A DNA stretch of 64,000 nt from an uncultured Pelagibacteraceae bacterium (GTDB taxonomy: Bacteria > Pseudomonadota > Alphaproteobacteria > Pelagibacterales > Pelagibacteraceae), in contig CACGJS010000001.1 in NCBI GenBank assembly GCA_902573385.1, positions 1 through 64,000 on the forward strand. The letters run 5' to 3'. The notes beneath the pieces are model-generated. The model had not been told where the DNA came from. It searched no databases and saw only the letters and a list, made by a program, of their open reading frames with translations. A program made the translations under genes and the position numbers. Positions within the stretch are counted from its first letter, which is position 1. The number at the start of each line of letters is the position of its first letter. Positions 1 through 64,000 of this stretch are shown one piece after another.

Positions 1-561
1 CTATTAGCAATATTTAATATCCTTAGCTGGACTAAAAATGAAGGTATTTTCTATGGTTTATTTTTATTTTTTTCATTAATTTTTACTTATAATTTTTCTA
101 AATTTGATAAAAAATTTATTATTGTGGGGACTATAGTAGTTTTATTGTTAAGAATACTATTATTTAAATACTATGATAATCAATTAGATCCTGAATACTT
201 TCAAATGAAAGACACAATTTCATTTGATATACTGCTGTTATTTGAAAAGTTAAAAACTATTACTTTTTATGCTTTAATCTATTTTAGCCAGAATCCTATT
301 TATTTAATAACAATACCTCTTCTGCTATATATTCTTTATAAATATCCAAGAAAAGATATTGTTAATTTTATTTTTTATTTTTTAATATTAAACTTTATCT
401 TTGTTTACTTAACGTACATGTTTAAAATGGATGAAGTTGAGTTACTTATTAAAGCAAGTATGAAAAGAGTAATTTTTCAGACTTCTGGTTTTTACTTTTT
501 AATAATTATTATTTATATCAATAATTATGTTAAATTATTAAAAATTAATAAAAAATCATAG
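1..561 (+). CDS. C-terminal part of a polytopic membrane protein, probably GT-C-like sugar transferase; 5' end lies outside the window
   Basis: The frame of ORF 124..561 is open back to base 1 (LAIFNILSWTKNEGIFYGLFLFF...). Hydrophobic multi-TM protein with a W-T-K-N-E-G motif seen in large bacterial membrane glycosyltransferases. Confidence 0.6.
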   Translation, partial: LLAIFNILSWTKNEGIFYGLFLFFSLIFTYNFSKFDKKFIIVGTIVVLLLRILLFKYYDNQLDPEYFQMKDTISFDILLLFEKLKTITFYALIYFSQNPIYLITIPLLLYILYKYPRKDIVNFIFYFLILNFIFVYLTYMFKMDEVELLIKASMKRVIFQTSGFYFLIIIIYINNYVKLLKINKKS

Positions 562-573
562 CTAAAATTTTTT

Positions 574-1941
574 ATGAATATTCTTATATTAGATGTTTAT
601 CCTAAAACTACATACAGAATTTCCAAAGATCAAAATGGAGCTTATGGCACTGCTAATAATTATGGTGATGGATTTGTTGCTCAAATATTAAAAAGAATTG
701 TAAAAAAATCAATAGATTTCCCCCAACTATTTGTAGTACAGACGTGTGGGGAGCTTATGAATTTAGGCCATGAAGTTGATTATAGTACCGAACTTGATTT
801 AAATAAAGATTATGACCTTTATATCTTGCCATCATCAATAGTTTGTCATGAGACAGAATTGGAATACATAAAACTTTTAAAAAAAAATAATAAAAAAATA
901 ATAGTCATTGGTCCATTTGCAACATCAAATTTTCAACCGTATTTAAATGCTGGAGCGCACGTTATTAAGGGAGAACCAGAAATGTTTTTTCATAAATTTG
1001 ATAAAACCGTTAATGATCTAAATGATTTACCTGCCATCATTGAAAATTTTACTATTTTTCCACTTGATGAGTTAAATTTTCCTGGGTGGGAAGTTATTTT
1101 TAAAAAATATACTCCCCAAATGAAATTTATTGGAAGAGGGGCCGCAATAACAATTAATTCTTCAAGAGGGTGCCCATATTCATGTCAATATTATTGTGTT
1201 TATCCACTTCAGCAGGGCAGAAAATTAAGACTTAAATCACCTGAACGTGTAGTTGAAGAAATGATTCATTTCAAAAAAAATTTGAATGTGTCTAATTTTT
1301 TATTTAGAGACCCAGTATTTACCTTGGATAAGAATCATACAGAAGCTATATGTAAAGAAATTATTAAGTCTAAATATAAATTTAAAATCTGTGTAGAAGT
1401 TCATCTAAAAAATATTGATGAAAATTTAGCAAAAATTATGAAAGAATCAGGAATTAATCTTATGTATGTTGGTATTGAGTCTGGTGATGAGGAAGTAAGA
1501 GATGATGCGAATAGAACCTCTGAAAGTAATTTTAATCAGGTAACTAAAGTAAAATTTTTAGAAAAATTAGGAATTAGAGTTAAGGCAATGTATATTTTAG
1601 GCTTACCAAAAGATACTTCTCGTACTTTTAAACAAACAGTTAAATATGCAAAAAAAATTAAATCTTCCTATGCTCAATTTAGTGTTTTTACACCTTATCC
1701 AGGTACTCCAATTTATAATGAATATAAAGATAAAATTAATGTAAAATATTTTGAAAATTTTACTCAGTGGGAATTAGTATTTGACCATCCAAATTTTAAA
1801 ACAAGAGAAGTTACAGATTTGTTAAATTATGCGTATAAGGAATATTATTTAAATCCTAAATGGATTATAAAGTTTATATTAGATAGAATAAAAGATATTT
1901 ATGAAGGTATTAATAACAGGTTATTCAGGTTTTCTAGGTAG
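574..1941 (+). CDS. Cobalamin-binding-type radical SAM protein with non-canonical CX3CX3C motif
   Basis: RGCPYSCQYYCVYPLQQGRKLR cluster motif, N-terminal Rossmann-like domain (DQNGAYGTANN, SSIVCHETE), GIESGDEE, FTPYPGTPIYNEY. Paralogue of 12311..13654. Confidence 0.85.
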   Translation: MNILILDVYPKTTYRISKDQNGAYGTANNYGDGFVAQILKRIVKKSIDFPQLFVVQTCGELMNLGHEVDYSTELDLNKDYDLYILPSSIVCHETELEYIKLLKKNNKKIIVIGPFATSNFQPYLNAGAHVIKGEPEMFFHKFDKTVNDLNDLPAIIENFTIFPLDELNFPGWEVIFKKYTPQMKFIGRGAAITINSSRGCPYSCQYYCVYPLQQGRKLRLKSPERVVEEMIHFKKNLNVSNFLFRDPVFTLDKNHTEAICKEIIKSKYKFKICVEVHLKNIDENLAKIMKESGINLMYVGIESGDEEVRDDANRTSESNFNQVTKVKFLEKLGIRVKAMYILGLPKDTSRTFKQTVKYAKKIKSSYAQFSVFTPYPGTPIYNEYKDKINVKYFENFTQWELVFDHPNFKTREVTDLLNYAYKEYYLNPKWIIKFILDRIKDIYEGINNRLFRFSR

Positions 1942-2707
1942 TTATCTTTGTGAAAATTTATCAAAAAATTTTCAAATAATAAAAGTAAATTTAAGAGAAA
2001 TACCTGAAGAAAATTCAAGTTCATTTAATACATTTCTTGGTAGGTTTTTAGATGCAGATGTAATAATTAATTGTGCCGCCAACCTTAAGCCAAAAACAAA
2101 AAAAGATATATTTATAAACGAAAATTTTCCAAAAAATTTGTTAGATTATTTGAAAAAAAAAGAGAAAAAACCTTTTTTTATTCACATAAGCAGTATTAAT
2201 GTCCTGGTTAATGATAGAAAAGATTATTACACAATAACAAAAAAAAATGCAGAAATAAATCTAAAGAGTCAAAATATAGCAATTATTAGATTACCTCTAG
2301 TATATGATAAGATTAATAATATTATTCAAGCAACTGGAAATTTTAAATTAATAGAACGTTATTTAAATTTAAGATATTTACCTATTTATCCAATGATTTT
2401 TCCAGGCCATATTCATTATCCAGTTGAAATTAATAAAATTTCAAATTTTATAGAAAAAATTATCAATAACGGAAATTTAGGCCGTTCAATTTATAATATT
2501 GCAGGCAGTGATAAAAAAAGTTTATGGGATTTAATTCAAGAAATGGCTTTATATAAAAAAAAAAGATTATTAAAAATTAATTTTCAAATATTAAATAAAA
2601 TTTTACCAAGCTTCATTAAAAAAATTTTAATTAAAAATTCATCAATACTTCAACAAATAATAGTTATCGACCATACAAAATACAAAGAAGAAAAAGAATA
2701 TTTATAA
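1901..2707 (+). CDS. NAD-dependent epimerase/dehydratase (extended SDR)
   Basis: N-terminal MKVLITGYSGFLGSYL (GxxGxxG Rossmann), YYTITKKNAE (YxxxK). Overlaps the upstream CDS by 41 nt. Confidence 0.8.
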   Translation: MKVLITGYSGFLGSYLCENLSKNFQIIKVNLREIPEENSSSFNTFLGRFLDADVIINCAANLKPKTKKDIFINENFPKNLLDYLKKKEKKPFFIHISSINVLVNDRKDYYTITKKNAEINLKSQNIAIIRLPLVYDKINNIIQATGNFKLIERYLNLRYLPIYPMIFPGHIHYPVEINKISNFIEKIINNGNLGRSIYNIAGSDKKSLWDLIQEMALYKKKRLLKINFQILNKILPSFIKKILIKNSSILQQIIVIDHTKYKEEKEYL

Positions 2708-2719
2708 TTTTATAATAAT

Positions 2720-3814
2720 TTAATTAGATTTCCAAATCCATGTTTTGGAAATCATGTATTTAAATATTGTGTCTAAGATAACACCTATTAAAGATGCATA
2801 AAGTGGATTTTTTGTAATTAAGTTAAAAGCTAAACTTGCAGATCCTATACTTGCAATAATACCAGGCAGATTAATTAAATAATATTTTGTTAAATTTATT
2901 ATTAATTTATTAAGTGAATTTGCACGGTTGTCGTAGAAGTTCAAATAATTATTTGCTAGGAAATTTATTGTAGCAGTAAAAAGAGTTGCAAATAAATGAC
3001 TTATATAAAAAGATACGTCTGCTAAATAATACATTCCAAATAAAATACTAAAATGAAATATAAAACCAATGCCTCCAATAATTATAAAACCTATAAATCT
3101 AGAAGAAATCATTCCATTAAACATATAAGATAATATTTGTGTAATAAAAGAAAATGCAACTTGTGAATTTAATTTTGAAGATCCATCGGTTCTAGACTCA
3201 AATTTAATTTCCTTTTCAATAATCTTAATTTTTTTTTTTTTATTTGAAAAAATAAGATCTAAAAGTACTTTAAATCCAGAATTAGCCAATAAAAAAAATT
3301 TTTTATTAAGCAAAGATACTTTTCCAGCGAAAAAACCAGTTAGAGGGTCTGATATATTTGTAGATAAAATTAATTGTAAAAATTTGTTAAAAAATTTACT
3401 TAGAAATAATCTTTTAGCAGAAATTACATCCATTTTTTTTAAATTTCTTACTCCAATGACAAGGTCATTAGCTTTAAGTTCATTAATTAAGTAGTTTATT
3501 TCAGAGGCTGAATGCTGTCTATCTCCATCCATTACAACAAAATATTCCCCCGTCATTGATTGAAGCCCAAATTTAATACTTTGAACTAAACCTTTATCAC
3601 TTTGTCTTTGAAAGAGTCTTACTTTTTCATTTTTATCAAATTTTTCCAAAATATTATTAACAGTAGAGTCTGTAGAACCATCATCCACTATTATAATTTC
3701 ATAATCTTTTTCCTTCATTTCAGATATGATCTCACTAATTAAAATAACAATATTATTCTCCTCATTTAGAGTTGGTATAATAATAGATATTTTTTCAGGT
3801 ATAAATTTTCTCAT
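2720..3814 (-). CDS. DPM1-type family 2 glycosyltransferase with C-terminal GtrA-like membrane domain
   Basis: SIIIPTLNEENNI, IIIVDDGSTDST, VVMDGDRQH, then a four-TM GtrA-like C-terminus (FIIIGGIGFIFHFSILFGMYYL...). Confidence 0.85.
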   Translation of the reverse strand: MRKFIPEKISIIIPTLNEENNIVILISEIISEMKEKDYEIIIVDDGSTDSTVNNILEKFDKNEKVRLFQRQSDKGLVQSIKFGLQSMTGEYFVVMDGDRQHSASEINYLINELKANDLVIGVRNLKKMDVISAKRLFLSKFFNKFLQLILSTNISDPLTGFFAGKVSLLNKKFFLLANSGFKVLLDLIFSNKKKKIKIIEKEIKFESRTDGSSKLNSQVAFSFITQILSYMFNGMISSRFIGFIIIGGIGFIFHFSILFGMYYLADVSFYISHLFATLFTATINFLANNYLNFYDNRANSLNKLIINLTKYYLINLPGIIASIGSASLAFNLITKNPLYASLIGVILDTIFKYMISKTWIWKSN

Positions 3815-3823
3815 ATTTTTTTA

Positions 3824-5236
3824 CTAAGTGTTAAGCTTAGAGTGCAATTCATCTGCCAATCTTAATGATAATTGTATGATTGTATATGTTGGGTTTGTAT
3901 AACCGCCAGTTGTAAAGTTTGAACTTCCGGCAATATAAAGATTATTAATGTCATGTACTTTTAATTTTGAATTCACAACTGATATAGACTTATTTATTCC
4001 CATATTAGTACCTCCTAAATGATGATAACCTCCCATGTTTTTAAAATCATCTAAATTATATATATTTTCTTTAGCAGCTATTCTTCCAAGGTCTTCTTTA
4101 ATACAGAAATTTCCAAATTCTTCCAAAAAAGTTTTAGCAGCTAAAAGAGATTCTTTTGATTTATTATAAAACAAATTAACTACTGGTATATTTAATTTAT
4201 CTCTTTCATGAGGATCTAATTTAATTCTATTGTTTTTACTCGGTGGCTCTTCTATATTCATAAAAATATTTCCACATTTTAGGTCTTTTTTAAAAATTAG
4301 ATGAGCAATTTTTTTTCCATATTCAGGCGCTATACAAAGAATATCTTTAATTATTTCTTTGTATAATTTTGTATCTTCTTTAGCATTCATATAAATTGCT
4401 GCACTCAATATTTTTTTTTCTTCTATTAAGTTTTTACTAGCCGCAAAATGTAAAGGACCATCATAATCTATAAATTGATCATTTAATTTACTTTTAAGTT
4501 TTTTTTTATTAATTAATCCTATTCCAGAAATTATCCAAGGGTGATTCATCCAATATTGGCCTACAGGTAGGTTTTTATTTATTAAGCTACCATTTTTCTC
4601 TTTAGTCCAAAGTAAAATTCTAGAATTTTCTATACCACCACAAGCTAAAATAAAATATTTAGATTTAATTTTTTTTGATGAATTATTAAATAAACATATT
4701 GCAGATTGTATTTTTTTTTCAGACCCTTCAAAATGTGATAGCTGACAATTTAGTATAAGGTGAATTTTTTTTGATTTTTCGATATAAGTCTTATATTTTT
4801 CTGCAAATCTTACAGTGGAATATTTAAATTCAATTTGATTAAAATAATTATTTAACTTAGTTTTTTTGAATTGGTTTTTTATGTTAAGTATAGAACAAGT
4901 TTTTGTATTATAAGGGTCTAGGTCTTCTTTTTTAATTGGCCAATTTTTAAAATTATATGCTTCCATTGGTTTAGACCATCCGCCCCAGTGTCCAGAAGTT
5001 CCACCTAATTGGCGTAGCCTACTAGAAGATAGATCTGCTATATTATCTCCAATAATTTTTCCATTATATTGATCCTGTGAATCTTCACTATATTCTGACT
5101 CACCAGCTTCTATTATTACTGATGAAATATTTTTTTTTTCTAGCTCTAGAGCAACGGTCATTCCAGCTGGACCACTCCCAAATATAACTACTGGGAAATT
5201 ATTAAAGTCAATATCTTGAAATTTTCGAAAAATCAT
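3824..5236 (-). CDS. GMC-family FAD-dependent oxidoreductase
   Basis: N-terminal VVIFGSGPAGMTVALELEK dinucleotide-binding motif, LGGTSGHWGGWS, C-terminal HHLGGTNMG and NLYIAGSSNFTTGGYTNPTYTIIQLSLRLAD. Confidence 0.85.
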   Translation of the reverse strand: MIFRKFQDIDFNNFPVVIFGSGPAGMTVALELEKKNISSVIIEAGESEYSEDSQDQYNGKIIGDNIADLSSSRLRQLGGTSGHWGGWSKPMEAYNFKNWPIKKEDLDPYNTKTCSILNIKNQFKKTKLNNYFNQIEFKYSTVRFAEKYKTYIEKSKKIHLILNCQLSHFEGSEKKIQSAICLFNNSSKKIKSKYFILACGGIENSRILLWTKEKNGSLINKNLPVGQYWMNHPWIISGIGLINKKKLKSKLNDQFIDYDGPLHFAASKNLIEEKKILSAAIYMNAKEDTKLYKEIIKDILCIAPEYGKKIAHLIFKKDLKCGNIFMNIEEPPSKNNRIKLDPHERDKLNIPVVNLFYNKSKESLLAAKTFLEEFGNFCIKEDLGRIAAKENIYNLDDFKNMGGYHHLGGTNMGINKSISVVNSKLKVHDINNLYIAGSSNFTTGGYTNPTYTIIQLSLRLADELHSKLNT

Positions 5237-5475
5237 TAATCATTTTCATTTAAATACCAAACAAAATTTTTTCTCTTTTTTAATTTTTTTTTAAATTTAT
5301 TGGTAATAAAATTAAAATTTAAAAAAGATAAAGAAAACAGCAGCATTAAATTTTTTTTTATAAAATTTCTTCTTGGTTTATTTTTATTCATCGTATTTAA
5401 ATAAATACACGAAAAATAAGGTTTTTTTAATTAAAAACTACTTTACAAGTTTGGTTTTAATTCGTATATGGTGTG

Positions 5476-5592
5476 TGCCTGGTGATTATTGCGAAGGGGT
5501 AATACCCGATCCCATTCCGAACTCGGAAGTCAAGCCCTTCAGCGCCGATGGTACTTTGTCTTAAGGCACGGAAGAGTAGGACATTGCCAGGC
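5476..5592 (+). rRNA. rrf: 5S ribosomal RNA (isolated)
   Basis: GCCTGG...CCAGGC terminal helix and conserved core CGATCCCATTCCGAACTCGGAAGTCAAGC...GCGCCGATGGTACT...GAAGAGTAGGACATTGCCAGGC. No 23S adjacent. Confidence 0.95.
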
Positions 5593-5607
5593 TAAAGTAT
5601 TATTATT

Positions 5608-5733
5608 ATGAAAATTAAAAGCTCGCTTAAATCCCTAAAAAAAAGAGATCTAAATTCTAAATTAGTTCGTAGAAGAGGTAGAGTTTATATTATTAATAAA
5701 ACAAACCCAAAATTTAAAGCAAGACAGAAGTAA
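5608..5733 (+). CDS. rpmJ: 50S ribosomal protein L36
   Basis: Not in the ORF track (41 aa): [41 protein letters not shown], matching the L36 pattern (MKxxxSLKxxKxRxxxxxxVRRRGRxYxIxKxNPxFKARQ). Confidence 0.93.
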
Positions 5734-5738
5734 TTTTT

Positions 5739-5849
5739 ATGGATATTCAAAACCATAAAAATAAATGGGATAATTTCATTAAATTTATGTTGTGGGGAAC
5801 TGTCGCGGCAATAGTAGTATTAGTTCTAATAACGATGTTCTTATTGTAG
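5739..5849 (+). CDS. aa3-type cytochrome c oxidase subunit IV (small single-TM protein)
   Basis: Not in the ORF track (36 aa): MDIQNHKNKWDNFIKFMLWGTVAAIVVLVLITMFLL, like alphaproteobacterial COX IV small proteins (HxxTWxxFxKLxxWG + TM). Confidence 0.75.
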   Translation: MDIQNHKNKWDNFIKFMLWGTVAAIVVLVLITMFLL

Positions 5850-5858
5850 GTTTCGTTT

Positions 5859-6947
5859 ATGAAAATTACTTCAATTTTAGAAGATAAAAAAATCGAAAAA
5901 AGAATAGCTGTTACACCTGATGTAGCTAAAAAATATATAGGTTTAGGTTTTGAATTATTTTTACAAGAAAATTATGGATTGCACTTGGGTATTAGTGATG
6001 GTGAATATAAAGCAATAGGAGTAAATTTTCTTAAGGATGAAAAAGAATTAATTAATAGTTCAGATGTAATTATCCAGTTAGGTTTACCTTCAGATGATAA
6101 ACTTTCATTAATTCGAGAAAATCAGATAGTTATTGGAATTTTAAATCCTTACGTTAATAAAGAAAAAATAGAAAATTTTACAAAAAAAAAAATTAATTTT
6201 TTTTCTTTAGAACTTTTACCAAGAATAACTAGAGCACAATCCATGGATATACTTTCTTCTCAAGCTAATCTTGCTGGATATAAGGCTGTGGTAGAATCAT
6301 TTGCTTATTTCGAAAAAGCTATACCAATGATGATGACTGCTGCAGGAACAGTGCCAGCAGCAAAAGTATTAGTTGTTGGAGCAGGTGTTGCGGGCTTACA
6401 AGCTATTGCAACTGCCAAAAGAATGGGTGCGATTGTATTTGCAACAGATGTCAGAATGGCATCTAAAGAACAAGTAGAAAGTTTAGGTGGTAAATTTTTA
6501 ACAGTTGAGGGTGCGGAAAATCTTGAGACAGAAGAAGGGTATGCCAAAGAAGCTTCTGAAGATTTTAAAAAGAAACAAGAAGACCTGTTAGGTGAAACTT
6601 TAAAAAAAATAGATATTGTAATTTGCACAGCTTTAATTCCTGGAAAAAAAGCACCAATAATAATTAAAGAAGAAATGATAAATAATATGAAAGTAGGTTC
6701 AGTGATTTATGATTTAGCTGCTATTCAGGGAGGTAATACTATTTTTACAGAAGTAGATAAAGTAATAGATAAAAAAGGCGTTAAAATAATGGGTGAAAAA
6801 AATATTTTAAATAAATTGCCAATCTCTGCGTCAAGTTTATACGCAAAAAACGTATTTAATTTTGTTGTAAATCTATATGATAAAGAAAATAAGAAAATTA
6901 ATATTAACTTAGAAGATGAGATCATTGAAAAAACATTAATAAAATAA
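5859..6947 (+). CDS. pntA: NAD(P) transhydrogenase subunit alpha part 1
   Basis: AlaDH/PNT domain: KRIAVTPDVAKKY, LEL(L)PRITRAQSMDILSSQANLAGYKAV, VLVVGAGVAGLQAIATAKRMGA. Confidence 0.95.
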   Translation: MKITSILEDKKIEKRIAVTPDVAKKYIGLGFELFLQENYGLHLGISDGEYKAIGVNFLKDEKELINSSDVIIQLGLPSDDKLSLIRENQIVIGILNPYVNKEKIENFTKKKINFFSLELLPRITRAQSMDILSSQANLAGYKAVVESFAYFEKAIPMMMTAAGTVPAAKVLVVGAGVAGLQAIATAKRMGAIVFATDVRMASKEQVESLGGKFLTVEGAENLETEEGYAKEASEDFKKKQEDLLGETLKKIDIVICTALIPGKKAPIIIKEEMINNMKVGSVIYDLAAIQGGNTIFTEVDKVIDKKGVKIMGEKNILNKLPISASSLYAKNVFNFVVNLYDKENKKININLEDEIIEKTLIK

Positions 6948-6951
6948 AATT

Positions 6952-7257
6952 ATGGAAATAGACCCTTTTATATTTAGACTAAGTATTTTTATTCTTTCAA
7001 TTTTCATTGGATATTATGTTGTATGGAGTGTTACACCTTCTCTTCACACTCCATTAATGTCAGTAACTAACGCTATTTCTTCAGTAATAATTGTTGGGGC
7101 TATCATTGCAGCATTGGCGGGAAATTCAGAAAGTATTTTTAACACTTCAAATATCTTTGGTTTTTTAGCTATATCTTTAGCTGCAATAAATATTTTTGGA
7201 GGCTTTTTAGTCACTCAAAGAATGCTTCAAATGTACAAAAAAAAGAAAGATAAATAA
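6952..7257 (+). CDS. NAD(P) transhydrogenase subunit alpha part 2
   Basis: VVWSVTPSLHTPLMSVTNAISSVIIVGAI and FGGFLVTQRMLQMYKKK. Lies between the alpha1 and beta subunit genes. Confidence 0.95.
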   Translation: MEIDPFIFRLSIFILSIFIGYYVVWSVTPSLHTPLMSVTNAISSVIIVGAIIAALAGNSESIFNTSNIFGFLAISLAAINIFGGFLVTQRMLQMYKKKKDK

Positions 7258-7272
7258 TAAATATAAATAATT

Positions 7273-8667
7273 ATGTCAGCAAACTTATCAGCAATTTTTT
7301 ATTTAATTTCAGGTGTATTATTTATTCTAGCATTAAGGGGTTTATCTTCTCCAGAAACATCTAGACAAGGTAATTTTTTTGGGATTCTAGGAATGATAAT
7401 TGCGATCAGCGTTACGTTTTTATCTGTAGGAAATTTTTCCAGTGGTTTTATTTATGTAATTATTTTTCTGTTGATAGGGGGCTTAATTGGAGCTTTTATA
7501 GCTTATAAAATCCCCATGACTGCAATGCCAGAACTAGTAGCTGGATTTCATAGTCTTGTTGGACTAGCAGCAGTTTTTGTTGCAATATCTGCTTTTTTAA
7601 ATCCTGAGGCTTTTAATCTTGGATCTCCAGGAAATATTAAACTTGGAAGCTTAATTGAAATGTCTATTGGTGCATCAGTTGGTGCAATAACTTTTTCAGG
7701 ATCTGTTATAGCTTTCTTAAAACTTCAAGGAATAATGTCGGGTTCACCAATAACATTTAAAGGCCAACACCCACTTAATGCCTTAATATTAATTTCAATA
7801 ATAGTTTTAACTTATCTTTTATGTTCAACACAATCTTCAAATCTATTCTGGATATTGTTAGCTGTCTCTTTCTTAATTGGTTTCTTATTAATAATTCCAA
7901 TCGGTGGAGCAGATATGCCTGTCGTGATTTCAATGTTAAATTCATATTCAGGTTGGGCAGCAGCAGGAATTGGTTTTACTTTAGAAAATAGTGCTTTAAT
8001 TATTACAGGTGCTTTAGTGGGTTCTTCAGGAGCAATTTTATCATACATAATGTGTAAAGGTATGAATCGATCATTTTTTAATGTTATCCTTGGAGGATTT
8101 GGATCTACAGAACAATCTTCATCCACTACTAACAAAGAGCAAAAACCTGTTAAAAGTGGTAATGCGGAAGATGCAGCTTTTTTAATGAAGAATGCTTCTT
8201 CAGTTATTATAGTACCAGGTTATGGAATGGCAGTTGCTCAAGCACAACATGCCTTAAGAGAAATGGTGGATACTTTAAAAAAAAATGGCATAAAAGTTAC
8301 ATACGCTATTCACCCAGTAGCTGGAAGAATGCCAGGGCACATGAATGTATTGCTTGCTGAAGCCAATGTACCATATGATGAAGTGTTTGAACTTGAAGAA
8401 ATAAATAATGATTTTGCTAATGCAGACGTTGCTTTTGTAATTGGAGCAAATGATGTAACAAATCCAGTAGCAAAAACGGACCCTCAAAGCCCAATTTATG
8501 GAATGCCAGTTTTAGATGTAGAGAAATGTAAATCTGTATTATTTGTCAAAAGAAGTTTGTCACCGGGATACGCAGGCATAGATAATGACTTATTTTACAG
8601 AGAAAATACTTTAATGTTATTTGCTGATGCAAAAAAAATGACAGAAGATATAACTAAGAATATTTAA
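7273..8667 (+). CDS. pntB: NAD(P) transhydrogenase subunit beta
   Basis: VPGYGMAVAQAQHALREMVDTLKKNGIKVTYAIHPVAGRMPGHMNVLLAEANVPYD; VIGANDVTNPVAKTDPQSPIYGMPVLDVEK. Confidence 0.97.
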   Translation: MSANLSAIFYLISGVLFILALRGLSSPETSRQGNFFGILGMIIAISVTFLSVGNFSSGFIYVIIFLLIGGLIGAFIAYKIPMTAMPELVAGFHSLVGLAAVFVAISAFLNPEAFNLGSPGNIKLGSLIEMSIGASVGAITFSGSVIAFLKLQGIMSGSPITFKGQHPLNALILISIIVLTYLLCSTQSSNLFWILLAVSFLIGFLLIIPIGGADMPVVISMLNSYSGWAAAGIGFTLENSALIITGALVGSSGAILSYIMCKGMNRSFFNVILGGFGSTEQSSSTTNKEQKPVKSGNAEDAAFLMKNASSVIIVPGYGMAVAQAQHALREMVDTLKKNGIKVTYAIHPVAGRMPGHMNVLLAEANVPYDEVFELEEINNDFANADVAFVIGANDVTNPVAKTDPQSPIYGMPVLDVEKCKSVLFVKRSLSPGYAGIDNDLFYRENTLMLFADAKKMTEDITKNI

Positions 8668-8673
8668 AATTAT

Positions 8674-9369
8674 ATGACCACAAAAATTTTTTGTGATATT
8701 GCTGAGTTAGATCAAATTAAGAAATTTAACAAAAAAAAAATAGTTAAGGGTTTTACTACAAACCCTAGCTTAATGAGAAAAGCTGGTGCAAAAAATTATT
8801 CCAACTATTGTAAAGAAATTTTAAAAATAACAAGAAAACCAATATCTTTTGAAGTTTTCGCTGATGATAGTAAAAATATTATCAATCAAGCTTTAAAAAT
8901 TAAAAGATGGGGCAAAAATATATACGTAAAAATTCCAGTAACTAATTCAAAGGGTGTCTTTTTAGGGAAAGTTATTAACAAACTTAATAATGATAATATA
9001 AAATTAAATATTACTGCTGTGTATACAGCTAAACAAACTTCTCAAATATTAAATAAAGTAAATAAAAAAACCAAATTAATAATATCAATTTTTGCAGGAA
9101 GAATGGCTGACAAAGGAAAAGATCCTGTTCCAGAAATTAAAAAAAGTATTAAACTTGCTAAAAAATTTAAAAATGTAGAAATTCTTTGGGCAAGTACAAG
9201 AGAACCATATAATTATATTCAAGCTAAAAAACTAGGATGTCATATCATAACAACTCCACCATTGATTATTGAAAAAATTGAAAAGTTTGGTAAATCTTTT
9301 TCAAATTTAACAATAGATACTGTTAAAGGTTTTTTGATAGATAGTAGAAAATCTAAATTTAAAATTTAA
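8674..9369 (+). CDS. Transaldolase / fructose-6-phosphate aldolase family
   Basis: FCDIAELDQIKKF...VKGFTTNPSLMRKAG; YVKIPVTNSKG; ITAVYTAKQ; FAGRMADKGKDP; ILWASTREPYN. Confidence 0.88.
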   Translation: MTTKIFCDIAELDQIKKFNKKKIVKGFTTNPSLMRKAGAKNYSNYCKEILKITRKPISFEVFADDSKNIINQALKIKRWGKNIYVKIPVTNSKGVFLGKVINKLNNDNIKLNITAVYTAKQTSQILNKVNKKTKLIISIFAGRMADKGKDPVPEIKKSIKLAKKFKNVEILWASTREPYNYIQAKKLGCHIITTPPLIIEKIEKFGKSFSNLTIDTVKGFLIDSRKSKFKI

Positions 9370-10038
9370 CTACAATTTGTGAATATGAGCGTTGTATATT
9401 AAATTTAGATCGGATGATTTGATTTTTAATGGGTAAAAATTTTCTTCTAGTGAATTTTTGAAATGATGTCTTATAATTGAAATTAAATTAAAAATTGAAT
9501 TTACATGTTCTGTAGCAATCAAATAATCAAGTTCACTACCTACAGGATAATTTTTATTCTTTTGAAATAAACTTACAATTAATCTTCCGAGTCTCCATGC
9601 TATTCCAGGATCAGTAGGAAGGGATATAGATAACACTCCTCCTTTTTTTAATTTATTCATCATTTGGAATAAAAATTCTTCAGGTGATAAAATGTGTTCT
9701 AGACAATGTGATATAATTATACGATCAAAACTTTCGTCTGGATAAGGAAGTATTTTTCCATCATATATTTTATATTTAACTTTTGGATTTTCTTTATGAA
9801 AAGCTTCAGCATATTCTGAAGTTTCAGCAATATGGTATTCATTATATGAATGTTGAATAAAATTATAATGTGGAGTATCACCAGCACCTATTTCTAAAAT
9901 CTTATCATAATGGGAATTTTTTTTTTTAAACTTTTCTAAGTTTTTATGACCATAATTCATAAAAAAACCTTGCAAACCTACATAACAATGAGATTTATAT
10001 TTTTCTCCGAGTTTTTTAAATACTTCTTTTTTATACAT
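9370..10038 (-). CDS. Class I SAM-dependent methyltransferase
   Basis: YDKILEIGAGDTPHYNFI, YDGKILPYPDESFDRIIISHCLEHI (UbiE-like motifs). Confidence 0.85.
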   Translation of the reverse strand: MYKKEVFKKLGEKYKSHCYVGLQGFFMNYGHKNLEKFKKKNSHYDKILEIGAGDTPHYNFIQHSYNEYHIAETSEYAEAFHKENPKVKYKIYDGKILPYPDESFDRIIISHCLEHILSPEEFLFQMMNKLKKGGVLSISLPTDPGIAWRLGRLIVSLFQKNKNYPVGSELDYLIATEHVNSIFNLISIIRHHFKNSLEENFYPLKIKSSDLNLIYNAHIHKL

Positions 10039-10095
10039 TTCTATTAAAGGGTATTATATAAAATTTAAAAATAATTTTTTATTTATATAAGTCAA

Positions 10096-12237
10096 ATGAT
10101 ACAAAAAAAAAAGAAAAATTTATCTTTACAGTTCACATTTTTAGTGATTGCTTTTTTGTTCACATGGATGATTTTAGGATCCAAAAATTTAAATATATTT
10201 AATATAAATTGGACACTATATGATGATGCAACAACAGATTATTTAACTTGGATTTATTTTAAAAATGATATTTGGAGATTTCCGATAGTTGGTACAATTC
10301 CAAATTTTGGATTAAATGGAAATAGTACAATTGCAATTTCAGGCACTATTCCTTTTTTAGCTTTACTATTTAAACCATTAAAATACATAATAAATGATAA
10401 CTTTAATTATTTTGGTTTTTGGATTTTTTTGTGTTTTTTTTTACAATCATATATTTCATTTTTATTATTAAAAAAAATAACTAAAGATGAAATTTATTCT
10501 TTTATTGGCAGTATTTTTTTTAGTTTAAGTCCTATTTTCTTCAACAAAATAGGCTATCATTATGCATTAGCAGGTCATTGGATAATAATTTTATCTTTTT
10601 ATTTTTATTGTAATGAAAATTTAAACAAGAAATTTTCTTATAATATTTTTTTAATTTGTTTTTCTACTTTAGTTCATTTTTATTTTACAATGATGCTATC
10701 AATTATTTATTTTATAATTGTAATTTTTAATATTATTGAAAAAAAAAATTTATTATTTCATTTTAAAAAAGTTTTTCTTTTATTGATGATTATTTTACCC
10801 ACAATGTATATTGTTGGTTATTTTGCAATTCCAATGCAAGATACTCTCGGATACGGATATGGTTTTTATAAATTAAATATATTAGGACCAATAGACCCAG
10901 TTGGTGGAAATTTAAATGGTAATATTTTATGGTCAAGATTTATTTCAGATATACCTAATGCTACAGCAGGTGAATTTGAAGGCTTTAACTATTTGGGTTT
11001 AGGGCAGTTATTTCTTATAATTTGTGGAGCTTATTATTTTTTTAAAAATATAAAAAAAAGTGAAACAAGAAAATTTTTTCCATACTTTATAATTATTTTT
11101 ATTATGTTTTTATTATCAATTACTCATAAAGTTGATTTTGGAACTTATAATATAATTAGCTTAGATTTAAATAAATATGTTCTTGCGGCGCTTAGTTGGA
11201 TGAGAGCCTCAGGAAGATTTTTTTGGCCTATTTATTATTTCTTAATTTTTTTTTCTATCTTTATTATTTCAAAAAATTTTCAAAAAAAAAAAAGAATTTT
11301 ATTTTTAGCTATTTTACTATGTATTCAAATTACTGATATATCTCCAGGTTTGAAAAATTATTTATTTGGAAATTCTTTTAATAAAAAAGAATATAAATTA
11401 GAGGATCCAATTTGGAGCAAAATAAGTAATGATTATGAAATAGTTACTTCTACATACATTAAAAATGGGAGTAACGATTTTTTTAAAATAATTGGGTTTC
11501 TAAATGACTATACGCCTAAAACAGAAATTGCTTATTTGGCTAGATTTGATAGAGGGAAATTAATTGAAAATAGGTATAACAACTATAAAAATTTATATGA
11601 AAATAAAATAGATATTAAAAAATTTTATGTAATTAATAACCATGGCCATTTAAATCATTTAAAATTTCTTACAAAAAATAGCAAACATGCAATTTTAAAG
11701 CGAAATGATATTTGGTTATTGCTTCCTGATAAGTTTGAATTAATGAACGAAAAAGATTTTTTTAACCTTAAAAAAGTTGAAATGAAAAAGTTAAACTTGA
11801 ATAATAAAATTAATTTTACTTATAACTCTTTAAATGAATATTTAAGTATATTTGGACTTGGATGGACATACGATTTGTCTTCAAATGGTATTTGGACAGA
11901 TGGAAATAACTCAACAATTTTATTTAATGTTGAGACACTTTCTGAGGGAATTTATTTTATTGAACTTGAGATAATGCCAAACCTATTAAAACCCGATCAA
12001 ACAATCGAATTATTAATTTATGGCCAGGGGATATCTAAAAAAAAAATTAAATTTGATAATTTAAATAATTTTAAAAATAAAATAATAGTTAAATTTGATA
12101 AAAAAAAAATAATTGATGAGAAATATTTACTTTTAAATTTAAATATAAGTGGAGCAGTTTCAGCCCTTGAAGTAAGAAAAAGTCCCGATGTTAGAAAACT
12201 AGGTTTAAAAATAGACTCGCTAAAAATTACCAATTAA
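10096..12237 (+). CDS. Large polytopic membrane protein, GT-C/YfhO-like, possible sugar transferase
   Basis: 713 aa with many TM helices in the N-terminal ~400 aa and a soluble C-terminal domain. YDDATTDYLTWIYFKNDIWRFP is reminiscent of GT-C/DUF6311-type proteins. Confidence 0.6.
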   Translation: MIQKKKKNLSLQFTFLVIAFLFTWMILGSKNLNIFNINWTLYDDATTDYLTWIYFKNDIWRFPIVGTIPNFGLNGNSTIAISGTIPFLALLFKPLKYIINDNFNYFGFWIFLCFFLQSYISFLLLKKITKDEIYSFIGSIFFSLSPIFFNKIGYHYALAGHWIIILSFYFYCNENLNKKFSYNIFLICFSTLVHFYFTMMLSIIYFIIVIFNIIEKKNLLFHFKKVFLLLMIILPTMYIVGYFAIPMQDTLGYGYGFYKLNILGPIDPVGGNLNGNILWSRFISDIPNATAGEFEGFNYLGLGQLFLIICGAYYFFKNIKKSETRKFFPYFIIIFIMFLLSITHKVDFGTYNIISLDLNKYVLAALSWMRASGRFFWPIYYFLIFFSIFIISKNFQKKKRILFLAILLCIQITDISPGLKNYLFGNSFNKKEYKLEDPIWSKISNDYEIVTSTYIKNGSNDFFKIIGFLNDYTPKTEIAYLARFDRGKLIENRYNNYKNLYENKIDIKKFYVINNHGHLNHLKFLTKNSKHAILKRNDIWLLLPDKFELMNEKDFFNLKKVEMKKLNLNNKINFTYNSLNEYLSIFGLGWTYDLSSNGIWTDGNNSTILFNVETLSEGIYFIELEIMPNLLKPDQTIELLIYGQGISKKKIKFDNLNNFKNKIIVKFDKKKIIDEKYLLLNLNISGAVSALEVRKSPDVRKLGLKIDSLKITN

Positions 12238-12310
12238 AATTCTGTATATTTCCTAAATTAAATAATATAATGGATATAATTTGATAACAGTAAAATAGCA
12301 AAACCTTAAT

Positions 12311-13654
12311 ATGAAAATTTTTATTTTTGATCCATATAAGAGTGGAAATTTTAAGATAAACAAAGATCAAGCAGGAGGTTATGGCACATCTAACGAGATA
12401 GGGAATAATATTTTTTCATTAACTTTAGCGGCATTTTTAAAAAAAAATATAAATTATGCTCCTATGTTTGCAATTTATACATTTGCTGTATTAAAAAATA
12501 AAGGTTTTGATGTTGAATATACAAAAAGTTTTAACGATATTAAAAGCTGTGATTTATGTTTAGTGACTTCATCAATAGTCTGTCATGAAACAGAAATATA
12601 TTATTTAAAAAAACTAAAAGAACAAAATATTTATACAGGTGTTATAGGATCTTTCTGCACTACATTACCGGAACCTTATCTAAAAGAGTCTAATTTTGTT
12701 GTAAGTGGAGAACCTGAGTTTTTTTTTCTTAATGAAGAAGTGAAAAAAATTATACATGAAAAACGATCTGGTATTTTAAAAAATATAAATAATAATAAAC
12801 TTGATGATTTACCATATCCATCTTGGGAGCAAACTTTTAAATACGGCGGTCCAAGAGCTTTTTTTATTTCTTTATTTAGAAAAACTATTCCAATTTTATA
12901 TACCCGAGGCTGCCCATACTCTTGCTTTCATTATTGTACATATCCTACTCAACAAGGTAGAGCAGTTAGAAGAAGGTCAGTTGAAAACTTGATTGGGGAA
13001 ATTAATTTTTGGGCAAAAAAATATAATATTAAAAATTTTCTTTTTAGAGATCCAGTTTTTTCTATAAATAATAAAGTTACACTTGAAGTGTGTAAAAAAA
13101 TAAAAGACTCTGGACTTAAAATAAAATTTGGTATTGAAACACATCTAAATAATATATCTTTAGATTTAGCAAAGGAACTTTACGATTGTGGCCTTCGATA
13201 TGTAGAAGTTGGGATCGAGTCAGTAACTGATGAAGTAATTACTGCGTCTAAAAGATTTTCTATCGAAAAAGAAAAACAAATCAGTTTAATTAAAAATATT
13301 GAAAAAATTGGAATAAAAATAAAAACTATGTTTATTTATGGTCTTCCACTTGACGATCTAGAAACTTGTCAAAATTCTTTAAATTTTGCAAAAAAAATTA
13401 ATTCATCATACAGTCAATATAATATTTTTACCCCTTATCCTGGAACTCCAATATATAAAGAATATCAAAAAAAAATAATGTCAAATAAATATGAAGATTT
13501 TTCACAATCCAATTTAGTTTTCACGCATGAAAAATTAAGTAAGCAAGACCTATCAATGATGATAAGTAAAAGTTATAGAGATTATTATTTACGCAAAGAG
13601 TATTTTATAAAAATGTTTAAAAATTTTTTTAAACAAATGTCTATTAACATTTAA
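12311..13654 (+). CDS. Cobalamin-binding-type radical SAM protein with CX3CX3C motif; paralogue of 574..1941
   Basis: TRGCPYSCFHYCTYPTQQGRAVR, KDQAGGYGTSN, SSIVCHETE, NFLFRDPVF, FTPYPGTPIYKEY. Confidence 0.85.
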   Translation: MKIFIFDPYKSGNFKINKDQAGGYGTSNEIGNNIFSLTLAAFLKKNINYAPMFAIYTFAVLKNKGFDVEYTKSFNDIKSCDLCLVTSSIVCHETEIYYLKKLKEQNIYTGVIGSFCTTLPEPYLKESNFVVSGEPEFFFLNEEVKKIIHEKRSGILKNINNNKLDDLPYPSWEQTFKYGGPRAFFISLFRKTIPILYTRGCPYSCFHYCTYPTQQGRAVRRRSVENLIGEINFWAKKYNIKNFLFRDPVFSINNKVTLEVCKKIKDSGLKIKFGIETHLNNISLDLAKELYDCGLRYVEVGIESVTDEVITASKRFSIEKEKQISLIKNIEKIGIKIKTMFIYGLPLDDLETCQNSLNFAKKINSSYSQYNIFTPYPGTPIYKEYQKKIMSNKYEDFSQSNLVFTHEKLSKQDLSMMISKSYRDYYLRKEYFIKMFKNFFKQMSINI

Positions 13655-13658
13655 ATAA

Positions 13659-14378
13659 ATGAGTATATCAGTAATTATTCCATGTTTTAATTCTGAAAAA
13701 TATATCTTAAAAAATATTGTAAAATTAAGAGACCATATAAATAAGATAAACTACAAATATGAAGTTATCATTATAGATGATTGTAGTATTGATAAAACTT
13801 ATGAAGTTGTAAAAAATTTTATAATTAAAAATAAAAATATCAGAATATATAAAAACTATTCAAATAAAGGTAAATCATATTCATTAATTAGAGGAATAAA
13901 AAAATCTAAATTTAATAAAATAATAATTATAGACTCAGATCTACCTTATTTTTCAAAACTAAATATTTTAATTAAAAAATTGAGTCATTATGATTTTGTT
14001 TTTATAGATAGAGGACATAAAAAAAGTAAAAATATTGAAAAAAATAAAAGTATTTATCAAATTACAAGAGCATCAATCGGTTATTTCATTAATTTAATTA
14101 TTAGAAATGTATTTTCTATAAAAATTAGGGATACCCAAGCTGGATTGAAAGGATTTATTAAGCCAAAATATTTTTCAAAATTGAATTTTTTTTCAAAAAG
14201 ATTTTTTTTCGACTTAGAGCTATTATTGTATTTTATATCAAAAAAAAAAAAATTATTTTCAATACCAGTATTATTTAAAGTACCAACAAACTCTACTATT
14301 AAAATTTTTAGTTTTAAAAAAAATTTTGAAGTTATTAAAGAACTTATTATTATCTGCTTAAAAAAAAAATATAAATGA
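13659..14378 (+). CDS. DPM1-like family 2 glycosyltransferase
   Basis: MSISVIIPCFNSEKYI, YEVIIIDDCSIDKTYE, IIIDSDLPY, RDTQAGLKGF. Confidence 0.85.
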   Translation: MSISVIIPCFNSEKYILKNIVKLRDHINKINYKYEVIIIDDCSIDKTYEVVKNFIIKNKNIRIYKNYSNKGKSYSLIRGIKKSKFNKIIIIDSDLPYFSKLNILIKKLSHYDFVFIDRGHKKSKNIEKNKSIYQITRASIGYFINLIIRNVFSIKIRDTQAGLKGFIKPKYFSKLNFFSKRFFFDLELLLYFISKKKKLFSIPVLFKVPTNSTIKIFSFKKNFEVIKELIIICLKKKYK

Positions 14379-15262
14379 AAAGATTAATAATTAATTGTGA
14401 TGATTTAGGGATTTCAGAAGAGACTAATTTAGGAATTATAGATTGTTTATTTAATAAAAAAGCATCCTCAGCATCAATAATTGCTAATGGAATTTTTTTT
14501 AATCATGCAATAAAAAATATTAAGAATAAAACACCAGATAATTTTTTTGGTATACATTTAAACTTAACTGAAGGTTCAGCTTTGAGCAGTGATAGCTTGG
14601 AACTTCTAACTGACGAAAAGTTTAATTTTAATTACAAACCTTCTTCTTTTTTTTTAATGAATTTACATAGAAATAAAATGATTGATGACTTAATTTATTT
14701 AGAATTTAAAGCTCAAATAATTAAAGTTTTAAATGAAGGAATTAAAATTTCTCACTTTGATAGTCATGAACATATTCATCATTCACCATTTATATATAGA
14801 ATTTTAAAAAAACTTGGTAAGGAATTTGGGATTAATAAGATTAGATTAGTTAAAGAATCAATTGTATTGAAAAATTTATTTAAAGATTTTAGTCATAAAT
14901 TTGTTTCAAAAAATTATGTTAAATTATTTTTATTAAACTTTTGTTCTAAAAGAATTCAAAATAATTTTTTTTTATCACCAAATTATTTTTATGGAATATT
15001 GAATTCTGGAAAAATTGATAGAGATGAGTTTTTTCTATACCTTAATAATATCAAACAGGATAGCGTAACTGAACTTTGTATTCACCCTGCTAATGAATTT
15101 GTTTTTTCAGAAAGCAAAAAGAATGAATTTTCTTACAAAAAATTTACTTATAGTCAAAATAGATTGTATGAAAAAAAGTTATTATTTTCAGAGGAGTTTC
15201 AAAAAAATTTAGAAGATCAAAAGGTTAAATTAATTAATTATACTAACCTATCTTTTATATAA
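14375..15262 (+). CDS. YdjC/ChbG/HpnK-family carbohydrate deacetylase
   Basis: MKRLIINCDDLGISEETNLGI, FGIHLNLTEG, ISHFDSHEHIHHSP, ELCIHPANE metal-binding/active-site motifs. Start overlaps the upstream GT stop. Confidence 0.85.
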   Translation: MKRLIINCDDLGISEETNLGIIDCLFNKKASSASIIANGIFFNHAIKNIKNKTPDNFFGIHLNLTEGSALSSDSLELLTDEKFNFNYKPSSFFLMNLHRNKMIDDLIYLEFKAQIIKVLNEGIKISHFDSHEHIHHSPFIYRILKKLGKEFGINKIRLVKESIVLKNLFKDFSHKFVSKNYVKLFLLNFCSKRIQNNFFLSPNYFYGILNSGKIDRDEFFLYLNNIKQDSVTELCIHPANEFVFSESKKNEFSYKKFTYSQNRLYEKKLLFSEEFQKNLEDQKVKLINYTNLSFI

Positions 15263-15295
15263 AAATTATTCCAATTATTGATTAAATTTTTAATT

Positions 15296-16867
15296 TTATT
15301 TTACTATTTCAGCTCTGGCGCTTTTTTCAACATTGGTGTGGTTTTTTCTTGCTATTTGATAAAAAGCAGGTTTTGGTGGTCGATTGTTAAAATCATATTG
15401 TGGCCAACGTTCCTTAGCATAGTAAATGGATTTACTTTCCTCACTATTACCTGTTGTTGGCAAAAGATAAAATCTTAATGCATAATACGCATCCCAAAAA
15501 AATTCTCCAGTTCGAATTCCTCTTATGATACGTCGTATTATAAAATTAGGATTAAAAAGTATGCATTGTAAGAAAAATTTTTTCATATATTTTTGAATGA
15601 TATCAAAGCTAAGATTTTCGTGAGCAAATAAATCTTTTGCAGTATAAATCATATACTCATCCCAATCGTATGAACGTATAAGTCCTTTATTGACATAATC
15701 ATTAAACATTTTAGTTCCTGGAAAAGCAATACAGATGCTAGCTTTCATCATATCTACAGGAATTGTTCGAGCAAAATCAATAGTCTCTTGCATAGTTTTT
15801 TCTGTATCAGCAGAAAGTCCAACCATAAAATAACCATTACTGTCTATTCCTGCTTTCCTAGCCATACGCACAGCTTTTGTGGCTTGCTCTACTGTAGCTC
15901 GACCACCTTTACCAAATGCTTTTAATACTTCATCACTACCTGACTCAAATCCAAATGAGACACGGTAGCATCCTGATCTACGTAAAGATTTAAAAAGATC
16001 ATCATCAGCACTTTCCACACGAATACCATTAGTACATGTCCAAACCATATCAACACCAGAGTCATAAATCTTATCACACACTTTTCTTGCCCATTTTTGA
16101 TCAGAAGTGAAGATATCATCTGCTAGCATAAATTCTTTGTACCCAAGCGATTTTAAATGTTTTATTTCTTCTACACAACGTTCAGGTGATTTTTTACGAT
16201 ATCCAAGACCTAATGAAATTTTGCTTGCACAAAAATCACATTTATATACACAACCACGAGAAAATTCTACTGTACTCATTGGAGTTCTTCTACATAGTAG
16301 ACGAGATATCGTATGATAGTCTTTTACATCATAAAGATGCCAAGCAGGCATTGGCAATTCATCAAGATTTGTAATTAGTGGACGAGTGCCAGTTGAAAAA
16401 ATTTTTTCATCTTCTCGGTAAAAAATACCTTTGATTTCAGATAAAGGCATACCGTCACAAAGATCACCAAAAGTATAATCAGCTTCACCAACAAGTACAG
16501 CATCAAGCATAGTTTCTTGAAGTGTTTCTTCTGGTAAAGCACTTGGATGTGGTCCTCCACCAACTAAAAAAATGTTCTTAGAAATATCTTTTATTAAAAC
16601 ACTTATATCACGTAACTGATTCATTAAAGGAGTAGTTCCAGTAATTCCAACAATGTCAGGTTTAATTTTTAGAACAAGATTACGAATTAGCTCATAATCA
16701 TATGGTCTCCATGACATGTCTAATATTTCTACTTCGTGTCCTCTTTCTAAAGCTACAGCAGCAATTGTAGCCAATCCTAAAGTAGGATAAATTGGATTGA
16801 CTACAGCAACTTTAGTTCCACCATAGCTAGGAGTGTAAGAAGGATTGATTAGTAAAATTTTTGCCAT
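15296..16867 (-). CDS. B12-binding-domain radical SAM protein (BchE/HpnJ-like), canonical CX3CX2C
   Basis: MAKILLINPSYTPSYGG...PTLGLATIAAVALERGHEVEILDM (cobalamin-binding fold), VGGGPHPSALPEE, SRGCVYKCDFCASK, SFGFESGSDEVLKAFGKG. Confidence 0.88.
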   Translation of the reverse strand: MAKILLINPSYTPSYGGTKVAVVNPIYPTLGLATIAAVALERGHEVEILDMSWRPYDYELIRNLVLKIKPDIVGITGTTPLMNQLRDISVLIKDISKNIFLVGGGPHPSALPEETLQETMLDAVLVGEADYTFGDLCDGMPLSEIKGIFYREDEKIFSTGTRPLITNLDELPMPAWHLYDVKDYHTISRLLCRRTPMSTVEFSRGCVYKCDFCASKISLGLGYRKKSPERCVEEIKHLKSLGYKEFMLADDIFTSDQKWARKVCDKIYDSGVDMVWTCTNGIRVESADDDLFKSLRRSGCYRVSFGFESGSDEVLKAFGKGGRATVEQATKAVRMARKAGIDSNGYFMVGLSADTEKTMQETIDFARTIPVDMMKASICIAFPGTKMFNDYVNKGLIRSYDWDEYMIYTAKDLFAHENLSFDIIQKYMKKFFLQCILFNPNFIIRRIIRGIRTGEFFWDAYYALRFYLLPTTGNSEESKSIYYAKERWPQYDFNNRPPKPAFYQIARKNHTNVEKSARAEIVK

Positions 16868-17083
16868 ATATAAGATTAGTTTTATAGGAGATAAAAAATT
16901 TTTTCAATTATAATGTAAATATTAAGGTTTTCGAATTGTAAATTTTTTAAATTAAAAAGAGTTTTTTTATATAAATTTAATAGATTTAGATTTTGAAAAC
17001 TATTTAATAAGCTTCTGTAGAAGTTATAGTGGTCAAATAATATTTTTTAAAAGTTGCATAAAACAAAAAAGTAAAGTTGTAAT

Positions 17084-17160
<77 letters not shown>

Positions 17161-17164
17161 TTAT

Positions 17165-17371
17165 TTAAATTCTATTTTTAAGTTTATTTAATTTTTTAAC
17201 TCTTTTTATATTTTCTTGTAAAATTCTTTTTTTCTTTTCTGAGGGTTTTTCATAAACACTTTTTAATTTTACAACTTTAAAGAATCCATCACGCTGTAGC
17301 TTTCTTTTAAGAACTCTAAGAGCTTGTTCAATATTGTTATCTTTTACTTCTATTTTCGTAATTACCTCCAA
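17165..17371 (-). CDS. rpsU: 30S ribosomal protein S21
   Basis: KIEVKDNNIEQALRVLKRKLQRDGFFKVVKLKSVYEKPSEKKKR. Confidence 0.93.
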   Translation of the reverse strand: MEVITKIEVKDNNIEQALRVLKRKLQRDGFFKVVKLKSVYEKPSEKKKRILQENIKRVKKLNKLKNRI

Positions 17372-17433
17372 AAAAAGTGATTAATTAACACTTTAAAATT
17401 TTGATGTCTATTAAATTTATACATTTATCTTTA

Positions 17434-18015
17434 CTAATTCGCTTGTTTTATTTTATTTTTTTCTTTCTCTTTCTCTTTTTTTAATTTCTTTATTCTTCTT
17501 TCTGCTTTTTCAATAGCTTCAATTAAATCTTTTTGAGAAAAAATACCCATAGCAACTGGATCTTTTGGATTTAAATTATTATAGTTCCAATGACTCTTAT
17601 TCCTAATAGAGGTTACCGAATTTTTAGTTATTCCAACTAATTTTGCTATTTGAGAATCTTTTAATAATGAATGTTGTCTGATTATCCATAAAGCTGAGTC
17701 AGGTTTATCTTGTCTTTTAGATAGTGGAACATATTTTTTAATTGTTTTATCGATGCTAGATATTTCAATATCTGCATTTTTAATCTGTAAATCTCTATTT
17801 TCATCTTTTGATGATTGTTCAATTTCTTCTCTCGTTAGCTGTCCAGATATAATTGGATTATATGCCATTATTCCTTTTGCAACTTCACCGTCGGCAATGC
17901 CTTGGATTTCAACTTCATGTAGTTTACAAAATTTTGCAATTTGTTTAAATGTTAAAGTTGTATTTTCAACTAACCATACAGCTGTTGCCATTGGCATTAA
18001 TGGAGCATCAGACAT
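17434..18015 (-). CDS. DUF1013/TrcR-like regulator
   Basis: PLMPMATAVWLVENTTLTFKQIAKFCKLHEVEIQGIADGEVAKGIMAYNPI, characteristic of the alphaproteobacterial DUF1013 family. Confidence 0.85.
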   Translation of the reverse strand: MSDAPLMPMATAVWLVENTTLTFKQIAKFCKLHEVEIQGIADGEVAKGIMAYNPIISGQLTREEIEQSSKDENRDLQIKNADIEISSIDKTIKKYVPLSKRQDKPDSALWIIRQHSLLKDSQIAKLVGITKNSVTSIRNKSHWNYNNLNPKDPVAMGIFSQKDLIEAIEKAERRIKKLKKEKEKEKNKIKQAN

Positions 18016-18243
18016 TTATTTATTTTCAGATCTAAAGTTTTGGAATTTTTTATTGAATTTACTCACACGGCCTTTGTCCAAAAGTTTTTGTTTTCCTCCA
18101 GTCCAAGCTGAATGAGATTTTGGATCAATTTCTAGTTTCAATAAGTCACCTTCAGACCCCCAAGTCGATCTAGTTTCAAACTGTGATCCATCAGTCATTT
18201 CAACTTTAATTGTATGATAGGCTGGGTGAATATCTTTTTTCAT
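18016..18243 (-). CDS. rpmE: 50S ribosomal protein L31
   Basis: [29 protein letters not shown]...[28 protein letters not shown]. Confidence 0.95.
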
Positions 18244-18278
18244 ATCGAGACTTATAGCAAAAGATTTTAAGAAAACAA

Positions 18279-19019
18279 TTAAAAGTTACTCAATTTTTTA
18301 TACATTTTTTCATTAATTGCACTACTTGAAGCTTTTATGTTAATATTATTGTTTTTTGATAAATCTACAGTGTTAACTATACCACCTGCTTCCTTAACAA
18401 TTATTATACCAGCTGCAACATCCCATAAATTTAATTTATTTTGAAAATAACCATCATATCTTCCCGCAGCAACATAAGCCATATCAAGAGCGGCACTTCC
18501 AGATTTTCTTGTTGTTAATTCTATATTTGAACTTTCTTTTCCTCCAGTTGCAAATAAGCAGTTTTCAAGTTGCTTTTTTTTTGAAACTCTTATCCTCTTA
18601 TTGTTAAAAAAAGCTCCATTATTCTTTTCTGCATAAAACATCTCATCTTTGATAGGATCGTAGATCAGACCTGATACAATTTCATTTCCAGATTTTAAAG
18701 CAATAGAGATAGCAAAATGTGGTACGCCATGTAAAAAATTTGTAGTTCCATCTATTGGGTCTATAATCCAGGTGTTTTCACTATCTTTATTTATCTTGGA
18801 ACCATCTTCTTCGCTTATAATAGAGTAATTTTTTTTTGTTTTTACTAATTCTTCAATAATAATTTTTTCAGCTTTAGTATCTGCATTTGAAACAAAATCA
18901 GATGGTCCTTTAATTGATACTTGTAACTTTTCTATTTCACCAAAATCTCTTATTAAAGTTTTGGATGCTTTTTCACTAGCTTTAATCATTATATTTAAAT
19001 TTGCAGATATTAAATTCAT
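18279..19019 (-). CDS. suhB: Inositol monophosphatase family protein
   Basis: [49 protein letters not shown]. Confidence 0.92.
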
Positions 19020-19024
19020 ATAAT

Positions 19025-19585
19025 TTATTTTTTTTTGATATATTCCATAGTTCTTGTATCAAGTATAATTTGATCTTCATTTTCTATAAATGGAGGTACT
19101 TGGATATTTATGCCATTTTCTAGAATTGCAGGTTTATAAGATGAGGATACAGTTTGACCTTTTAAAGCAACATCAGTTGTTGCCACTTTACAAGTAACTT
19201 GATTAGGTAGCTCAACCGATAAAGGCTTATCATTGTAAAAACTTATATTGACTTCTATATTTTCAGTTAATAACTTACCTTTTTCTCCAATAATTTCTTT
19301 CTTAATATTAATTTGTTCAAAAGATTTTGGATCCATAAAATAATAATTTATTTCATCATCATATAAATAATTAAATTTAGTTTCATCTAGTGAAGCTTTT
19401 TCTACTGATTCACTCGATCTAAATCTTTCATTTAATTTTGTGTTTTTATTTACACTCTTCATTTCAACTTGTGCGAATGCACCACCTTTTCCAGGTTTTA
19501 CATGTTGCGTTTTCAAAATTTGCCATAGATCGTTCTTATATTCGATGAGCATTCCAACTCTAATCTCACTTGCGTATATTTTCAT
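19025..19585 (-). CDS. efp: Elongation factor P
   Basis: IRVGMLIEYKNDLWQILKTQHVKPGKGGAFAQVEMKSV, PPFIENEDQIILDTRTMEYIKK. Confidence 0.95.
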   Translation of the reverse strand: MKIYASEIRVGMLIEYKNDLWQILKTQHVKPGKGGAFAQVEMKSVNKNTKLNERFRSSESVEKASLDETKFNYLYDDEINYYFMDPKSFEQINIKKEIIGEKGKLLTENIEVNISFYNDKPLSVELPNQVTCKVATTDVALKGQTVSSSYKPAILENGINIQVPPFIENEDQIILDTRTMEYIKKK

Positions 19586-20196
19586 TTTAATTTTTTAATA
19601 GCTTCTAATGGTTTGTATTTTTTATTATTCCAAATGTAGCTTGAAATAGCTAAAAAGTTAGCTTTATTCAATAAAAGTTTTTTATAATTACTCAGTTTTA
19701 TTCCACCGATAGCTACAATTGGAATATTGGTTATTTTTTTCGCTGAATTCAAGATTTTAAAGCTCGCATTGTATTTAGTTTTTTTTGTTTGAGACGCATA
19801 GAAGGCACCAAATGCTAAATAATCTGCATTATCTCTGATTGCTTTTTGTGCTAATCTAATTGAATTATGACAAGTAATGCCAATTATTTTACTTTTTAAT
19901 ATTTTTCTAGCATTAAGAATATTCATATCTTTTTGGCCCAAATGACATCCATCAGAATTTAATTTTTTAGCAAGTACAACATCATCATTTATTAAAAATT
20001 TTGTTTTATATTTTTTGCAGATTTTTTTAATTTTTTTTCCAATAATTAATTTTTTATTAAAAGAAACATTTTTAAGCCTAAGTTGAAAAAAACTTACTTT
20101 TTTTAACTTCAAAATCTTTATTAAATCATCGTAAAAAGATTCTCTAATTTTATTTGGGGAGATTAGGTAAATAAATTTTTTTTTGTTAATTCTCAA
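19582..20196 (-). CDS. thiE: Thiamine-phosphate synthase family protein
   Basis: FFQLRLKN, FLINDDVVLAKKLNSDGCHLGQKD, IIGITCHN, DYLAFGAFYASQTK, IPIVAIGGI. Confidence 0.88.
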   Translation of the reverse strand: MRINKKKFIYLISPNKIRESFYDDLIKILKLKKVSFFQLRLKNVSFNKKLIIGKKIKKICKKYKTKFLINDDVVLAKKLNSDGCHLGQKDMNILNARKILKSKIIGITCHNSIRLAQKAIRDNADYLAFGAFYASQTKKTKYNASFKILNSAKKITNIPIVAIGGIKLSNYKKLLLNKANFLAISSYIWNNKKYKPLEAIKKLK

Positions 20197-21193
20197 TTTC
20201 TTTGGACCACTTTCCTTGAGCTGCCAATGTATTCATTTTTGCCCGATGATTAAATACTTTTTGAGTGCCTTCAATATCTCGGGTATTTTTTGACCAAAAT
20301 TTCAGAGCACTTTGTTGAAGAGCTCGTCCATAAGAATAACTCATTATAAAATTAGTAGTATTGATTTTATTTATCAAATTTAGATTTTCTGTTGCTTCTA
20401 TTTCTGATTGTCCACCAGATAGAAAAGCAATACCAGGTACATCTGATGGTACTGAGTTTTTTAGACACTCCAAAGTTAATTTTGCCACTTCTTCATTTGA
20501 AATTTTATCTTTAGATTTGTTTCCAGCTAAAATCATATTGGGCTTTAATATAATTCCTTTTAAATCAACTTTATGTAAAATAAGTTCTTCAAAACATTTT
20601 TTTATAACTTCAGATGTTTTTTGATAACAATCTTGAGCTGAATGATCACCATCCATTAATACCTCTGGTTCAACTATTGGAACCATATCACATTCCTGAA
20701 CTAATGCTGAGTATCTAGCTAAAGCATGAGCATTAGATTGTATTGATAGTTTACTTGGATATTCTTTTGATATGTTATACACGCCTCTCCATTTAGTGAA
20801 TTTTGCTCCAAGTTTGTAATATTCTTTTAGTCTTTCTCTTAATCCATCTAAACCTTCAGTAATTTTTTCATTTGGTGAGCCTGCTAAAATTTTAGCACCG
20901 GTATCAACTTTTATACCTGGGTGAGATCCCATACTTGCAATTAACTCTGGGATCTTATTTTTTTTTGAAGATGTTTGTTTTATTGTTTCGTCATATAAAA
21001 TTACACCTCCAATACAATCTCTCATACCATTGGAGCTAAAAAGAGTTTCTCTAAACAACAATCTATTTTCTGGAGTTGATGGAACATTTACTGAATCTAA
21101 TCTTTTAGTCATTGTTCCTGTACTCTCATCAGCAGCTAAAATTCCCTTTCCACTACCTAGAATTTTTAGCGCTATATTATTTAGTTCAGACAT
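20186..21193 (-). CDS. Class I fructose-bisphosphate aldolase
   Basis: GKGILAADESTGTMTKRLDSVNVPSTPENRLLFRETLF, KWRGVY, PIVEPEVLMDGDH, GIAFLSGGQSEIEAT. Confidence 0.95.
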   Translation of the reverse strand: MSELNNIALKILGSGKGILAADESTGTMTKRLDSVNVPSTPENRLLFRETLFSSNGMRDCIGGVILYDETIKQTSSKKNKIPELIASMGSHPGIKVDTGAKILAGSPNEKITEGLDGLRERLKEYYKLGAKFTKWRGVYNISKEYPSKLSIQSNAHALARYSALVQECDMVPIVEPEVLMDGDHSAQDCYQKTSEVIKKCFEELILHKVDLKGIILKPNMILAGNKSKDKISNEEVAKLTLECLKNSVPSDVPGIAFLSGGQSEIEATENLNLINKINTTNFIMSYSYGRALQQSALKFWSKNTRDIEGTQKVFNHRAKMNTLAAQGKWSKEIEN

Positions 21194-21194
21194 A

Positions 21195-22373
21195 TTAATT
21201 TAAAGCTTTTATACCAGGAAGTTCTTTTCCTTCAAGATATTCTAAAAATGCTCCACCAGCAGTTGAAACAAAATTGAAATTATTAATTGCATTGATTTGG
21301 TTTAAAACTGCGATTGTATCTCCACCACCTGCAACAGAGTAAATTAAGTTATTCTTGTTTTTTTCAGTAATTTTTTTTGCAATTTCATAACTGCCATTGG
21401 CAAAATTTGGATTTTCAAAGTAACCCGCAGGTCCATTCCATAAAACTGTTTCACTATTTTCAATTATATTTTTAATTTTATTTATTGTTTTTGGCCCAAT
21501 ATCTAAAATTAAATCATCGTTTGTTATTTCATTAAGTTCTTTAACTTGTGACTTATCTTCTATATTTTTTCCCACCTTAACATCCTCAGGATAAATGATT
21601 GTACATGAATGAATTTTTGAAGTTTTAAAAATATCTTCGATAATAGATTCACAATTATCCTCTTTAATTGATTTTCCTATTGGATTACCTTTATAGCTTA
21701 AAATATTATTGGCCATACCTCCAACAATAATAATATTATCAAACCTAGGTATTAAATTTTTAATTATACTAATTTTTGTTGAAATTTTTGATCCTCCAAT
21801 GATAAAAGTAACTGGTTTTTTAATTTCAGTAGTAACTTTTTTTAATGCATTTATTTCAGTTTCTAATTGAAGTCCGGCGAAAGATGGTAAAAAATCTGTG
21901 ATTTTACTTACTGAAGCGTGAGCTCTATGTGAGCACGAAAATGCATCATTAACAAATAAATCAGCAAATCCTGCCAAATGTTTTGAAAAATTTAAGTCAT
22001 TTTTTTCTTCTTGTTCATAAAATCTAATATTTTCTAGAAAAACTATTTGTTCTTTAGGGTCTTTAAATAGATCGTCTTTTTTTAATTTAAAAATATCCTC
22101 TTTAATCAGTGTAATTTTTTTATTAATTTTTTTTTCCAAATTTTCACAAATTGGTTTTAGTGAAAGGTCTTTGTTAACTTTTCCTTTAGGTCGCCCTACA
22201 TGAGAAATAATTATAATTTTAGATTGTTTTTTAAGTAAAAAATTAATTATTGGTAATATTTTATCAATTCTTGTTTGATCTGTAATTATTCCGTTTTTTA
22301 GTGGAACATTTAAATCTAACCTTAATAAAACTTTTTTTTGATTAAGATTCTCTTGATCTTTTATATTGTTCAT
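21195..22373 (-). CDS. pgk: Phosphoglycerate kinase
   Basis: VLLRLDLNVPLKNG, ISHVGRPKG, LENIRFYEQEEKND, FVNDAFSCSHRAHAS, SVAGGGDTIAVLNQ. Confidence 0.97.
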   Translation of the reverse strand: MNNIKDQENLNQKKVLLRLDLNVPLKNGIITDQTRIDKILPIINFLLKKQSKIIIISHVGRPKGKVNKDLSLKPICENLEKKINKKITLIKEDIFKLKKDDLFKDPKEQIVFLENIRFYEQEEKNDLNFSKHLAGFADLFVNDAFSCSHRAHASVSKITDFLPSFAGLQLETEINALKKVTTEIKKPVTFIIGGSKISTKISIIKNLIPRFDNIIIVGGMANNILSYKGNPIGKSIKEDNCESIIEDIFKTSKIHSCTIIYPEDVKVGKNIEDKSQVKELNEITNDDLILDIGPKTINKIKNIIENSETVLWNGPAGYFENPNFANGSYEIAKKITEKNKNNLIYSVAGGGDTIAVLNQINAINNFNFVSTAGGAFLEYLEGKELPGIKALN

Positions 22374-23380
22374 TAAGAAATCTTATGAAGATACTCAGCT
22401 ATATCGCACATTCTGTTTGAAAATCCCCATTCGTTATCATACCAGGCAGATATTTTACCCATATTTTTTCCAACAACGTTTGTTAAGGTTGTATCAACAA
22501 TTGAAGAAGCGGGGTTATGATTAAAATCTATAGAAACAAGTTTTTCTTGAGTTATGTCTAAAACTTTACTTTTTTGTTTTTTACTAAAATTTTTAAATGC
22601 TGAATTAATTTTTTCAATACTCAAATCTTTTTTTGTACAAAAAACTAATTCAACTAGTGAAACGTTCGGAGTTGGCACTCTCATAGCAACTCCTTCTAGC
22701 TTACCTTTAAGCGAAGGTATAATTTCACCAATTGATTTTGACGCACCGGTTGAGGTTGGTACTATAGATTGGCTTGCTGATCTAGCTCTTCTTGGATCTT
22801 TATGTGAATTATCTAAGATTCTTTGATCACTTGTAAAAGCATGAATTGTTGTCATAAAACCTTTTTCAATCTCAAAATTTTCATTTATTACATGAGCGAC
22901 AGGGGCAAGACAATTTGTTGTGCATGAAGCAGCAGAAATAATATTGTCTTCTTTTTTTAATTTATTTTCATTAACTCCAAATACAATAGTTTTATCAGCA
23001 TTTTTGCATGGAGCTGAAACAATTACTTTCTTTGCTCCATTATTTAAATGTGGTAATAATTTATTTTTAGAGTTAAATTTACCAGTACATTCAAAGACAT
23101 AATCAACACCAAACTTTTTCCAATTGATATCATCCAAATCTGATTTTTGACTATAAGAAATTTTATTTTTATTAATAATTAGATGGTTTTTATCAAAACC
23201 TATTTTTGCATTAAATTTTCCATGGATAGAGTCGTATTTTAAAAGAGTCGAACAAGCTTCTGAATTTGTTCTGTTATTTATATGTTTTATTTCAATTTTT
23301 TTATTATTACTTTCAATAATTGTTCGAACAATCATTCTTCCGATTCTACCCATTCCATTAATGCCTACTCTTATTTTCAT
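22373..23380 (-). CDS. gap: Glyceraldehyde-3-phosphate dehydrogenase
   Basis: [65 protein letters not shown]. Confidence 0.97.
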
Positions 23381-25320
23381 AATTTTTCTTTAATCTTATT
23401 TATTATATTTTCTGAATTTAAATTAAAGTGATTATATATTTCTTTATAAGGAGCACTTTTTCCAAAATCATTAATTCCAAAATTCAATCCATTAAGTCCT
23501 GTATATTTTTTCCAATAATTTGTTTCAGAAGCTTCTATAGATACAATTAGATCAGTTTCAGCTAAAATTTTATTTTTATAACTTTTATTTTGCTTATCAA
23601 ATAATTCCTGGCAAGGCATCGATATTACTTTGGAGTAAATACTTTCTGTGGCCAATTTATGACTAATATCGCATGCTAAACTAGTTTCTGAACCAGTTGA
23701 TATAATTGTTACCTTAATATCGTCTGCAGTTCTCAAAATCTCATAAGCACCTGAAGATGACTCATTTTTAGAAGAATTTTTAGTTCTCACAGGGCTAATT
23801 GCTTGCCTTGTTAAAGCTATTACACTTGGGGAATTTTTATTTTCAATAGCTAATTGCCAGCATTCAAAAGTTTCAATTAAATCAGATGGTCTAAAAACAT
23901 TTAAGTTTGGGATTGATCTTAGGCTTGTTAGTTGTTCAATTGGTTGATGAGTTGGGCCGTCTTCTCCAAGACCAATAGAGTCATGAGTAAAAACGTATAT
24001 TACTCTTTGTTTCATCATGGCTGCAAGTCTGATCGATGGTTTACAATAATCACTAAATATTAAAAAAGTACCACCATAAGGAATTAAATCACTGTGTAGC
24101 GCAATTCCGTTCATTATACCACACATTGCATGTTCTCTAACTCCATAATGAATATAGTTTCCAGAAAAATTTCCAGGTTTTATTATTCTCTGGTTTTTTG
24201 TTTTTGTATTATTAGAACCAGTTAAATCTGCAGAACCACCAATTAGATTTGGTAATTTAGACATTGTATCTAAAAACATTTCTGAAGACTTTCTAGTTGC
24301 AAGCGGTTTAGAATTTTTCAAATAATCACTTTTTGCTTTTTCGATTAAATTATTCAATGAATTTGTTAAATTGTGATTAGAAAAGATTTTCTTGTATTTA
24401 CTTTCATGTTTTTTTGCTTTTTGAGAAGCTTTCTCTCCAATTTTTTTCCACTCCTTTAATAAATTACTTGGAATTTCAAAAGGGGCATATTTCCATTTTA
24501 ATTTTTTTCTTACCAAGTTTATTTCATCTTCACCTAGAGGACTTCCGTGAGAAGATGCTTTGCCACTTTTATTTGGTGAACCGTAGCCAATAGTTGTTTT
24601 ACATGAAATAGCAATTGGTTTTTTTGATTTTTGAGCTTTTTTCAAAGCTTTAAATATTTCTTTAAAATTATGACCATTAATATTTAAATAATCCCAACCG
24701 TAACTTTTAAATCTATTTTCATGATCATCTGAAACCGCTAAGTTTGTAGGTCCATCAATAGATATGGAATTATTATCAAAAAGTAAAATAAGATTCTTTA
24801 ACTTAAGATGCCCAGCAAGACTTAATGCCTCATGGCTAATTCCTTCCATTAAACAACCATCGCCGGCTACCACATAAGTTTTATGATTGATTTTATTTTT
24901 TCCAAATCTTTTTTTTAAGATTTCTTCTGCTATAGCAAACCCAACTGCATTTGAAATACCTTGTCCTAATGGGCCAGTTGTAGTTTCAATTCCGGTGTTT
25001 GGATGATATTCTGGGTGACCGGCACAAATAGAATTTAATTGTCTAAAATTCTTAATATCATTTAATGAGACACTCTTGTAACCAGTCAAATATAATAGAG
25101 AGTATAGCAACATAGACCCATGACCAGCAGAAAGTACCAATCTATCTCTATTTACCCAGCTTGGATTTTTTGGATTAAAATTTAAAAAGTCCTTAAATAG
25201 GACTGTTGCAACATCGGCCATACCCATTGGCATTCCAGGGTGACCAGAATTTGCTTTTTGGACGGCATCCATTGACAAAAACCTTATGGTATTTGATAAA
25301 TCTTTATGTAGTTTACTCAA
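23377..25320 (-). CDS. tkt: Transketolase
   Basis: [77 protein letters not shown]. Confidence 0.97.
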
Positions 25321-25374
25321 AAATTATCCTATCTAGACTAAGAAGACTCAATTTAATATTATAAATATATATAT

Positions 25375-25698
25375 ATGAAAACTCACAGTGAAAAAGAAAA
25401 AAAATTAGATTTAGCTCTCGACAAGTTAAAAAACTTAAATCTCAAAGATCCAAATTTGATAAAAAATTTACAAAACTTAAGTTCACAAAAAAATCAATTA
25501 GAAATTGAAAAAAAAGAAATTGAGGATAAATATCAAAGTTTAATGGATGAACATAAGGTCTTAAGCCTGAAATTAGAGAAAATGAATAATAACAGAATTA
25601 ATGAACAAAAAAAAGAAACAGAGTTTTCAGAAAAAATTGATGAATTAAATCAAGAAACAGATACTTTACTAGAGGAGATAGATAAATGGCAAATGTAA
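25375..25698 (+). CDS. Small coiled-coil protein (DUF4164-like) preceding zapA
   Basis: 107 aa, Lys/Glu/Leu-rich heptads, 13 nt overlap with zapA. Confidence 0.6.
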   Translation: MKTHSEKEKKLDLALDKLKNLNLKDPNLIKNLQNLSSQKNQLEIEKKEIEDKYQSLMDEHKVLSLKLEKMNNNRINEQKKETEFSEKIDELNQETDTLLEEIDKWQM

Positions 25699-26132
25699 GC
25701 ATTAAATTTAATGGTAAAGAATTCTTACTATCTTGTGATGATGGACAAGAAGAACATCTAGAAGAATTATCAATTAATTTGAACAATAAGTTTAATGATT
25801 TGAAAAATCAATTAGGAAATATTGGAGAGAATAAACTTTTATTGATTACTTCAATCAAAATAATGGATGAGTATTTTGAAACAAAAAAGAATATTTTTAA
25901 AAAAAAAGAAGAATTAAAAGATCTATCAAATAAGTTTAGAGAATTAAAATCTTTGGTTTACGAATATAAGGAAATAAAAGAAGATGAGATTAAACTTTTG
26001 AATGAAAGCCAGGAAAAAATCAAAAAAGAAATTGAAAAAAATAAAGAAGATTATGAAAAAATAATTGAAGCTGCTACTGACAAAATTGAAAATTTTGTTG
26101 AAAAAAATAATTTAGAAAATCCCATCCAATAA
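25686..26132 (+). CDS. zapA: Cell division protein ZapA
   Basis: VSIKFNGKEFLLSCDDGQEEHLEELSINLNNKFNDLK...LLITSIKIMDEYFETKK. Confidence 0.82.
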   Translation: MANVSIKFNGKEFLLSCDDGQEEHLEELSINLNNKFNDLKNQLGNIGENKLLLITSIKIMDEYFETKKNIFKKKEELKDLSNKFRELKSLVYEYKEIKEDEIKLLNESQEKIKKEIEKNKEDYEKIIEAATDKIENFVEKNNLENPIQ

Positions 26133-26136
26133 ATTT

Positions 26137-26679
26137 GTGTTAAAATACAAATTAAGAAAAAATATTTTAAAACTTAGACAAGTAGCTAATGATAATGTCA
26201 AAATAAATTTTGATAAAATAATAAAATTATTAAAAAAAGAAAAGATTAATAAAAAAAATATAGGAGGTTATTATCCTGTAAATTTTGAAGTAGATGATTT
26301 ACATATATTAAAGGAATTTGAAAAAAGAAAATTTAATATTTCTTTACCAATTATTAAAAAAAATTTTGATATGAATTTTTATAAATGGTCATTTGATATG
26401 CCTTTAAAGATAAATAAATATGGAATTCCAGAACCTAATTCAAATATTTTGATATATCCTGATGTTTTATTAGTACCTCTTGTTGCATTTGATAAAAAAT
26501 TAAACAGACTTGGATATGGTGGAGGATATTATGATCGATTAATAGAGAAATTATCGAAAAAGAAAAAAATTCTTAAGATAGGTTTAGCTCTATCTGTTCA
26601 AAAAATTAATAAAGTTCCAATTAATAAGCACGATCAAAAGTTAGATTATATTGTAACAAATAAAAGTATTATAAAATGA
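26137..26679 (+). CDS. fau: 5-formyltetrahydrofolate cyclo-ligase
   Basis: GGYYPVNFEVDD, ILIYPDVLLVPLVAFDKKLNRLGYGGGYYDRLIEKL. Confidence 0.9.
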   Translation: MLKYKLRKNILKLRQVANDNVKINFDKIIKLLKKEKINKKNIGGYYPVNFEVDDLHILKEFEKRKFNISLPIIKKNFDMNFYKWSFDMPLKINKYGIPEPNSNILIYPDVLLVPLVAFDKKLNRLGYGGGYYDRLIEKLSKKKKILKIGLALSVQKINKVPINKHDQKLDYIVTNKSIIK

Positions 26680-27482
26680 GAATTTTTTTTTTAGGTGATG
26701 TAGTTGGAGTTTCTGGACGCTCAATGATTTTTAACAATTTATTATCGGAGATAGAAAATAAAAAAATTGATTTTGTTGTTGTAAATGGTGAAAATGCAGC
26801 TGATGAAGGCGTAGGAATAACAGAAGAAATATGTAAAGATTTTTTTAACTGTGGTGTAGATGTAATTACAACAGGGAATCATATTTGGGATCAGAAAGAA
26901 ACTATGCTCCACATAGAAAAAGAGAATAGGCTTTTAAGACCTAAAAATTTCTTTGAACCTTCTCCGGGAAAAGGTTTTGGAATATTTGCTGCAAAAAATG
27001 GAATGAAAGTTGGTGTTCTAAATTTAATAGGAAACGTCTTTATGAAAAAAAGTGAAGATGTTTTTAAGATTGCAGAAAAATTTATGAAGGAACATGAACT
27101 AAAAAAGCATTATGATTTCTTAGTTGTTGATTTCCATGGAGAAATTACAAGTGAGAAGGTAGCTATGGGGCATTTTTTTGATGGTAATGCAACATTAGTC
27201 ATAGGCACCCATACTCATATCCCAACAAATGATGCAAGAGTATTAAAAAGTGGTACTGCATATCAAACTGATGCAGGAATGTGTGGAGATTATGACTCAG
27301 TGATAGGAATGAATAAAGATAATTCAATTAACAGATTTTTAAAAAAAAAATCACTCAAGCATTTTCCTGCAATAGGTGAGGCTAGTTTGTGTGGTGTAAT
27401 TGTTGATTGTGATATAAAAACAGGATTAGCGATCAAAGTAGAAAATTTTGTATATGGAGGGGAATTAAAAAATTCTCATTAA
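26676..27482 (+). CDS. YmdB-family metallophosphoesterase (TIGR00282-like)
   Basis: MRIFFLGDVVGVSGRSMI, VVNGENAADEGVGI, TTGNHIWDQKE, VDFHGEITSEKVAMGHFFDGNATLVIGTHTHIPTNDARVL. Confidence 0.93.
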   Translation: MRIFFLGDVVGVSGRSMIFNNLLSEIENKKIDFVVVNGENAADEGVGITEEICKDFFNCGVDVITTGNHIWDQKETMLHIEKENRLLRPKNFFEPSPGKGFGIFAAKNGMKVGVLNLIGNVFMKKSEDVFKIAEKFMKEHELKKHYDFLVVDFHGEITSEKVAMGHFFDGNATLVIGTHTHIPTNDARVLKSGTAYQTDAGMCGDYDSVIGMNKDNSINRFLKKKSLKHFPAIGEASLCGVIVDCDIKTGLAIKVENFVYGGELKNSH

Positions 27483-27487
27483 TTGTT

Positions 27488-28213
27488 ATGGCTGGTCATT
27501 CAAAGTGGGCAAGTATAAAGCATTCAAAAGGCAAGGCAGATAAACGAAGATCAAAAATATTTTCTAAACTGTCAAAAGAAATTAGTGTAGCTGCTAAACT
27601 TGGAGACAAGGATCCAGATATGAATCCAAGACTTAGATCTGCAATACAATCAGCAAGATCAGCAAATATGCCAAAAGATAATATAGAAAGAGCTATTGAT
27701 AAATCATCAGCAAATTCTGAGACAAATTTTGAAAATTTAAGATATGAGGGATTTGGACCAGATAAAATTGCTGTTATTGTTGAAGCATTAACAGACAATA
27801 AAAATAGAACTGCATCTAATATTAGAACTATATTCCAAAAAAGTGGTGGAAATCTAGGAACGCAAGGTTCTGCGTCACATAATTTTACACAACTGGGAAT
27901 TATTAAGATCAATAAACAAGAAGTATCAGAGGAAAAAATTTTTGAGTTAGCGATTGACTCTGGTGCTGATGAATGTATTTCTAATGAACATTATCATGAA
28001 ATTCATTGTGTTAAAAGTGAAATTTACAATGTAAAAAAAAATTTAGAAAAAACAATTTCAAATTTTGTCTCGACCGAAATTGAATGGGTACCACTAACCA
28101 GTATTAATATAGAAAAAGATAAAGTAGAAACTGCAATTGAATTCTTAGAGACTCTTGAAGATGACGATGACGTTCAGAATGTTTACACAAATATAAATTT
28201 TGGAAATAACTAA
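27488..28213 (+). CDS. yebC: YebC/PmpR family transcriptional/translational regulator
   Basis: MAGHSKWASIKHSKGKADKRRSKIFSKLSKEISVAAKLGDKDPDMNPRLRSAI. Confidence 0.97.
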   Translation: MAGHSKWASIKHSKGKADKRRSKIFSKLSKEISVAAKLGDKDPDMNPRLRSAIQSARSANMPKDNIERAIDKSSANSETNFENLRYEGFGPDKIAVIVEALTDNKNRTASNIRTIFQKSGGNLGTQGSASHNFTQLGIIKINKQEVSEEKIFELAIDSGADECISNEHYHEIHCVKSEIYNVKKNLEKTISNFVSTEIEWVPLTSINIEKDKVETAIEFLETLEDDDDVQNVYTNINFGNN

Positions 28214-28707
28214 TGCTCATAATTGGTATTGACCCAGGTATAACAGGCTCTATATGTTTTTTTGAAGACGGTAAAATAAAAGATGTAATTGAGATGCCTA
28301 ATATGTCTGAGGGTAAAAAAAACAAAAGGCAAGTTAATGGAGCTCAGGTATTTAATGAAATATCTTTAAGAATCAAAAATATAAAAAAAGAAAATATTAA
28401 AGTCATTATAGAACAAGTTTCGGCTATGCCAGGTCAAGGAGTAACGAGTATGTTTAATTTTGGTCAATCATTTGGAATTTTAAAGGGCATATGTTCAGCC
28501 ATGCAATTACCTTTGTATTTTGTAAGACCTGCTAAATGGAAAAAATATTTTAATCTTATTAATTCTGAAAAAGATGCAAGTAGAACTAAAGCTATAGAGA
28601 TATTTCCTTATTTTTCTAACCATTTATCTAGAAAAAAAGACTCTAATAAAGCTGATGCGATCTTAATTGCGAGTTTTTATTATGAGACCTACAAAATAGA
28701 AGAGTAA
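28213..28707 (+). CDS. RuvC-fold Holliday junction resolvase, phage-type
   Basis: MLIIGIDPGITGSICFFEDGKIKDVIEMP; EQVSAMPGQGVTSMFNFGQSFGILKGI; VRPAKWKKYFNL; SNKADAILIASFY. Confidence 0.85.
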   Translation: MLIIGIDPGITGSICFFEDGKIKDVIEMPNMSEGKKNKRQVNGAQVFNEISLRIKNIKKENIKVIIEQVSAMPGQGVTSMFNFGQSFGILKGICSAMQLPLYFVRPAKWKKYFNLINSEKDASRTKAIEIFPYFSNHLSRKKDSNKADAILIASFYYETYKIEE

Positions 28708-28760
28708 ATTAAGCTCTATTAAGACAAATTGATGACACATTTTAGTGTGAAATCTTATTA

Positions 28761-29435
28761 ATGGAAGCCGATATCACATCTCAAGCAGTAGGACTTGCTT
28801 CAAATACTGATTTCTCATTATGGAGCTTATTTATACGAGCTGACTTCGTAGTTAAATCAGTAATCTTAATGTTAATTGGTTGTTCTATTTATTCTTGGGC
28901 AATCATTATTGAAAAATTTAAAATGTTTAAAAAGATTAATATAGAGTCCGACGAGTTTGAAGAAAAATTTTGGAAATCAAAATCAGCTGAAACATTTTAC
29001 AATAATTTACCAGCAAATTTAGAAAATCCAATGGGATTGTTGTTTAAAGAATCTATGAAAACCTTATTGAAAGCTAAATCTAAATCAAACTTAAATGAAA
29101 GATTGAGCAGTATGTTGGAAGTTAATATTGAAAAACAAATGGTAAAGCTTGATAAAGGTTTTACCTTTTTAGCAACTGTTGGTTCTACAGCGCCTTTCAT
29201 AGGATTATTTGGAACTGTATGGGGAATAATGAATTCATTTCAATCAATTGCAATTTCTAGAAATACAAGTTTAGCAATTGTAGCACCAGGAATCGCTGAA
29301 GCTTTATTTGCAACTGCACTAGGCTTATTAGCAGCGATACCAGCCGTTGTTGCTTATAATAAGTTTAATAACGATTCTAAAAAATACTCACAAAAGTTAG
29401 AAAACTTTTCTAAAAGATTTTTATCAATAATTTAA
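28761..29435 (+). CDS. tolQ: TolQ proton channel protein
   Basis: TFLATVGSTAPFIGLFGTVWGIMNSFQSIAISRNTSLAIVAPGIAEALFATALGLLAAIPAVVAYN. Confidence 0.96.
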   Translation: MEADITSQAVGLASNTDFSLWSLFIRADFVVKSVILMLIGCSIYSWAIIIEKFKMFKKINIESDEFEEKFWKSKSAETFYNNLPANLENPMGLLFKESMKTLLKAKSKSNLNERLSSMLEVNIEKQMVKLDKGFTFLATVGSTAPFIGLFGTVWGIMNSFQSIAISRNTSLAIVAPGIAEALFATALGLLAAIPAVVAYNKFNNDSKKYSQKLENFSKRFLSII

Positions 29436-29436
29436 A

Positions 29437-29853
29437 ATGACTTTTAAACTCAATCGTTCATCAAAGGAACCAATGAGTGAAATAAATGTCACACCTTTTG
29501 TGGATGTAATGTTGGTTTTATTAATTATTTTTATGGTAACGGCACCATTATTGACTGTGGGAGTTCAAGTTGATTTACCAGAAAGTTCTGCTGACTCATT
29601 ACCAGAAGAACTAGAGCCATTAACATTGTCTATTAATTCAAAAGGAGAAATTTTTATTCAAGAATCTAAAGTAGAGTATGAAAAAATTGTTGCAAAAATA
29701 TTGGCAGTATCAAAGAATAGAACTGATACTAGAATTTATGTAAGAGGCGATAAGTCAATAAACTATGGACGAGTTTTAGAAATAATGGGCATGCTATCAG
29801 GATCTGGATTTACAAAAGTTGCTTTAATCTCTGAGCCTTATAAGGAAAGGTAG
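29437..29853 (+). CDS. tolR: TolR / ExbD family protein
   Basis: MSEINVTPFVDVMLVLLIIFMVTAPLLTVGVQVDLP, RGDKSINYGRVLEIMG. Confidence 0.96.
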   Translation: MTFKLNRSSKEPMSEINVTPFVDVMLVLLIIFMVTAPLLTVGVQVDLPESSADSLPEELEPLTLSINSKGEIFIQESKVEYEKIVAKILAVSKNRTDTRIYVRGDKSINYGRVLEIMGMLSGSGFTKVALISEPYKER

Positions 29854-29858
29854 TGTAA

Positions 29859-30671
29859 GTGAACAGAAGTATTTTTATTTCTTCAGGTTTTCATATTTTA
29901 TTAGTTATAATTACAGCAATGAGCTTACCGTTTTTATCAAAAAAACCTATTGATCTTCCCCCAATAGTTTCGGTTGAACTTATTCAAATAACAGATCAAA
30001 CAAATATTCCATTTGCACCAAAGGCTAAAAAAATAATTGAAAAAGTAAAAAAAAAAGAAAAAGAAAAGTTAGTTTCTGAGCAAGCTCCTCCTAAAAAAGT
30101 AAAAAAAGAAAAACCTGATGCAGTGCCATTACCAGATAAAAAGATTGAAAAAGTTGAAAAAATAGAAAATAAAAAACAAAATCCAGAAAAAATAGACAAC
30201 GAAGTTAAACAAGTTTCTGAGTTTGAAAAAAAAGAGCTTTTCGACCCTAATAATATTGCTGCACTTATTGATAAATCCAAGGAAGAAATAGCAGAAAGCA
30301 CTAATAAGCTAGATAAAGTAACTCAAGATCAAGATAAGACCATAAAATTAGGCGGTTTATCTTTAAGCGAAGAAGATGCTTTAAAAGCTCAAATTTTTGG
30401 GTGTTGGAGCATACCTTTAGGTTTGCCATATAGTGATAATTATATAGTTAGAATAAAACTTAAGTTAAAACCTGATGGATCTGTTATAAAGTCTGAAATA
30501 TTAGATCATGCAAGAATGAATAAACCAGGACAAAAATTTTTTAAAGTTTTAGCTGAAAGTGCTTTAAGAGCAATCAAGCTATGTTCGCCGCTTAGAGTTC
30601 CTACTACTGGTTATGAAAGGTGGAAAGAGTTACAATTAAATTTTGATGCGAGGGAAATGCTTCAAGGATAA
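29859..30671 (+). CDS. tolA: TolA-like protein (TonB-like C-terminus)
   Basis: GTG start; N-terminal TM, long Lys/Glu/Pro linker, C-terminal [28 protein letters not shown]. Position tolQ-tolR-X-tolB. Confidence 0.88.
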
Positions 30672-30672
30672 A

Positions 30673-32013
30673 ATGAAAAGTATATATATATTAATATTAT
30701 TATTTTTAATACCAATTAAAGCATTTGCTTTAATAGAGGTTGATATAACAAGGGGTAATCTAAGTCCATTACCAATTGCAGTATCTCCTTTGTCTACCGA
30801 TAAAGAGTCTAAGAAAAATTTTGAAGTATTATTAAAAAAAAAAGATATTGGTTCCGCAATCTCTTCGGTAGTAGAAAACAATTTAAAACAAACAGGATTA
30901 TTCAATACCTTAAGTAAAGATGCGTTTTTACAAAAACCAAATATTGCTCACTTAAAGCCTCGGTTTGAAGACTGGTCATTAATTAAAGCTCAAGCATTGA
31001 TAACTGGTAAGGTAACGATTGTTAACGAAAAATTAAGAGTTGAATTTAGATTGTGGGATGTTCTAGCTGGTAAAGAAATGATGGCACTAGCTTTTACAAC
31101 TGTACCAACTAACTGGAGAAGAGTTGGTCATATTATTACAGACAAAGTTTATGAAAGGCTAACTGGAGAAAAAGGATATTTTGATACTAGAATTATTTAT
31201 GTTGCTGAAGAAGGACCAAAAACTAATAGAGTTAAAAAATTAGCAATTATGGATCAAGACGGTTTCAATAATAAGTATCTAACTCTAGGAAATGAATTAG
31301 TTTTAACTCCAAGATTTAACCCAACAAACCAAATGGTTACTTATCTATCTTATTTTAGAAACTTACCTAGGGTATATCTTTTGGATATTGAAACAGGAGT
31401 TCAGGAAGTTGTAGGTGATTTTCCAGGTATGACATTTGCTCCTAGGTTTTCACCTGATGGAAAAAAAATTATAATGAGTTTTGCAATGGATGGAAATTCT
31501 GAAATATACACTATGGATCTTGAAAATAGAGTGGTAGAAAAAATAACTAATCATCCATCTATAGATACTTCGCCATCTTATTCTCCAGATGGAAAATTTA
31601 TATGTTTTAATTCTGACAGAAGTGGTTATCAACAAATTTATGTAATGAAAAGTGATGGTACTAATGTGAAAAGAATTTCTTTTGGTAAAGGTTTATACGG
31701 AACACCTGTTTGGTCGCCAAGAGGTGACTTAATAGCTTTTACTAAATTACATAAAGGTAAATTCTATATTGGAGTAATGAGAGTTGATGGAACAGGTGAA
31801 AGACTTTTGACAGAAAATTTTTACCAAGAAGCACCTTCATGGTCTCCAAATGGTAGAGTTTTAATATTTTATAGAGAGACCAAAACAAACTCTGAAGGGG
31901 AGGGATTTTCTGCAAAATTATGGTCAATTGATTTAACAGGGTATAATGAGAGGCAAGTACCCACAGAAACCGACGCTTCTGACCCATCCTGGTCATCTTT
32001 ATTAAGTAATTGA
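30673..32013 (+). CDS. tolB: TolB beta-propeller protein; start proposed 10 codons downstream of the ORF-track start
   Basis: [19 protein letters not shown] signal peptide begins at 30673 just after the tolA stop. Propeller repeats [34 protein letters not shown]. Confidence 0.94.
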
Positions 32014-32093
32014 TAGCTAAATAGGTTGCTTTTTTAACTTGAAACATCTATTTAGTTGTGAAAAAGTTAGGTTATTCAATTTTAAGGAGCAAT

Positions 32094-32576
32094 ATGAACT
32101 TGAGCAAAATTTTAAAAAATATATTTCTAATAATGATAGCCAGTTTATTATTATCAGCTTGCGCAACACAAGTTAAAAAAACTTCTGGGCAAATGCAAGG
32201 TGATGTGTACACTGGAACTGATACTGTAAAAGAGTTAGCAAAAGGAGTTCCTGATAGAGTATTCTTTGCAACTAACGAAACAGTTTTAACAACAGCATCA
32301 AGAGACACACTTAGAAAACAAGCCGCTTGGTTAAGAAAAAATTCTAGTGTAAATGTAGTATTAGAAGGTCATGCCGACGAAAGAGGTACGAGAGAGTACA
32401 ATTTAGCATTAGGTGAAAGACGAGCTAATTCTGCTAAAGACTATCTAATGACATATGGAATTTCGTCAGATAGAATTTCTGTAATTAGTTATGGAAAAGA
32501 ACGACCAGTAGATTCAGGTTCAAATCCTTTAGCTTGGTCAAAAAATAGAAGATCTGTAACAGTTAAAGCTAACTAA
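32094..32576 (+). CDS. pal: Peptidoglycan-associated lipoprotein; start proposed downstream of the ORF-track start (32058)
   Basis: AAGGAG ribosome-binding site just upstream of ATG 32094; MNLSKILKNIFLIMIASLLLSAC lipobox; OmpA-like VVLEGHADERGTREYNLALGERRANSAKDYL. Confidence 0.95.
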   Translation: MNLSKILKNIFLIMIASLLLSACATQVKKTSGQMQGDVYTGTDTVKELAKGVPDRVFFATNETVLTTASRDTLRKQAAWLRKNSSVNVVLEGHADERGTREYNLALGERRANSAKDYLMTYGISSDRISVISYGKERPVDSGSNPLAWSKNRRSVTVKAN

Positions 32577-32590
32577 TATAAAAATTTAGA

Positions 32591-32628
32591 AAAGACCCTA
32601 ACATGAAAGTGTTAAGGGTCTTTTTTTT
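32591..32628 (+). terminator. Rho-independent terminator after pal
   Basis: AAAGACCCTAACA-tgaaag-TGTTAAGGGTCTTTTTTTT: near-perfect inverted repeat (one extra A/T) followed by a T tract. Confidence 0.88.
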
Positions 32629-32655
32629 GCCATTATTGTAATTACAAATTAAAGA

Positions 32656-33642
32656 ATGATTAAATTTAAAAATTTTATATTAATAAATTTATTTTTAATT
32701 TTTGTTTCATCTTTTAGCAACTCTTTGGCAGATAATCACAATGTGTTTGAAATATTAGAAAAAATACAAAAAGATCTTAAGACATTAGAAAGAGCGGTTT
32801 ATTCAGATTCTATAAATACTACAACTAACATTACAGATAATACATCAGGTATTTCAAGTGGAAATTCAGAAGAAGCTTTAACAAGACATTTATTAAAATT
32901 ATCAGAAATAGAAAATCAATTTCAAGAACTAACTAATAAATTTGAAGAAATAAATTTTAAGTTAGACAAATTATCAAATAGACTTTCAAAAGTACAAGCA
33001 GATAACCAAATGAGATTTCAAAATTTAGAAAATGGAAATGAAAGCTTAAGCAATGAAACAATTCCTGATACTGAGAAAGAAATAGTTAAAAAATTACCAG
33101 GATCATCAGAGCCTCAAGATCTTGGTTCAATCACTTATAAAGATTCACAACCAACTACTAGCGAACAACTCATTCAGTCAGTAGACACGGTAGGAACAGT
33201 TGTAACAGAAACTTTTGAATCAGTAGAAAAATTATTACCTGATGAGTCACCGGAAAAACAATATGAATTTGCAAGCAGTTTTTTACAGATCGGAGATTAC
33301 AATACTGCAGAGAGAGCATTTGGAGAATTTGTAGAAACAAATCCTAAACATAAGCTAGCCGGAAGTGCACAATATTGGTATGCTGAGACATTTAGAATAA
33401 GACAATTGTATACTGATGCTGCATCTGCTTTTTTGGAGGGGTATCAAAAATATCCTGAAAGTGAGAAAGCTCCTATAAATTTATTAAGACTTGGTGTGTC
33501 GATGATCCAAATCGGAGAAAAAGAACAAGGCTGCAAAATGATAAATGCTTTAAAAGAGACCTATCCAAAGGCAGAACTATCTATTTTGCAAAAAGCAAAA
33601 TTTGAGGCGAAAAAGTTTGATTGTAAAAAACAAAAATCTTAG
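32656..33642 (+). CDS. ybgF: Tol-pal system protein YbgF/CpoB
   Basis: Signal peptide, coiled coil, TPR-like C-terminus (QYEFASSFLQIGDYNTAERAFGEFVETNPKHKLAGSAQYWYAETF). Confidence 0.9.
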   Translation: MIKFKNFILINLFLIFVSSFSNSLADNHNVFEILEKIQKDLKTLERAVYSDSINTTTNITDNTSGISSGNSEEALTRHLLKLSEIENQFQELTNKFEEINFKLDKLSNRLSKVQADNQMRFQNLENGNESLSNETIPDTEKEIVKKLPGSSEPQDLGSITYKDSQPTTSEQLIQSVDTVGTVVTETFESVEKLLPDESPEKQYEFASSFLQIGDYNTAERAFGEFVETNPKHKLAGSAQYWYAETFRIRQLYTDAASAFLEGYQKYPESEKAPINLLRLGVSMIQIGEKEQGCKMINALKETYPKAELSILQKAKFEAKKFDCKKQKS

Positions 33643-34639
33643 AATTATTTTAAAACATTTAAATAATAACCAAATACGTAAAATTTTCATAAAATTTAAA
33701 AATCATTTAGATAAAAATGAAAGTTTTGCTGTAGCGGTATCTGGAGGCCCAGATAGTTTATCTTTGTCTTTTTTATCAAAGTGTTTTTCAATAAAGGAAA
33801 GTGTTAAAGTAAAATTCTATATTGTAGACCATAAATTAAGAAAAAATTCATCTTCAGAAGCGAGATTAGTTTGCAATATATTAAAAAAGATTGGAATTAA
33901 TTGCAAGGTATTGACATGGAAGGGGAAAAAACCAATTAGCAATATTCAAGCTATTGCTCGAAAAAAAAGATATTCTCTTTTAATAAGCCAATGTAAAAAA
34001 GATAATATAAATAATCTTCTTTTAGGTCATCACATAGATGATTTATACGAAAATTTCTTGATTAGATTACTTAGAGGAAGCGGACTAAAAGGTTTAACAT
34101 CTTTTGGCAATAAGTCAGAATATAAAGTCAATAATATTAATATTATAAGGCCGTTAATGAGCTTTGAAAAAAATGACTTGATTTATATTTCTAAAAAAGT
34201 TTTTGGTTATTATATCGAGGACCCTTCTAATTTAGATGAAAACTTCAAAAGAATTAAAATTAGAAAATTAATAAGCAATCTAAAACAAGAGGGTTTAGAT
34301 AAAAAAAAACTTAAACTAACAATAAATAATTTAAAAGACTCGGAAGAAACAATTCATTTTTATGTTGAAAAGAATATTGATAATAACACAATCTTTTTTA
34401 AAAGAAAAAATACTTTTTTTGTTAATAATACCTTTTTTGATCAACCCAATGAAATAGTTTTTAGATCTTTATCATTTTTGATTAAGGTAGTTGGAGGTAA
34501 ATATTACAATGCTAGAGGAAAAAATATTCAAAATTTAATCAAAAAAATCAAGAAAGATGAAATAAGAAAAAAAACTACACTTGGTAGATGTTTTATTGAA
34601 AAATTTCAAAAAACCATAATAATTTCAAGAGAAAACTGA
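33602..34639 (+). CDS. tilS: tRNA(Ile)-lysidine synthase
   Basis: FAVAVSGGPDSLSLSFL PP-loop, VDHKLRKNSSSEA, LGHHIDDLYENFLIRLLRGSGLKGL. True start may be internal. Confidence 0.93.
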   Translation: MRRKSLIVKNKNLRIILKHLNNNQIRKIFIKFKNHLDKNESFAVAVSGGPDSLSLSFLSKCFSIKESVKVKFYIVDHKLRKNSSSEARLVCNILKKIGINCKVLTWKGKKPISNIQAIARKKRYSLLISQCKKDNINNLLLGHHIDDLYENFLIRLLRGSGLKGLTSFGNKSEYKVNNINIIRPLMSFEKNDLIYISKKVFGYYIEDPSNLDENFKRIKIRKLISNLKQEGLDKKKLKLTINNLKDSEETIHFYVEKNIDNNTIFFKRKNTFFVNNTFFDQPNEIVFRSLSFLIKVVGGKYYNARGKNIQNLIKKIKKDEIRKKTTLGRCFIEKFQKTIIISREN

Positions 34640-34705
34640 TTTATTAGTTAAATTCTGTAACAATTTGACACTTGTTTAATCTATGATAATTCTTATCTTA
34701 AATAT

Positions 34706-36598
34706 ATGAACATTAAAAATCTAGCGATGTGGGCTATAATAGTTTTCCTTACTATTGGTCTTTATAACATGTTTAAGAATCCTCAGGGATCGATAAATAC
34801 AAAAAATAATATTATATTTTCAGAATTTTTATCAGAAGTAGAAAATGGAACTGTAGTTAAAGTAGAAATTAAAGGAAAAAATATTAAGGGCATATTATCT
34901 AATGGAAATACATTCTCCACTTATGCTCCAGATGATCCAAATCTTATAGAAAAGCTTTCTGATAAAGGAGTGAGTATTTCAGCTGCACCACTTGAAGATG
35001 AAATGCCTTCGCTACTTGGAATTCTTCTTTCATGGTTTCCGATGTTATTATTAATTGCAGTTTGGATTTTTTTTATGAGACAGATGCAAGGTGGAAAAGG
35101 TGGAGCTATGGGTTTTGGAAAATCAAAAGCAAAAATGATGAATCAATTAAAGGGTAAGGTTACTTTTAATGATGTTGCTGGAGTTGAGGAAGCTAAAGAG
35201 GAAGTTGAAGAAGTTGTTGAATTTTTAAAAGACCCAAAAAAATTTAGTAAGCTTGGAGGAAAAATACCGAGAGGTTGTTTACTAGTCGGGCAACCAGGAA
35301 CAGGTAAAACATTATTAGCAAGAGCAATTGCTGGAGAAGCAGGAGTTCCCTTTTTTACAATATCAGGATCAGATTTTGTTGAAATGTTTGTTGGTGTTGG
35401 GGCTTCTAGAGTTAGAGATATGTTTGAACAAGGAAAAAAACATTCGCCATGTATTATATTCATTGATGAGATAGATGCTGTTGGAAGAAGTAGAGGTGCA
35501 GGTCTTGGTGGTGGAAATGATGAACGAGAACAAACTTTGAACCAATTATTAGTTGAGATGGATGGATTTGATACCAATGAAGGAGTAATAATTATTGCAG
35601 CAACTAATAGGCCCGATGTATTAGACCCAGCTTTGTTAAGACCCGGTAGATTTGATAGACAAGTAGTTGTTGGCCTTCCAGATATTATAGGTAGAGAGAA
35701 AATTTTAAAAGTTCATGTTAAAAAAATTAAAATGGCTCCAGATGTGAAATTAAGAACTATAGCGAGAGGAACTCCAGGTTTTTCAGGGGCAGATTTAGCT
35801 AATATAGTTAATGAAGCAGCATTATTGGCTGCGAGAAAAAATAAAAGAATTGTTACATTAAATGAATTTGAAGAAGCAAGAGACAAAGTAATGATGGGAT
35901 CTGAAAGAAGATCTATGGTAATGACAGAGGAAGAAAAAACTCTAACTGCTTATCATGAGGCTGGACACGCAATAGTAACTATCAATGAAGATGCTGCTCA
36001 TCCTATTCATAAAGCAACTATTATTCCAAGAGGAAGAGCATTAGGAATGGTTATGCAATTACCAGAGAGAGATGAGTTGTCTCAAACAAGAGAACAGCTC
36101 CACGCACAATTAGCTATAGCAATGGGAGGAAGAGTTGCTGAAGAGATAATTTTTGGAGATGACAAAGTAACAACTGGAGCATCTAGTGATATTGAGCAAG
36201 CAACAAAGAGAGCAAGGGCTATGGTAATGAGAGCTGGTTTAAGTAAAGAATTAGGGCCTGTTGCGTATGGAGAAAATGAAGAAGAGGTATTTTTAGGAAG
36301 ATCAGTTGCAAGAACACAAAATATGTCTGAGGAAACCTCAAGAAAAGTTGACTCAGAGATTAGAAAGATTGTGGATAAAGGCTATGAAAGAGCTAGAAAA
36401 GTTTTGACAGAAAAAATTGATGACCTACATAAATTAGCCAAAGCTCTTTTAACATATGAAACATTATCAGGTGATGAAATAGAAAATTTAATAAATAAAA
36501 ATATTTATCCATCAAATAAAGAAGACTTAAAGGTTGAAGATGAAGACAAAAGTTCGACTTTAGGATCAATGGGACTTAAGCCAAAAATAGTTCATTAA
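34706..36598 (+). CDS. ftsH: ATP-dependent zinc metalloprotease FtsH
   Basis: [79 protein letters not shown]. Confidence 0.98.
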
Positions 36599-36604
36599 TA
36601 TATA

Positions 36605-37657
36605 ATGAAAAAATATTACACAAGAGTGTGTAATTTTTACTATGGTGAAAACTCAATTAAATTAATTAAGCAAAAAAAAAGCTTACCTTTAAATGGTAAT
36701 AAAAAAATTTCTTTTGACCATATAGAAATATTATCAAGAAATTCAAAAAAAAAAATTCACATAAAAGAAGTAAAGAATCTAACAAAAAATTTAAAAAAAA
36801 AGATAAAAAAAGATATTAAAATTATTACTCAAAAAAAAAATAATTTTTCAAATTTAAATTTTAGTAAAATTCCAAATATTATGGGTATTTTGAATTTGAC
36901 CCCTGATAGTTTTTCAGACGGAGGAAAATTTAATAAAGGAAATTTAGGATATGAACAAGCTAAAAATTTATTTAAGTTTGGAGCTGATATAATTGATATA
37001 GGAGGAGAGTCAACTAGACCTAAATCTAAAATTATAAAAAAAGAAATTGAATGGAATAGAATTAAAAAAATATTAACCAAAATAAATAAAAAAATTGTTC
37101 TATCATTAGATACAAGAAAATCAGAAATAATGGAAAATGGAATTAAAAAAGGAGTTAAATTAATCAATGATATTTCAGGATTAAGTTTTGATACACAAAC
37201 AATAGATGTCTTAAAAAAATATAAAATACCTTTTTTTATTCATCATATCCAGGGCACACCATTGACCATGCAAAACAACCCAACATACAAAAACGTATTA
37301 TTAGACATTTATGATTATTTTGAGAAAAAGATAAATTATGTAAGAAAAAATAAAATAAAACATAATAAAATTATACTTGACCCAGGCATAGGTTTTGGAA
37401 AAAATTTGAAACATAATTTGAACTTAATAAGTAATATTTCTATTTTTCATAGTCTTGGTTTTCCTATATTGCTTGGTATGTCAAAAAAAAAATTTATCAA
37501 AGAAATTTCTGGAATTAATGATAGTAGAAAAAGAATTGGAGGAACAGTTAGCTCTACAATATTTGCGATGATGCAAGGAGTTCAAATTTTACGAGTTCAT
37601 GATGTAAAAGAGGTTATTCAAAGCATTAAAGTTTTCAATGAATTATTAAAAAGATAA
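36605..37657 (+). CDS. folP: Dihydropteroate synthase
   Basis: IMGILNLTPDSFSDGGKF, GADIIDIGGESTRP, LINDISGL, ILDPGIGFGKN. Confidence 0.95.
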   Translation: MKKYYTRVCNFYYGENSIKLIKQKKSLPLNGNKKISFDHIEILSRNSKKKIHIKEVKNLTKNLKKKIKKDIKIITQKKNNFSNLNFSKIPNIMGILNLTPDSFSDGGKFNKGNLGYEQAKNLFKFGADIIDIGGESTRPKSKIIKKEIEWNRIKKILTKINKKIVLSLDTRKSEIMENGIKKGVKLINDISGLSFDTQTIDVLKKYKIPFFIHHIQGTPLTMQNNPTYKNVLLDIYDYFEKKINYVRKNKIKHNKIILDPGIGFGKNLKHNLNLISNISIFHSLGFPILLGMSKKKFIKEISGINDSRKRIGGTVSSTIFAMMQGVQILRVHDVKEVIQSIKVFNELLKR

Positions 37658-38988
37658 TGAATAAAAAATATTTTGGTACTGATGGAATTAGAGGAACTGT
37701 TAATAAAGGAAATATTAATGGCGACATGTTTTTTAAATTTGGGCTAGCTGCAGGAACTTTTTTTAAAAATCAAAAAAAATCTAAACAAACTGCAATTATT
37801 GCAAAAGATACAAGGTTATCAGGGTATACTTTGGAACCCGCACTTGTATCTGGCCTTACATCAGCAGGCATGCATGTCTATACACTAGGACCTTTACCAA
37901 CAAACGGTCTTGCTATGCTAACTAAATATATGAAGGCAAATATGGGTATAATGATTACTGCTTCACACAACCCCTATTATGATAATGGATTAAAATTATT
38001 TGGTCCAGATGGTTTGAAATTATCAGATAAAATAGAGAGGAAAATCGAAAATTTGATTGACAAAAAAATAGACAAACAATTATCTAACCCAAAAGTCCTT
38101 GGAAGAGTAAAGAGGCTAGAGAATGCAACTGAAGAATATATTAAAATTCTTAAAAAAAATTTTCCTAAAAATTTTAATTTAAAGAAATTAAAAATAGTTA
38201 TCGATTGTGCAAATGGTGCTGGATATAAGTCAGGTCCCAAACTGTTACAGTCTTTAGGAGCTAAAGTGATATCAATAGGTATCAAACCAAATGGCTTAAA
38301 TATAAATGAAAAATGTGGATCTACAGTTCCAAAGAAAATTCAACAAGCTGTTAAGAAATATAGGGCACATATTGGAATTTCTTTAGATGGGGATGCGGAC
38401 AGAGTAATTATGTGTGATGAAAATGCAAATATTATTGATGGCGACCAAATAATAGCAGCATTAGCTAAAAGATGGAAAAATAAAAAAATGTTACGAGGTG
38501 GGGTAATTGGAACTTTAATGTCTAATTATGGTGTAGAAAAATTTTTTAAATTTAACAATATAAAGTTTCTAAGAGCAAATGTTGGTGATCGTTATGTAAA
38601 AGAAAAAATGAAAAAAAATAATTTTAATCTAGGTGGTGAACAATCAGGTCATATTATTCTAGGTAAATTTGCAACAACAGGCGATGGTTTATTGGTTGCT
38701 CTAGAAGTTTTATTTTCATTAAGAAAAGGAAAAAAGGCTAGTACATTTTTTAATGTTTTTAAAAAGACACCTCAAATTTTAGAAAACATAACAGTAAGAG
38801 ATAAAAATATTATAAATGAGATTAAAGTTAAAAAAGCTATTAAATTAACAAAAAACTTAATCAACGGGCAAGGCAGAATGCTTGTTAGAAAATCAGGAAC
38901 TGAACCAAAAATTAGAATAATGGGAGAGAGTCAAAATAAAAAATTACTTATAAAATGTATTAATATCATAAAAAAAGAAATCAGATAA
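37657..38988 (+). CDS. glmM: Phosphoglucosamine mutase
   Basis: KYFGTDGIRGTVNKG, GIMITASHNPYYDNGLKLFGPDG, GISLDGDADRVIMCDENANIIDGDQI, VRKSGTEPKIRIMGE. Confidence 0.97.
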   Translation: MNKKYFGTDGIRGTVNKGNINGDMFFKFGLAAGTFFKNQKKSKQTAIIAKDTRLSGYTLEPALVSGLTSAGMHVYTLGPLPTNGLAMLTKYMKANMGIMITASHNPYYDNGLKLFGPDGLKLSDKIERKIENLIDKKIDKQLSNPKVLGRVKRLENATEEYIKILKKNFPKNFNLKKLKIVIDCANGAGYKSGPKLLQSLGAKVISIGIKPNGLNINEKCGSTVPKKIQQAVKKYRAHIGISLDGDADRVIMCDENANIIDGDQIIAALAKRWKNKKMLRGGVIGTLMSNYGVEKFFKFNNIKFLRANVGDRYVKEKMKKNNFNLGGEQSGHIILGKFATTGDGLLVALEVLFSLRKGKKASTFFNVFKKTPQILENITVRDKNIINEIKVKKAIKLTKNLINGQGRMLVRKSGTEPKIRIMGESQNKKLLIKCINIIKKEIR

Positions 38989-38989
38989 G

Positions 38990-39802
38990 ATGAGCCCAAA
39001 ATCAAAAATATTAATAATTGCAGGATCAGACTCATCTGGTGGCGCCGGCATACAAGCTGATATTAAAACGGTCACAGCATTAGGTTCTTATGCCATGACA
39101 TCTATAACAGCAGTTACGATTCAAAATACTACTGGTGTAAAGTCAATAGTTTCAATTAACCCAAGAGAGATATCTAGTCAAATTGAATTTACCTCCAAGG
39201 ATATTAGGCCTGATGCTATAAAAATTGGAATGCTTCACTCTTCAAAAGTAATAAAGTCTGTAATTCATTCATTGAATATTATTAATGTTAAGAAAATAAT
39301 TTTAGACCCAGTTATGATTGCTAAAGGTGGCGCTAGATTGATAGATGAAAAAGCCATTGATTTATTAAAAAATAAATTAATAAAAAAAGTTAGCTTAATA
39401 ACTCCCAACATTCCTGAAGCAGAAATATTAACTAATACTAAAATAAAGACTAAAGAAGATATGATCTTTGCAGCAAGCTTATTGATTAGTATGGGTGCGA
39501 AAAATGTTTTTATAAAAGGAGGACATCTACATTCTAAAAACGTTTATGATATTTTTGTTAATAAAAAAGAGATTGATATTATAAAGAATAGAAGAATTAC
39601 AACCAGCAATACACATGGAACTGGATGCACCTTATCTTCTGCCATTACTACATTTTTTTCATGTGGAAAAACTCTAAAGAAATCTTGTGAGCTAGCCACT
39701 AAGTATGTAAATCAATCCATAAGATCTAATCTTAATTACGGTAAAGGTCATGGTCCAATAAACCATTTAAGTTCAAGTTTTATAGAGAAGAAATTTAGAT
39801 AA
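38990..39802 (+). CDS. thiD: Hydroxymethylpyrimidine/phosphomethylpyrimidine kinase
   Basis: [61 protein letters not shown]. Confidence 0.94.
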
Positions 39803-41094
39803 TGAAAAATGTAGTTGTCGTTGGTTCACAGTGGGGAGATGAAGGAAAAGGAAAAATAGTTGATTGGTTGTCTGACCAGGCAGATGTTGTTATTCGTTTC
39901 CAAGGTGGTCATAATGCTGGACATACATTGGTAATCGATGGAGTTACATATAAATTAAGATTGCTTCCTTCAGGAATTGTTAGAAAAAATAAAATATCAA
40001 TAATCGGTAATGGGGTTGTTGTTGATCCTTGGGCTTTATTAGAGGAAATTGAAGAAATAAAATCTAAAGGTGTCAATGTAAGTGAGGAAAATTTTATAGT
40101 TTCAGAATCTGCAAATCTTATCCTACCTTTTCACAGAGAAATGGATGAAATTAGAGAAGATGCGGCTGGTAAAAGCAAAATTGGAACTACTAGACGTGGA
40201 ATAGGTCCTGCATATGAAGATAAAGTAGGAAGAAGATCTATTCGAGTTATGGATTTAAGGTCTGAGAGCAATCTTGATCATAGATTAGAAACAGTATTAT
40301 TACATCATAACGCAATTAGAAAAGGACTTGGAAAAAAAATATATAAAAAAGATCAACTTAAAAAAGAACTTTTAAAAATAGCTCCAAAAATATTGAAATT
40401 TTCACAACCAGTTTGGCTTAGAATAGACGAGTATAAACGACAAGGAAAAAAGATATTATTTGAAGGTGCACAAGGAATTTTATTAGATGTTGATCATGGA
40501 ACATATCCATTTGTAACATCTTCAAATACTGTTGCATCTAGTGCGGCAACTGGTACTGGTTGTGGACCAAATTCAATTAATTATGTTCTTGGAATAACAA
40601 AAGCTTACACGACCAGAGTGGGAGAAGGACCCTTTCCAACAGAATTGCATGATCATACTGGAGAGTTACTTGGTTCAAGAGGAAAAGAATTTGGAACAGT
40701 TACAAGTAGAAAAAGAAGATGTGGATGGTTTGATGGAGTTTTGGTGAGACAAACAATTAAAATTTCAGGCATTGATGGCATAGCATTAACTAAATTAGAT
40801 GTTTTGGATGAATTAGATGAAATTAAAATGTGTATCGAATACGATCTAGATGGAAAAAAAATAGACTATCTTCCTGCAGCTGTTGAAGATCAATTAAAGA
40901 TAAAACCTATTTATAAAAAATTCCCTGGTTGGAAAACGGCAACTAATGGAATTAAAAACATTGAAGCCCTTCCAGAGAATGCAAAAAACTATATTTATGC
41001 TTTAGAAGATTTTATTGGTACAAAAATTTCAAGTATATCAACTAGCCCAGAACGAGAAGACACAATTCTTTTAGAAAATCCTTTTGAAGTTTAA
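39802..41094 (+). CDS. purA: Adenylosuccinate synthetase
   Basis: [62 protein letters not shown]. Confidence 0.98.
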
Positions 41095-41984
41095 TTAATA
41101 GGTAGTAAATTTCTTGATTTAGCTGCATTGAGCATATGCTTTTGAATTTTTTCAAAAGCTTTGTTTTCTATTTGTCTAACCCTTTCTCTACTAATTTTAT
41201 ACTTTTTACTTAACTCTTCAAGAGTTGTTGTTTCTTCATTTAATCTTCTTGAATATAAAATTTCTTTTTCTCTGTTATTTAAAATCTTAATAGAATCAAT
41301 TAGTAAATCTTTTCTATTCTTCATTTCTTCTTGTTGAGCAAACTTTAAGTCATGATCAAGCTCTTTATCAGCTAACCAATCTTGCCACTCATCACCATCC
41401 TCACCAACTGGAGCATTTAATGAAAATTCTTTACCTGACAACCTTCTATTCATTGAAACAACTTCATCTTTGCTTACATCTAGCTTTTCTGCAATTTCAT
41501 TTACATGCTCTTCTCTTAAATCTCCTTCACTTTTTGGAGCAATTTGGTTTTTTATTTTTTTTAGATTAAAAAATAATTTTTTTTGAGCTGTTGTTGTACC
41601 TATTTTTACTAAGCTCCAGGACCTTAGAATATACTCTTGAATTGAAGCTTTAATCCACCACATTGCATAAGTTGCTAGTCTAAAACCTTTCTCAGGTTCA
41701 AATTTCTTAACCGCTTGCATTAAACCAACATTGCCTTCAGAAATCATTTCATTGATTGGCAACCCATAACCTTTGTAACCCATTGCAATTTTGGCAACTA
41801 ATCTTAGATGACTTGTTACAAGTTTTTCAGCTGACTTAATACTACCTGTGGTCTTCCAATTTTTTGCTAGCATATATTCTTCTTCGGCATCTAGCATTGG
41901 AAATTTTTTAATTTGTGCAAGATAAATAGATAGACCACCTTCATTTGAAAGTGTAGGAAGATTATTATTAGTTGTTGCTGCCAT
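41091..41984 (-). CDS. rpoH: RNA polymerase sigma-32 factor
   Basis: [84 protein letters not shown] (includes RpoH-box-like segment). Confidence 0.95.
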
Positions 41985-42026
41985 AATATAAGTTTATTTA
42001 ATTAACTTTAATAATATTTCAATACT

Positions 42027-43007
42027 TTATTTATTAGTGTTTCTAAGTAATTTTAGTATATTTTCAAGGTCTTGTGGCAGAACTGATGAAAAAATCATTT
42101 CTTTATTAGTTTTAGGGTGAATAAATCCTAGTGTTTTTGCATGAAGAAACTGTCTATCCAATTTATAAATTAAATTTTCTAAATTAGTTGCTATATTTTT
42201 AAGTTTTTTATATTTTTTTTTATATTTATTATCTCCAAGAATACTATTACCCATATGTTTCATATGAACTCTTATTTGGTGGGTTCTTCCAGTTTCAAGT
42301 TTACATTCAACTAGACTTAGTGTTGGGGTTTTATCATTCTCAAAAATTTCAAGAGTTTTATAATTTGTGATAGCTCTTTTTCCTTTAGAGTCACTTACTT
42401 CCATCATTTGTCTATTTTTTGAACTTCTAGTTATAAAAGTATCAATTCTACCTGAGGAAGGTCTAAGCTTTCCCCAAATTAAAAGTTGGTAAATTCTAGT
42501 AATTGTATGTTTGCTAAATTGAAGAGATAGGTTTTCATGAGTTTCGTTATTTTTGGCTATGACAATTAATCCTGAAGTATCTTTATCAATTCTATGAACA
42601 ATACCTGGCCGAAGTTCATCACCGATTGTTGAAAGAGCATTTTTATTATAACTCATTAAAGCATTTACGATCGTTCGATCATAATTTCCAGCTCCTGGAT
42701 GCATAATAATACCCGAAGGTTTATTTATTATTAATAAATCTTTGTCTTCATGAATAATCTCAAGTTTAAAATCGTATGGTTTTAAAGAAGGTATCTTAGG
42801 TTTTGGAATTTCAAGTATTAAAATATCTCCTTTAGATACTTTTTTAGAAGGAGTATTTATTATTCTATTATTTAACTTTAATTTTTTTTTTAAGATTAAA
42901 TTTTTAATTCTTGTTCTACTAATCAACTTCTCTCTTTTGTTTATAAAAACATCAACTCTTAGACTATTTTCATCTGACTTTACTATTAAATTAATGTTTT
43001 TTTTCAT
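42027..43007 (-). CDS. rluD: RluA/RluD-family pseudouridine synthase
   Basis: N-terminal S4-like domain, PSGIIMHPGAGN, IVHRIDKDTSGLIVIAKN, ETGRTHQIRVHMKHMG. Confidence 0.92.
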   Translation of the reverse strand: MKKNINLIVKSDENSLRVDVFINKREKLISRTRIKNLILKKKLKLNNRIINTPSKKVSKGDILILEIPKPKIPSLKPYDFKLEIIHEDKDLLIINKPSGIIMHPGAGNYDRTIVNALMSYNKNALSTIGDELRPGIVHRIDKDTSGLIVIAKNNETHENLSLQFSKHTITRIYQLLIWGKLRPSSGRIDTFITRSSKNRQMMEVSDSKGKRAITNYKTLEIFENDKTPTLSLVECKLETGRTHQIRVHMKHMGNSILGDNKYKKKYKKLKNIATNLENLIYKLDRQFLHAKTLGFIHPKTNKEMIFSSVLPQDLENILKLLRNTNK

Positions 43008-43030
43008 AAAATGTAATATTAATACTATAT

Positions 43031-43107
43031 GCGCTTGTAGCTCAACTGGATAGAGCGCCTGACTTCGGATCAGGAGGTTCTGGGTTCGACTCCTAGCAGG
43101 CGCACCA
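43031..43107 (+). tRNA. tRNA-Arg(UCG)
   Basis: 77 nt GCGCTTGTAGCTCAACTGGATAGAGCGCCTGACTTCGGATCAGGAGGTTCTGGGTTCGACTCCTAGCAGGCGCACCA; anticodon loop CTTCGGA; encoded CCA. Confidence 0.96.
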
Positions 43108-43108
43108 C

Positions 43109-43915
43109 TTATTCACCAATATTTATTAAAGATCCCTTTTTTCTGGCCTGAGCAAAGGAATAATAAAATATTGAAATTGCAATAATTAAGTAAAGTGCAT
43201 TCAAGTAAAAAGCTTGGACTATGTTTTCATAGTTAACAGTTTGGTCAATTAATATACTTCTGGCTTCTTCAAAAATATAAACCAAAGGAAGTCCAAATGC
43301 TATTGATTGAAATATTTCAGGTAAGGTTTCTATTGGATAGTAGACACAACCAAAAGGCGCTAATAAAAATAAAGTTGACCATGAAATATTTTCAAAAGAT
43401 GGTCCAAACCTTAATAGTCCAGCAGACACTAATAGACCTAAGGTTATCCCAAAAATATATAGACTTAAGAAAAGGAAAAATAAAGGAATACCTAGATTTA
43501 GAAGAGATATTCCAAATAAAGGAGAAGTTAGAAGTATTGCTGGTACTAGTCCTATTAAAGCTCTAACTAATGCTGTAAAAACTAATGAAGTAATTATTTC
43601 ACTCATCTTCATTGGTGCAATAAATAAATTAGTGAAGTTTCTACTCCATATTTCTTCTAAAAATAAAATATTAAAACCTATACTTGTTCTAAATAAAAAA
43701 TCATAAAGAATAGCGCAAGAAAGAATAACTCCAATTGCACCACTATAATAGGTGCTATGTGAAGCAAAAAAATTTGAAATAAAGCCCCAAAGAGTAATTT
43801 GTATAGTGGGCCAATATACTAGATCCAAAACTCTTGGAAAAGATTGGGTAATTAAAAAAAAATGTCTTAAAAAAAGACCATAAATTCTATTAAAACTCAT
43901 TTTAATTCCTTGCAA
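43109..43915 (-). CDS. ABC-2 type transporter permease
   Basis: Six-TM ABC-2 permease pattern (PRVLDLVYWPTIQITLWGFISNFF...); overlaps the ABC ATPase gene by 14 nt. Confidence 0.87.
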   Translation of the reverse strand: MQGIKMSFNRIYGLFLRHFFLITQSFPRVLDLVYWPTIQITLWGFISNFFASHSTYYSGAIGVILSCAILYDFLFRTSIGFNILFLEEIWSRNFTNLFIAPMKMSEIITSLVFTALVRALIGLVPAILLTSPLFGISLLNLGIPLFFLFLSLYIFGITLGLLVSAGLLRFGPSFENISWSTLFLLAPFGCVYYPIETLPEIFQSIAFGLPLVYIFEEARSILIDQTVNYENIVQAFYLNALYLIIAISIFYYSFAQARKKGSLINIGE

Positions 43916-44624
43916 GTTTTAAAAAAACTTCCTCTAAATTTTTTCTACCATGTTTATTAATTAATTCGTCGTGATTGCCTTTATCTATAATTATTCCATC
44001 CTTCATCATCAATATTAAATCACACAATCTCTTCACTTCGTTCATATTATGAGAGGCAAGTAATACTGATATCTTTTTATCTTTTTTATAATTTTCTAAA
44101 AAAGTTCTAATAAAATCTCCTGTTTCTGGATCAAGAGAAGCTGTTGGTTCATCTAAAAGAAGTACTGTTGGATTATTAATCAAAGCTTTAGCTAAACTTA
44201 CCCTATTTTTTTGACCAGAAGAGAGTTCACCAGTTACTTTTTTTAATAAATTTTCAAGTCTTAATTCATTAGCTAAATATTCGATTCTATGATTTAAATT
44301 TTTGACACTATATAATTTACCATAAACAATTAAATTTTGTTTTACTGTCAGTTTTTTAGGTAATTCAATATATGGAGAAATAAAATTCATTTTATGGAGA
44401 AGAGAAATTCTATGATCTTCAATATTCATTCCGTTTATTAATACAGAACCACCAGATGGTTTTAATAAACCAAGTATCATAGCTATAGTGGTAGTCTTTC
44501 CACATCCATTTGGGCCAAGCAAACCTATAATTTCATTTTCTTTAATTTTGAAATTAATATTTTTTACAGCTATTTTAGAATCATAAGATTTTGAAAGATT
44601 TATAACTTCGATTGAATTTTGCAT
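43902..44624 (-). CDS. ABC transporter ATP-binding protein
   Basis: LLGPNGCGKTTTIAMILGLLKPSGG, LSSGQKNRVSLAKALINNPTVLLLDEPTASLDP. Confidence 0.94.
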   Translation of the reverse strand: MQNSIEVINLSKSYDSKIAVKNINFKIKENEIIGLLGPNGCGKTTTIAMILGLLKPSGGSVLINGMNIEDHRISLLHKMNFISPYIELPKKLTVKQNLIVYGKLYSVKNLNHRIEYLANELRLENLLKKVTGELSSGQKNRVSLAKALINNPTVLLLDEPTASLDPETGDFIRTFLENYKKDKKISVLLASHNMNEVKRLCDLILMMKDGIIIDKGNHDELINKHGRKNLEEVFLKLARN

Positions 44625-45556
44625 TAAAATCTAGATGCTCTCTTTAATCTATCATTTATTGATTTACCTAAACCAATATTAGGAATTTTTTCAACAGCAA
44701 TTGATTTATATCCTTTATTCTTTATTTTTCTTAAATATGAATATAAATTTTTAGCAGCTTCTTTTAGATCATTTTTTTTACTCAAATAAAAATAATTAAA
44801 ACTTTTTATTTTTTTCTTTTTTACTAAAAGATAAGCTTCATTTTTTTTAGGTTTTAAAGCATTCATTCTTAAAGGAATTCCCGGTGAGTAATGTAATTTT
44901 GATTGACCAGGAGCAATTTTTTTAGAGGGATTTATATTAATCTTAATTTTTTTATTTAAAACACTTTCAATTTTAGAAACTTCTAATCCACCCAATCTTA
45001 ATATTTGTGGAAATTTTGTTAAATCTATTATAGTTGACTCAAGCCCAATTTTTGATTTTCCACCATCTAAAACATAATGAATTTTTTTGCCAAAATCATC
45101 TTTAACATCAGAAGCCTTTACAGCACTTACTTTGGTACTAATATTTGCACTAGGTGCAGCTAGAGGATAGTTTAAATCATTTATCAATTTTTTGAAAACT
45201 CTGTGTTTTGGAAACCTAACTGCTAAAGTTTTTTTATTATTTGTAACAATTTTAGATATTTTTGAATTTTTTTTTAAATGTAAGACAAAGGTTAATGGGC
45301 CAGGACAAAATTTTTTATAAAGTTTAAGAAATTCATCACTTATTAAACAATCATTTTTTAAATCACTAATGTTAGAGTAATGAACAATTAGGGGGTTAGA
45401 TTTAGGTCTTTTTTTTAATTTAAATATCTTTTTTACTGCATAACTTGAAAAAGCATTAGCAGCTAAACCATAAACTGTTTCAGTGGGCACTCCTATACAG
45501 TAATTTTTATCTAGGTATTTTTTAGCTTTTTTGATATTTGATTGATTAAATTTCAT
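44624..45556 (-). CDS. L-threonylcarbamoyladenylate synthase (Sua5/YciO/YrdC)
   Basis: YCIGVPTETVYGLAANAFSSYAVKKIFKLKKRPKSNPLIVH, APSANIST, C-terminal Sua5 domain (APGQSKLHYSPGIPL). Confidence 0.92.
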   Translation of the reverse strand: MKFNQSNIKKAKKYLDKNYCIGVPTETVYGLAANAFSSYAVKKIFKLKKRPKSNPLIVHYSNISDLKNDCLISDEFLKLYKKFCPGPLTFVLHLKKNSKISKIVTNNKKTLAVRFPKHRVFKKLINDLNYPLAAPSANISTKVSAVKASDVKDDFGKKIHYVLDGGKSKIGLESTIIDLTKFPQILRLGGLEVSKIESVLNKKIKININPSKKIAPGQSKLHYSPGIPLRMNALKPKKNEAYLLVKKKKIKSFNYFYLSKKNDLKEAAKNLYSYLRKIKNKGYKSIAVEKIPNIGLGKSINDRLKRASRF

Positions 45557-45576
45557 GTATTAATAGTTACTAATAT

Positions 45577-45822
45577 ATGAAAGATAAAAATTTACCAAAC
45601 GATAATAACTCTCAATCACTTGAAGAATTAACGAATGATGTAAATAATATTATTGAATTACTAGAAAAAGAAAAAGATCTTCAAAAATCTATAGATACTT
45701 ATCAAAAACTATTAAGATTAAATAATATTATAGAAAAAAAATTTCAAAAAAACTCTAAAAAAATTAGTGAAGAAACTAAACAAAAAATAAATCTTGTGAT
45801 GAGAAAAAAAAATGAAAAGTAA
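45577..45822 (+). CDS. xseB: Exodeoxyribonuclease VII small subunit
   Basis: 81 aa, SLEELTNDVNNIIELLEKEKDLQKSIDTYQK, directly upstream of ispA-dxs (common xseB-ispA-dxs order). Confidence 0.8.
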   Translation: MKDKNLPNDNNSQSLEELTNDVNNIIELLEKEKDLQKSIDTYQKLLRLNNIIEKKFQKNSKKISEETKQKINLVMRKKNEK

Positions 45823-46684
45823 ACTTATAAAAGTAGCTAAAGATACAAATTCTTTTTTAAAAAATTTTTTAAAAAAACAGAAAAAAACAGAATTAATTCC
45901 TGCAATGAATTATGGATTATTTTCTGGCGGAAAAAGAATTAGATCAAAAATTTTATTAGATATAGGTTTTTTATTTAAAGTAGATTATAAAACTTTAATT
46001 ATCATTGGATCGGCAGTTGAATGTATACATGCATACTCTTTAATTCATGATGATTTGCCATGTATGGATAATGATAAAATGAGAAGAGGAAAGTTATCAA
46101 CGCATGTTAAATTTGGAGAGTCTACTGCCGTATTGGCTGGTAATTCTCTTTTAACAATGGCATTTGAAATTTTAACAAGCTTAAATTTAAATATAAGCGA
46201 AAAAATAAAAATAAACTTAATTAAAAAACTATCTGAATGTTCTGGCCATTTGGGAATAGCAGGAGGTCAATTTTTAGATTTAAGCTTTGAAAAAAAAAAT
46301 ATCTCAAAAAATAAAATTATAGATATGGAGATAAAAAAAACAGGAAAACTTTTTAGTTTTTGCTGCATGGCTCCAGCAATTATTAAAAAAAAAAGTCTCA
46401 AAGAGATTAAATTTTTTGAAAAGATTGGATCTGATATTGGTTTATTATTTCAAATCGCTGATGATTTAATTGATCTTAAGGGATCAACCAAAATAGCTGG
46501 AAAAAAAACTGGAAAAGATAAAAAAAGAGGAAAAGCTACTCTTATAAGTTTACTTGGACATAAAAATGCTATTAAATATAGCAACAATATTAAAAGTAAA
46601 ATTATTAAAGATTTAAAAAAATATGGTTCTAAATCAAAAAATATTAATGAAACTTTAAATTATATTTTATTAAGAAATAAATAA
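45812..46684 (+). CDS. ispA: Farnesyl diphosphate synthase family
   Basis: [54 protein letters not shown]. Confidence 0.93.
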
Positions 46685-48597
46685 TGCAAGATTATAAATT
46701 TTTAAAAGATATAAATTTTCCTTCTGATCTAAAAAAGCTATCTGAAAGTGATCTTAAGACACTCTCAGATGAACTTAGAGAAGAAATGATAAATGTAGTT
46801 TCTGAGACAGGTGGTCATCTTGGAGCAGGATTAGGAGTTGTAGAATTAACTGTTGCTCTTCATTATGTATTTGACACTCCAAATGATAAATTAATCTGGG
46901 ATGTTGGTCATCAAACATATCCACATAAAATTTTAACAGGAAGAAAAAATAAAATAAGAACTCTAAGACAAGGAAATGGATTATCTGGATTTACTAAGAG
47001 ATCTGAAAGTGAATATGACCCGTTTGGAGCAGCACATAGCTCAACCTCTATTTCTTCTGCTTTAGGAATAGCTGAAGCTAACAAACTATCTAATAAATCA
47101 AATAACGTGGTTGCAGTAATTGGTGATGGAGCAATTAGTGCAGGTATGGCTTATGAGGCAATGAATAATGCTGGAGCTTCAAAAGCTAAAATGATTGTAA
47201 TTTTAAATGATAACGACATGTCTATAGCTAAACCAGTTGGAGCAATGAGAACTTATTTAGCAAGATTATTGTCAGGAAAAATTTATTTTAGTTTAAGAGA
47301 AACTTTTAGACTAATTGTTTCAGCTTTTTCAAAAAGATTCAGTGCAAAAGCTGGAAAAGCTGAGGATTTTTTACGTTCAGCCGTAACTGGAGGAACACTT
47401 TTTAATTCTCTGGGTTTTTATTATATAGGACCAATTGATGGTCATGATCTAGATGCTCTTTTGCCCATTTTGAAGAATGCAAGAGACTCCAAACATAATG
47501 GTCCAATCATGATTCATGTAAAAACAAAAAAAGGTAAAGGTTATTCATATGCTGAAAAAGCAAATGATCATTATCATGGAGTTTCAAAATTTAATGTTGA
47601 AACAGGTGAACAGGTAAAAAGTAGCACAAATTTACCCGCTTATACGAAAGTTTTTGCAAACACTTTAGTTAAACATGCGCAAAAAGATAGTAAGATTGTT
47701 GGAATTACGGCAGCAATGCCTAGTGGAACAGGAATGGATATCTTTGCAAAAGAATTTCCCAAAAGAATGTTTGACGTTGGTATTGCTGAACAGCATGCAG
47801 TTACTTTTGCTGCTGGTCTAGCAACGGAGGGCTTTAAACCTTATGCTGCTATTTATTCAACTTTTTTACAAAGAGCCTATGACCAAGTAGTTCATGATGT
47901 TGCTATACAAAGTTTACCAGTTAGATTTGCAATTGATAGAGCTGGTTTAGTTGGTGCAGATGGATCAACACATGCTGGCTCTTTTGATATAACCTATCTA
48001 TCAACTTTGCCTAATTTTGTAGTTATGGCGGCAAGTGATGAGTCTGAACTGGTAAAAATGATTAATACTTCCATAGATATTAATGATCGGCCTAGCGCTA
48101 TTAGATATCCAAGAGGAACAGGTATTGGATTAGAATTACCTTCAATAGAAGAAAAAGTAGAGATAGGAAAAGGAAGAATAATTCAAGAAGGAAAAAAAGT
48201 TTGTATTTTAAGTTTAGGAACAAGATTAGAAGAATGTAAAAATGCTGCTGAAGAATTAAAGAATAAAGGAATAATCCCAACAATTATTGATGTAAGATTT
48301 GTAAAACCATTAGATGAAGAGCTTATTTTGAGATTTGCAAGAACACATGAAATAATGATTACTGTCGAGGAAGGTTCTATTGGAGGCTTTGGTTCACATG
48401 TTAAAAACTTATTAGCTGAAAAAGGTATTTTTGACAAAGGTTTAAAATTTAGATCTATGACACTCCCAGATATTTTTATTGAACAAGATAGCCCAAAGAA
48501 AATGTATGATGTTGCCGGTTTAAATGCAAAACAAATTTCAAAAAAAATTTTAGATATTTTATTTATGCAAGACTCAATTAAAGTAGTAAAAAATTAG
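46684..48597 (+). CDS. dxs: 1-deoxy-D-xylulose-5-phosphate synthase
   Basis: [69 protein letters not shown]. Confidence 0.98.
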
Positions 48598-48615
48598 ATT
48601 TAATTATAAAGATTT

Positions 48616-49698
48616 TTAACTGCACTGGGCTTTATGCATTAAATAATGATCTAATAGCACACAGTTTAACATTGCTTCGCCTACTGGAACAGCACGTATT
48701 CCTACACAAGGGTCATGTCTACCTTTTACTGAGATAGTTGTGTTTTTTCCAAACTTATCAATTGTTTTTCTACTTTTTAAAATTGATGAAGTTGGTTTAA
48801 CTGCAAAAGAAATCACAATTTCTTGGCCACTTGAAATTCCTCCTAGTATGCCTCCTGCATTATTTGATTTAAATATTAATTTTTTCCCTTTTTGTGAAAT
48901 TTCATCAGAATTTTGTTCACCAGTCAATTGTGCTGAGTTCATTCCTGAACCTATATTTACACCTTTAACAGCATTAATGCTCATCATAGCAGAAGCAATA
49001 TCCATATCTAATTTTGAATAAATGGGAGCACCTAAACCAGCAGGAATTCCTCTTGCTCTTACTTCTATAATAGCACCACATGAAGATCCAGACTTTCTAA
49101 TGCTAAGTAAATATTTTTCCCATAATTTTACAATCGATTTATCAGGACAGAAAAATGGATTTTTTCTAATTGTTGAGTCATTCCATTTGTTTAAATCACA
49201 CCCAAGTATTCCTAATTGAGTTACTGCACCAATAACTCTAAATTTTTTACCTATTTTTTTTTCTAAAACTTTTTTTGCTATTGCACCAGCTGCCACTCTT
49301 GCTGCTGTTTCTCTAGCAGAAGATCTTCCACCACCTCTGTGGTCTCTAATTCCATATTTTTTAAAGTATGTAAAATCTGCATGTCCTGGTCTGAATTTAT
49401 TTTTAATAGTTTCATAGTCTCTAGACCTCATATCCTTATTATAAATAATTAGAGAAATAGGTGTTCCAGTTGTTCTACCTTTGAATACTCCTGATAGAAT
49501 TTGTACTTTATCATCTTCTTTTCTTTGAGTTGTAAACTTAGATTGACCAGGTTTTCTTTTATTAAGTTCTATTTGAATATCTTCTTCTTTTATATCAATA
49601 TTTGGTGGGCAACCATCAATTATACAGCCTATAGCAGGTCCATGTGACTCGCCCCATGTAGTGAAACGAAATAGCTTTCCAAAAGTATTAAATGACAT
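48616..49698 (-). CDS. aroC: Chorismate synthase
   Basis: [61 protein letters not shown]. Confidence 0.97.
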
Positions 49699-49731
49699 TA
49701 TTTATATTATATAGAATATTTTGTTAAAATT

Positions 49732-50358
49732 ATGAATCAAAAAAACGCATTAGGATTGAATAGTTGCTTTTTAGATCTAAAAGACCCAATTGAATTGTTT
49801 AAAATATGGATGGAAGAAGCAAAAACTGCTGAACTAAATGATCCAAATGCACTTGCCCTTGCTACAGCTGATATAAATGCAAAACCATCAGTTAGAATGG
49901 TTTTATTAAAAGATTTTAGTAAATCTGGTTTTATTTTTTATACAAATTTAGAAAGTCAAAAGAGCAATGAATTAAAAGAGAACCCCAAAGCTTCTATGTG
50001 TTTTCATTGGAAAAGCTTATTAAGACAGGTAAGAGTTAATGGCATATTAACAAAAGTGAATGAAGATTTAGCAGATGAATATTATAATTCTAGATCTTAT
50101 GATAGTAGAATTGGTGCATGGGCCTCTAAACAAAGTAGAGCTTTAAAAAATAGAAAAGACTTAATTTTATCAATAGAGGAATATAAGAAAAAATATAATA
50201 AAAAAGATGATGTGCCGAGACCAAAGCATTGGTCCGGGTGGAATTTATTGCCATCAAATATTGAGTTTTGGTTAGATGGAGAAAGTAGAATTCATGAAAG
50301 ACTTAAATATAATAAAGATGAAAAAGGAAATTGGAATAAAATTTTATTAAATCCTTAA
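49732..50358 (+). CDS. pdxH: Pyridoxine/pyridoxamine 5'-phosphate oxidase
   Basis: PNALALATADINAKPSVRMVLLKDFSKSGFIFYTNLESQKSNELKENPKASMCFHW, RPKHWSGWNLLP. Confidence 0.96.
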   Translation: MNQKNALGLNSCFLDLKDPIELFKIWMEEAKTAELNDPNALALATADINAKPSVRMVLLKDFSKSGFIFYTNLESQKSNELKENPKASMCFHWKSLLRQVRVNGILTKVNEDLADEYYNSRSYDSRIGAWASKQSRALKNRKDLILSIEEYKKKYNKKDDVPRPKHWSGWNLLPSNIEFWLDGESRIHERLKYNKDEKGNWNKILLNP

Positions 50359-51368
50359 AAATTTCTTTCCAAACTAAAAGAAGTTAAATTTTCTAAAATA
50401 GTTTTTTGTTCTGAATTTTTAAATATACTTAAAGAATTTGAAGCAAGATTAATAAAGTGGTCTGCTTTTTTATAACACTCACTAATTATATTATACTTTT
50501 TTATTAAATTTAAAGTAAAAGTTAGATCTAAGTCAGATCTTCTATTTTGTTTAAAGAAGCTCGCTATTTTTTCTTTTTCAGAAGAATTTATTTTTTGGAA
50601 TAATAAAATGATTGGTAATGTAATTTTACCTTCAAAAAAATCTTTACCTATTTTTTTTCCAAAAATTTTTACTTCCGAATTATAATCCAAAGTATCGTCC
50701 GCTATTTGAAAAGTTAAACCAATATTTTTTCCATAAAAATCTAAAGCATTTTTTTCTTTGCTTTCTGAGTTAGATAGAATAGCTCCAACTTTTGTAGCAG
50801 CAGAAAATAAAGCGGCAGTTTTAGATGAAATTATTTTTAAATAAGTTTCTTCAAGTATATCTATCTCTCCTTTATGTTGTAGTTGTAAAATTTCACCCTG
50901 GGCAATCTGTGCTGAAGTAGACGATAATAGTTTTAAAATTTCTAAATTTCCATCTTCAACCATCATTTCAAAACATCGACTTAAAAGATAATCTCCAATT
51001 AAAATTGAAGTTTGATTGCCCCAAATAGAATTAAGTGTTTTTTTTCCTCTTCTTAAGTCTCCAAAATCTATTACGTCGTCATGCATGAGTGTTGCGCTAT
51101 GTATCAATTCCACACAGGCAGCTAAATTAATATCTCTTCCACCTTTTGTATATCCACACAATTTTGCTGAGCCTAATGTTAGTAGAGCTCTTAATCTTTT
51201 TCCACCACTCAGTATATGATAGTTGGTCATTTTTTGAACTAATTCTACATCACTAGCAAGTTTTGATTTTATTTTCTCTTCAACCAAGACCAATTTCTCA
51301 TCCACAGATTCCTTGAGCTGATAATAAGAATTATTTATTTGATTTTTAAGCTGTATAACTGTTCCCAT
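50355..51368 (-). CDS. ispB: Octaprenyl-diphosphate synthase family
   Basis: ILSGGKRLRALLTLGSAKLCGY, LIHSATLMHDDVIDFGDLRRGKKTLNSIWGNQTSILIGDYLLSRCFE, FQIADDTLDY. Confidence 0.93.
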   Translation of the reverse strand: MGTVIQLKNQINNSYYQLKESVDEKLVLVEEKIKSKLASDVELVQKMTNYHILSGGKRLRALLTLGSAKLCGYTKGGRDINLAACVELIHSATLMHDDVIDFGDLRRGKKTLNSIWGNQTSILIGDYLLSRCFEMMVEDGNLEILKLLSSTSAQIAQGEILQLQHKGEIDILEETYLKIISSKTAALFSAATKVGAILSNSESKEKNALDFYGKNIGLTFQIADDTLDYNSEVKIFGKKIGKDFFEGKITLPIILLFQKINSSEKEKIASFFKQNRRSDLDLTFTLNLIKKYNIISECYKKADHFINLASNSLSIFKNSEQKTILENLTSFSLERNF

Positions 51369-51479
51369 ATAAAATTAAGTTAGTATAATTAAGTTTTATT
51401 TATTACTTATCAATTGACGCACCTTAATCTTCAACTATAAGTAGCTTTATATTAAATCAAAATTCTGTAAGGATTATAC

Positions 51480-52286
51480 ATGTTATCATTTTTTAAAAAG
51501 AAAAAAATAGTAGCTCATATTAGGCTAAATGGCGTAATTGGAAATGCAGGTAAATTCAAACAAGGCATAGATTTTGCAGGCCAGGAGGAAATAATTGTGA
51601 AAGCTTTTTCTCTAAAAAAAGCAAAAGCCGTCGCAATTACCATTAATTCACCCGGTGGATCGCCAGTACAGTCTCATTTGATATATAGATTTATTAAAGC
51701 TCAAGCTAAAAAAAATAAAAAAAAAGTTATTGTTTTTGCAGAGGATGTTGCGGCCTCTGGAGGGTATTTAATAGCGTGTGCTGGAGATGAAATATATGCT
51801 AACTCAAGTTCAATAATTGGATCAATTGGCGTTATTTATTCATCTTTTGGTTTTACAGAGTTAATAAAAAAAATTGGAGTTGAGAGAAGAGTTCATACTG
51901 CTGGAAAAAATAAAAGCACTTTAGATCCATTTCTTGAAGAAAAAACAGAAGATATTGAGAGACTTAAAAATATTCAGTTAGAACTTCACAAAGATTTTAT
52001 AAAAGTAGTAGAAGAAAGTCGAAAATCTAAGCTTAATAAGTCTGAAGTAGAATTATTTTCCGGAGAGTTTTGGTCTGGAAGTAAAGCAAAAGATCTTGGT
52101 TTAATTGACAATGTAGGCAATGCCAATGAAGTTTTGAAAGAAAAATTTGGTGAAGATGTTGTAATTAAAAAATTTGAAAAATCTAAAAGTTGGTTAAATA
52201 AAAAACTTTCTTCATCTAGTAATCAAATGGATCAACTAGCAAACATTCTTGAAGAAAGATCTATCTGGCAAAGATATGGCTTCTAA
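51480..52286 (+). CDS. S49 (SppA/SohB-type) signal peptide peptidase
   Basis: [59 protein letters not shown]. Confidence 0.92.
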
Positions 52287-53160
52287 AAAAAAAACTACAA
52301 AACCTAAATTTCAATCTTTTCAGGATACTATATTTAATCTTCAAAAATATTGGAGTAAACAAGGGTGTATTGTTTTACAGCCTTACGATATGGAAGTTGG
52401 AGCAGGAACTTTTCATCCAGCAACAACATTAAGGTCTTTAGGATCAAAACCTTGGAAGACAGCTTATGTTCAGCCATCAAGAAGACCAGCTGATGGAAGA
52501 TATGGAGATAACCCAAATAGACTACAACACTATTATCAGTTCCAAGTATTAATAAAACCTTCTCCAGATAATATAAAAAAACTTTATTTAAATAGTTTAA
52601 CTGTTATTGGTATTAATCATAAAGAACATGACATTAGATTCGTAGAAGATGATTGGGAAAGTCCGACTTTAGGAGCTGCAGGACTTGGTTGGGAAGTATG
52701 GTGTGATGGAATGGAAATTACGCAATTTACTTATTTTCAGCAAATGGCAGGTTTTGAATGTAAGCCAGTTTCGGTAGAAATTACTTATGGACTTGAAAGA
52801 ATCTGTATGTTTACTCAACAAACAAAAAATGTTTATGATCTTTTATGGAATGATGAAGGAGTAAAATATGGTGAAGTATTTCAACAAGCAGAAAAAGAAT
52901 TTTCAGCTTATAATTTTGAATATGCGAATACAGAAAATTTATTTAAAATATTTGACATGTTAGAACTAGAAGCAAAAGCATTAGTGGAAAAAAAATTATC
53001 ATTACCAGCATATGATCAGTGCCTAAAAGCAAGCCATGTATTTAATATTTTAGATGCAAGAGGGGTTATTAGTGTAGCTCAAAGGGCAGGCTATATTGGA
53101 AGAATTAGAGGAATTACCAAAGGTGTTGCAGAAATTTGGTTAAGTAGCCAAACAAAATAA
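52276..53160 (+). CDS. glyQ: Glycyl-tRNA synthetase alpha subunit; start proposed at MASKKK
   Basis: [42 protein letters not shown]. The ORF-track start 52249 adds nine residues inside the upstream gene. Confidence 0.96.
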
Positions 53161-55226
53161 TGTCTGAGTTTTTTTTAGAACTATTCAGTGAAGAAATTCC
53201 TACAAATTTACAAAAAAGTTCTCGTATTATTTTATTGGAAAATTTCCAAAATTTATTTGAAGAGAAACAGCTAACGTTTAAAAAAAGTTTAGCATATTCA
53301 ACCCCAAATAGACTTATAATTTTATTTGAAGGATTATCTAAAGAAATTACACAAAAAGCTGAAGAAGTAAAAGGACCAAACGTTAATGCTCCACAAAATG
53401 CAATAGAAGGTTTTTTAAGATCTCATAAAATAGAAAAAGAGCATTTATTTAAAAAAGTATTAGAAAAAAAAGAGTTTTATTTTTTCAAAAAATCATCAAA
53501 AAAAATTAAGACCTTTGACTTATTACAAGAGCAAACTCCTTTAATTCTTAATAAAATACCATGGAAAAAATCAATGCGATGGGGAAATTTTAATCTTAAT
53601 TGGGGAAGGCCGTTAAAATCAATATTAGCAACTTTTGATGAAAAAAATTTAAATTTTAAATTTCATCACCTAACTTGTGTAAATACAACTTTTGTCGATA
53701 AAGATTTCGAAGATAAAAAAAGGATATTTAAAAATTTTAAAGATTATAAAATTTTTTTTCAAAAATCAGGAGTAGTTATTGATCATAATTTGAGAAAAAA
53801 ATTTATTGAAAAAGAAATTGAAAGAATTTCTAAAAAAAAGAATATTATTGTAGATATAAATAATAAACTTTTAGAAGAGGTAACAGGTTTAGTAGAAAAA
53901 CCCAGTGTTTTAATTTGTAAATTTGACGAAATATTTTTGAAAATTCCAAAAGAAATCCTAATCATTACAATGCAACATCATCAAAAATATTTTCCAACAT
54001 TTAATAAAAAAGGAAACATAACAAATGAATTTTTGGTAATTACTAATAATAAAGATACAAAAGGATTTATCAAATCTGGTAATGAACGAGTTGTAGAAGC
54101 AAGACTAAGTGATGCACAGTTTTTTTGGAAAAAAAATAAATCACAAAATTTAGTCAAACAAGTCACTAAGTTGAAATTGATAAATTATTTTAAAGGTTTA
54201 GGTTCTTACTTTGATAAAGTACAGAGAATGCGAAAATTAGGAGGCATGATCTCTGATGAACTACTTATAAGTAAAGATAAAGTTGAATTGTTATGTTCAA
54301 TCAGTAAAGCGGATTTAATTTCTGATCTAGTGAATGAATTTCCAGAGTTACAAGGAATTATGGGAGGACATTTTGCTGAGGCCCAAGGTTTTGAAAAAGA
54401 TATATCTTTAGCTTTAAGTGAACAGTATTTACCACAGGGTCTTATTAGTAAAGTGCCAAAAAAAAAATATAGCATTGCTTTATCATTGACTGATAAATTA
54501 GATACACTGGTTGGTTTTTTTGGCATAAATCAAAAACCGACAAGTTCAAAAGATCCTTATGCACTAAGAAGATTAGCCTTAGGAATTATTAGATTATTAA
54601 TAGAAAATAAAAATAATTTTAAATTAAGAGATTTAATAAATTATTCAGAATCTCTTTATGAGGAACAAGAATTTAAATTTGATAATGACAATACTCAAAA
54701 AGAAATAATTAATTTTTTATTAGATAGATTAAGGTATTATATGAAAGAAAAAAATATTAGAGATGATATTGTTGAAGCTAGTATAAGTTCTACTGATTTA
54801 AATAATATTACATTAATTTATAAAAAAGCTTTATATTTAAATAAAATAATAGATACACAGATTGGAAAAGATATAATCTTAAGCTACAAACGATGTTCAA
54901 GTATTTTAGTCAGTGAACTCAAAGATGAGTCATTAGAGATTTTAAATACAGTTGATCCAGGAATCTTTAAAAACGAATACGAGAAAAATCTATATAAAAA
55001 AATTACGCAATTAAGAAAATATTTTGAGAATATTAATAAAGATGAAAATTATAATGAAACACTTACTAATCTAGCAAATATAAAAGCAGTAATTTTTGAA
55101 TTTTTTGATAACGTTATTGTTAATGATAATGAAATAATCATCAAAAAAAACAGATTGGAACTTTTACAAATGTTATGTAAAACCTTCGATAACTATATAA
55201 ATTTTTCTAATATTGAGAGCATTTAG
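53160..55226 (+). CDS. glyS: Glycyl-tRNA synthetase beta subunit
   Basis: FFLELFSEEIPTNLQ, SMRWGNFNLNWGRPL, ADLISDLVNEFPELQGIMGGHFAEAQG, DKLDTLVGFFGI. Confidence 0.96.
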   Translation: MSEFFLELFSEEIPTNLQKSSRIILLENFQNLFEEKQLTFKKSLAYSTPNRLIILFEGLSKEITQKAEEVKGPNVNAPQNAIEGFLRSHKIEKEHLFKKVLEKKEFYFFKKSSKKIKTFDLLQEQTPLILNKIPWKKSMRWGNFNLNWGRPLKSILATFDEKNLNFKFHHLTCVNTTFVDKDFEDKKRIFKNFKDYKIFFQKSGVVIDHNLRKKFIEKEIERISKKKNIIVDINNKLLEEVTGLVEKPSVLICKFDEIFLKIPKEILIITMQHHQKYFPTFNKKGNITNEFLVITNNKDTKGFIKSGNERVVEARLSDAQFFWKKNKSQNLVKQVTKLKLINYFKGLGSYFDKVQRMRKLGGMISDELLISKDKVELLCSISKADLISDLVNEFPELQGIMGGHFAEAQGFEKDISLALSEQYLPQGLISKVPKKKYSIALSLTDKLDTLVGFFGINQKPTSSKDPYALRRLALGIIRLLIENKNNFKLRDLINYSESLYEEQEFKFDNDNTQKEIINFLLDRLRYYMKEKNIRDDIVEASISSTDLNNITLIYKKALYLNKIIDTQIGKDIILSYKRCSSILVSELKDESLEILNTVDPGIFKNEYEKNLYKKITQLRKYFENINKDENYNETLTNLANIKAVIFEFFDNVIVNDNEIIIKKNRLELLQMLCKTFDNYINFSNIESI

Positions 55227-57889
55227 TGAAAAAACTAATTTTAAACTTTAAATCAAAAGAGTCGAAAAAACTAAAAAATCCAAAAAATTTTCTTGGAGGA
55301 AAAGGTGTAAATCTTTCTCAAATGGGAAGAATGGGACTACCTGTTCCACCTGGATTCACTATTTCAACTAACGTTTGTAAATTATTCTATCAAAATAATA
55401 AAAAACTAAATACTAAGATATTAAATGATATTAAAAATCAATTAAAAATTATTGAAAAAGATTCTAATAAAAAATTTGGAGACTTAAAGAATCCTCTACT
55501 TGTATCTGTAAGGTCGGGGGCAAGAATTTCGATGCCTGGTATGATGGATACAATATTAAATTTAGGTTTAAATGATAAAACTGTTTTAGCCTTAGCCAAA
55601 AAAACTTCAAATATGAGGTTTGCAAAAGATAGCTATAGAAGATTTATTCAAATGTATAGCAATGTCGTAATAGGTATAGAAAATTACAATTTTGAAGAAT
55701 TAATTGAAAATTATAAGTTAACTAAAGGTGTTTTGCTAGATACTCAGTTGGATGAAAATGATTGGGATGGTTTAATTCATGACTTTAAAAAAATCATAAA
55801 AGAAAAAACAAAAAAAGATTTTCCACAAAATGTTTTTGATCAATTAAACGGAGCTATTAGTGCAGTGTTTTTATCATGGGAGAGTAATAGAGCGAAAGTT
55901 TATAGAAAATTAAATCAAATTCCATCAGATTGGGGTACTGCAGTTAATGTTCAATCAATGGTTTTTGGTAATATGGGAAATGATTGTGCAACAGGAGTTG
56001 TCTTTACAAGAAATCCATCTGATGGAAAAAATGAAATTTATGGAGAATATCTAATAAATGCTCAGGGTGAAGATGTAGTAGCTGGAACAAGAACACCTCA
56101 ATACATTACTAAAAAAGCCAGAAAAAATGCAAAGGCAAAAGAAAAGTCTATGGAAGAGTCAATGCCAAAAGTATTTAAACAACTAGTTAAAATTTTAAAA
56201 GTACTAGAAAAATATTATAAAGATATGCAAGATGTCGAATTTACAGTCGAAAATAATAAATTATGGATGCTACAAACTAGATCAGGTAAAAGGACTTCTA
56301 AATCTGCAGTTAAAATAGCAGTAGATATGGTTAAAGAAAAACTTATTTCAAAAAAAGAAGCAATATTGAGAATTGACCCAAGTTCTTTGGATACATTGCT
56401 ACATCCAACACTAGATGAAAAAAGTTCAATAAATATTATAGCGAATGGTTTACCAGCCTCTCCAGGAGCTGCATGTGGAAAAGTTGTTTTTTCTTCAGAT
56501 GAAGCTGAAAGATTAAATTCGATGATGCAAGATACTATTTTAGTAAGAATTGAAACTTCACCAGAAGATATTCATGGAATGCATGCTGCAAAAGGAATTT
56601 TGACAGCAAGAGGCGGAATGACGAGTCATGCTGCAGTTGTAGCAAGAGGAATGGGAAGACCCTGTGTTTCAGGTTCGAGTGAAATTGATATTGATTACGA
56701 AAGAAGAAGATTTAAAACTTCATCTGTAGAAGTTAAAGAAGGTGATATAATTACCATTGATGGTTCATCTGGAAGAATTATTTTAGGAGAAGTAACAACA
56801 GTTAAGCCAGAAATTTCGGGAGATTTTTCAAAACTAATGAATTGGGCCGATAGATATAGAAAATTAAAAGTTAGAACAAATTCAGAAACACCACTTGATA
56901 CAAAAACTGCTAGAGACTTTGGTGCTGAAGGTATAGGTCTTTGTAGAACAGAACATATGTTTTTTGACCAAGAAAGAATTTTATCTGTTAGAGAGATGAT
57001 TTTATCAAAAACAATTGAAGATAGAAATAAAGCATTAGACAAACTCTTGCCTCATCAAAGAAAAGATTTTACTGAAATATTTAAAATTATGTACGATCTA
57101 CCTGTAACAGTAAGGTTACTAGACCCTCCGTTGCATGAATTTCTTCCTAAGACTGAGAAGGAAATCAATGATATTGCAAAAGTAGTAGAGTTACCTTTAA
57201 AGGAAATTGAGTCAAGAATTAATGAATTACATGAACAAAACCCTATGTTAGGACATAGAGGATGTAGATTAGGTATCTCATTTCCAGAAATTTACGAAAT
57301 GCAATGTAGGGCAATTTTTGAAGCATTATCAGAGCTTAAGATTAAAAAAATAAAATCAGCTTTTCCTGAAATTATGATCCCATTGGTTTCAACCGAAGCA
57401 GAAATAAGAATTATGAAAGAATTAGTTGTAAGAATAGCAAATGAAGTTCAAAAGAAAAAAAATATTAAAATTGATTATACTGTAGGAACTATGATTGAGT
57501 TGCCAAGAGCCTCCTTAAAAGCAAAGGATATAGCGAAACATGCAGATTTTTTTAGTTTTGGAACTAATGATTTAACTCAAACGACATTTGGTTTAAGTAG
57601 AGACGATAGTGGAAAGTTTTTGAATGACTATATCGAAAATAAAATATTTTCTATCGATCCATTTATATCAATTGATGATGGCGTAGCTGATTTAATTGAA
57701 ATTGCAACTGAAAGAGGAAGAAAACAAAATAAAAAAATTAAACTTGGAATTTGTGGAGAACATGGTGGTGATCCCAAGAGCATTCGTTTTTGTGCGGAAA
57801 CAGGGCTAGATTATGTTTCTTGTTCTCCTTATAGAGTTCCCGTAGCGAGATTAGCGGCTGCTCAAGCCGAATTATATAAAAAAAATTAA
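55226..57889 (+). CDS. ppdK: Pyruvate, phosphate dikinase
   Basis: FLGGKGVNLSQMGRMGLPVPPGFTIS, SVRSGARISMPGMMDTILNLGLN, TARGGMTSHAAVVARGMGRPCVSG, EGIGLCRTEHMFF. Confidence 0.98.
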   Translation: MKKLILNFKSKESKKLKNPKNFLGGKGVNLSQMGRMGLPVPPGFTISTNVCKLFYQNNKKLNTKILNDIKNQLKIIEKDSNKKFGDLKNPLLVSVRSGARISMPGMMDTILNLGLNDKTVLALAKKTSNMRFAKDSYRRFIQMYSNVVIGIENYNFEELIENYKLTKGVLLDTQLDENDWDGLIHDFKKIIKEKTKKDFPQNVFDQLNGAISAVFLSWESNRAKVYRKLNQIPSDWGTAVNVQSMVFGNMGNDCATGVVFTRNPSDGKNEIYGEYLINAQGEDVVAGTRTPQYITKKARKNAKAKEKSMEESMPKVFKQLVKILKVLEKYYKDMQDVEFTVENNKLWMLQTRSGKRTSKSAVKIAVDMVKEKLISKKEAILRIDPSSLDTLLHPTLDEKSSINIIANGLPASPGAACGKVVFSSDEAERLNSMMQDTILVRIETSPEDIHGMHAAKGILTARGGMTSHAAVVARGMGRPCVSGSSEIDIDYERRRFKTSSVEVKEGDIITIDGSSGRIILGEVTTVKPEISGDFSKLMNWADRYRKLKVRTNSETPLDTKTARDFGAEGIGLCRTEHMFFDQERILSVREMILSKTIEDRNKALDKLLPHQRKDFTEIFKIMYDLPVTVRLLDPPLHEFLPKTEKEINDIAKVVELPLKEIESRINELHEQNPMLGHRGCRLGISFPEIYEMQCRAIFEALSELKIKKIKSAFPEIMIPLVSTEAEIRIMKELVVRIANEVQKKKNIKIDYTVGTMIELPRASLKAKDIAKHADFFSFGTNDLTQTTFGLSRDDSGKFLNDYIENKIFSIDPFISIDDGVADLIEIATERGRKQNKKIKLGICGEHGGDPKSIRFCAETGLDYVSCSPYRVPVARLAAAQAELYKKN

Positions 57890-58719
57890 ATTTCTAATTT
57901 AAAATCAATAGCAGGCACACTATGAGTTATGCTTCCGATTGAAATTCTATCAATACCAGTTGCTGAAATTTTTTTTACTGATTTTAAATTAATATTTCCT
58001 GAGGCCTCAGTTTCATAATACTTTTTGGCTATTTTAACTCCAACCTTAAGTTTCTTAATGTTCATATTATCAAATAAAACTGTATTGAATTTGAGACCAA
58101 TTATTTTTTTTAATTGATTTAGATTATCTACTTCAACTGTAATTTTTCTTTTTTTTTTATTTTTAATAGCCAAATCAACTAAAGCTTTGATGTTAGAGCT
58201 TGCTATATGATTATCTTTAATTAAAAATTCGTCACTCAAGTTAAATCTATGGTTAACTCCACCACCTAGTTTTACAGCATACTTTTGTATTACTCTTAAA
58301 GTTGGAATTGTTTTCCTTGTACAACAAATTTTACAATTTTTATTAACCAGCTTAACAAAATTATTTGTTTTAGTGGCAATGCCTGAGATATGACTTATAA
58401 AATTAAGAGCAACTCTTTCTCCAATTAATATATTTTCAGCTTTCCCTTTAATAATTGCTATTAAGGTATTTTTTTTTACAAAAGAACCTTCTTTTTTTTT
58501 AATTATAAATTTTATCTTTTTGTCAATTAGTTTGAATGTTTGTTTTGCGAATTTCAAACCACCAATCATAGCTTCTTGATTAGAAATTAATTTAGCTTTT
58601 ATAATTTTAGTATTTTTAATTAAGTTTGAAGTAATATCGCCAGAAGGGTAAAGATCTTCGTTTAAAGCAAGTTTAACTGTATTATTAATATAATAATTGC
58701 TTAATTTAATTTGAGACAC
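57886..58719 (-). CDS. nadC: Nicotinate-nucleotide pyrophosphorylase
   Basis: LNEDLYPSGDITSNLI, ERVALNFISHISGIAT, CTRKTIPTLRVIQKYAVKLGGGVNHRFNLSDEFLIKDNHI. Confidence 0.95.
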   Translation of the reverse strand: MSQIKLSNYYINNTVKLALNEDLYPSGDITSNLIKNTKIIKAKLISNQEAMIGGLKFAKQTFKLIDKKIKFIIKKKEGSFVKKNTLIAIIKGKAENILIGERVALNFISHISGIATKTNNFVKLVNKNCKICCTRKTIPTLRVIQKYAVKLGGGVNHRFNLSDEFLIKDNHIASSNIKALVDLAIKNKKKRKITVEVDNLNQLKKIIGLKFNTVLFDNMNIKKLKVGVKIAKKYYETEASGNINLKSVKKISATGIDRISIGSITHSVPAIDFKLEI

Positions 58720-58724
58720 TTTTA

Positions 58725-59729
58725 TTACCTGCCAATTGCAGCCATTCTCTCAACAGGTATTCTTGCTTTTCTTATCATTTCTTCATCTATTATTATTTCA
58801 CCAGTTTCACTCTCTAAACAATCTAGAATTTTTGGGAGTGTAATTTTTTTCATATGAGGACAAAGATTACAAGGTCTTATAAATTCTACATTTGGATTTT
58901 CTACTTGAATATTATCACTCATCGAACACTCTGTAACCATCATTACTTTTTTAGGTTGTTTATCTTCAACATATTTAATCATTCCACTAGTTGATCCAGC
59001 AAAATCACTAGCTTTAATAACATCAGGAGGACACTCAGGGTGTGCAATTATTTTAATTCCAGGATTTTTTTCTCTAATACTGAATATTTCTTTTTCATTA
59101 AACTTTTCATGGACCATACAAATTCCTTTCCATGGAATAATTTCAACATCTGTTTGTGAAGCTACGTATTTTGCTAAATAATCATCTGGTAAAAATATAA
59201 CTTTTTTTACTCCTAGAGAGTTTACAATTTTTACAGCATTAGCAGATGTACAACATACATCAGTTTCAGCTTTTACTTCAGCAGAAGTATTAACATAAGA
59301 TACAACAGGTACACCTGGATGTTTTTTTTTTAATAGTCTGACATCTTTACCTGTTATAGATGACGACAACGAACAACCAGCATTCATATCCGGTAATAAA
59401 ACTTTTTTTTTAGGACTCATTAACTTAGAAGTTTCTGCCATAAAATGAACTCCTGCCATTACAATTATATCAGCTTTTGTTTTAGAAGCTTCTATTGCCA
59501 GAGCCAAAGAATCAGCAGCAACATCTGCTACTCCATGATAAATCTCTGGAGTTTGGTAGTTATGAGCAAGTATTATTGCGTTTTTTTCTTTTTTTAATTG
59601 ATTAATTTTATGAATGTAAGGAGCGTGAACAGACCACTCTATTTCTGGTATAATTTTAGAAATTTTTTTATAAATAGGATCAGTTGCTTTTTTAACTTCT
59701 TGTGAAAATTCCATATCTAAACTTATCAA
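58725..59729 (-). CDS. nadA: Quinolinate synthase
   Basis: AIILAHNYQTPEIYHGVADVAADSLALA, MAGVHFMAETSKLMSPKKKVLLPDMNAGCSLSSSI, RPCNLCPHMKKITLPKI. Confidence 0.97.
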   Translation of the reverse strand: MISLDMEFSQEVKKATDPIYKKISKIIPEIEWSVHAPYIHKINQLKKEKNAIILAHNYQTPEIYHGVADVAADSLALAIEASKTKADIIVMAGVHFMAETSKLMSPKKKVLLPDMNAGCSLSSSITGKDVRLLKKKHPGVPVVSYVNTSAEVKAETDVCCTSANAVKIVNSLGVKKVIFLPDDYLAKYVASQTDVEIIPWKGICMVHEKFNEKEIFSIREKNPGIKIIAHPECPPDVIKASDFAGSTSGMIKYVEDKQPKKVMMVTECSMSDNIQVENPNVEFIRPCNLCPHMKKITLPKILDCLESETGEIIIDEEMIRKARIPVERMAAIGR

Positions 59730-59790
59730 TCAGCAAGCATCATGTCATTTTATTATTGGTCGCATAAATATTGAAAAATCCATATTTTAA

Positions 59791-60050
59791 GGGGCGTTCT
59801 GTTACCCGGTGCCCCAGACCGTGCTTTTATGATTAACCTAGGTTAATTATGCAGCAAGTGCGTAACTTTCGTTAGCATTTAAAGTTTAGCCCGTTGCGGT
59901 GGAACAATCCCGAACGAAAGAATAGCCTTTAGTCACCCGTCGATCCTATTTCACCCCCATAAGTTGCAAATGGTGGAGGTGGTGGGTACTGCCCCCACGT
60001 CCGTAATGGTTATTACGAAATTCGTTTATCGTCGTAGTTGGCAAGCCAAC
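59791..60050 (-). ncRNA. ssrA: Circularly permuted two-piece tmRNA (alphaproteobacterial type); 5' acceptor-piece boundary approximate
   Basis: On the minus strand: acceptor piece ...GTGGG-GGCAGTA-CCCAC-CACCTCC-A-CCA (CCA at 59973-59971), 12-nt spacer (59970-59959), then coding piece from 59958 GGGGGTGAAATAGGATCGACGGG. GGGGGUG pairs with CACCUCC over 7 bp including G3:U70. Tag reading frame GCT AAC GAA AGT TAC GCA CTT GCT GCA TAA = ANESYALAA* at 59876-59847. Confidence 0.93.
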
Positions 60051-60092
60051 GCTATTAATATAAAAGCATTTACAAGAGATTCAATAAAAATC

Positions 60093-61043
60093 ATGAAATT
60101 AACTAAAGAACAATCACAAGAAATTAAAGATCAGCAATCTCAAGAGAATCAAACAAAAAGAGTTACAGTTTTAGGGCTTGAAAAAATTCTTTATGAGGCA
60201 ATACCAGCACTAGATCATGGTTTTGTTAGAGTAGTAGACTATATGGGAGATGACACTTCAATTGTTCAAGCTGCTAGGGTTTCTTATGGAAAGGGAACTA
60301 AACAAGTTTCTACAGATAGCGGATTGATAAAGTATCTAATGAGACATTGGCATAGCACTCCTTTTGAAATGTGTGAAATAAAATATCATGTCAAACTTCC
60401 AATATTTATTGCACGTCAATGGATCAGACATAGAACAGCAAATGTTAATGAATATTCCGCTAGATATTCTATTTTGGATAAAGAATTTTATTTACCGTCA
60501 GTAGAAAATTTAGCAGCTCAATCATCAAGCAATAGACAGGGCAGAGGTGACGTTATTGAAGGGGAGCAAGCTAAAGAAGTTTTAGAACTTTTAAAAAATG
60601 ACGCAGAAAAAACTTATAATAATTATGAAATGATGCTTAATCAAAGATTTGATGGGTCAACAATTGATGAAAATAAAAAAGGTTTAGCAAGAGAGCTAGC
60701 AAGAATGAATTTAACTTTAAATACTTATACTCAATGGTACTGGAAAACCGATTTATTAAATCTAATGAATTTTTTAAGATTAAGAGCAGACAGTCATGCT
60801 CAGTATGAAATAAGAGTATATGCTGATATAATGTTAGATACTTTAAAGAAATGGGTTCCAATAACTTTTGATGCATTTATGGATTATAGAGTTGGTGGAA
60901 CCGAAGTATCAGCTAAAGGTAAATTAATAATTCAAAAATTAATTAAAGGTGTAGAGGTTAATCTTGAAAATTCTGGACTGTCAAAAAGAGAGTGGAATGA
61001 ATTAATGGTAGCTTTTAATCTTAATGAAAGATTACTTAAATAA
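60093..61043 (+). CDS. thyX: Flavin-dependent thymidylate synthase; start proposed at 60093, not 59964
   Basis: [15 protein letters not shown] (RHRX7S motif), [51 protein letters not shown]-track residues 1-43 translate tmRNA sequence. Confidence 0.93.
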
Positions 61044-62949
61044 AAATATTAAAATTAAATATAGATCTGAAATAGATAGCTTAAGAGCAATTTCAGTTTT
61101 AGCAGTTGTAGTTTATCATGCTAAAATAAATATTTTAGGTTATTCATTATTTCCAGGAGGATATTTAGGTGTTGATATCTTCTTTGTAATTTCAGGATAC
61201 TTAATAACCTCTATAATATTTAAAGAATTAAAGTATAAAAAAAATTTTTCTTTTGGTGGTTTTTATTTAAGAAGAGCTCGAAGAATACTCCCTGCTTTAT
61301 TTTTTCTGTTATTATGCTCTATCCCATTAGCATGGTTTGCATTATTACCTTCTGGTTTGGTAGATTTTGCTAGGTCTATTTATTTTTCACTTGGATTTTC
61401 TTCAAATTTTTATTTTTATTTTACAGGACTTGAGTATGGAGCAGTTGATGGCTTATTAAAACCATTATTACATACTTGGTCTTTAGCAGTCGAAGAACAA
61501 TATTATATTATATTTCCAGTTTTATTTGTATTTGGTTTTTTTTTTTTAAAAAAAAAAATTCATATAGCTATATTAATAATTCTTCTTTTAAGCTTAATAT
61601 TTGCTGAATATTTTTCATTAAAAAATTCAAATTTGAATTTTTATATTTTACCAAGTAGAGCTTGGGAACTTTTAGCAGGCTCTGCATTGGTTTTTTTAGA
61701 AGATAAAAAAAATTTTAAAATATCTAACTTTGTAAGCAATTTATTTTGTCTTTTAGGATTATTAATGATTTTTTTTTCATTTATCTATTTTTATGAAGCT
61801 GTTCCAAATCCTAATTTAAAAAATTGTTTACCAGTAGTTGGGACAATATTTATTTTAATTTTTATAAAAAAAAAAACAATTTTTGCAAAACTTTTAAGTA
61901 ATAAATTACTTGTTGGCTTAGGTTTAATCTCTTATTCATTATATTTATGGCACTATCCAATCTTTGCTTTTGCAAGAAACCTTAGGATAGCTCAAGGACT
62001 ATTAGAATACTCACTTATTGCTATTTTGATTTTTTTAATATCAATATTTTCATATTTTTTTATAGAAAAACCTTTTCGTGATAAAAAATTTATATCAAAT
62101 CAATTATTTGTTAAAATTATTATAATTAGTTCATCAATATTAATTTTATCTTCATTTACAATTATCAACAACAAGGGTTTTAAAAACAGATTTGCAAATT
62201 ATGATAAATTTAGCATTGACTACCAAAAATACTTAACAGAAGTTAGATTAAAAAAATATGAACTAGGAAATCCACAATTTATTGATTTAAATAAAAAAAA
62301 TATTTTAATAATTGGCAATTCACATGGAAGAGATACTTTTAATTCCTTAAAACTTAATGAAGATTTATTTGAAAATTTAGAATTTTCAATTCTTGATACT
62401 CGAATTTATTGTATTGAAAAAATTTTTGAAAAATCCGAATTTTGTGATGGACTTAAAATGACAAAATTGGAAAAGAAGATATTTAATGAAGCTAATATAA
62501 TTATAATTAGTGCAGCATATACAGAAAAAGATTTGATCAAAATTGAAAAAATTATAGATATTTCTAAAAAATATAAAAAAGAATTAATTTTGACTACCAA
62601 GAGTCCAAGTTTTTATTATGAAAATTATCTATCTATTGTAGATAAATTCTACAATTTAAATAAAAGATTGCCCAATAAAGATGAGACAATAATTTTAGAA
62701 AAAGAATATTTTAAAAGTATGGATGAAGGAGTTAAAATTTTGAATAAAAAAATAGAGGTTATAGCTAAAAATAAAAATATTAAATTATTAAAAAAAATAG
62801 ATTTATTATGTGATCAAAAAAAACAAAGATGTGAGTTTTTAACAAAAAATAAGGATCGAATTTTATATGATGCAAATCATTACTCAATAAATGGAGCTAA
62901 ACACATAGGAAAAAAAATATTTTCTTTAAATTGGTTAGATTTAAATTAA
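61024..62949 (+). CDS. OafA/OatA-type acyltransferase with C-terminal SGNH-like domain
   Basis: [59 protein letters not shown]-terminal [12 protein letters not shown] and [14 protein letters not shown]. Confidence 0.9.
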
Positions 62950-63767
62950 AAAGATGATTTAATTTTATTAGCTAAATCTAAATAAATTTTAGAAATTTGA
63001 TGTCCTGGATTAGCTTCAACAATCGGTTTTCCTTCATCAGCAGATTTTCCAACTTCAGGATTAATTGGAATTTCTCCTAAAAATTCTTTTTTGAATTCTT
63101 TTGCAGTTTTTTTAACCCCACCTTCACCAAATATTTTATATTTTTTTCCATCATCACCCATAAAATAACTCATATTATCTACTAAGCCTAAAATTTTTAC
63201 ACCGAGTTTATCAAACATCTTAATTCCTCTTTTTACATCTAACAAAGCAATTTCTTGAGGAGTTGATACTATAATTGCACCATCCATTTTAATTTCAGTA
63301 GCGAATGTTAACTGAGTATCACCAGTTCCTGGAGGCATATCAACAATTATAAAATCTAAATCTTTCCAAGACACTTTTTGAGTAAAAGTTTTGATTGCGC
63401 TTGTTACCATTGGACCTCTCCAGATCATCGGAGTCTGTTGGTCAGCTAGAAATCCAATTGACATACACTGAATATCATATTTAGTAATTGGTGTTAAAGT
63501 TATTCCATCACTTTTTGGTTTTTCATTAATATCAAACATTTTTGGAATAGAGGGTCCATAAATATCAGCATCAAGTAAACCAACCTTACAACCAATACTT
63601 TTTAAGGCTAAAGCAAAGTTAGTTGCGAATGTAGATTTTCCTACCCCTCCTTTTGCACTTGAAATAGCTATTGTAAATTTTGTGCCTTTAATAGGGTTTT
63701 TTTCCGGAGGTTTCCCTGCCATTTTTTTCCTCATTGCGTCATTTAATTCTGGTTTTTCCTTAGGCAT
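62946..63767 (-). CDS. Mrp/NBP35 family iron-sulfur carrier P-loop ATPase
   Basis: FTIAISSAKGGVGKSTFATNFALALKSIGCKVGLLDADIYGPSIPKMF, DFIIVDMPPGTGDTQLT. Confidence 0.93.
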   Translation of the reverse strand: MPKEKPELNDAMRKKMAGKPPEKNPIKGTKFTIAISSAKGGVGKSTFATNFALALKSIGCKVGLLDADIYGPSIPKMFDINEKPKSDGITLTPITKYDIQCMSIGFLADQQTPMIWRGPMVTSAIKTFTQKVSWKDLDFIIVDMPPGTGDTQLTFATEIKMDGAIIVSTPQEIALLDVKRGIKMFDKLGVKILGLVDNMSYFMGDDGKKYKIFGEGGVKKTAKEFKKEFLGEIPINPEVGKSADEGKPIVEANPGHQISKIYLDLANKIKSSF

Positions 63768-63818
63768 ATTCTTATCTTAGCTTGTTTTTCTCTATAAAGA
63801 CATTATATACATTGTCAT

Positions 63819-64000
63819 ATGTCAGACGATTTTCAAGGTAGAGGCGGAAGTCCATGGGGAACACCTCCAGGAGGAGGAAATGGTTCTGGGAAAAGACCAA
63901 CACCTCCAGACATTGATGCAATTATTAGAGACATTCAAAGTAAAATTAATAAATTTTTACCTGGTGGAAGCTCATCAGGAGGTAAACCAATTGGTCTAGT
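63819..64000 (+). CDS. hflK: HflK (FtsH protease modulator), N-terminal part, truncated by window end
   Basis: MSDDFQGRGGSPWGTPPGGGNGSGKRPTPPDIDAIIRDIQSKINKFLPGG, typical HflK Gly/Pro-rich N-terminus; frame open to the window end. Confidence 0.82.
   Translation, partial: MSDDFQGRGGSPWGTPPGGGNGSGKRPTPPDIDAIIRDIQSKINKFLPGGSSSGGKPIGL

Follow-up and report, generated by a model that had tools for sequence, protein, structure and literature searches.

An AprD4-like radical-SAM protein in a glycan island of a Pelagibacteraceae genome: a candidate cassette for surface deoxy-amino sugars

What is made by a compact block of six genes, among them a glycosyltransferase, a deacetylase and two radical-SAM proteins, in the genome of an uncultured Pelagibacteraceae bacterium, and which radical-SAM protein carries the key step? 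The window, i.e. the whole stretch of DNA that was analysed, consists of 64,000 nucleotides (contig CACGJS010000001.1, positions 1 to 64,000). A sequence-only reading had proposed that the block remodels a sugar on a lipid carrier and transfers it by a membrane glycosyltransferase, in a manner combining the hopanoid HpnI/K/J and the lipid A Arn pathways. All six ORFs were found to be open at the given coordinates, and the genes proved to be present as that reading had described them. They are as follows, together with the adjoining tRNA gene:

9370 to 10038, minus strand: class I SAM methyltransferase (PF08241, 39.8 bits)
10096 to 12237, plus strand: DUF6311 multi-pass protein (PF19830, 133 bits)
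12311 to 13654, plus strand: AprD4-like radical-SAM protein with CX3CX3C, probably a 1,2-diol dehydratase of sugars (AprD4, 101.6 bits; fold; motifs)
13659 to 14378, plus strand: GT2 akin to the synthases of polyprenyl-phosphate sugars (RDTQAGLKGF motif; PDB matches)
14375 to 15262, plus strand: YdjC-family carbohydrate deacetylase (PF04794, 146.8 bits against a cut-off of 29.7 bits)
15296 to 16867, minus strand: B12-binding radical-SAM protein, CX3CX2C (PF02310 and PF04055)
17084 to 17160, minus strand: tRNA-Met, its 3' end forming the right edge of the island

The whole island occupies positions 9370 to 17083 (approx. 7.7 kb), between the stop of a transaldolase gene on the left and the 3' end of the tRNA-Met gene on the right. 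The gene order at this site was compared in 16 relatives. In nine relatives of the same genus only 1-6 bp separate the transaldolase stop from the tRNA-Met 3' end, against approx. 7.7 kb here. The site is a hotspot, and other cassettes occupy it in relatives. Neither a second copy of the tRNA-Met 3' end nor a flanking repeat was found, and the idea that the island had entered tRNA-Met site-specifically, duplicating the 3' end, was rejected. Phage origin was rejected as well, since the phage collection held no relative and none could be confirmed in the viral contigs.

The island may be a mere assortment of glycan genes that form no single pathway, the B12-type radical-SAM protein and the methyltransferase being especially unrelated to the rest. 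The hotspot character of the site would fit this, as would the position of these two genes on the opposite strand and the properties of the B12 radical-SAM gene, whose GC content is higher (0.34 against 0.17-0.26) and whose conservation exceeds that of its neighbours. However, nearly the same set was observed, rearranged and with an additional SDR gene, in a Pelagibacter MAG (L066), the identities being 81% for the B12 radical-SAM protein, 64% for the other radical-SAM protein and 51% for both the GT2 and the YdjC protein; there the multi-pass membrane protein is a DUF6044 member replacing DUF6311, and the SDR gene overlaps the orthologue of the 12311-13654 gene. The GT2, YdjC and DUF6311 genes stand together again in another locus, L151. 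Since the set is largely conserved in L066 in spite of the rearrangement, the grouping is more than chance, and we consider the assortment very improbable.

The start of the YdjC gene overlaps the stop of the GT2 gene by 4 bp (ATGA), as had been noticed from the sequence. Alignment of the deacetylase with HpnK and other YdjC proteins revealed the conservation of D9, D10, H61, H131 and H135; with the PF04794 score above the cut-off and these Asp/His metal/catalytic positions the protein belongs to the YdjC superfamily. Its score with the HpnK model (TIGR03473) was 114.4 bits and did not reach the cut-off of 232.6. When the GT2 was compared with the PDB, dolichol-phosphate mannose synthase (5mlz) and GtrB (5ekp) ranked with the best matches, but a plain GT2 scored alike; the protein received no HpnI call. 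The proposed Arn-like parts had to be abandoned. The GT2 scored 31.9 bits with the ArnC model, well under its cut-off of 529, the deacetylase is of the YdjC and not of the NodB/ArnD type, the membrane protein is DUF6311 and not ArnT/PMT, and the ArnC/ArnD/ArnT pathway of lipid A aminoarabinose contains no radical-SAM step. What the two have in common is the logic of a deacylated lipid-carrier sugar that is subsequently transferred by a membrane enzyme.

The order of glycosyltransferase, YdjC deacetylase and radical-SAM enzyme is likewise that of HpnI-HpnK-HpnJ in the synthesis of bacteriohopanetetrol cyclitol ether. A plain hopanoid pathway would account for the weak HpnJ and HpnK similarities, but both radical-SAM proteins and the YdjC protein scored below the respective HpnJ and HpnK cut-offs, and here, where hopanoid genes are lacking, a GT-C-like protein and a candidate SDR partner come in addition. 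Searching the genome for squalene-hopene cyclase, as had been suggested, agreed with the earlier view that no hopanoid pathway is involved: PF13243 was not found in this 61%-complete genome, and a single weak hit was obtained in 147 genomes of the family. The chance of a plain hopanoid pathway is practically negligible.

The sequence-only reading had cast the B12-type protein (15296-16867) as the HpnJ-like step and proposed its phylogeny as a check. All of its best NCBIfam scores lay far under the cut-offs; with TIGR03471 (HpnJ) it reached 188.2 bits against 577.6, and membership was rejected on this score, while the AU test (p 0.365) allowed a distant kinship. The gene is on the opposite strand, and the radical-SAM protein coupled to the GT2 and YdjC genes is that of 12311-13654. 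The key enzyme is the CX3CX3C protein rather than the B12-type one.

This protein consists of 447 amino acids and carries the cluster motif CPYSCFHYC (CX3CX3C). It shares with AprD4 the motifs CPYxCxxYCxYP and FRDPVF; the rare cluster spacing is common to AprD4 and approx. 60 relatives, FRDPVF is present in nearly all of them, while HpnJ has the canonical CX3CX2C and FDDDTF. When its structure model (pLDDT 90.5) was compared with the PDB, the top match was AprD4 with paromamine (6fd2, E 1.6e-25, TM 0.79), the next one having an E-value of 6.6e-17 and later ones a TM of at most 0.65. The AprD4 family model NF033070 gave 111.5 bits, far under its cut-off of 500, and the HpnJ model 133.5 bits, again below 577.6. 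In the reduced tree AprD4 joined the 12311 family (88/87, unstarred); a second tree was built without the Streptomyces clavuligerus sequence, which has no usable cluster motif. AprD4 is a radical-SAM 1,2-diol dehydratase that takes the 3'-OH off a glucosaminide, and AprD4/AprD3 carry out the 3'-deoxygenation of paromamine in the apramycin and tobramycin pathways. The partner of AprD4 is the NADPH-dependent reductase AprD3 (PMC5461906).

Is a reductase associated with the relatives of the 12311 protein as well? The approx. 60 relatives come mostly from marine bacterioplankton and are also present in the Methylophilaceae strains KB13 and LSUCC0717. Of 60 loci, 35 have an SDR gene directly beside the radical-SAM gene; among 82 control positions the figure is 10 (p 6e-9, without correction for kinship). 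A GT2 gene was found within two genes in 25/60 loci (7/82 in the controls), and a large multi-pass membrane protein is encoded nearby in 35/60 (16/82). The Pfam counts agree, adh_short occurring in 18 of 91 neighbours, whereas in a set of 90 genes lying farther away it is not one of the leading families; this distant control lacks one gene, the YdjC of L066, and its YdjC count is no fair comparison. The SDRs fall into at least three distinct types, which pair with different radical-SAM subclades. In L091 and L120 a DprE1-like oxidase gene overlaps the radical-SAM gene and is followed by the SDR; DprE1-like neighbours were seen in only three loci. DprE2 was absent among the best NCBIfam matches of the SDR in these two loci, and its identification as DprE2 was rejected, the only match, in L187, being sub-threshold (64.4 against 250). 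A YdjC gene lies immediately upstream of the radical-SAM gene in the unrelated lineages L085 and L099. Only a few loci have such a gene near the radical-SAM gene, and most relatives lack one; a deacetylation step is therefore not general.

No SDR is located directly beside the 12311 gene in the window. The closest candidate partner belongs to a second locus near the window start:

574 to 1941, plus strand: a further CX3CX3C radical-SAM protein (41% identity with the 12311-13654 protein; own starred subclade in the tree)
1901 to 2707, plus strand: extended-SDR oxidoreductase (PF01370), overlapping the preceding gene
2720 to 3814, minus strand: GT2 with GtrA/DPMS membrane domain (PF00535 and PF04138)

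Of the proteins in this genome, the 1901-2707 SDR comes nearest (33%) to the L066 SDR whose gene overlaps that of the 12311 orthologue. Judging from this similarity and from the overlap, it could be an AprD3-like partner of the 574-1941 protein and also serve the 12311-13654 protein. The product of 2720-3814, outside the island, is predicted to be a polyprenyl-phosphate sugar synthase with a flippase-type domain; within the island there is neither an ORF nor room for a flippase gene.

The sequence-only reading had the radical-SAM step rearrange the sugar ring. Since the 12311 protein is AprD4-like and its relatives pair with an SDR, dehydration/deoxygenation appears to be the likeliest chemistry, rather than an HpnJ-type ring contraction, and the protein is probably a sugar 1,2-diol dehydratase. 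That the lipid-linked sugar undergoes some other radical reaction, i.e. epimerisation or ring contraction, seems quite unlikely. HpnJ is indeed a related radical-SAM enzyme acting on a glucosaminide after a glycosyltransferase and a YdjC deacetylase, its clade with the 12311 family was not rejected (p-AU 0.22), and some relatives adjoin DprE1-like oxidases, which have a known role in epimerisation; but the cluster spacing, FRDPVF and the best fold match are those of AprD4, and HpnI/K/J have been described without a reductase partner, which the 12311-family genes keep. The putative dehydratase differs from AprD4/AprD3 in its setting, being encoded not in an antibiotic cluster but in a glycan island together with lipid-carrier enzymes; the resemblance would extend to the substrate, an amino sugar freed by the deacetylase.

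GT2-GtrA/DPMS, UbiA-type and GT-C-like genes also neighbour the relatives and, with the DprE1-like genes, point to polyprenyl-phosphate donors. The lipid-carrier part of the earlier proposal, with transfer by a membrane glycosyltransferase, is thereby strengthened, while its HpnJ and Arn assignments fell. These neighbours also speak against the possibility that the substrate of the dehydratase and SDR is a nucleotide sugar or the finished glycan, the GT2 and DUF6311 proteins just building a surface glycan. In favour of it, the gene set would be the same, the AprD4 substrate is a soluble pseudodisaccharide, and the region upstream of pntA holds, in relatives, an ordinary polysaccharide cluster that includes nucleotide-sugar epimerases; even so, we regard this alternative as rather unlikely.

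The DUF6311 protein is probably a glycosyltransferase of the GT-C type whose C-terminal part resembles a carbohydrate-binding domain: its low-confidence model (pLDDT 66.5) matched STT3/OST best, with AftA and DPY19 lower, and the C-terminus of the same model gave many CBM matches. Known three-component systems take their sugars from lipid-linked donors and employ auxiliary epimerases as well as CBM-bearing GT-C enzymes (PMC11127046). The island resembles three-component extracytoplasmic glycosylation (GtrA/GtrB/Gtr; the polyprenyl-phosphate pentofuranose systems, GT136) in its putative polyprenyl-phosphate-type GT2, its putative GT-C-like transferase with a CBM-like tail and the auxiliary sugar enzymes (e.g. 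SDR or DprE1/DprE2). What sets it apart is that a YdjC deacetylase and an AprD4-like radical-SAM protein are among its auxiliaries and that the flippase gene is missing inside. We give about even chances to the island being a surface-glycan modification cassette of this lipid-carrier type, with deacetylase and radical dehydratase as auxiliaries, leading to a deoxy-amino sugar. We infer the following course, in which carrier lipid, kind of sugar, substrate, reaction, order of steps, product and the GT-C role of DUF6311 are all putative. The GT2 would load polyprenyl phosphate with an N-acetylhexosamine-type sugar, from which the YdjC enzyme would strip the acetyl group. The AprD4-like protein would abstract hydrogen and eliminate water from the 1,2-diol of the amino sugar, and the resulting keto-deoxy sugar would be reduced by the SDR (1901-2707 here, the adjacent one in L066). 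After flipping, the DUF6311 protein would move the deoxy-amino sugar onto the surface glycan.

Cells of SAR11 belong to the most numerous in the ocean, and surface glycans suggest themselves as receptors for phages; to our knowledge, little is known about SAR11 surface sugars. No report of radical-SAM enzymes in SAR11 glycan clusters was found in the open-access literature. We tentatively suggest, at somewhat below even chances, a widespread marine route in which a radical-SAM diol dehydratase and an SDR deoxygenate a polyprenyl-phosphate-linked sugar, bypassing nucleotide-sugar deoxygenation and supplying GT-C transferases by which SAR11 and other marine bacterioplankton diversify their cell surface. 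If so, the logic of glycosyltransferase, deacetylase and radical-SAM enzyme would recur in hopanoids, aminoglycosides and surface glycans, AprD4-type chemistry would gain a role outside antibiotic clusters, the radical edit of a lipid-linked sugar would be a new auxiliary step in three-component glycosylation, and the deoxy sugars of marine surface glycans would become predictable from genomes.

As to the two remaining genes of the island, the 9370-10038 methyltransferase possibly acts on the glycan, perhaps by O-methylation before the transfer. The B12 radical-SAM protein perhaps carries out a C-methylation; its orthologues at 48-49% identity are encoded near UbiA and GtrA genes.

The six genes named in the sequence-only reading were confirmed in the window sequence at their coordinates, and the reported overlap of the GT2 and YdjC genes was measured as 4 bp. 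The block spans 9370-17083 and Pfam searches classified its members as follows:

from 9370, minus strand, class I methyltransferase
from 10096, plus strand, DUF6311 protein
12311-13654, plus strand, radical SAM (447 aa, CX3CX3C; hereafter 12311)
from 13659, plus strand, GT2
from 14375, plus strand, YdjC
15296-16867, minus strand, B12-binding radical SAM (the B12 protein)

In relatives of the same genus the gene order is pntA-pntB-transaldolase-tRNA-Met-TrcR-suhB-efp, and in nine of them 1-6 bp separate the transaldolase stop from the 3' end of tRNA-Met. In the window this distance is about 7.7 kb and the gap is occupied by the six genes, which form a genomic island. Other genes occupy this site in three relatives, which makes it a hotspot. 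The island flanks were searched for a duplicated tRNA end or a flanking repeat and neither was found. Conventional polysaccharide genes lie 5' of pntA in relatives. At the transaldolase/tRNA-Met site the relative L158 (6986-13716) has a different cassette, containing a carbamoyltransferase together with glycan-type and other genes. In the Pelagibacter MAG locus L066 a tyrosine integrase with an Arm DNA-binding domain (834-2234) adjoins the orthologous gene set.

The structure of 12311 was modelled from a 25-sequence alignment (pLDDT 90.5). The best PDB matches were both AprD4 chains with the substrate paromamine (E 1.6e-25 and 9.4e-25, TM 0.79/0.78), followed by a match with E 6.6e-17. The unusual CX3CX3C spacing and the motifs CPYxCxxYCxYP and FRDPVF are common to 12311 and AprD4, whereas in HpnJ, represented by a Mycetohabitans plasmid sequence (L145), the counterparts are CX3CX2C and FDDDTF. 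The CX3CX3C proteins fall on one side of a tree branch (support 93/79; 73/59 in the reduced set). AprD4 groups with them in the reduced tree (88/87), but this placement is not decisive and a clade with HpnJ is not rejected, thus 12311 is AprD4-like rather than an AprD4.

The lack of a squalene-hopene cyclase, remarked on earlier, was borne out by a search of the own genome, whose 61% completeness limits claims of absence; 147 genomes of the family gave one weak match. The YdjC deacetylase scored 114 against the HpnK model (cut-off 233). With the HpnJ model (cut-off 578) 12311 reached 133 and the B12 protein 188. On these grounds a hopanoid pathway was rejected.

When about 85,000 species genomes were scanned, relatives of 12311 turned up in SAR11, single cells of Prochlorococcus, Methylophilaceae, Thiotrichaceae, a Dadabacterium and other groups. 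Among full-length relatives in the named collection Pelagibacteraceae predominate; together with the size of the genomes sampled from the family, about 0.5-1.6 Mb, this suggests that the source organism is a member of SAR11. Compared with 82 control positions from the same contigs, in tests which ignore relatedness, an SDR or epimerase-type oxidoreductase directly adjoined the radical-SAM gene in 35/60 loci (controls 10/82), a GT2 lay within two genes in 25/60 (7/82) and a large multi-pass membrane protein was nearby in 35/60 (16/82). At least three different SDR types occur, each with different radical-SAM subclades; the working partner of AprD4 is likewise an NADPH-dependent reductase, AprD3 (PMC5461906). 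A YdjC gene is directly 5' of the radical-SAM gene in the Dadabacteria locus L085 and in L099. L066 again has most of the window gene set, with an SDR overlapping the radical-SAM start.

Four Prochlorococcus single-cell contigs (L102, L105, L107, L122) hold a CX3CX3C subclade of their own (100/100), with an SDR, which suggests gene transfer between marine bacterioplankton, unless the single-cell contigs are contaminated.

Several observations point to a lipid carrier. The radical-SAM gene is directly followed in L091, L120 and L123 by a DprE1-like gene whose start overlaps it (340 bits in L091 and 307 in L120, cut-off 500), and an SDR comes next in L091 and L120; a new polyprenyl-phospho-pentose branch is possible. 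In L184 and L185 relatives of the B12 protein, which is the island's most conserved part between the window and L066, are near UbiA and GtrA genes; the relative in L187 has an ArnC-like GT2, an SDR and a DprE1-like oxidase in its vicinity. Dolichol-phosphate mannose synthase is among the best structural relatives of the window GT2. The best matches of the low-confidence DUF6311 model were to the oligosaccharyltransferase catalytic subunit; AftA and DPY19 ranked lower, and the C-terminus of the model matched carbohydrate-binding modules. Known three-component systems combine parts of this kind (PMC11127046): a lipid-linked donor, a flippase, a CBM-bearing GT-C and auxiliary epimerases. At the island a flippase is missing locally.

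The island is best read as a lipid-carrier glycosylation cassette with putative substrate and product, and its novelty would lie in the radical-SAM and deacetylase auxiliary enzymes within an otherwise known cassette type. Because of the partner-gene and lipid-carrier evidence we propose that the GT2 would load a sugar onto the carrier, YdjC would then remove an acetyl group, the AprD4-like enzyme would dehydrate a diol, an SDR would reduce the resulting ketone and DUF6311 would transfer the sugar. The main gaps are the flippase and the SDR, which does not adjoin 12311. Paromamine formation before AprD4 follows the order glycosyltransferase, deacetylase, radical SAM. The same order holds for HpnI/K/J (PMC12583986), and under the proposed scheme the island would be a third instance.

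A second glycan cassette occupies window positions 1-5236:

574-1941, CX3CX3C radical SAM, paralogue of 12311, overlapping the SDR
1901-2707, SDR, overlapping the radical-SAM gene
2720-3814, GT2 with GtrA/DPMS domain
3824-5236, GMC-type oxidoreductase

A distant relative of the GMC oxidoreductase is also found near the B12 protein orthologue in L184 (1122-2774). Multi-pass proteins of about 610 aa recur near the radical-SAM gene (L062, L090, L094, L097, L120, L123); two members tested had no Pfam match, and the family may be an undescribed GT-C family.
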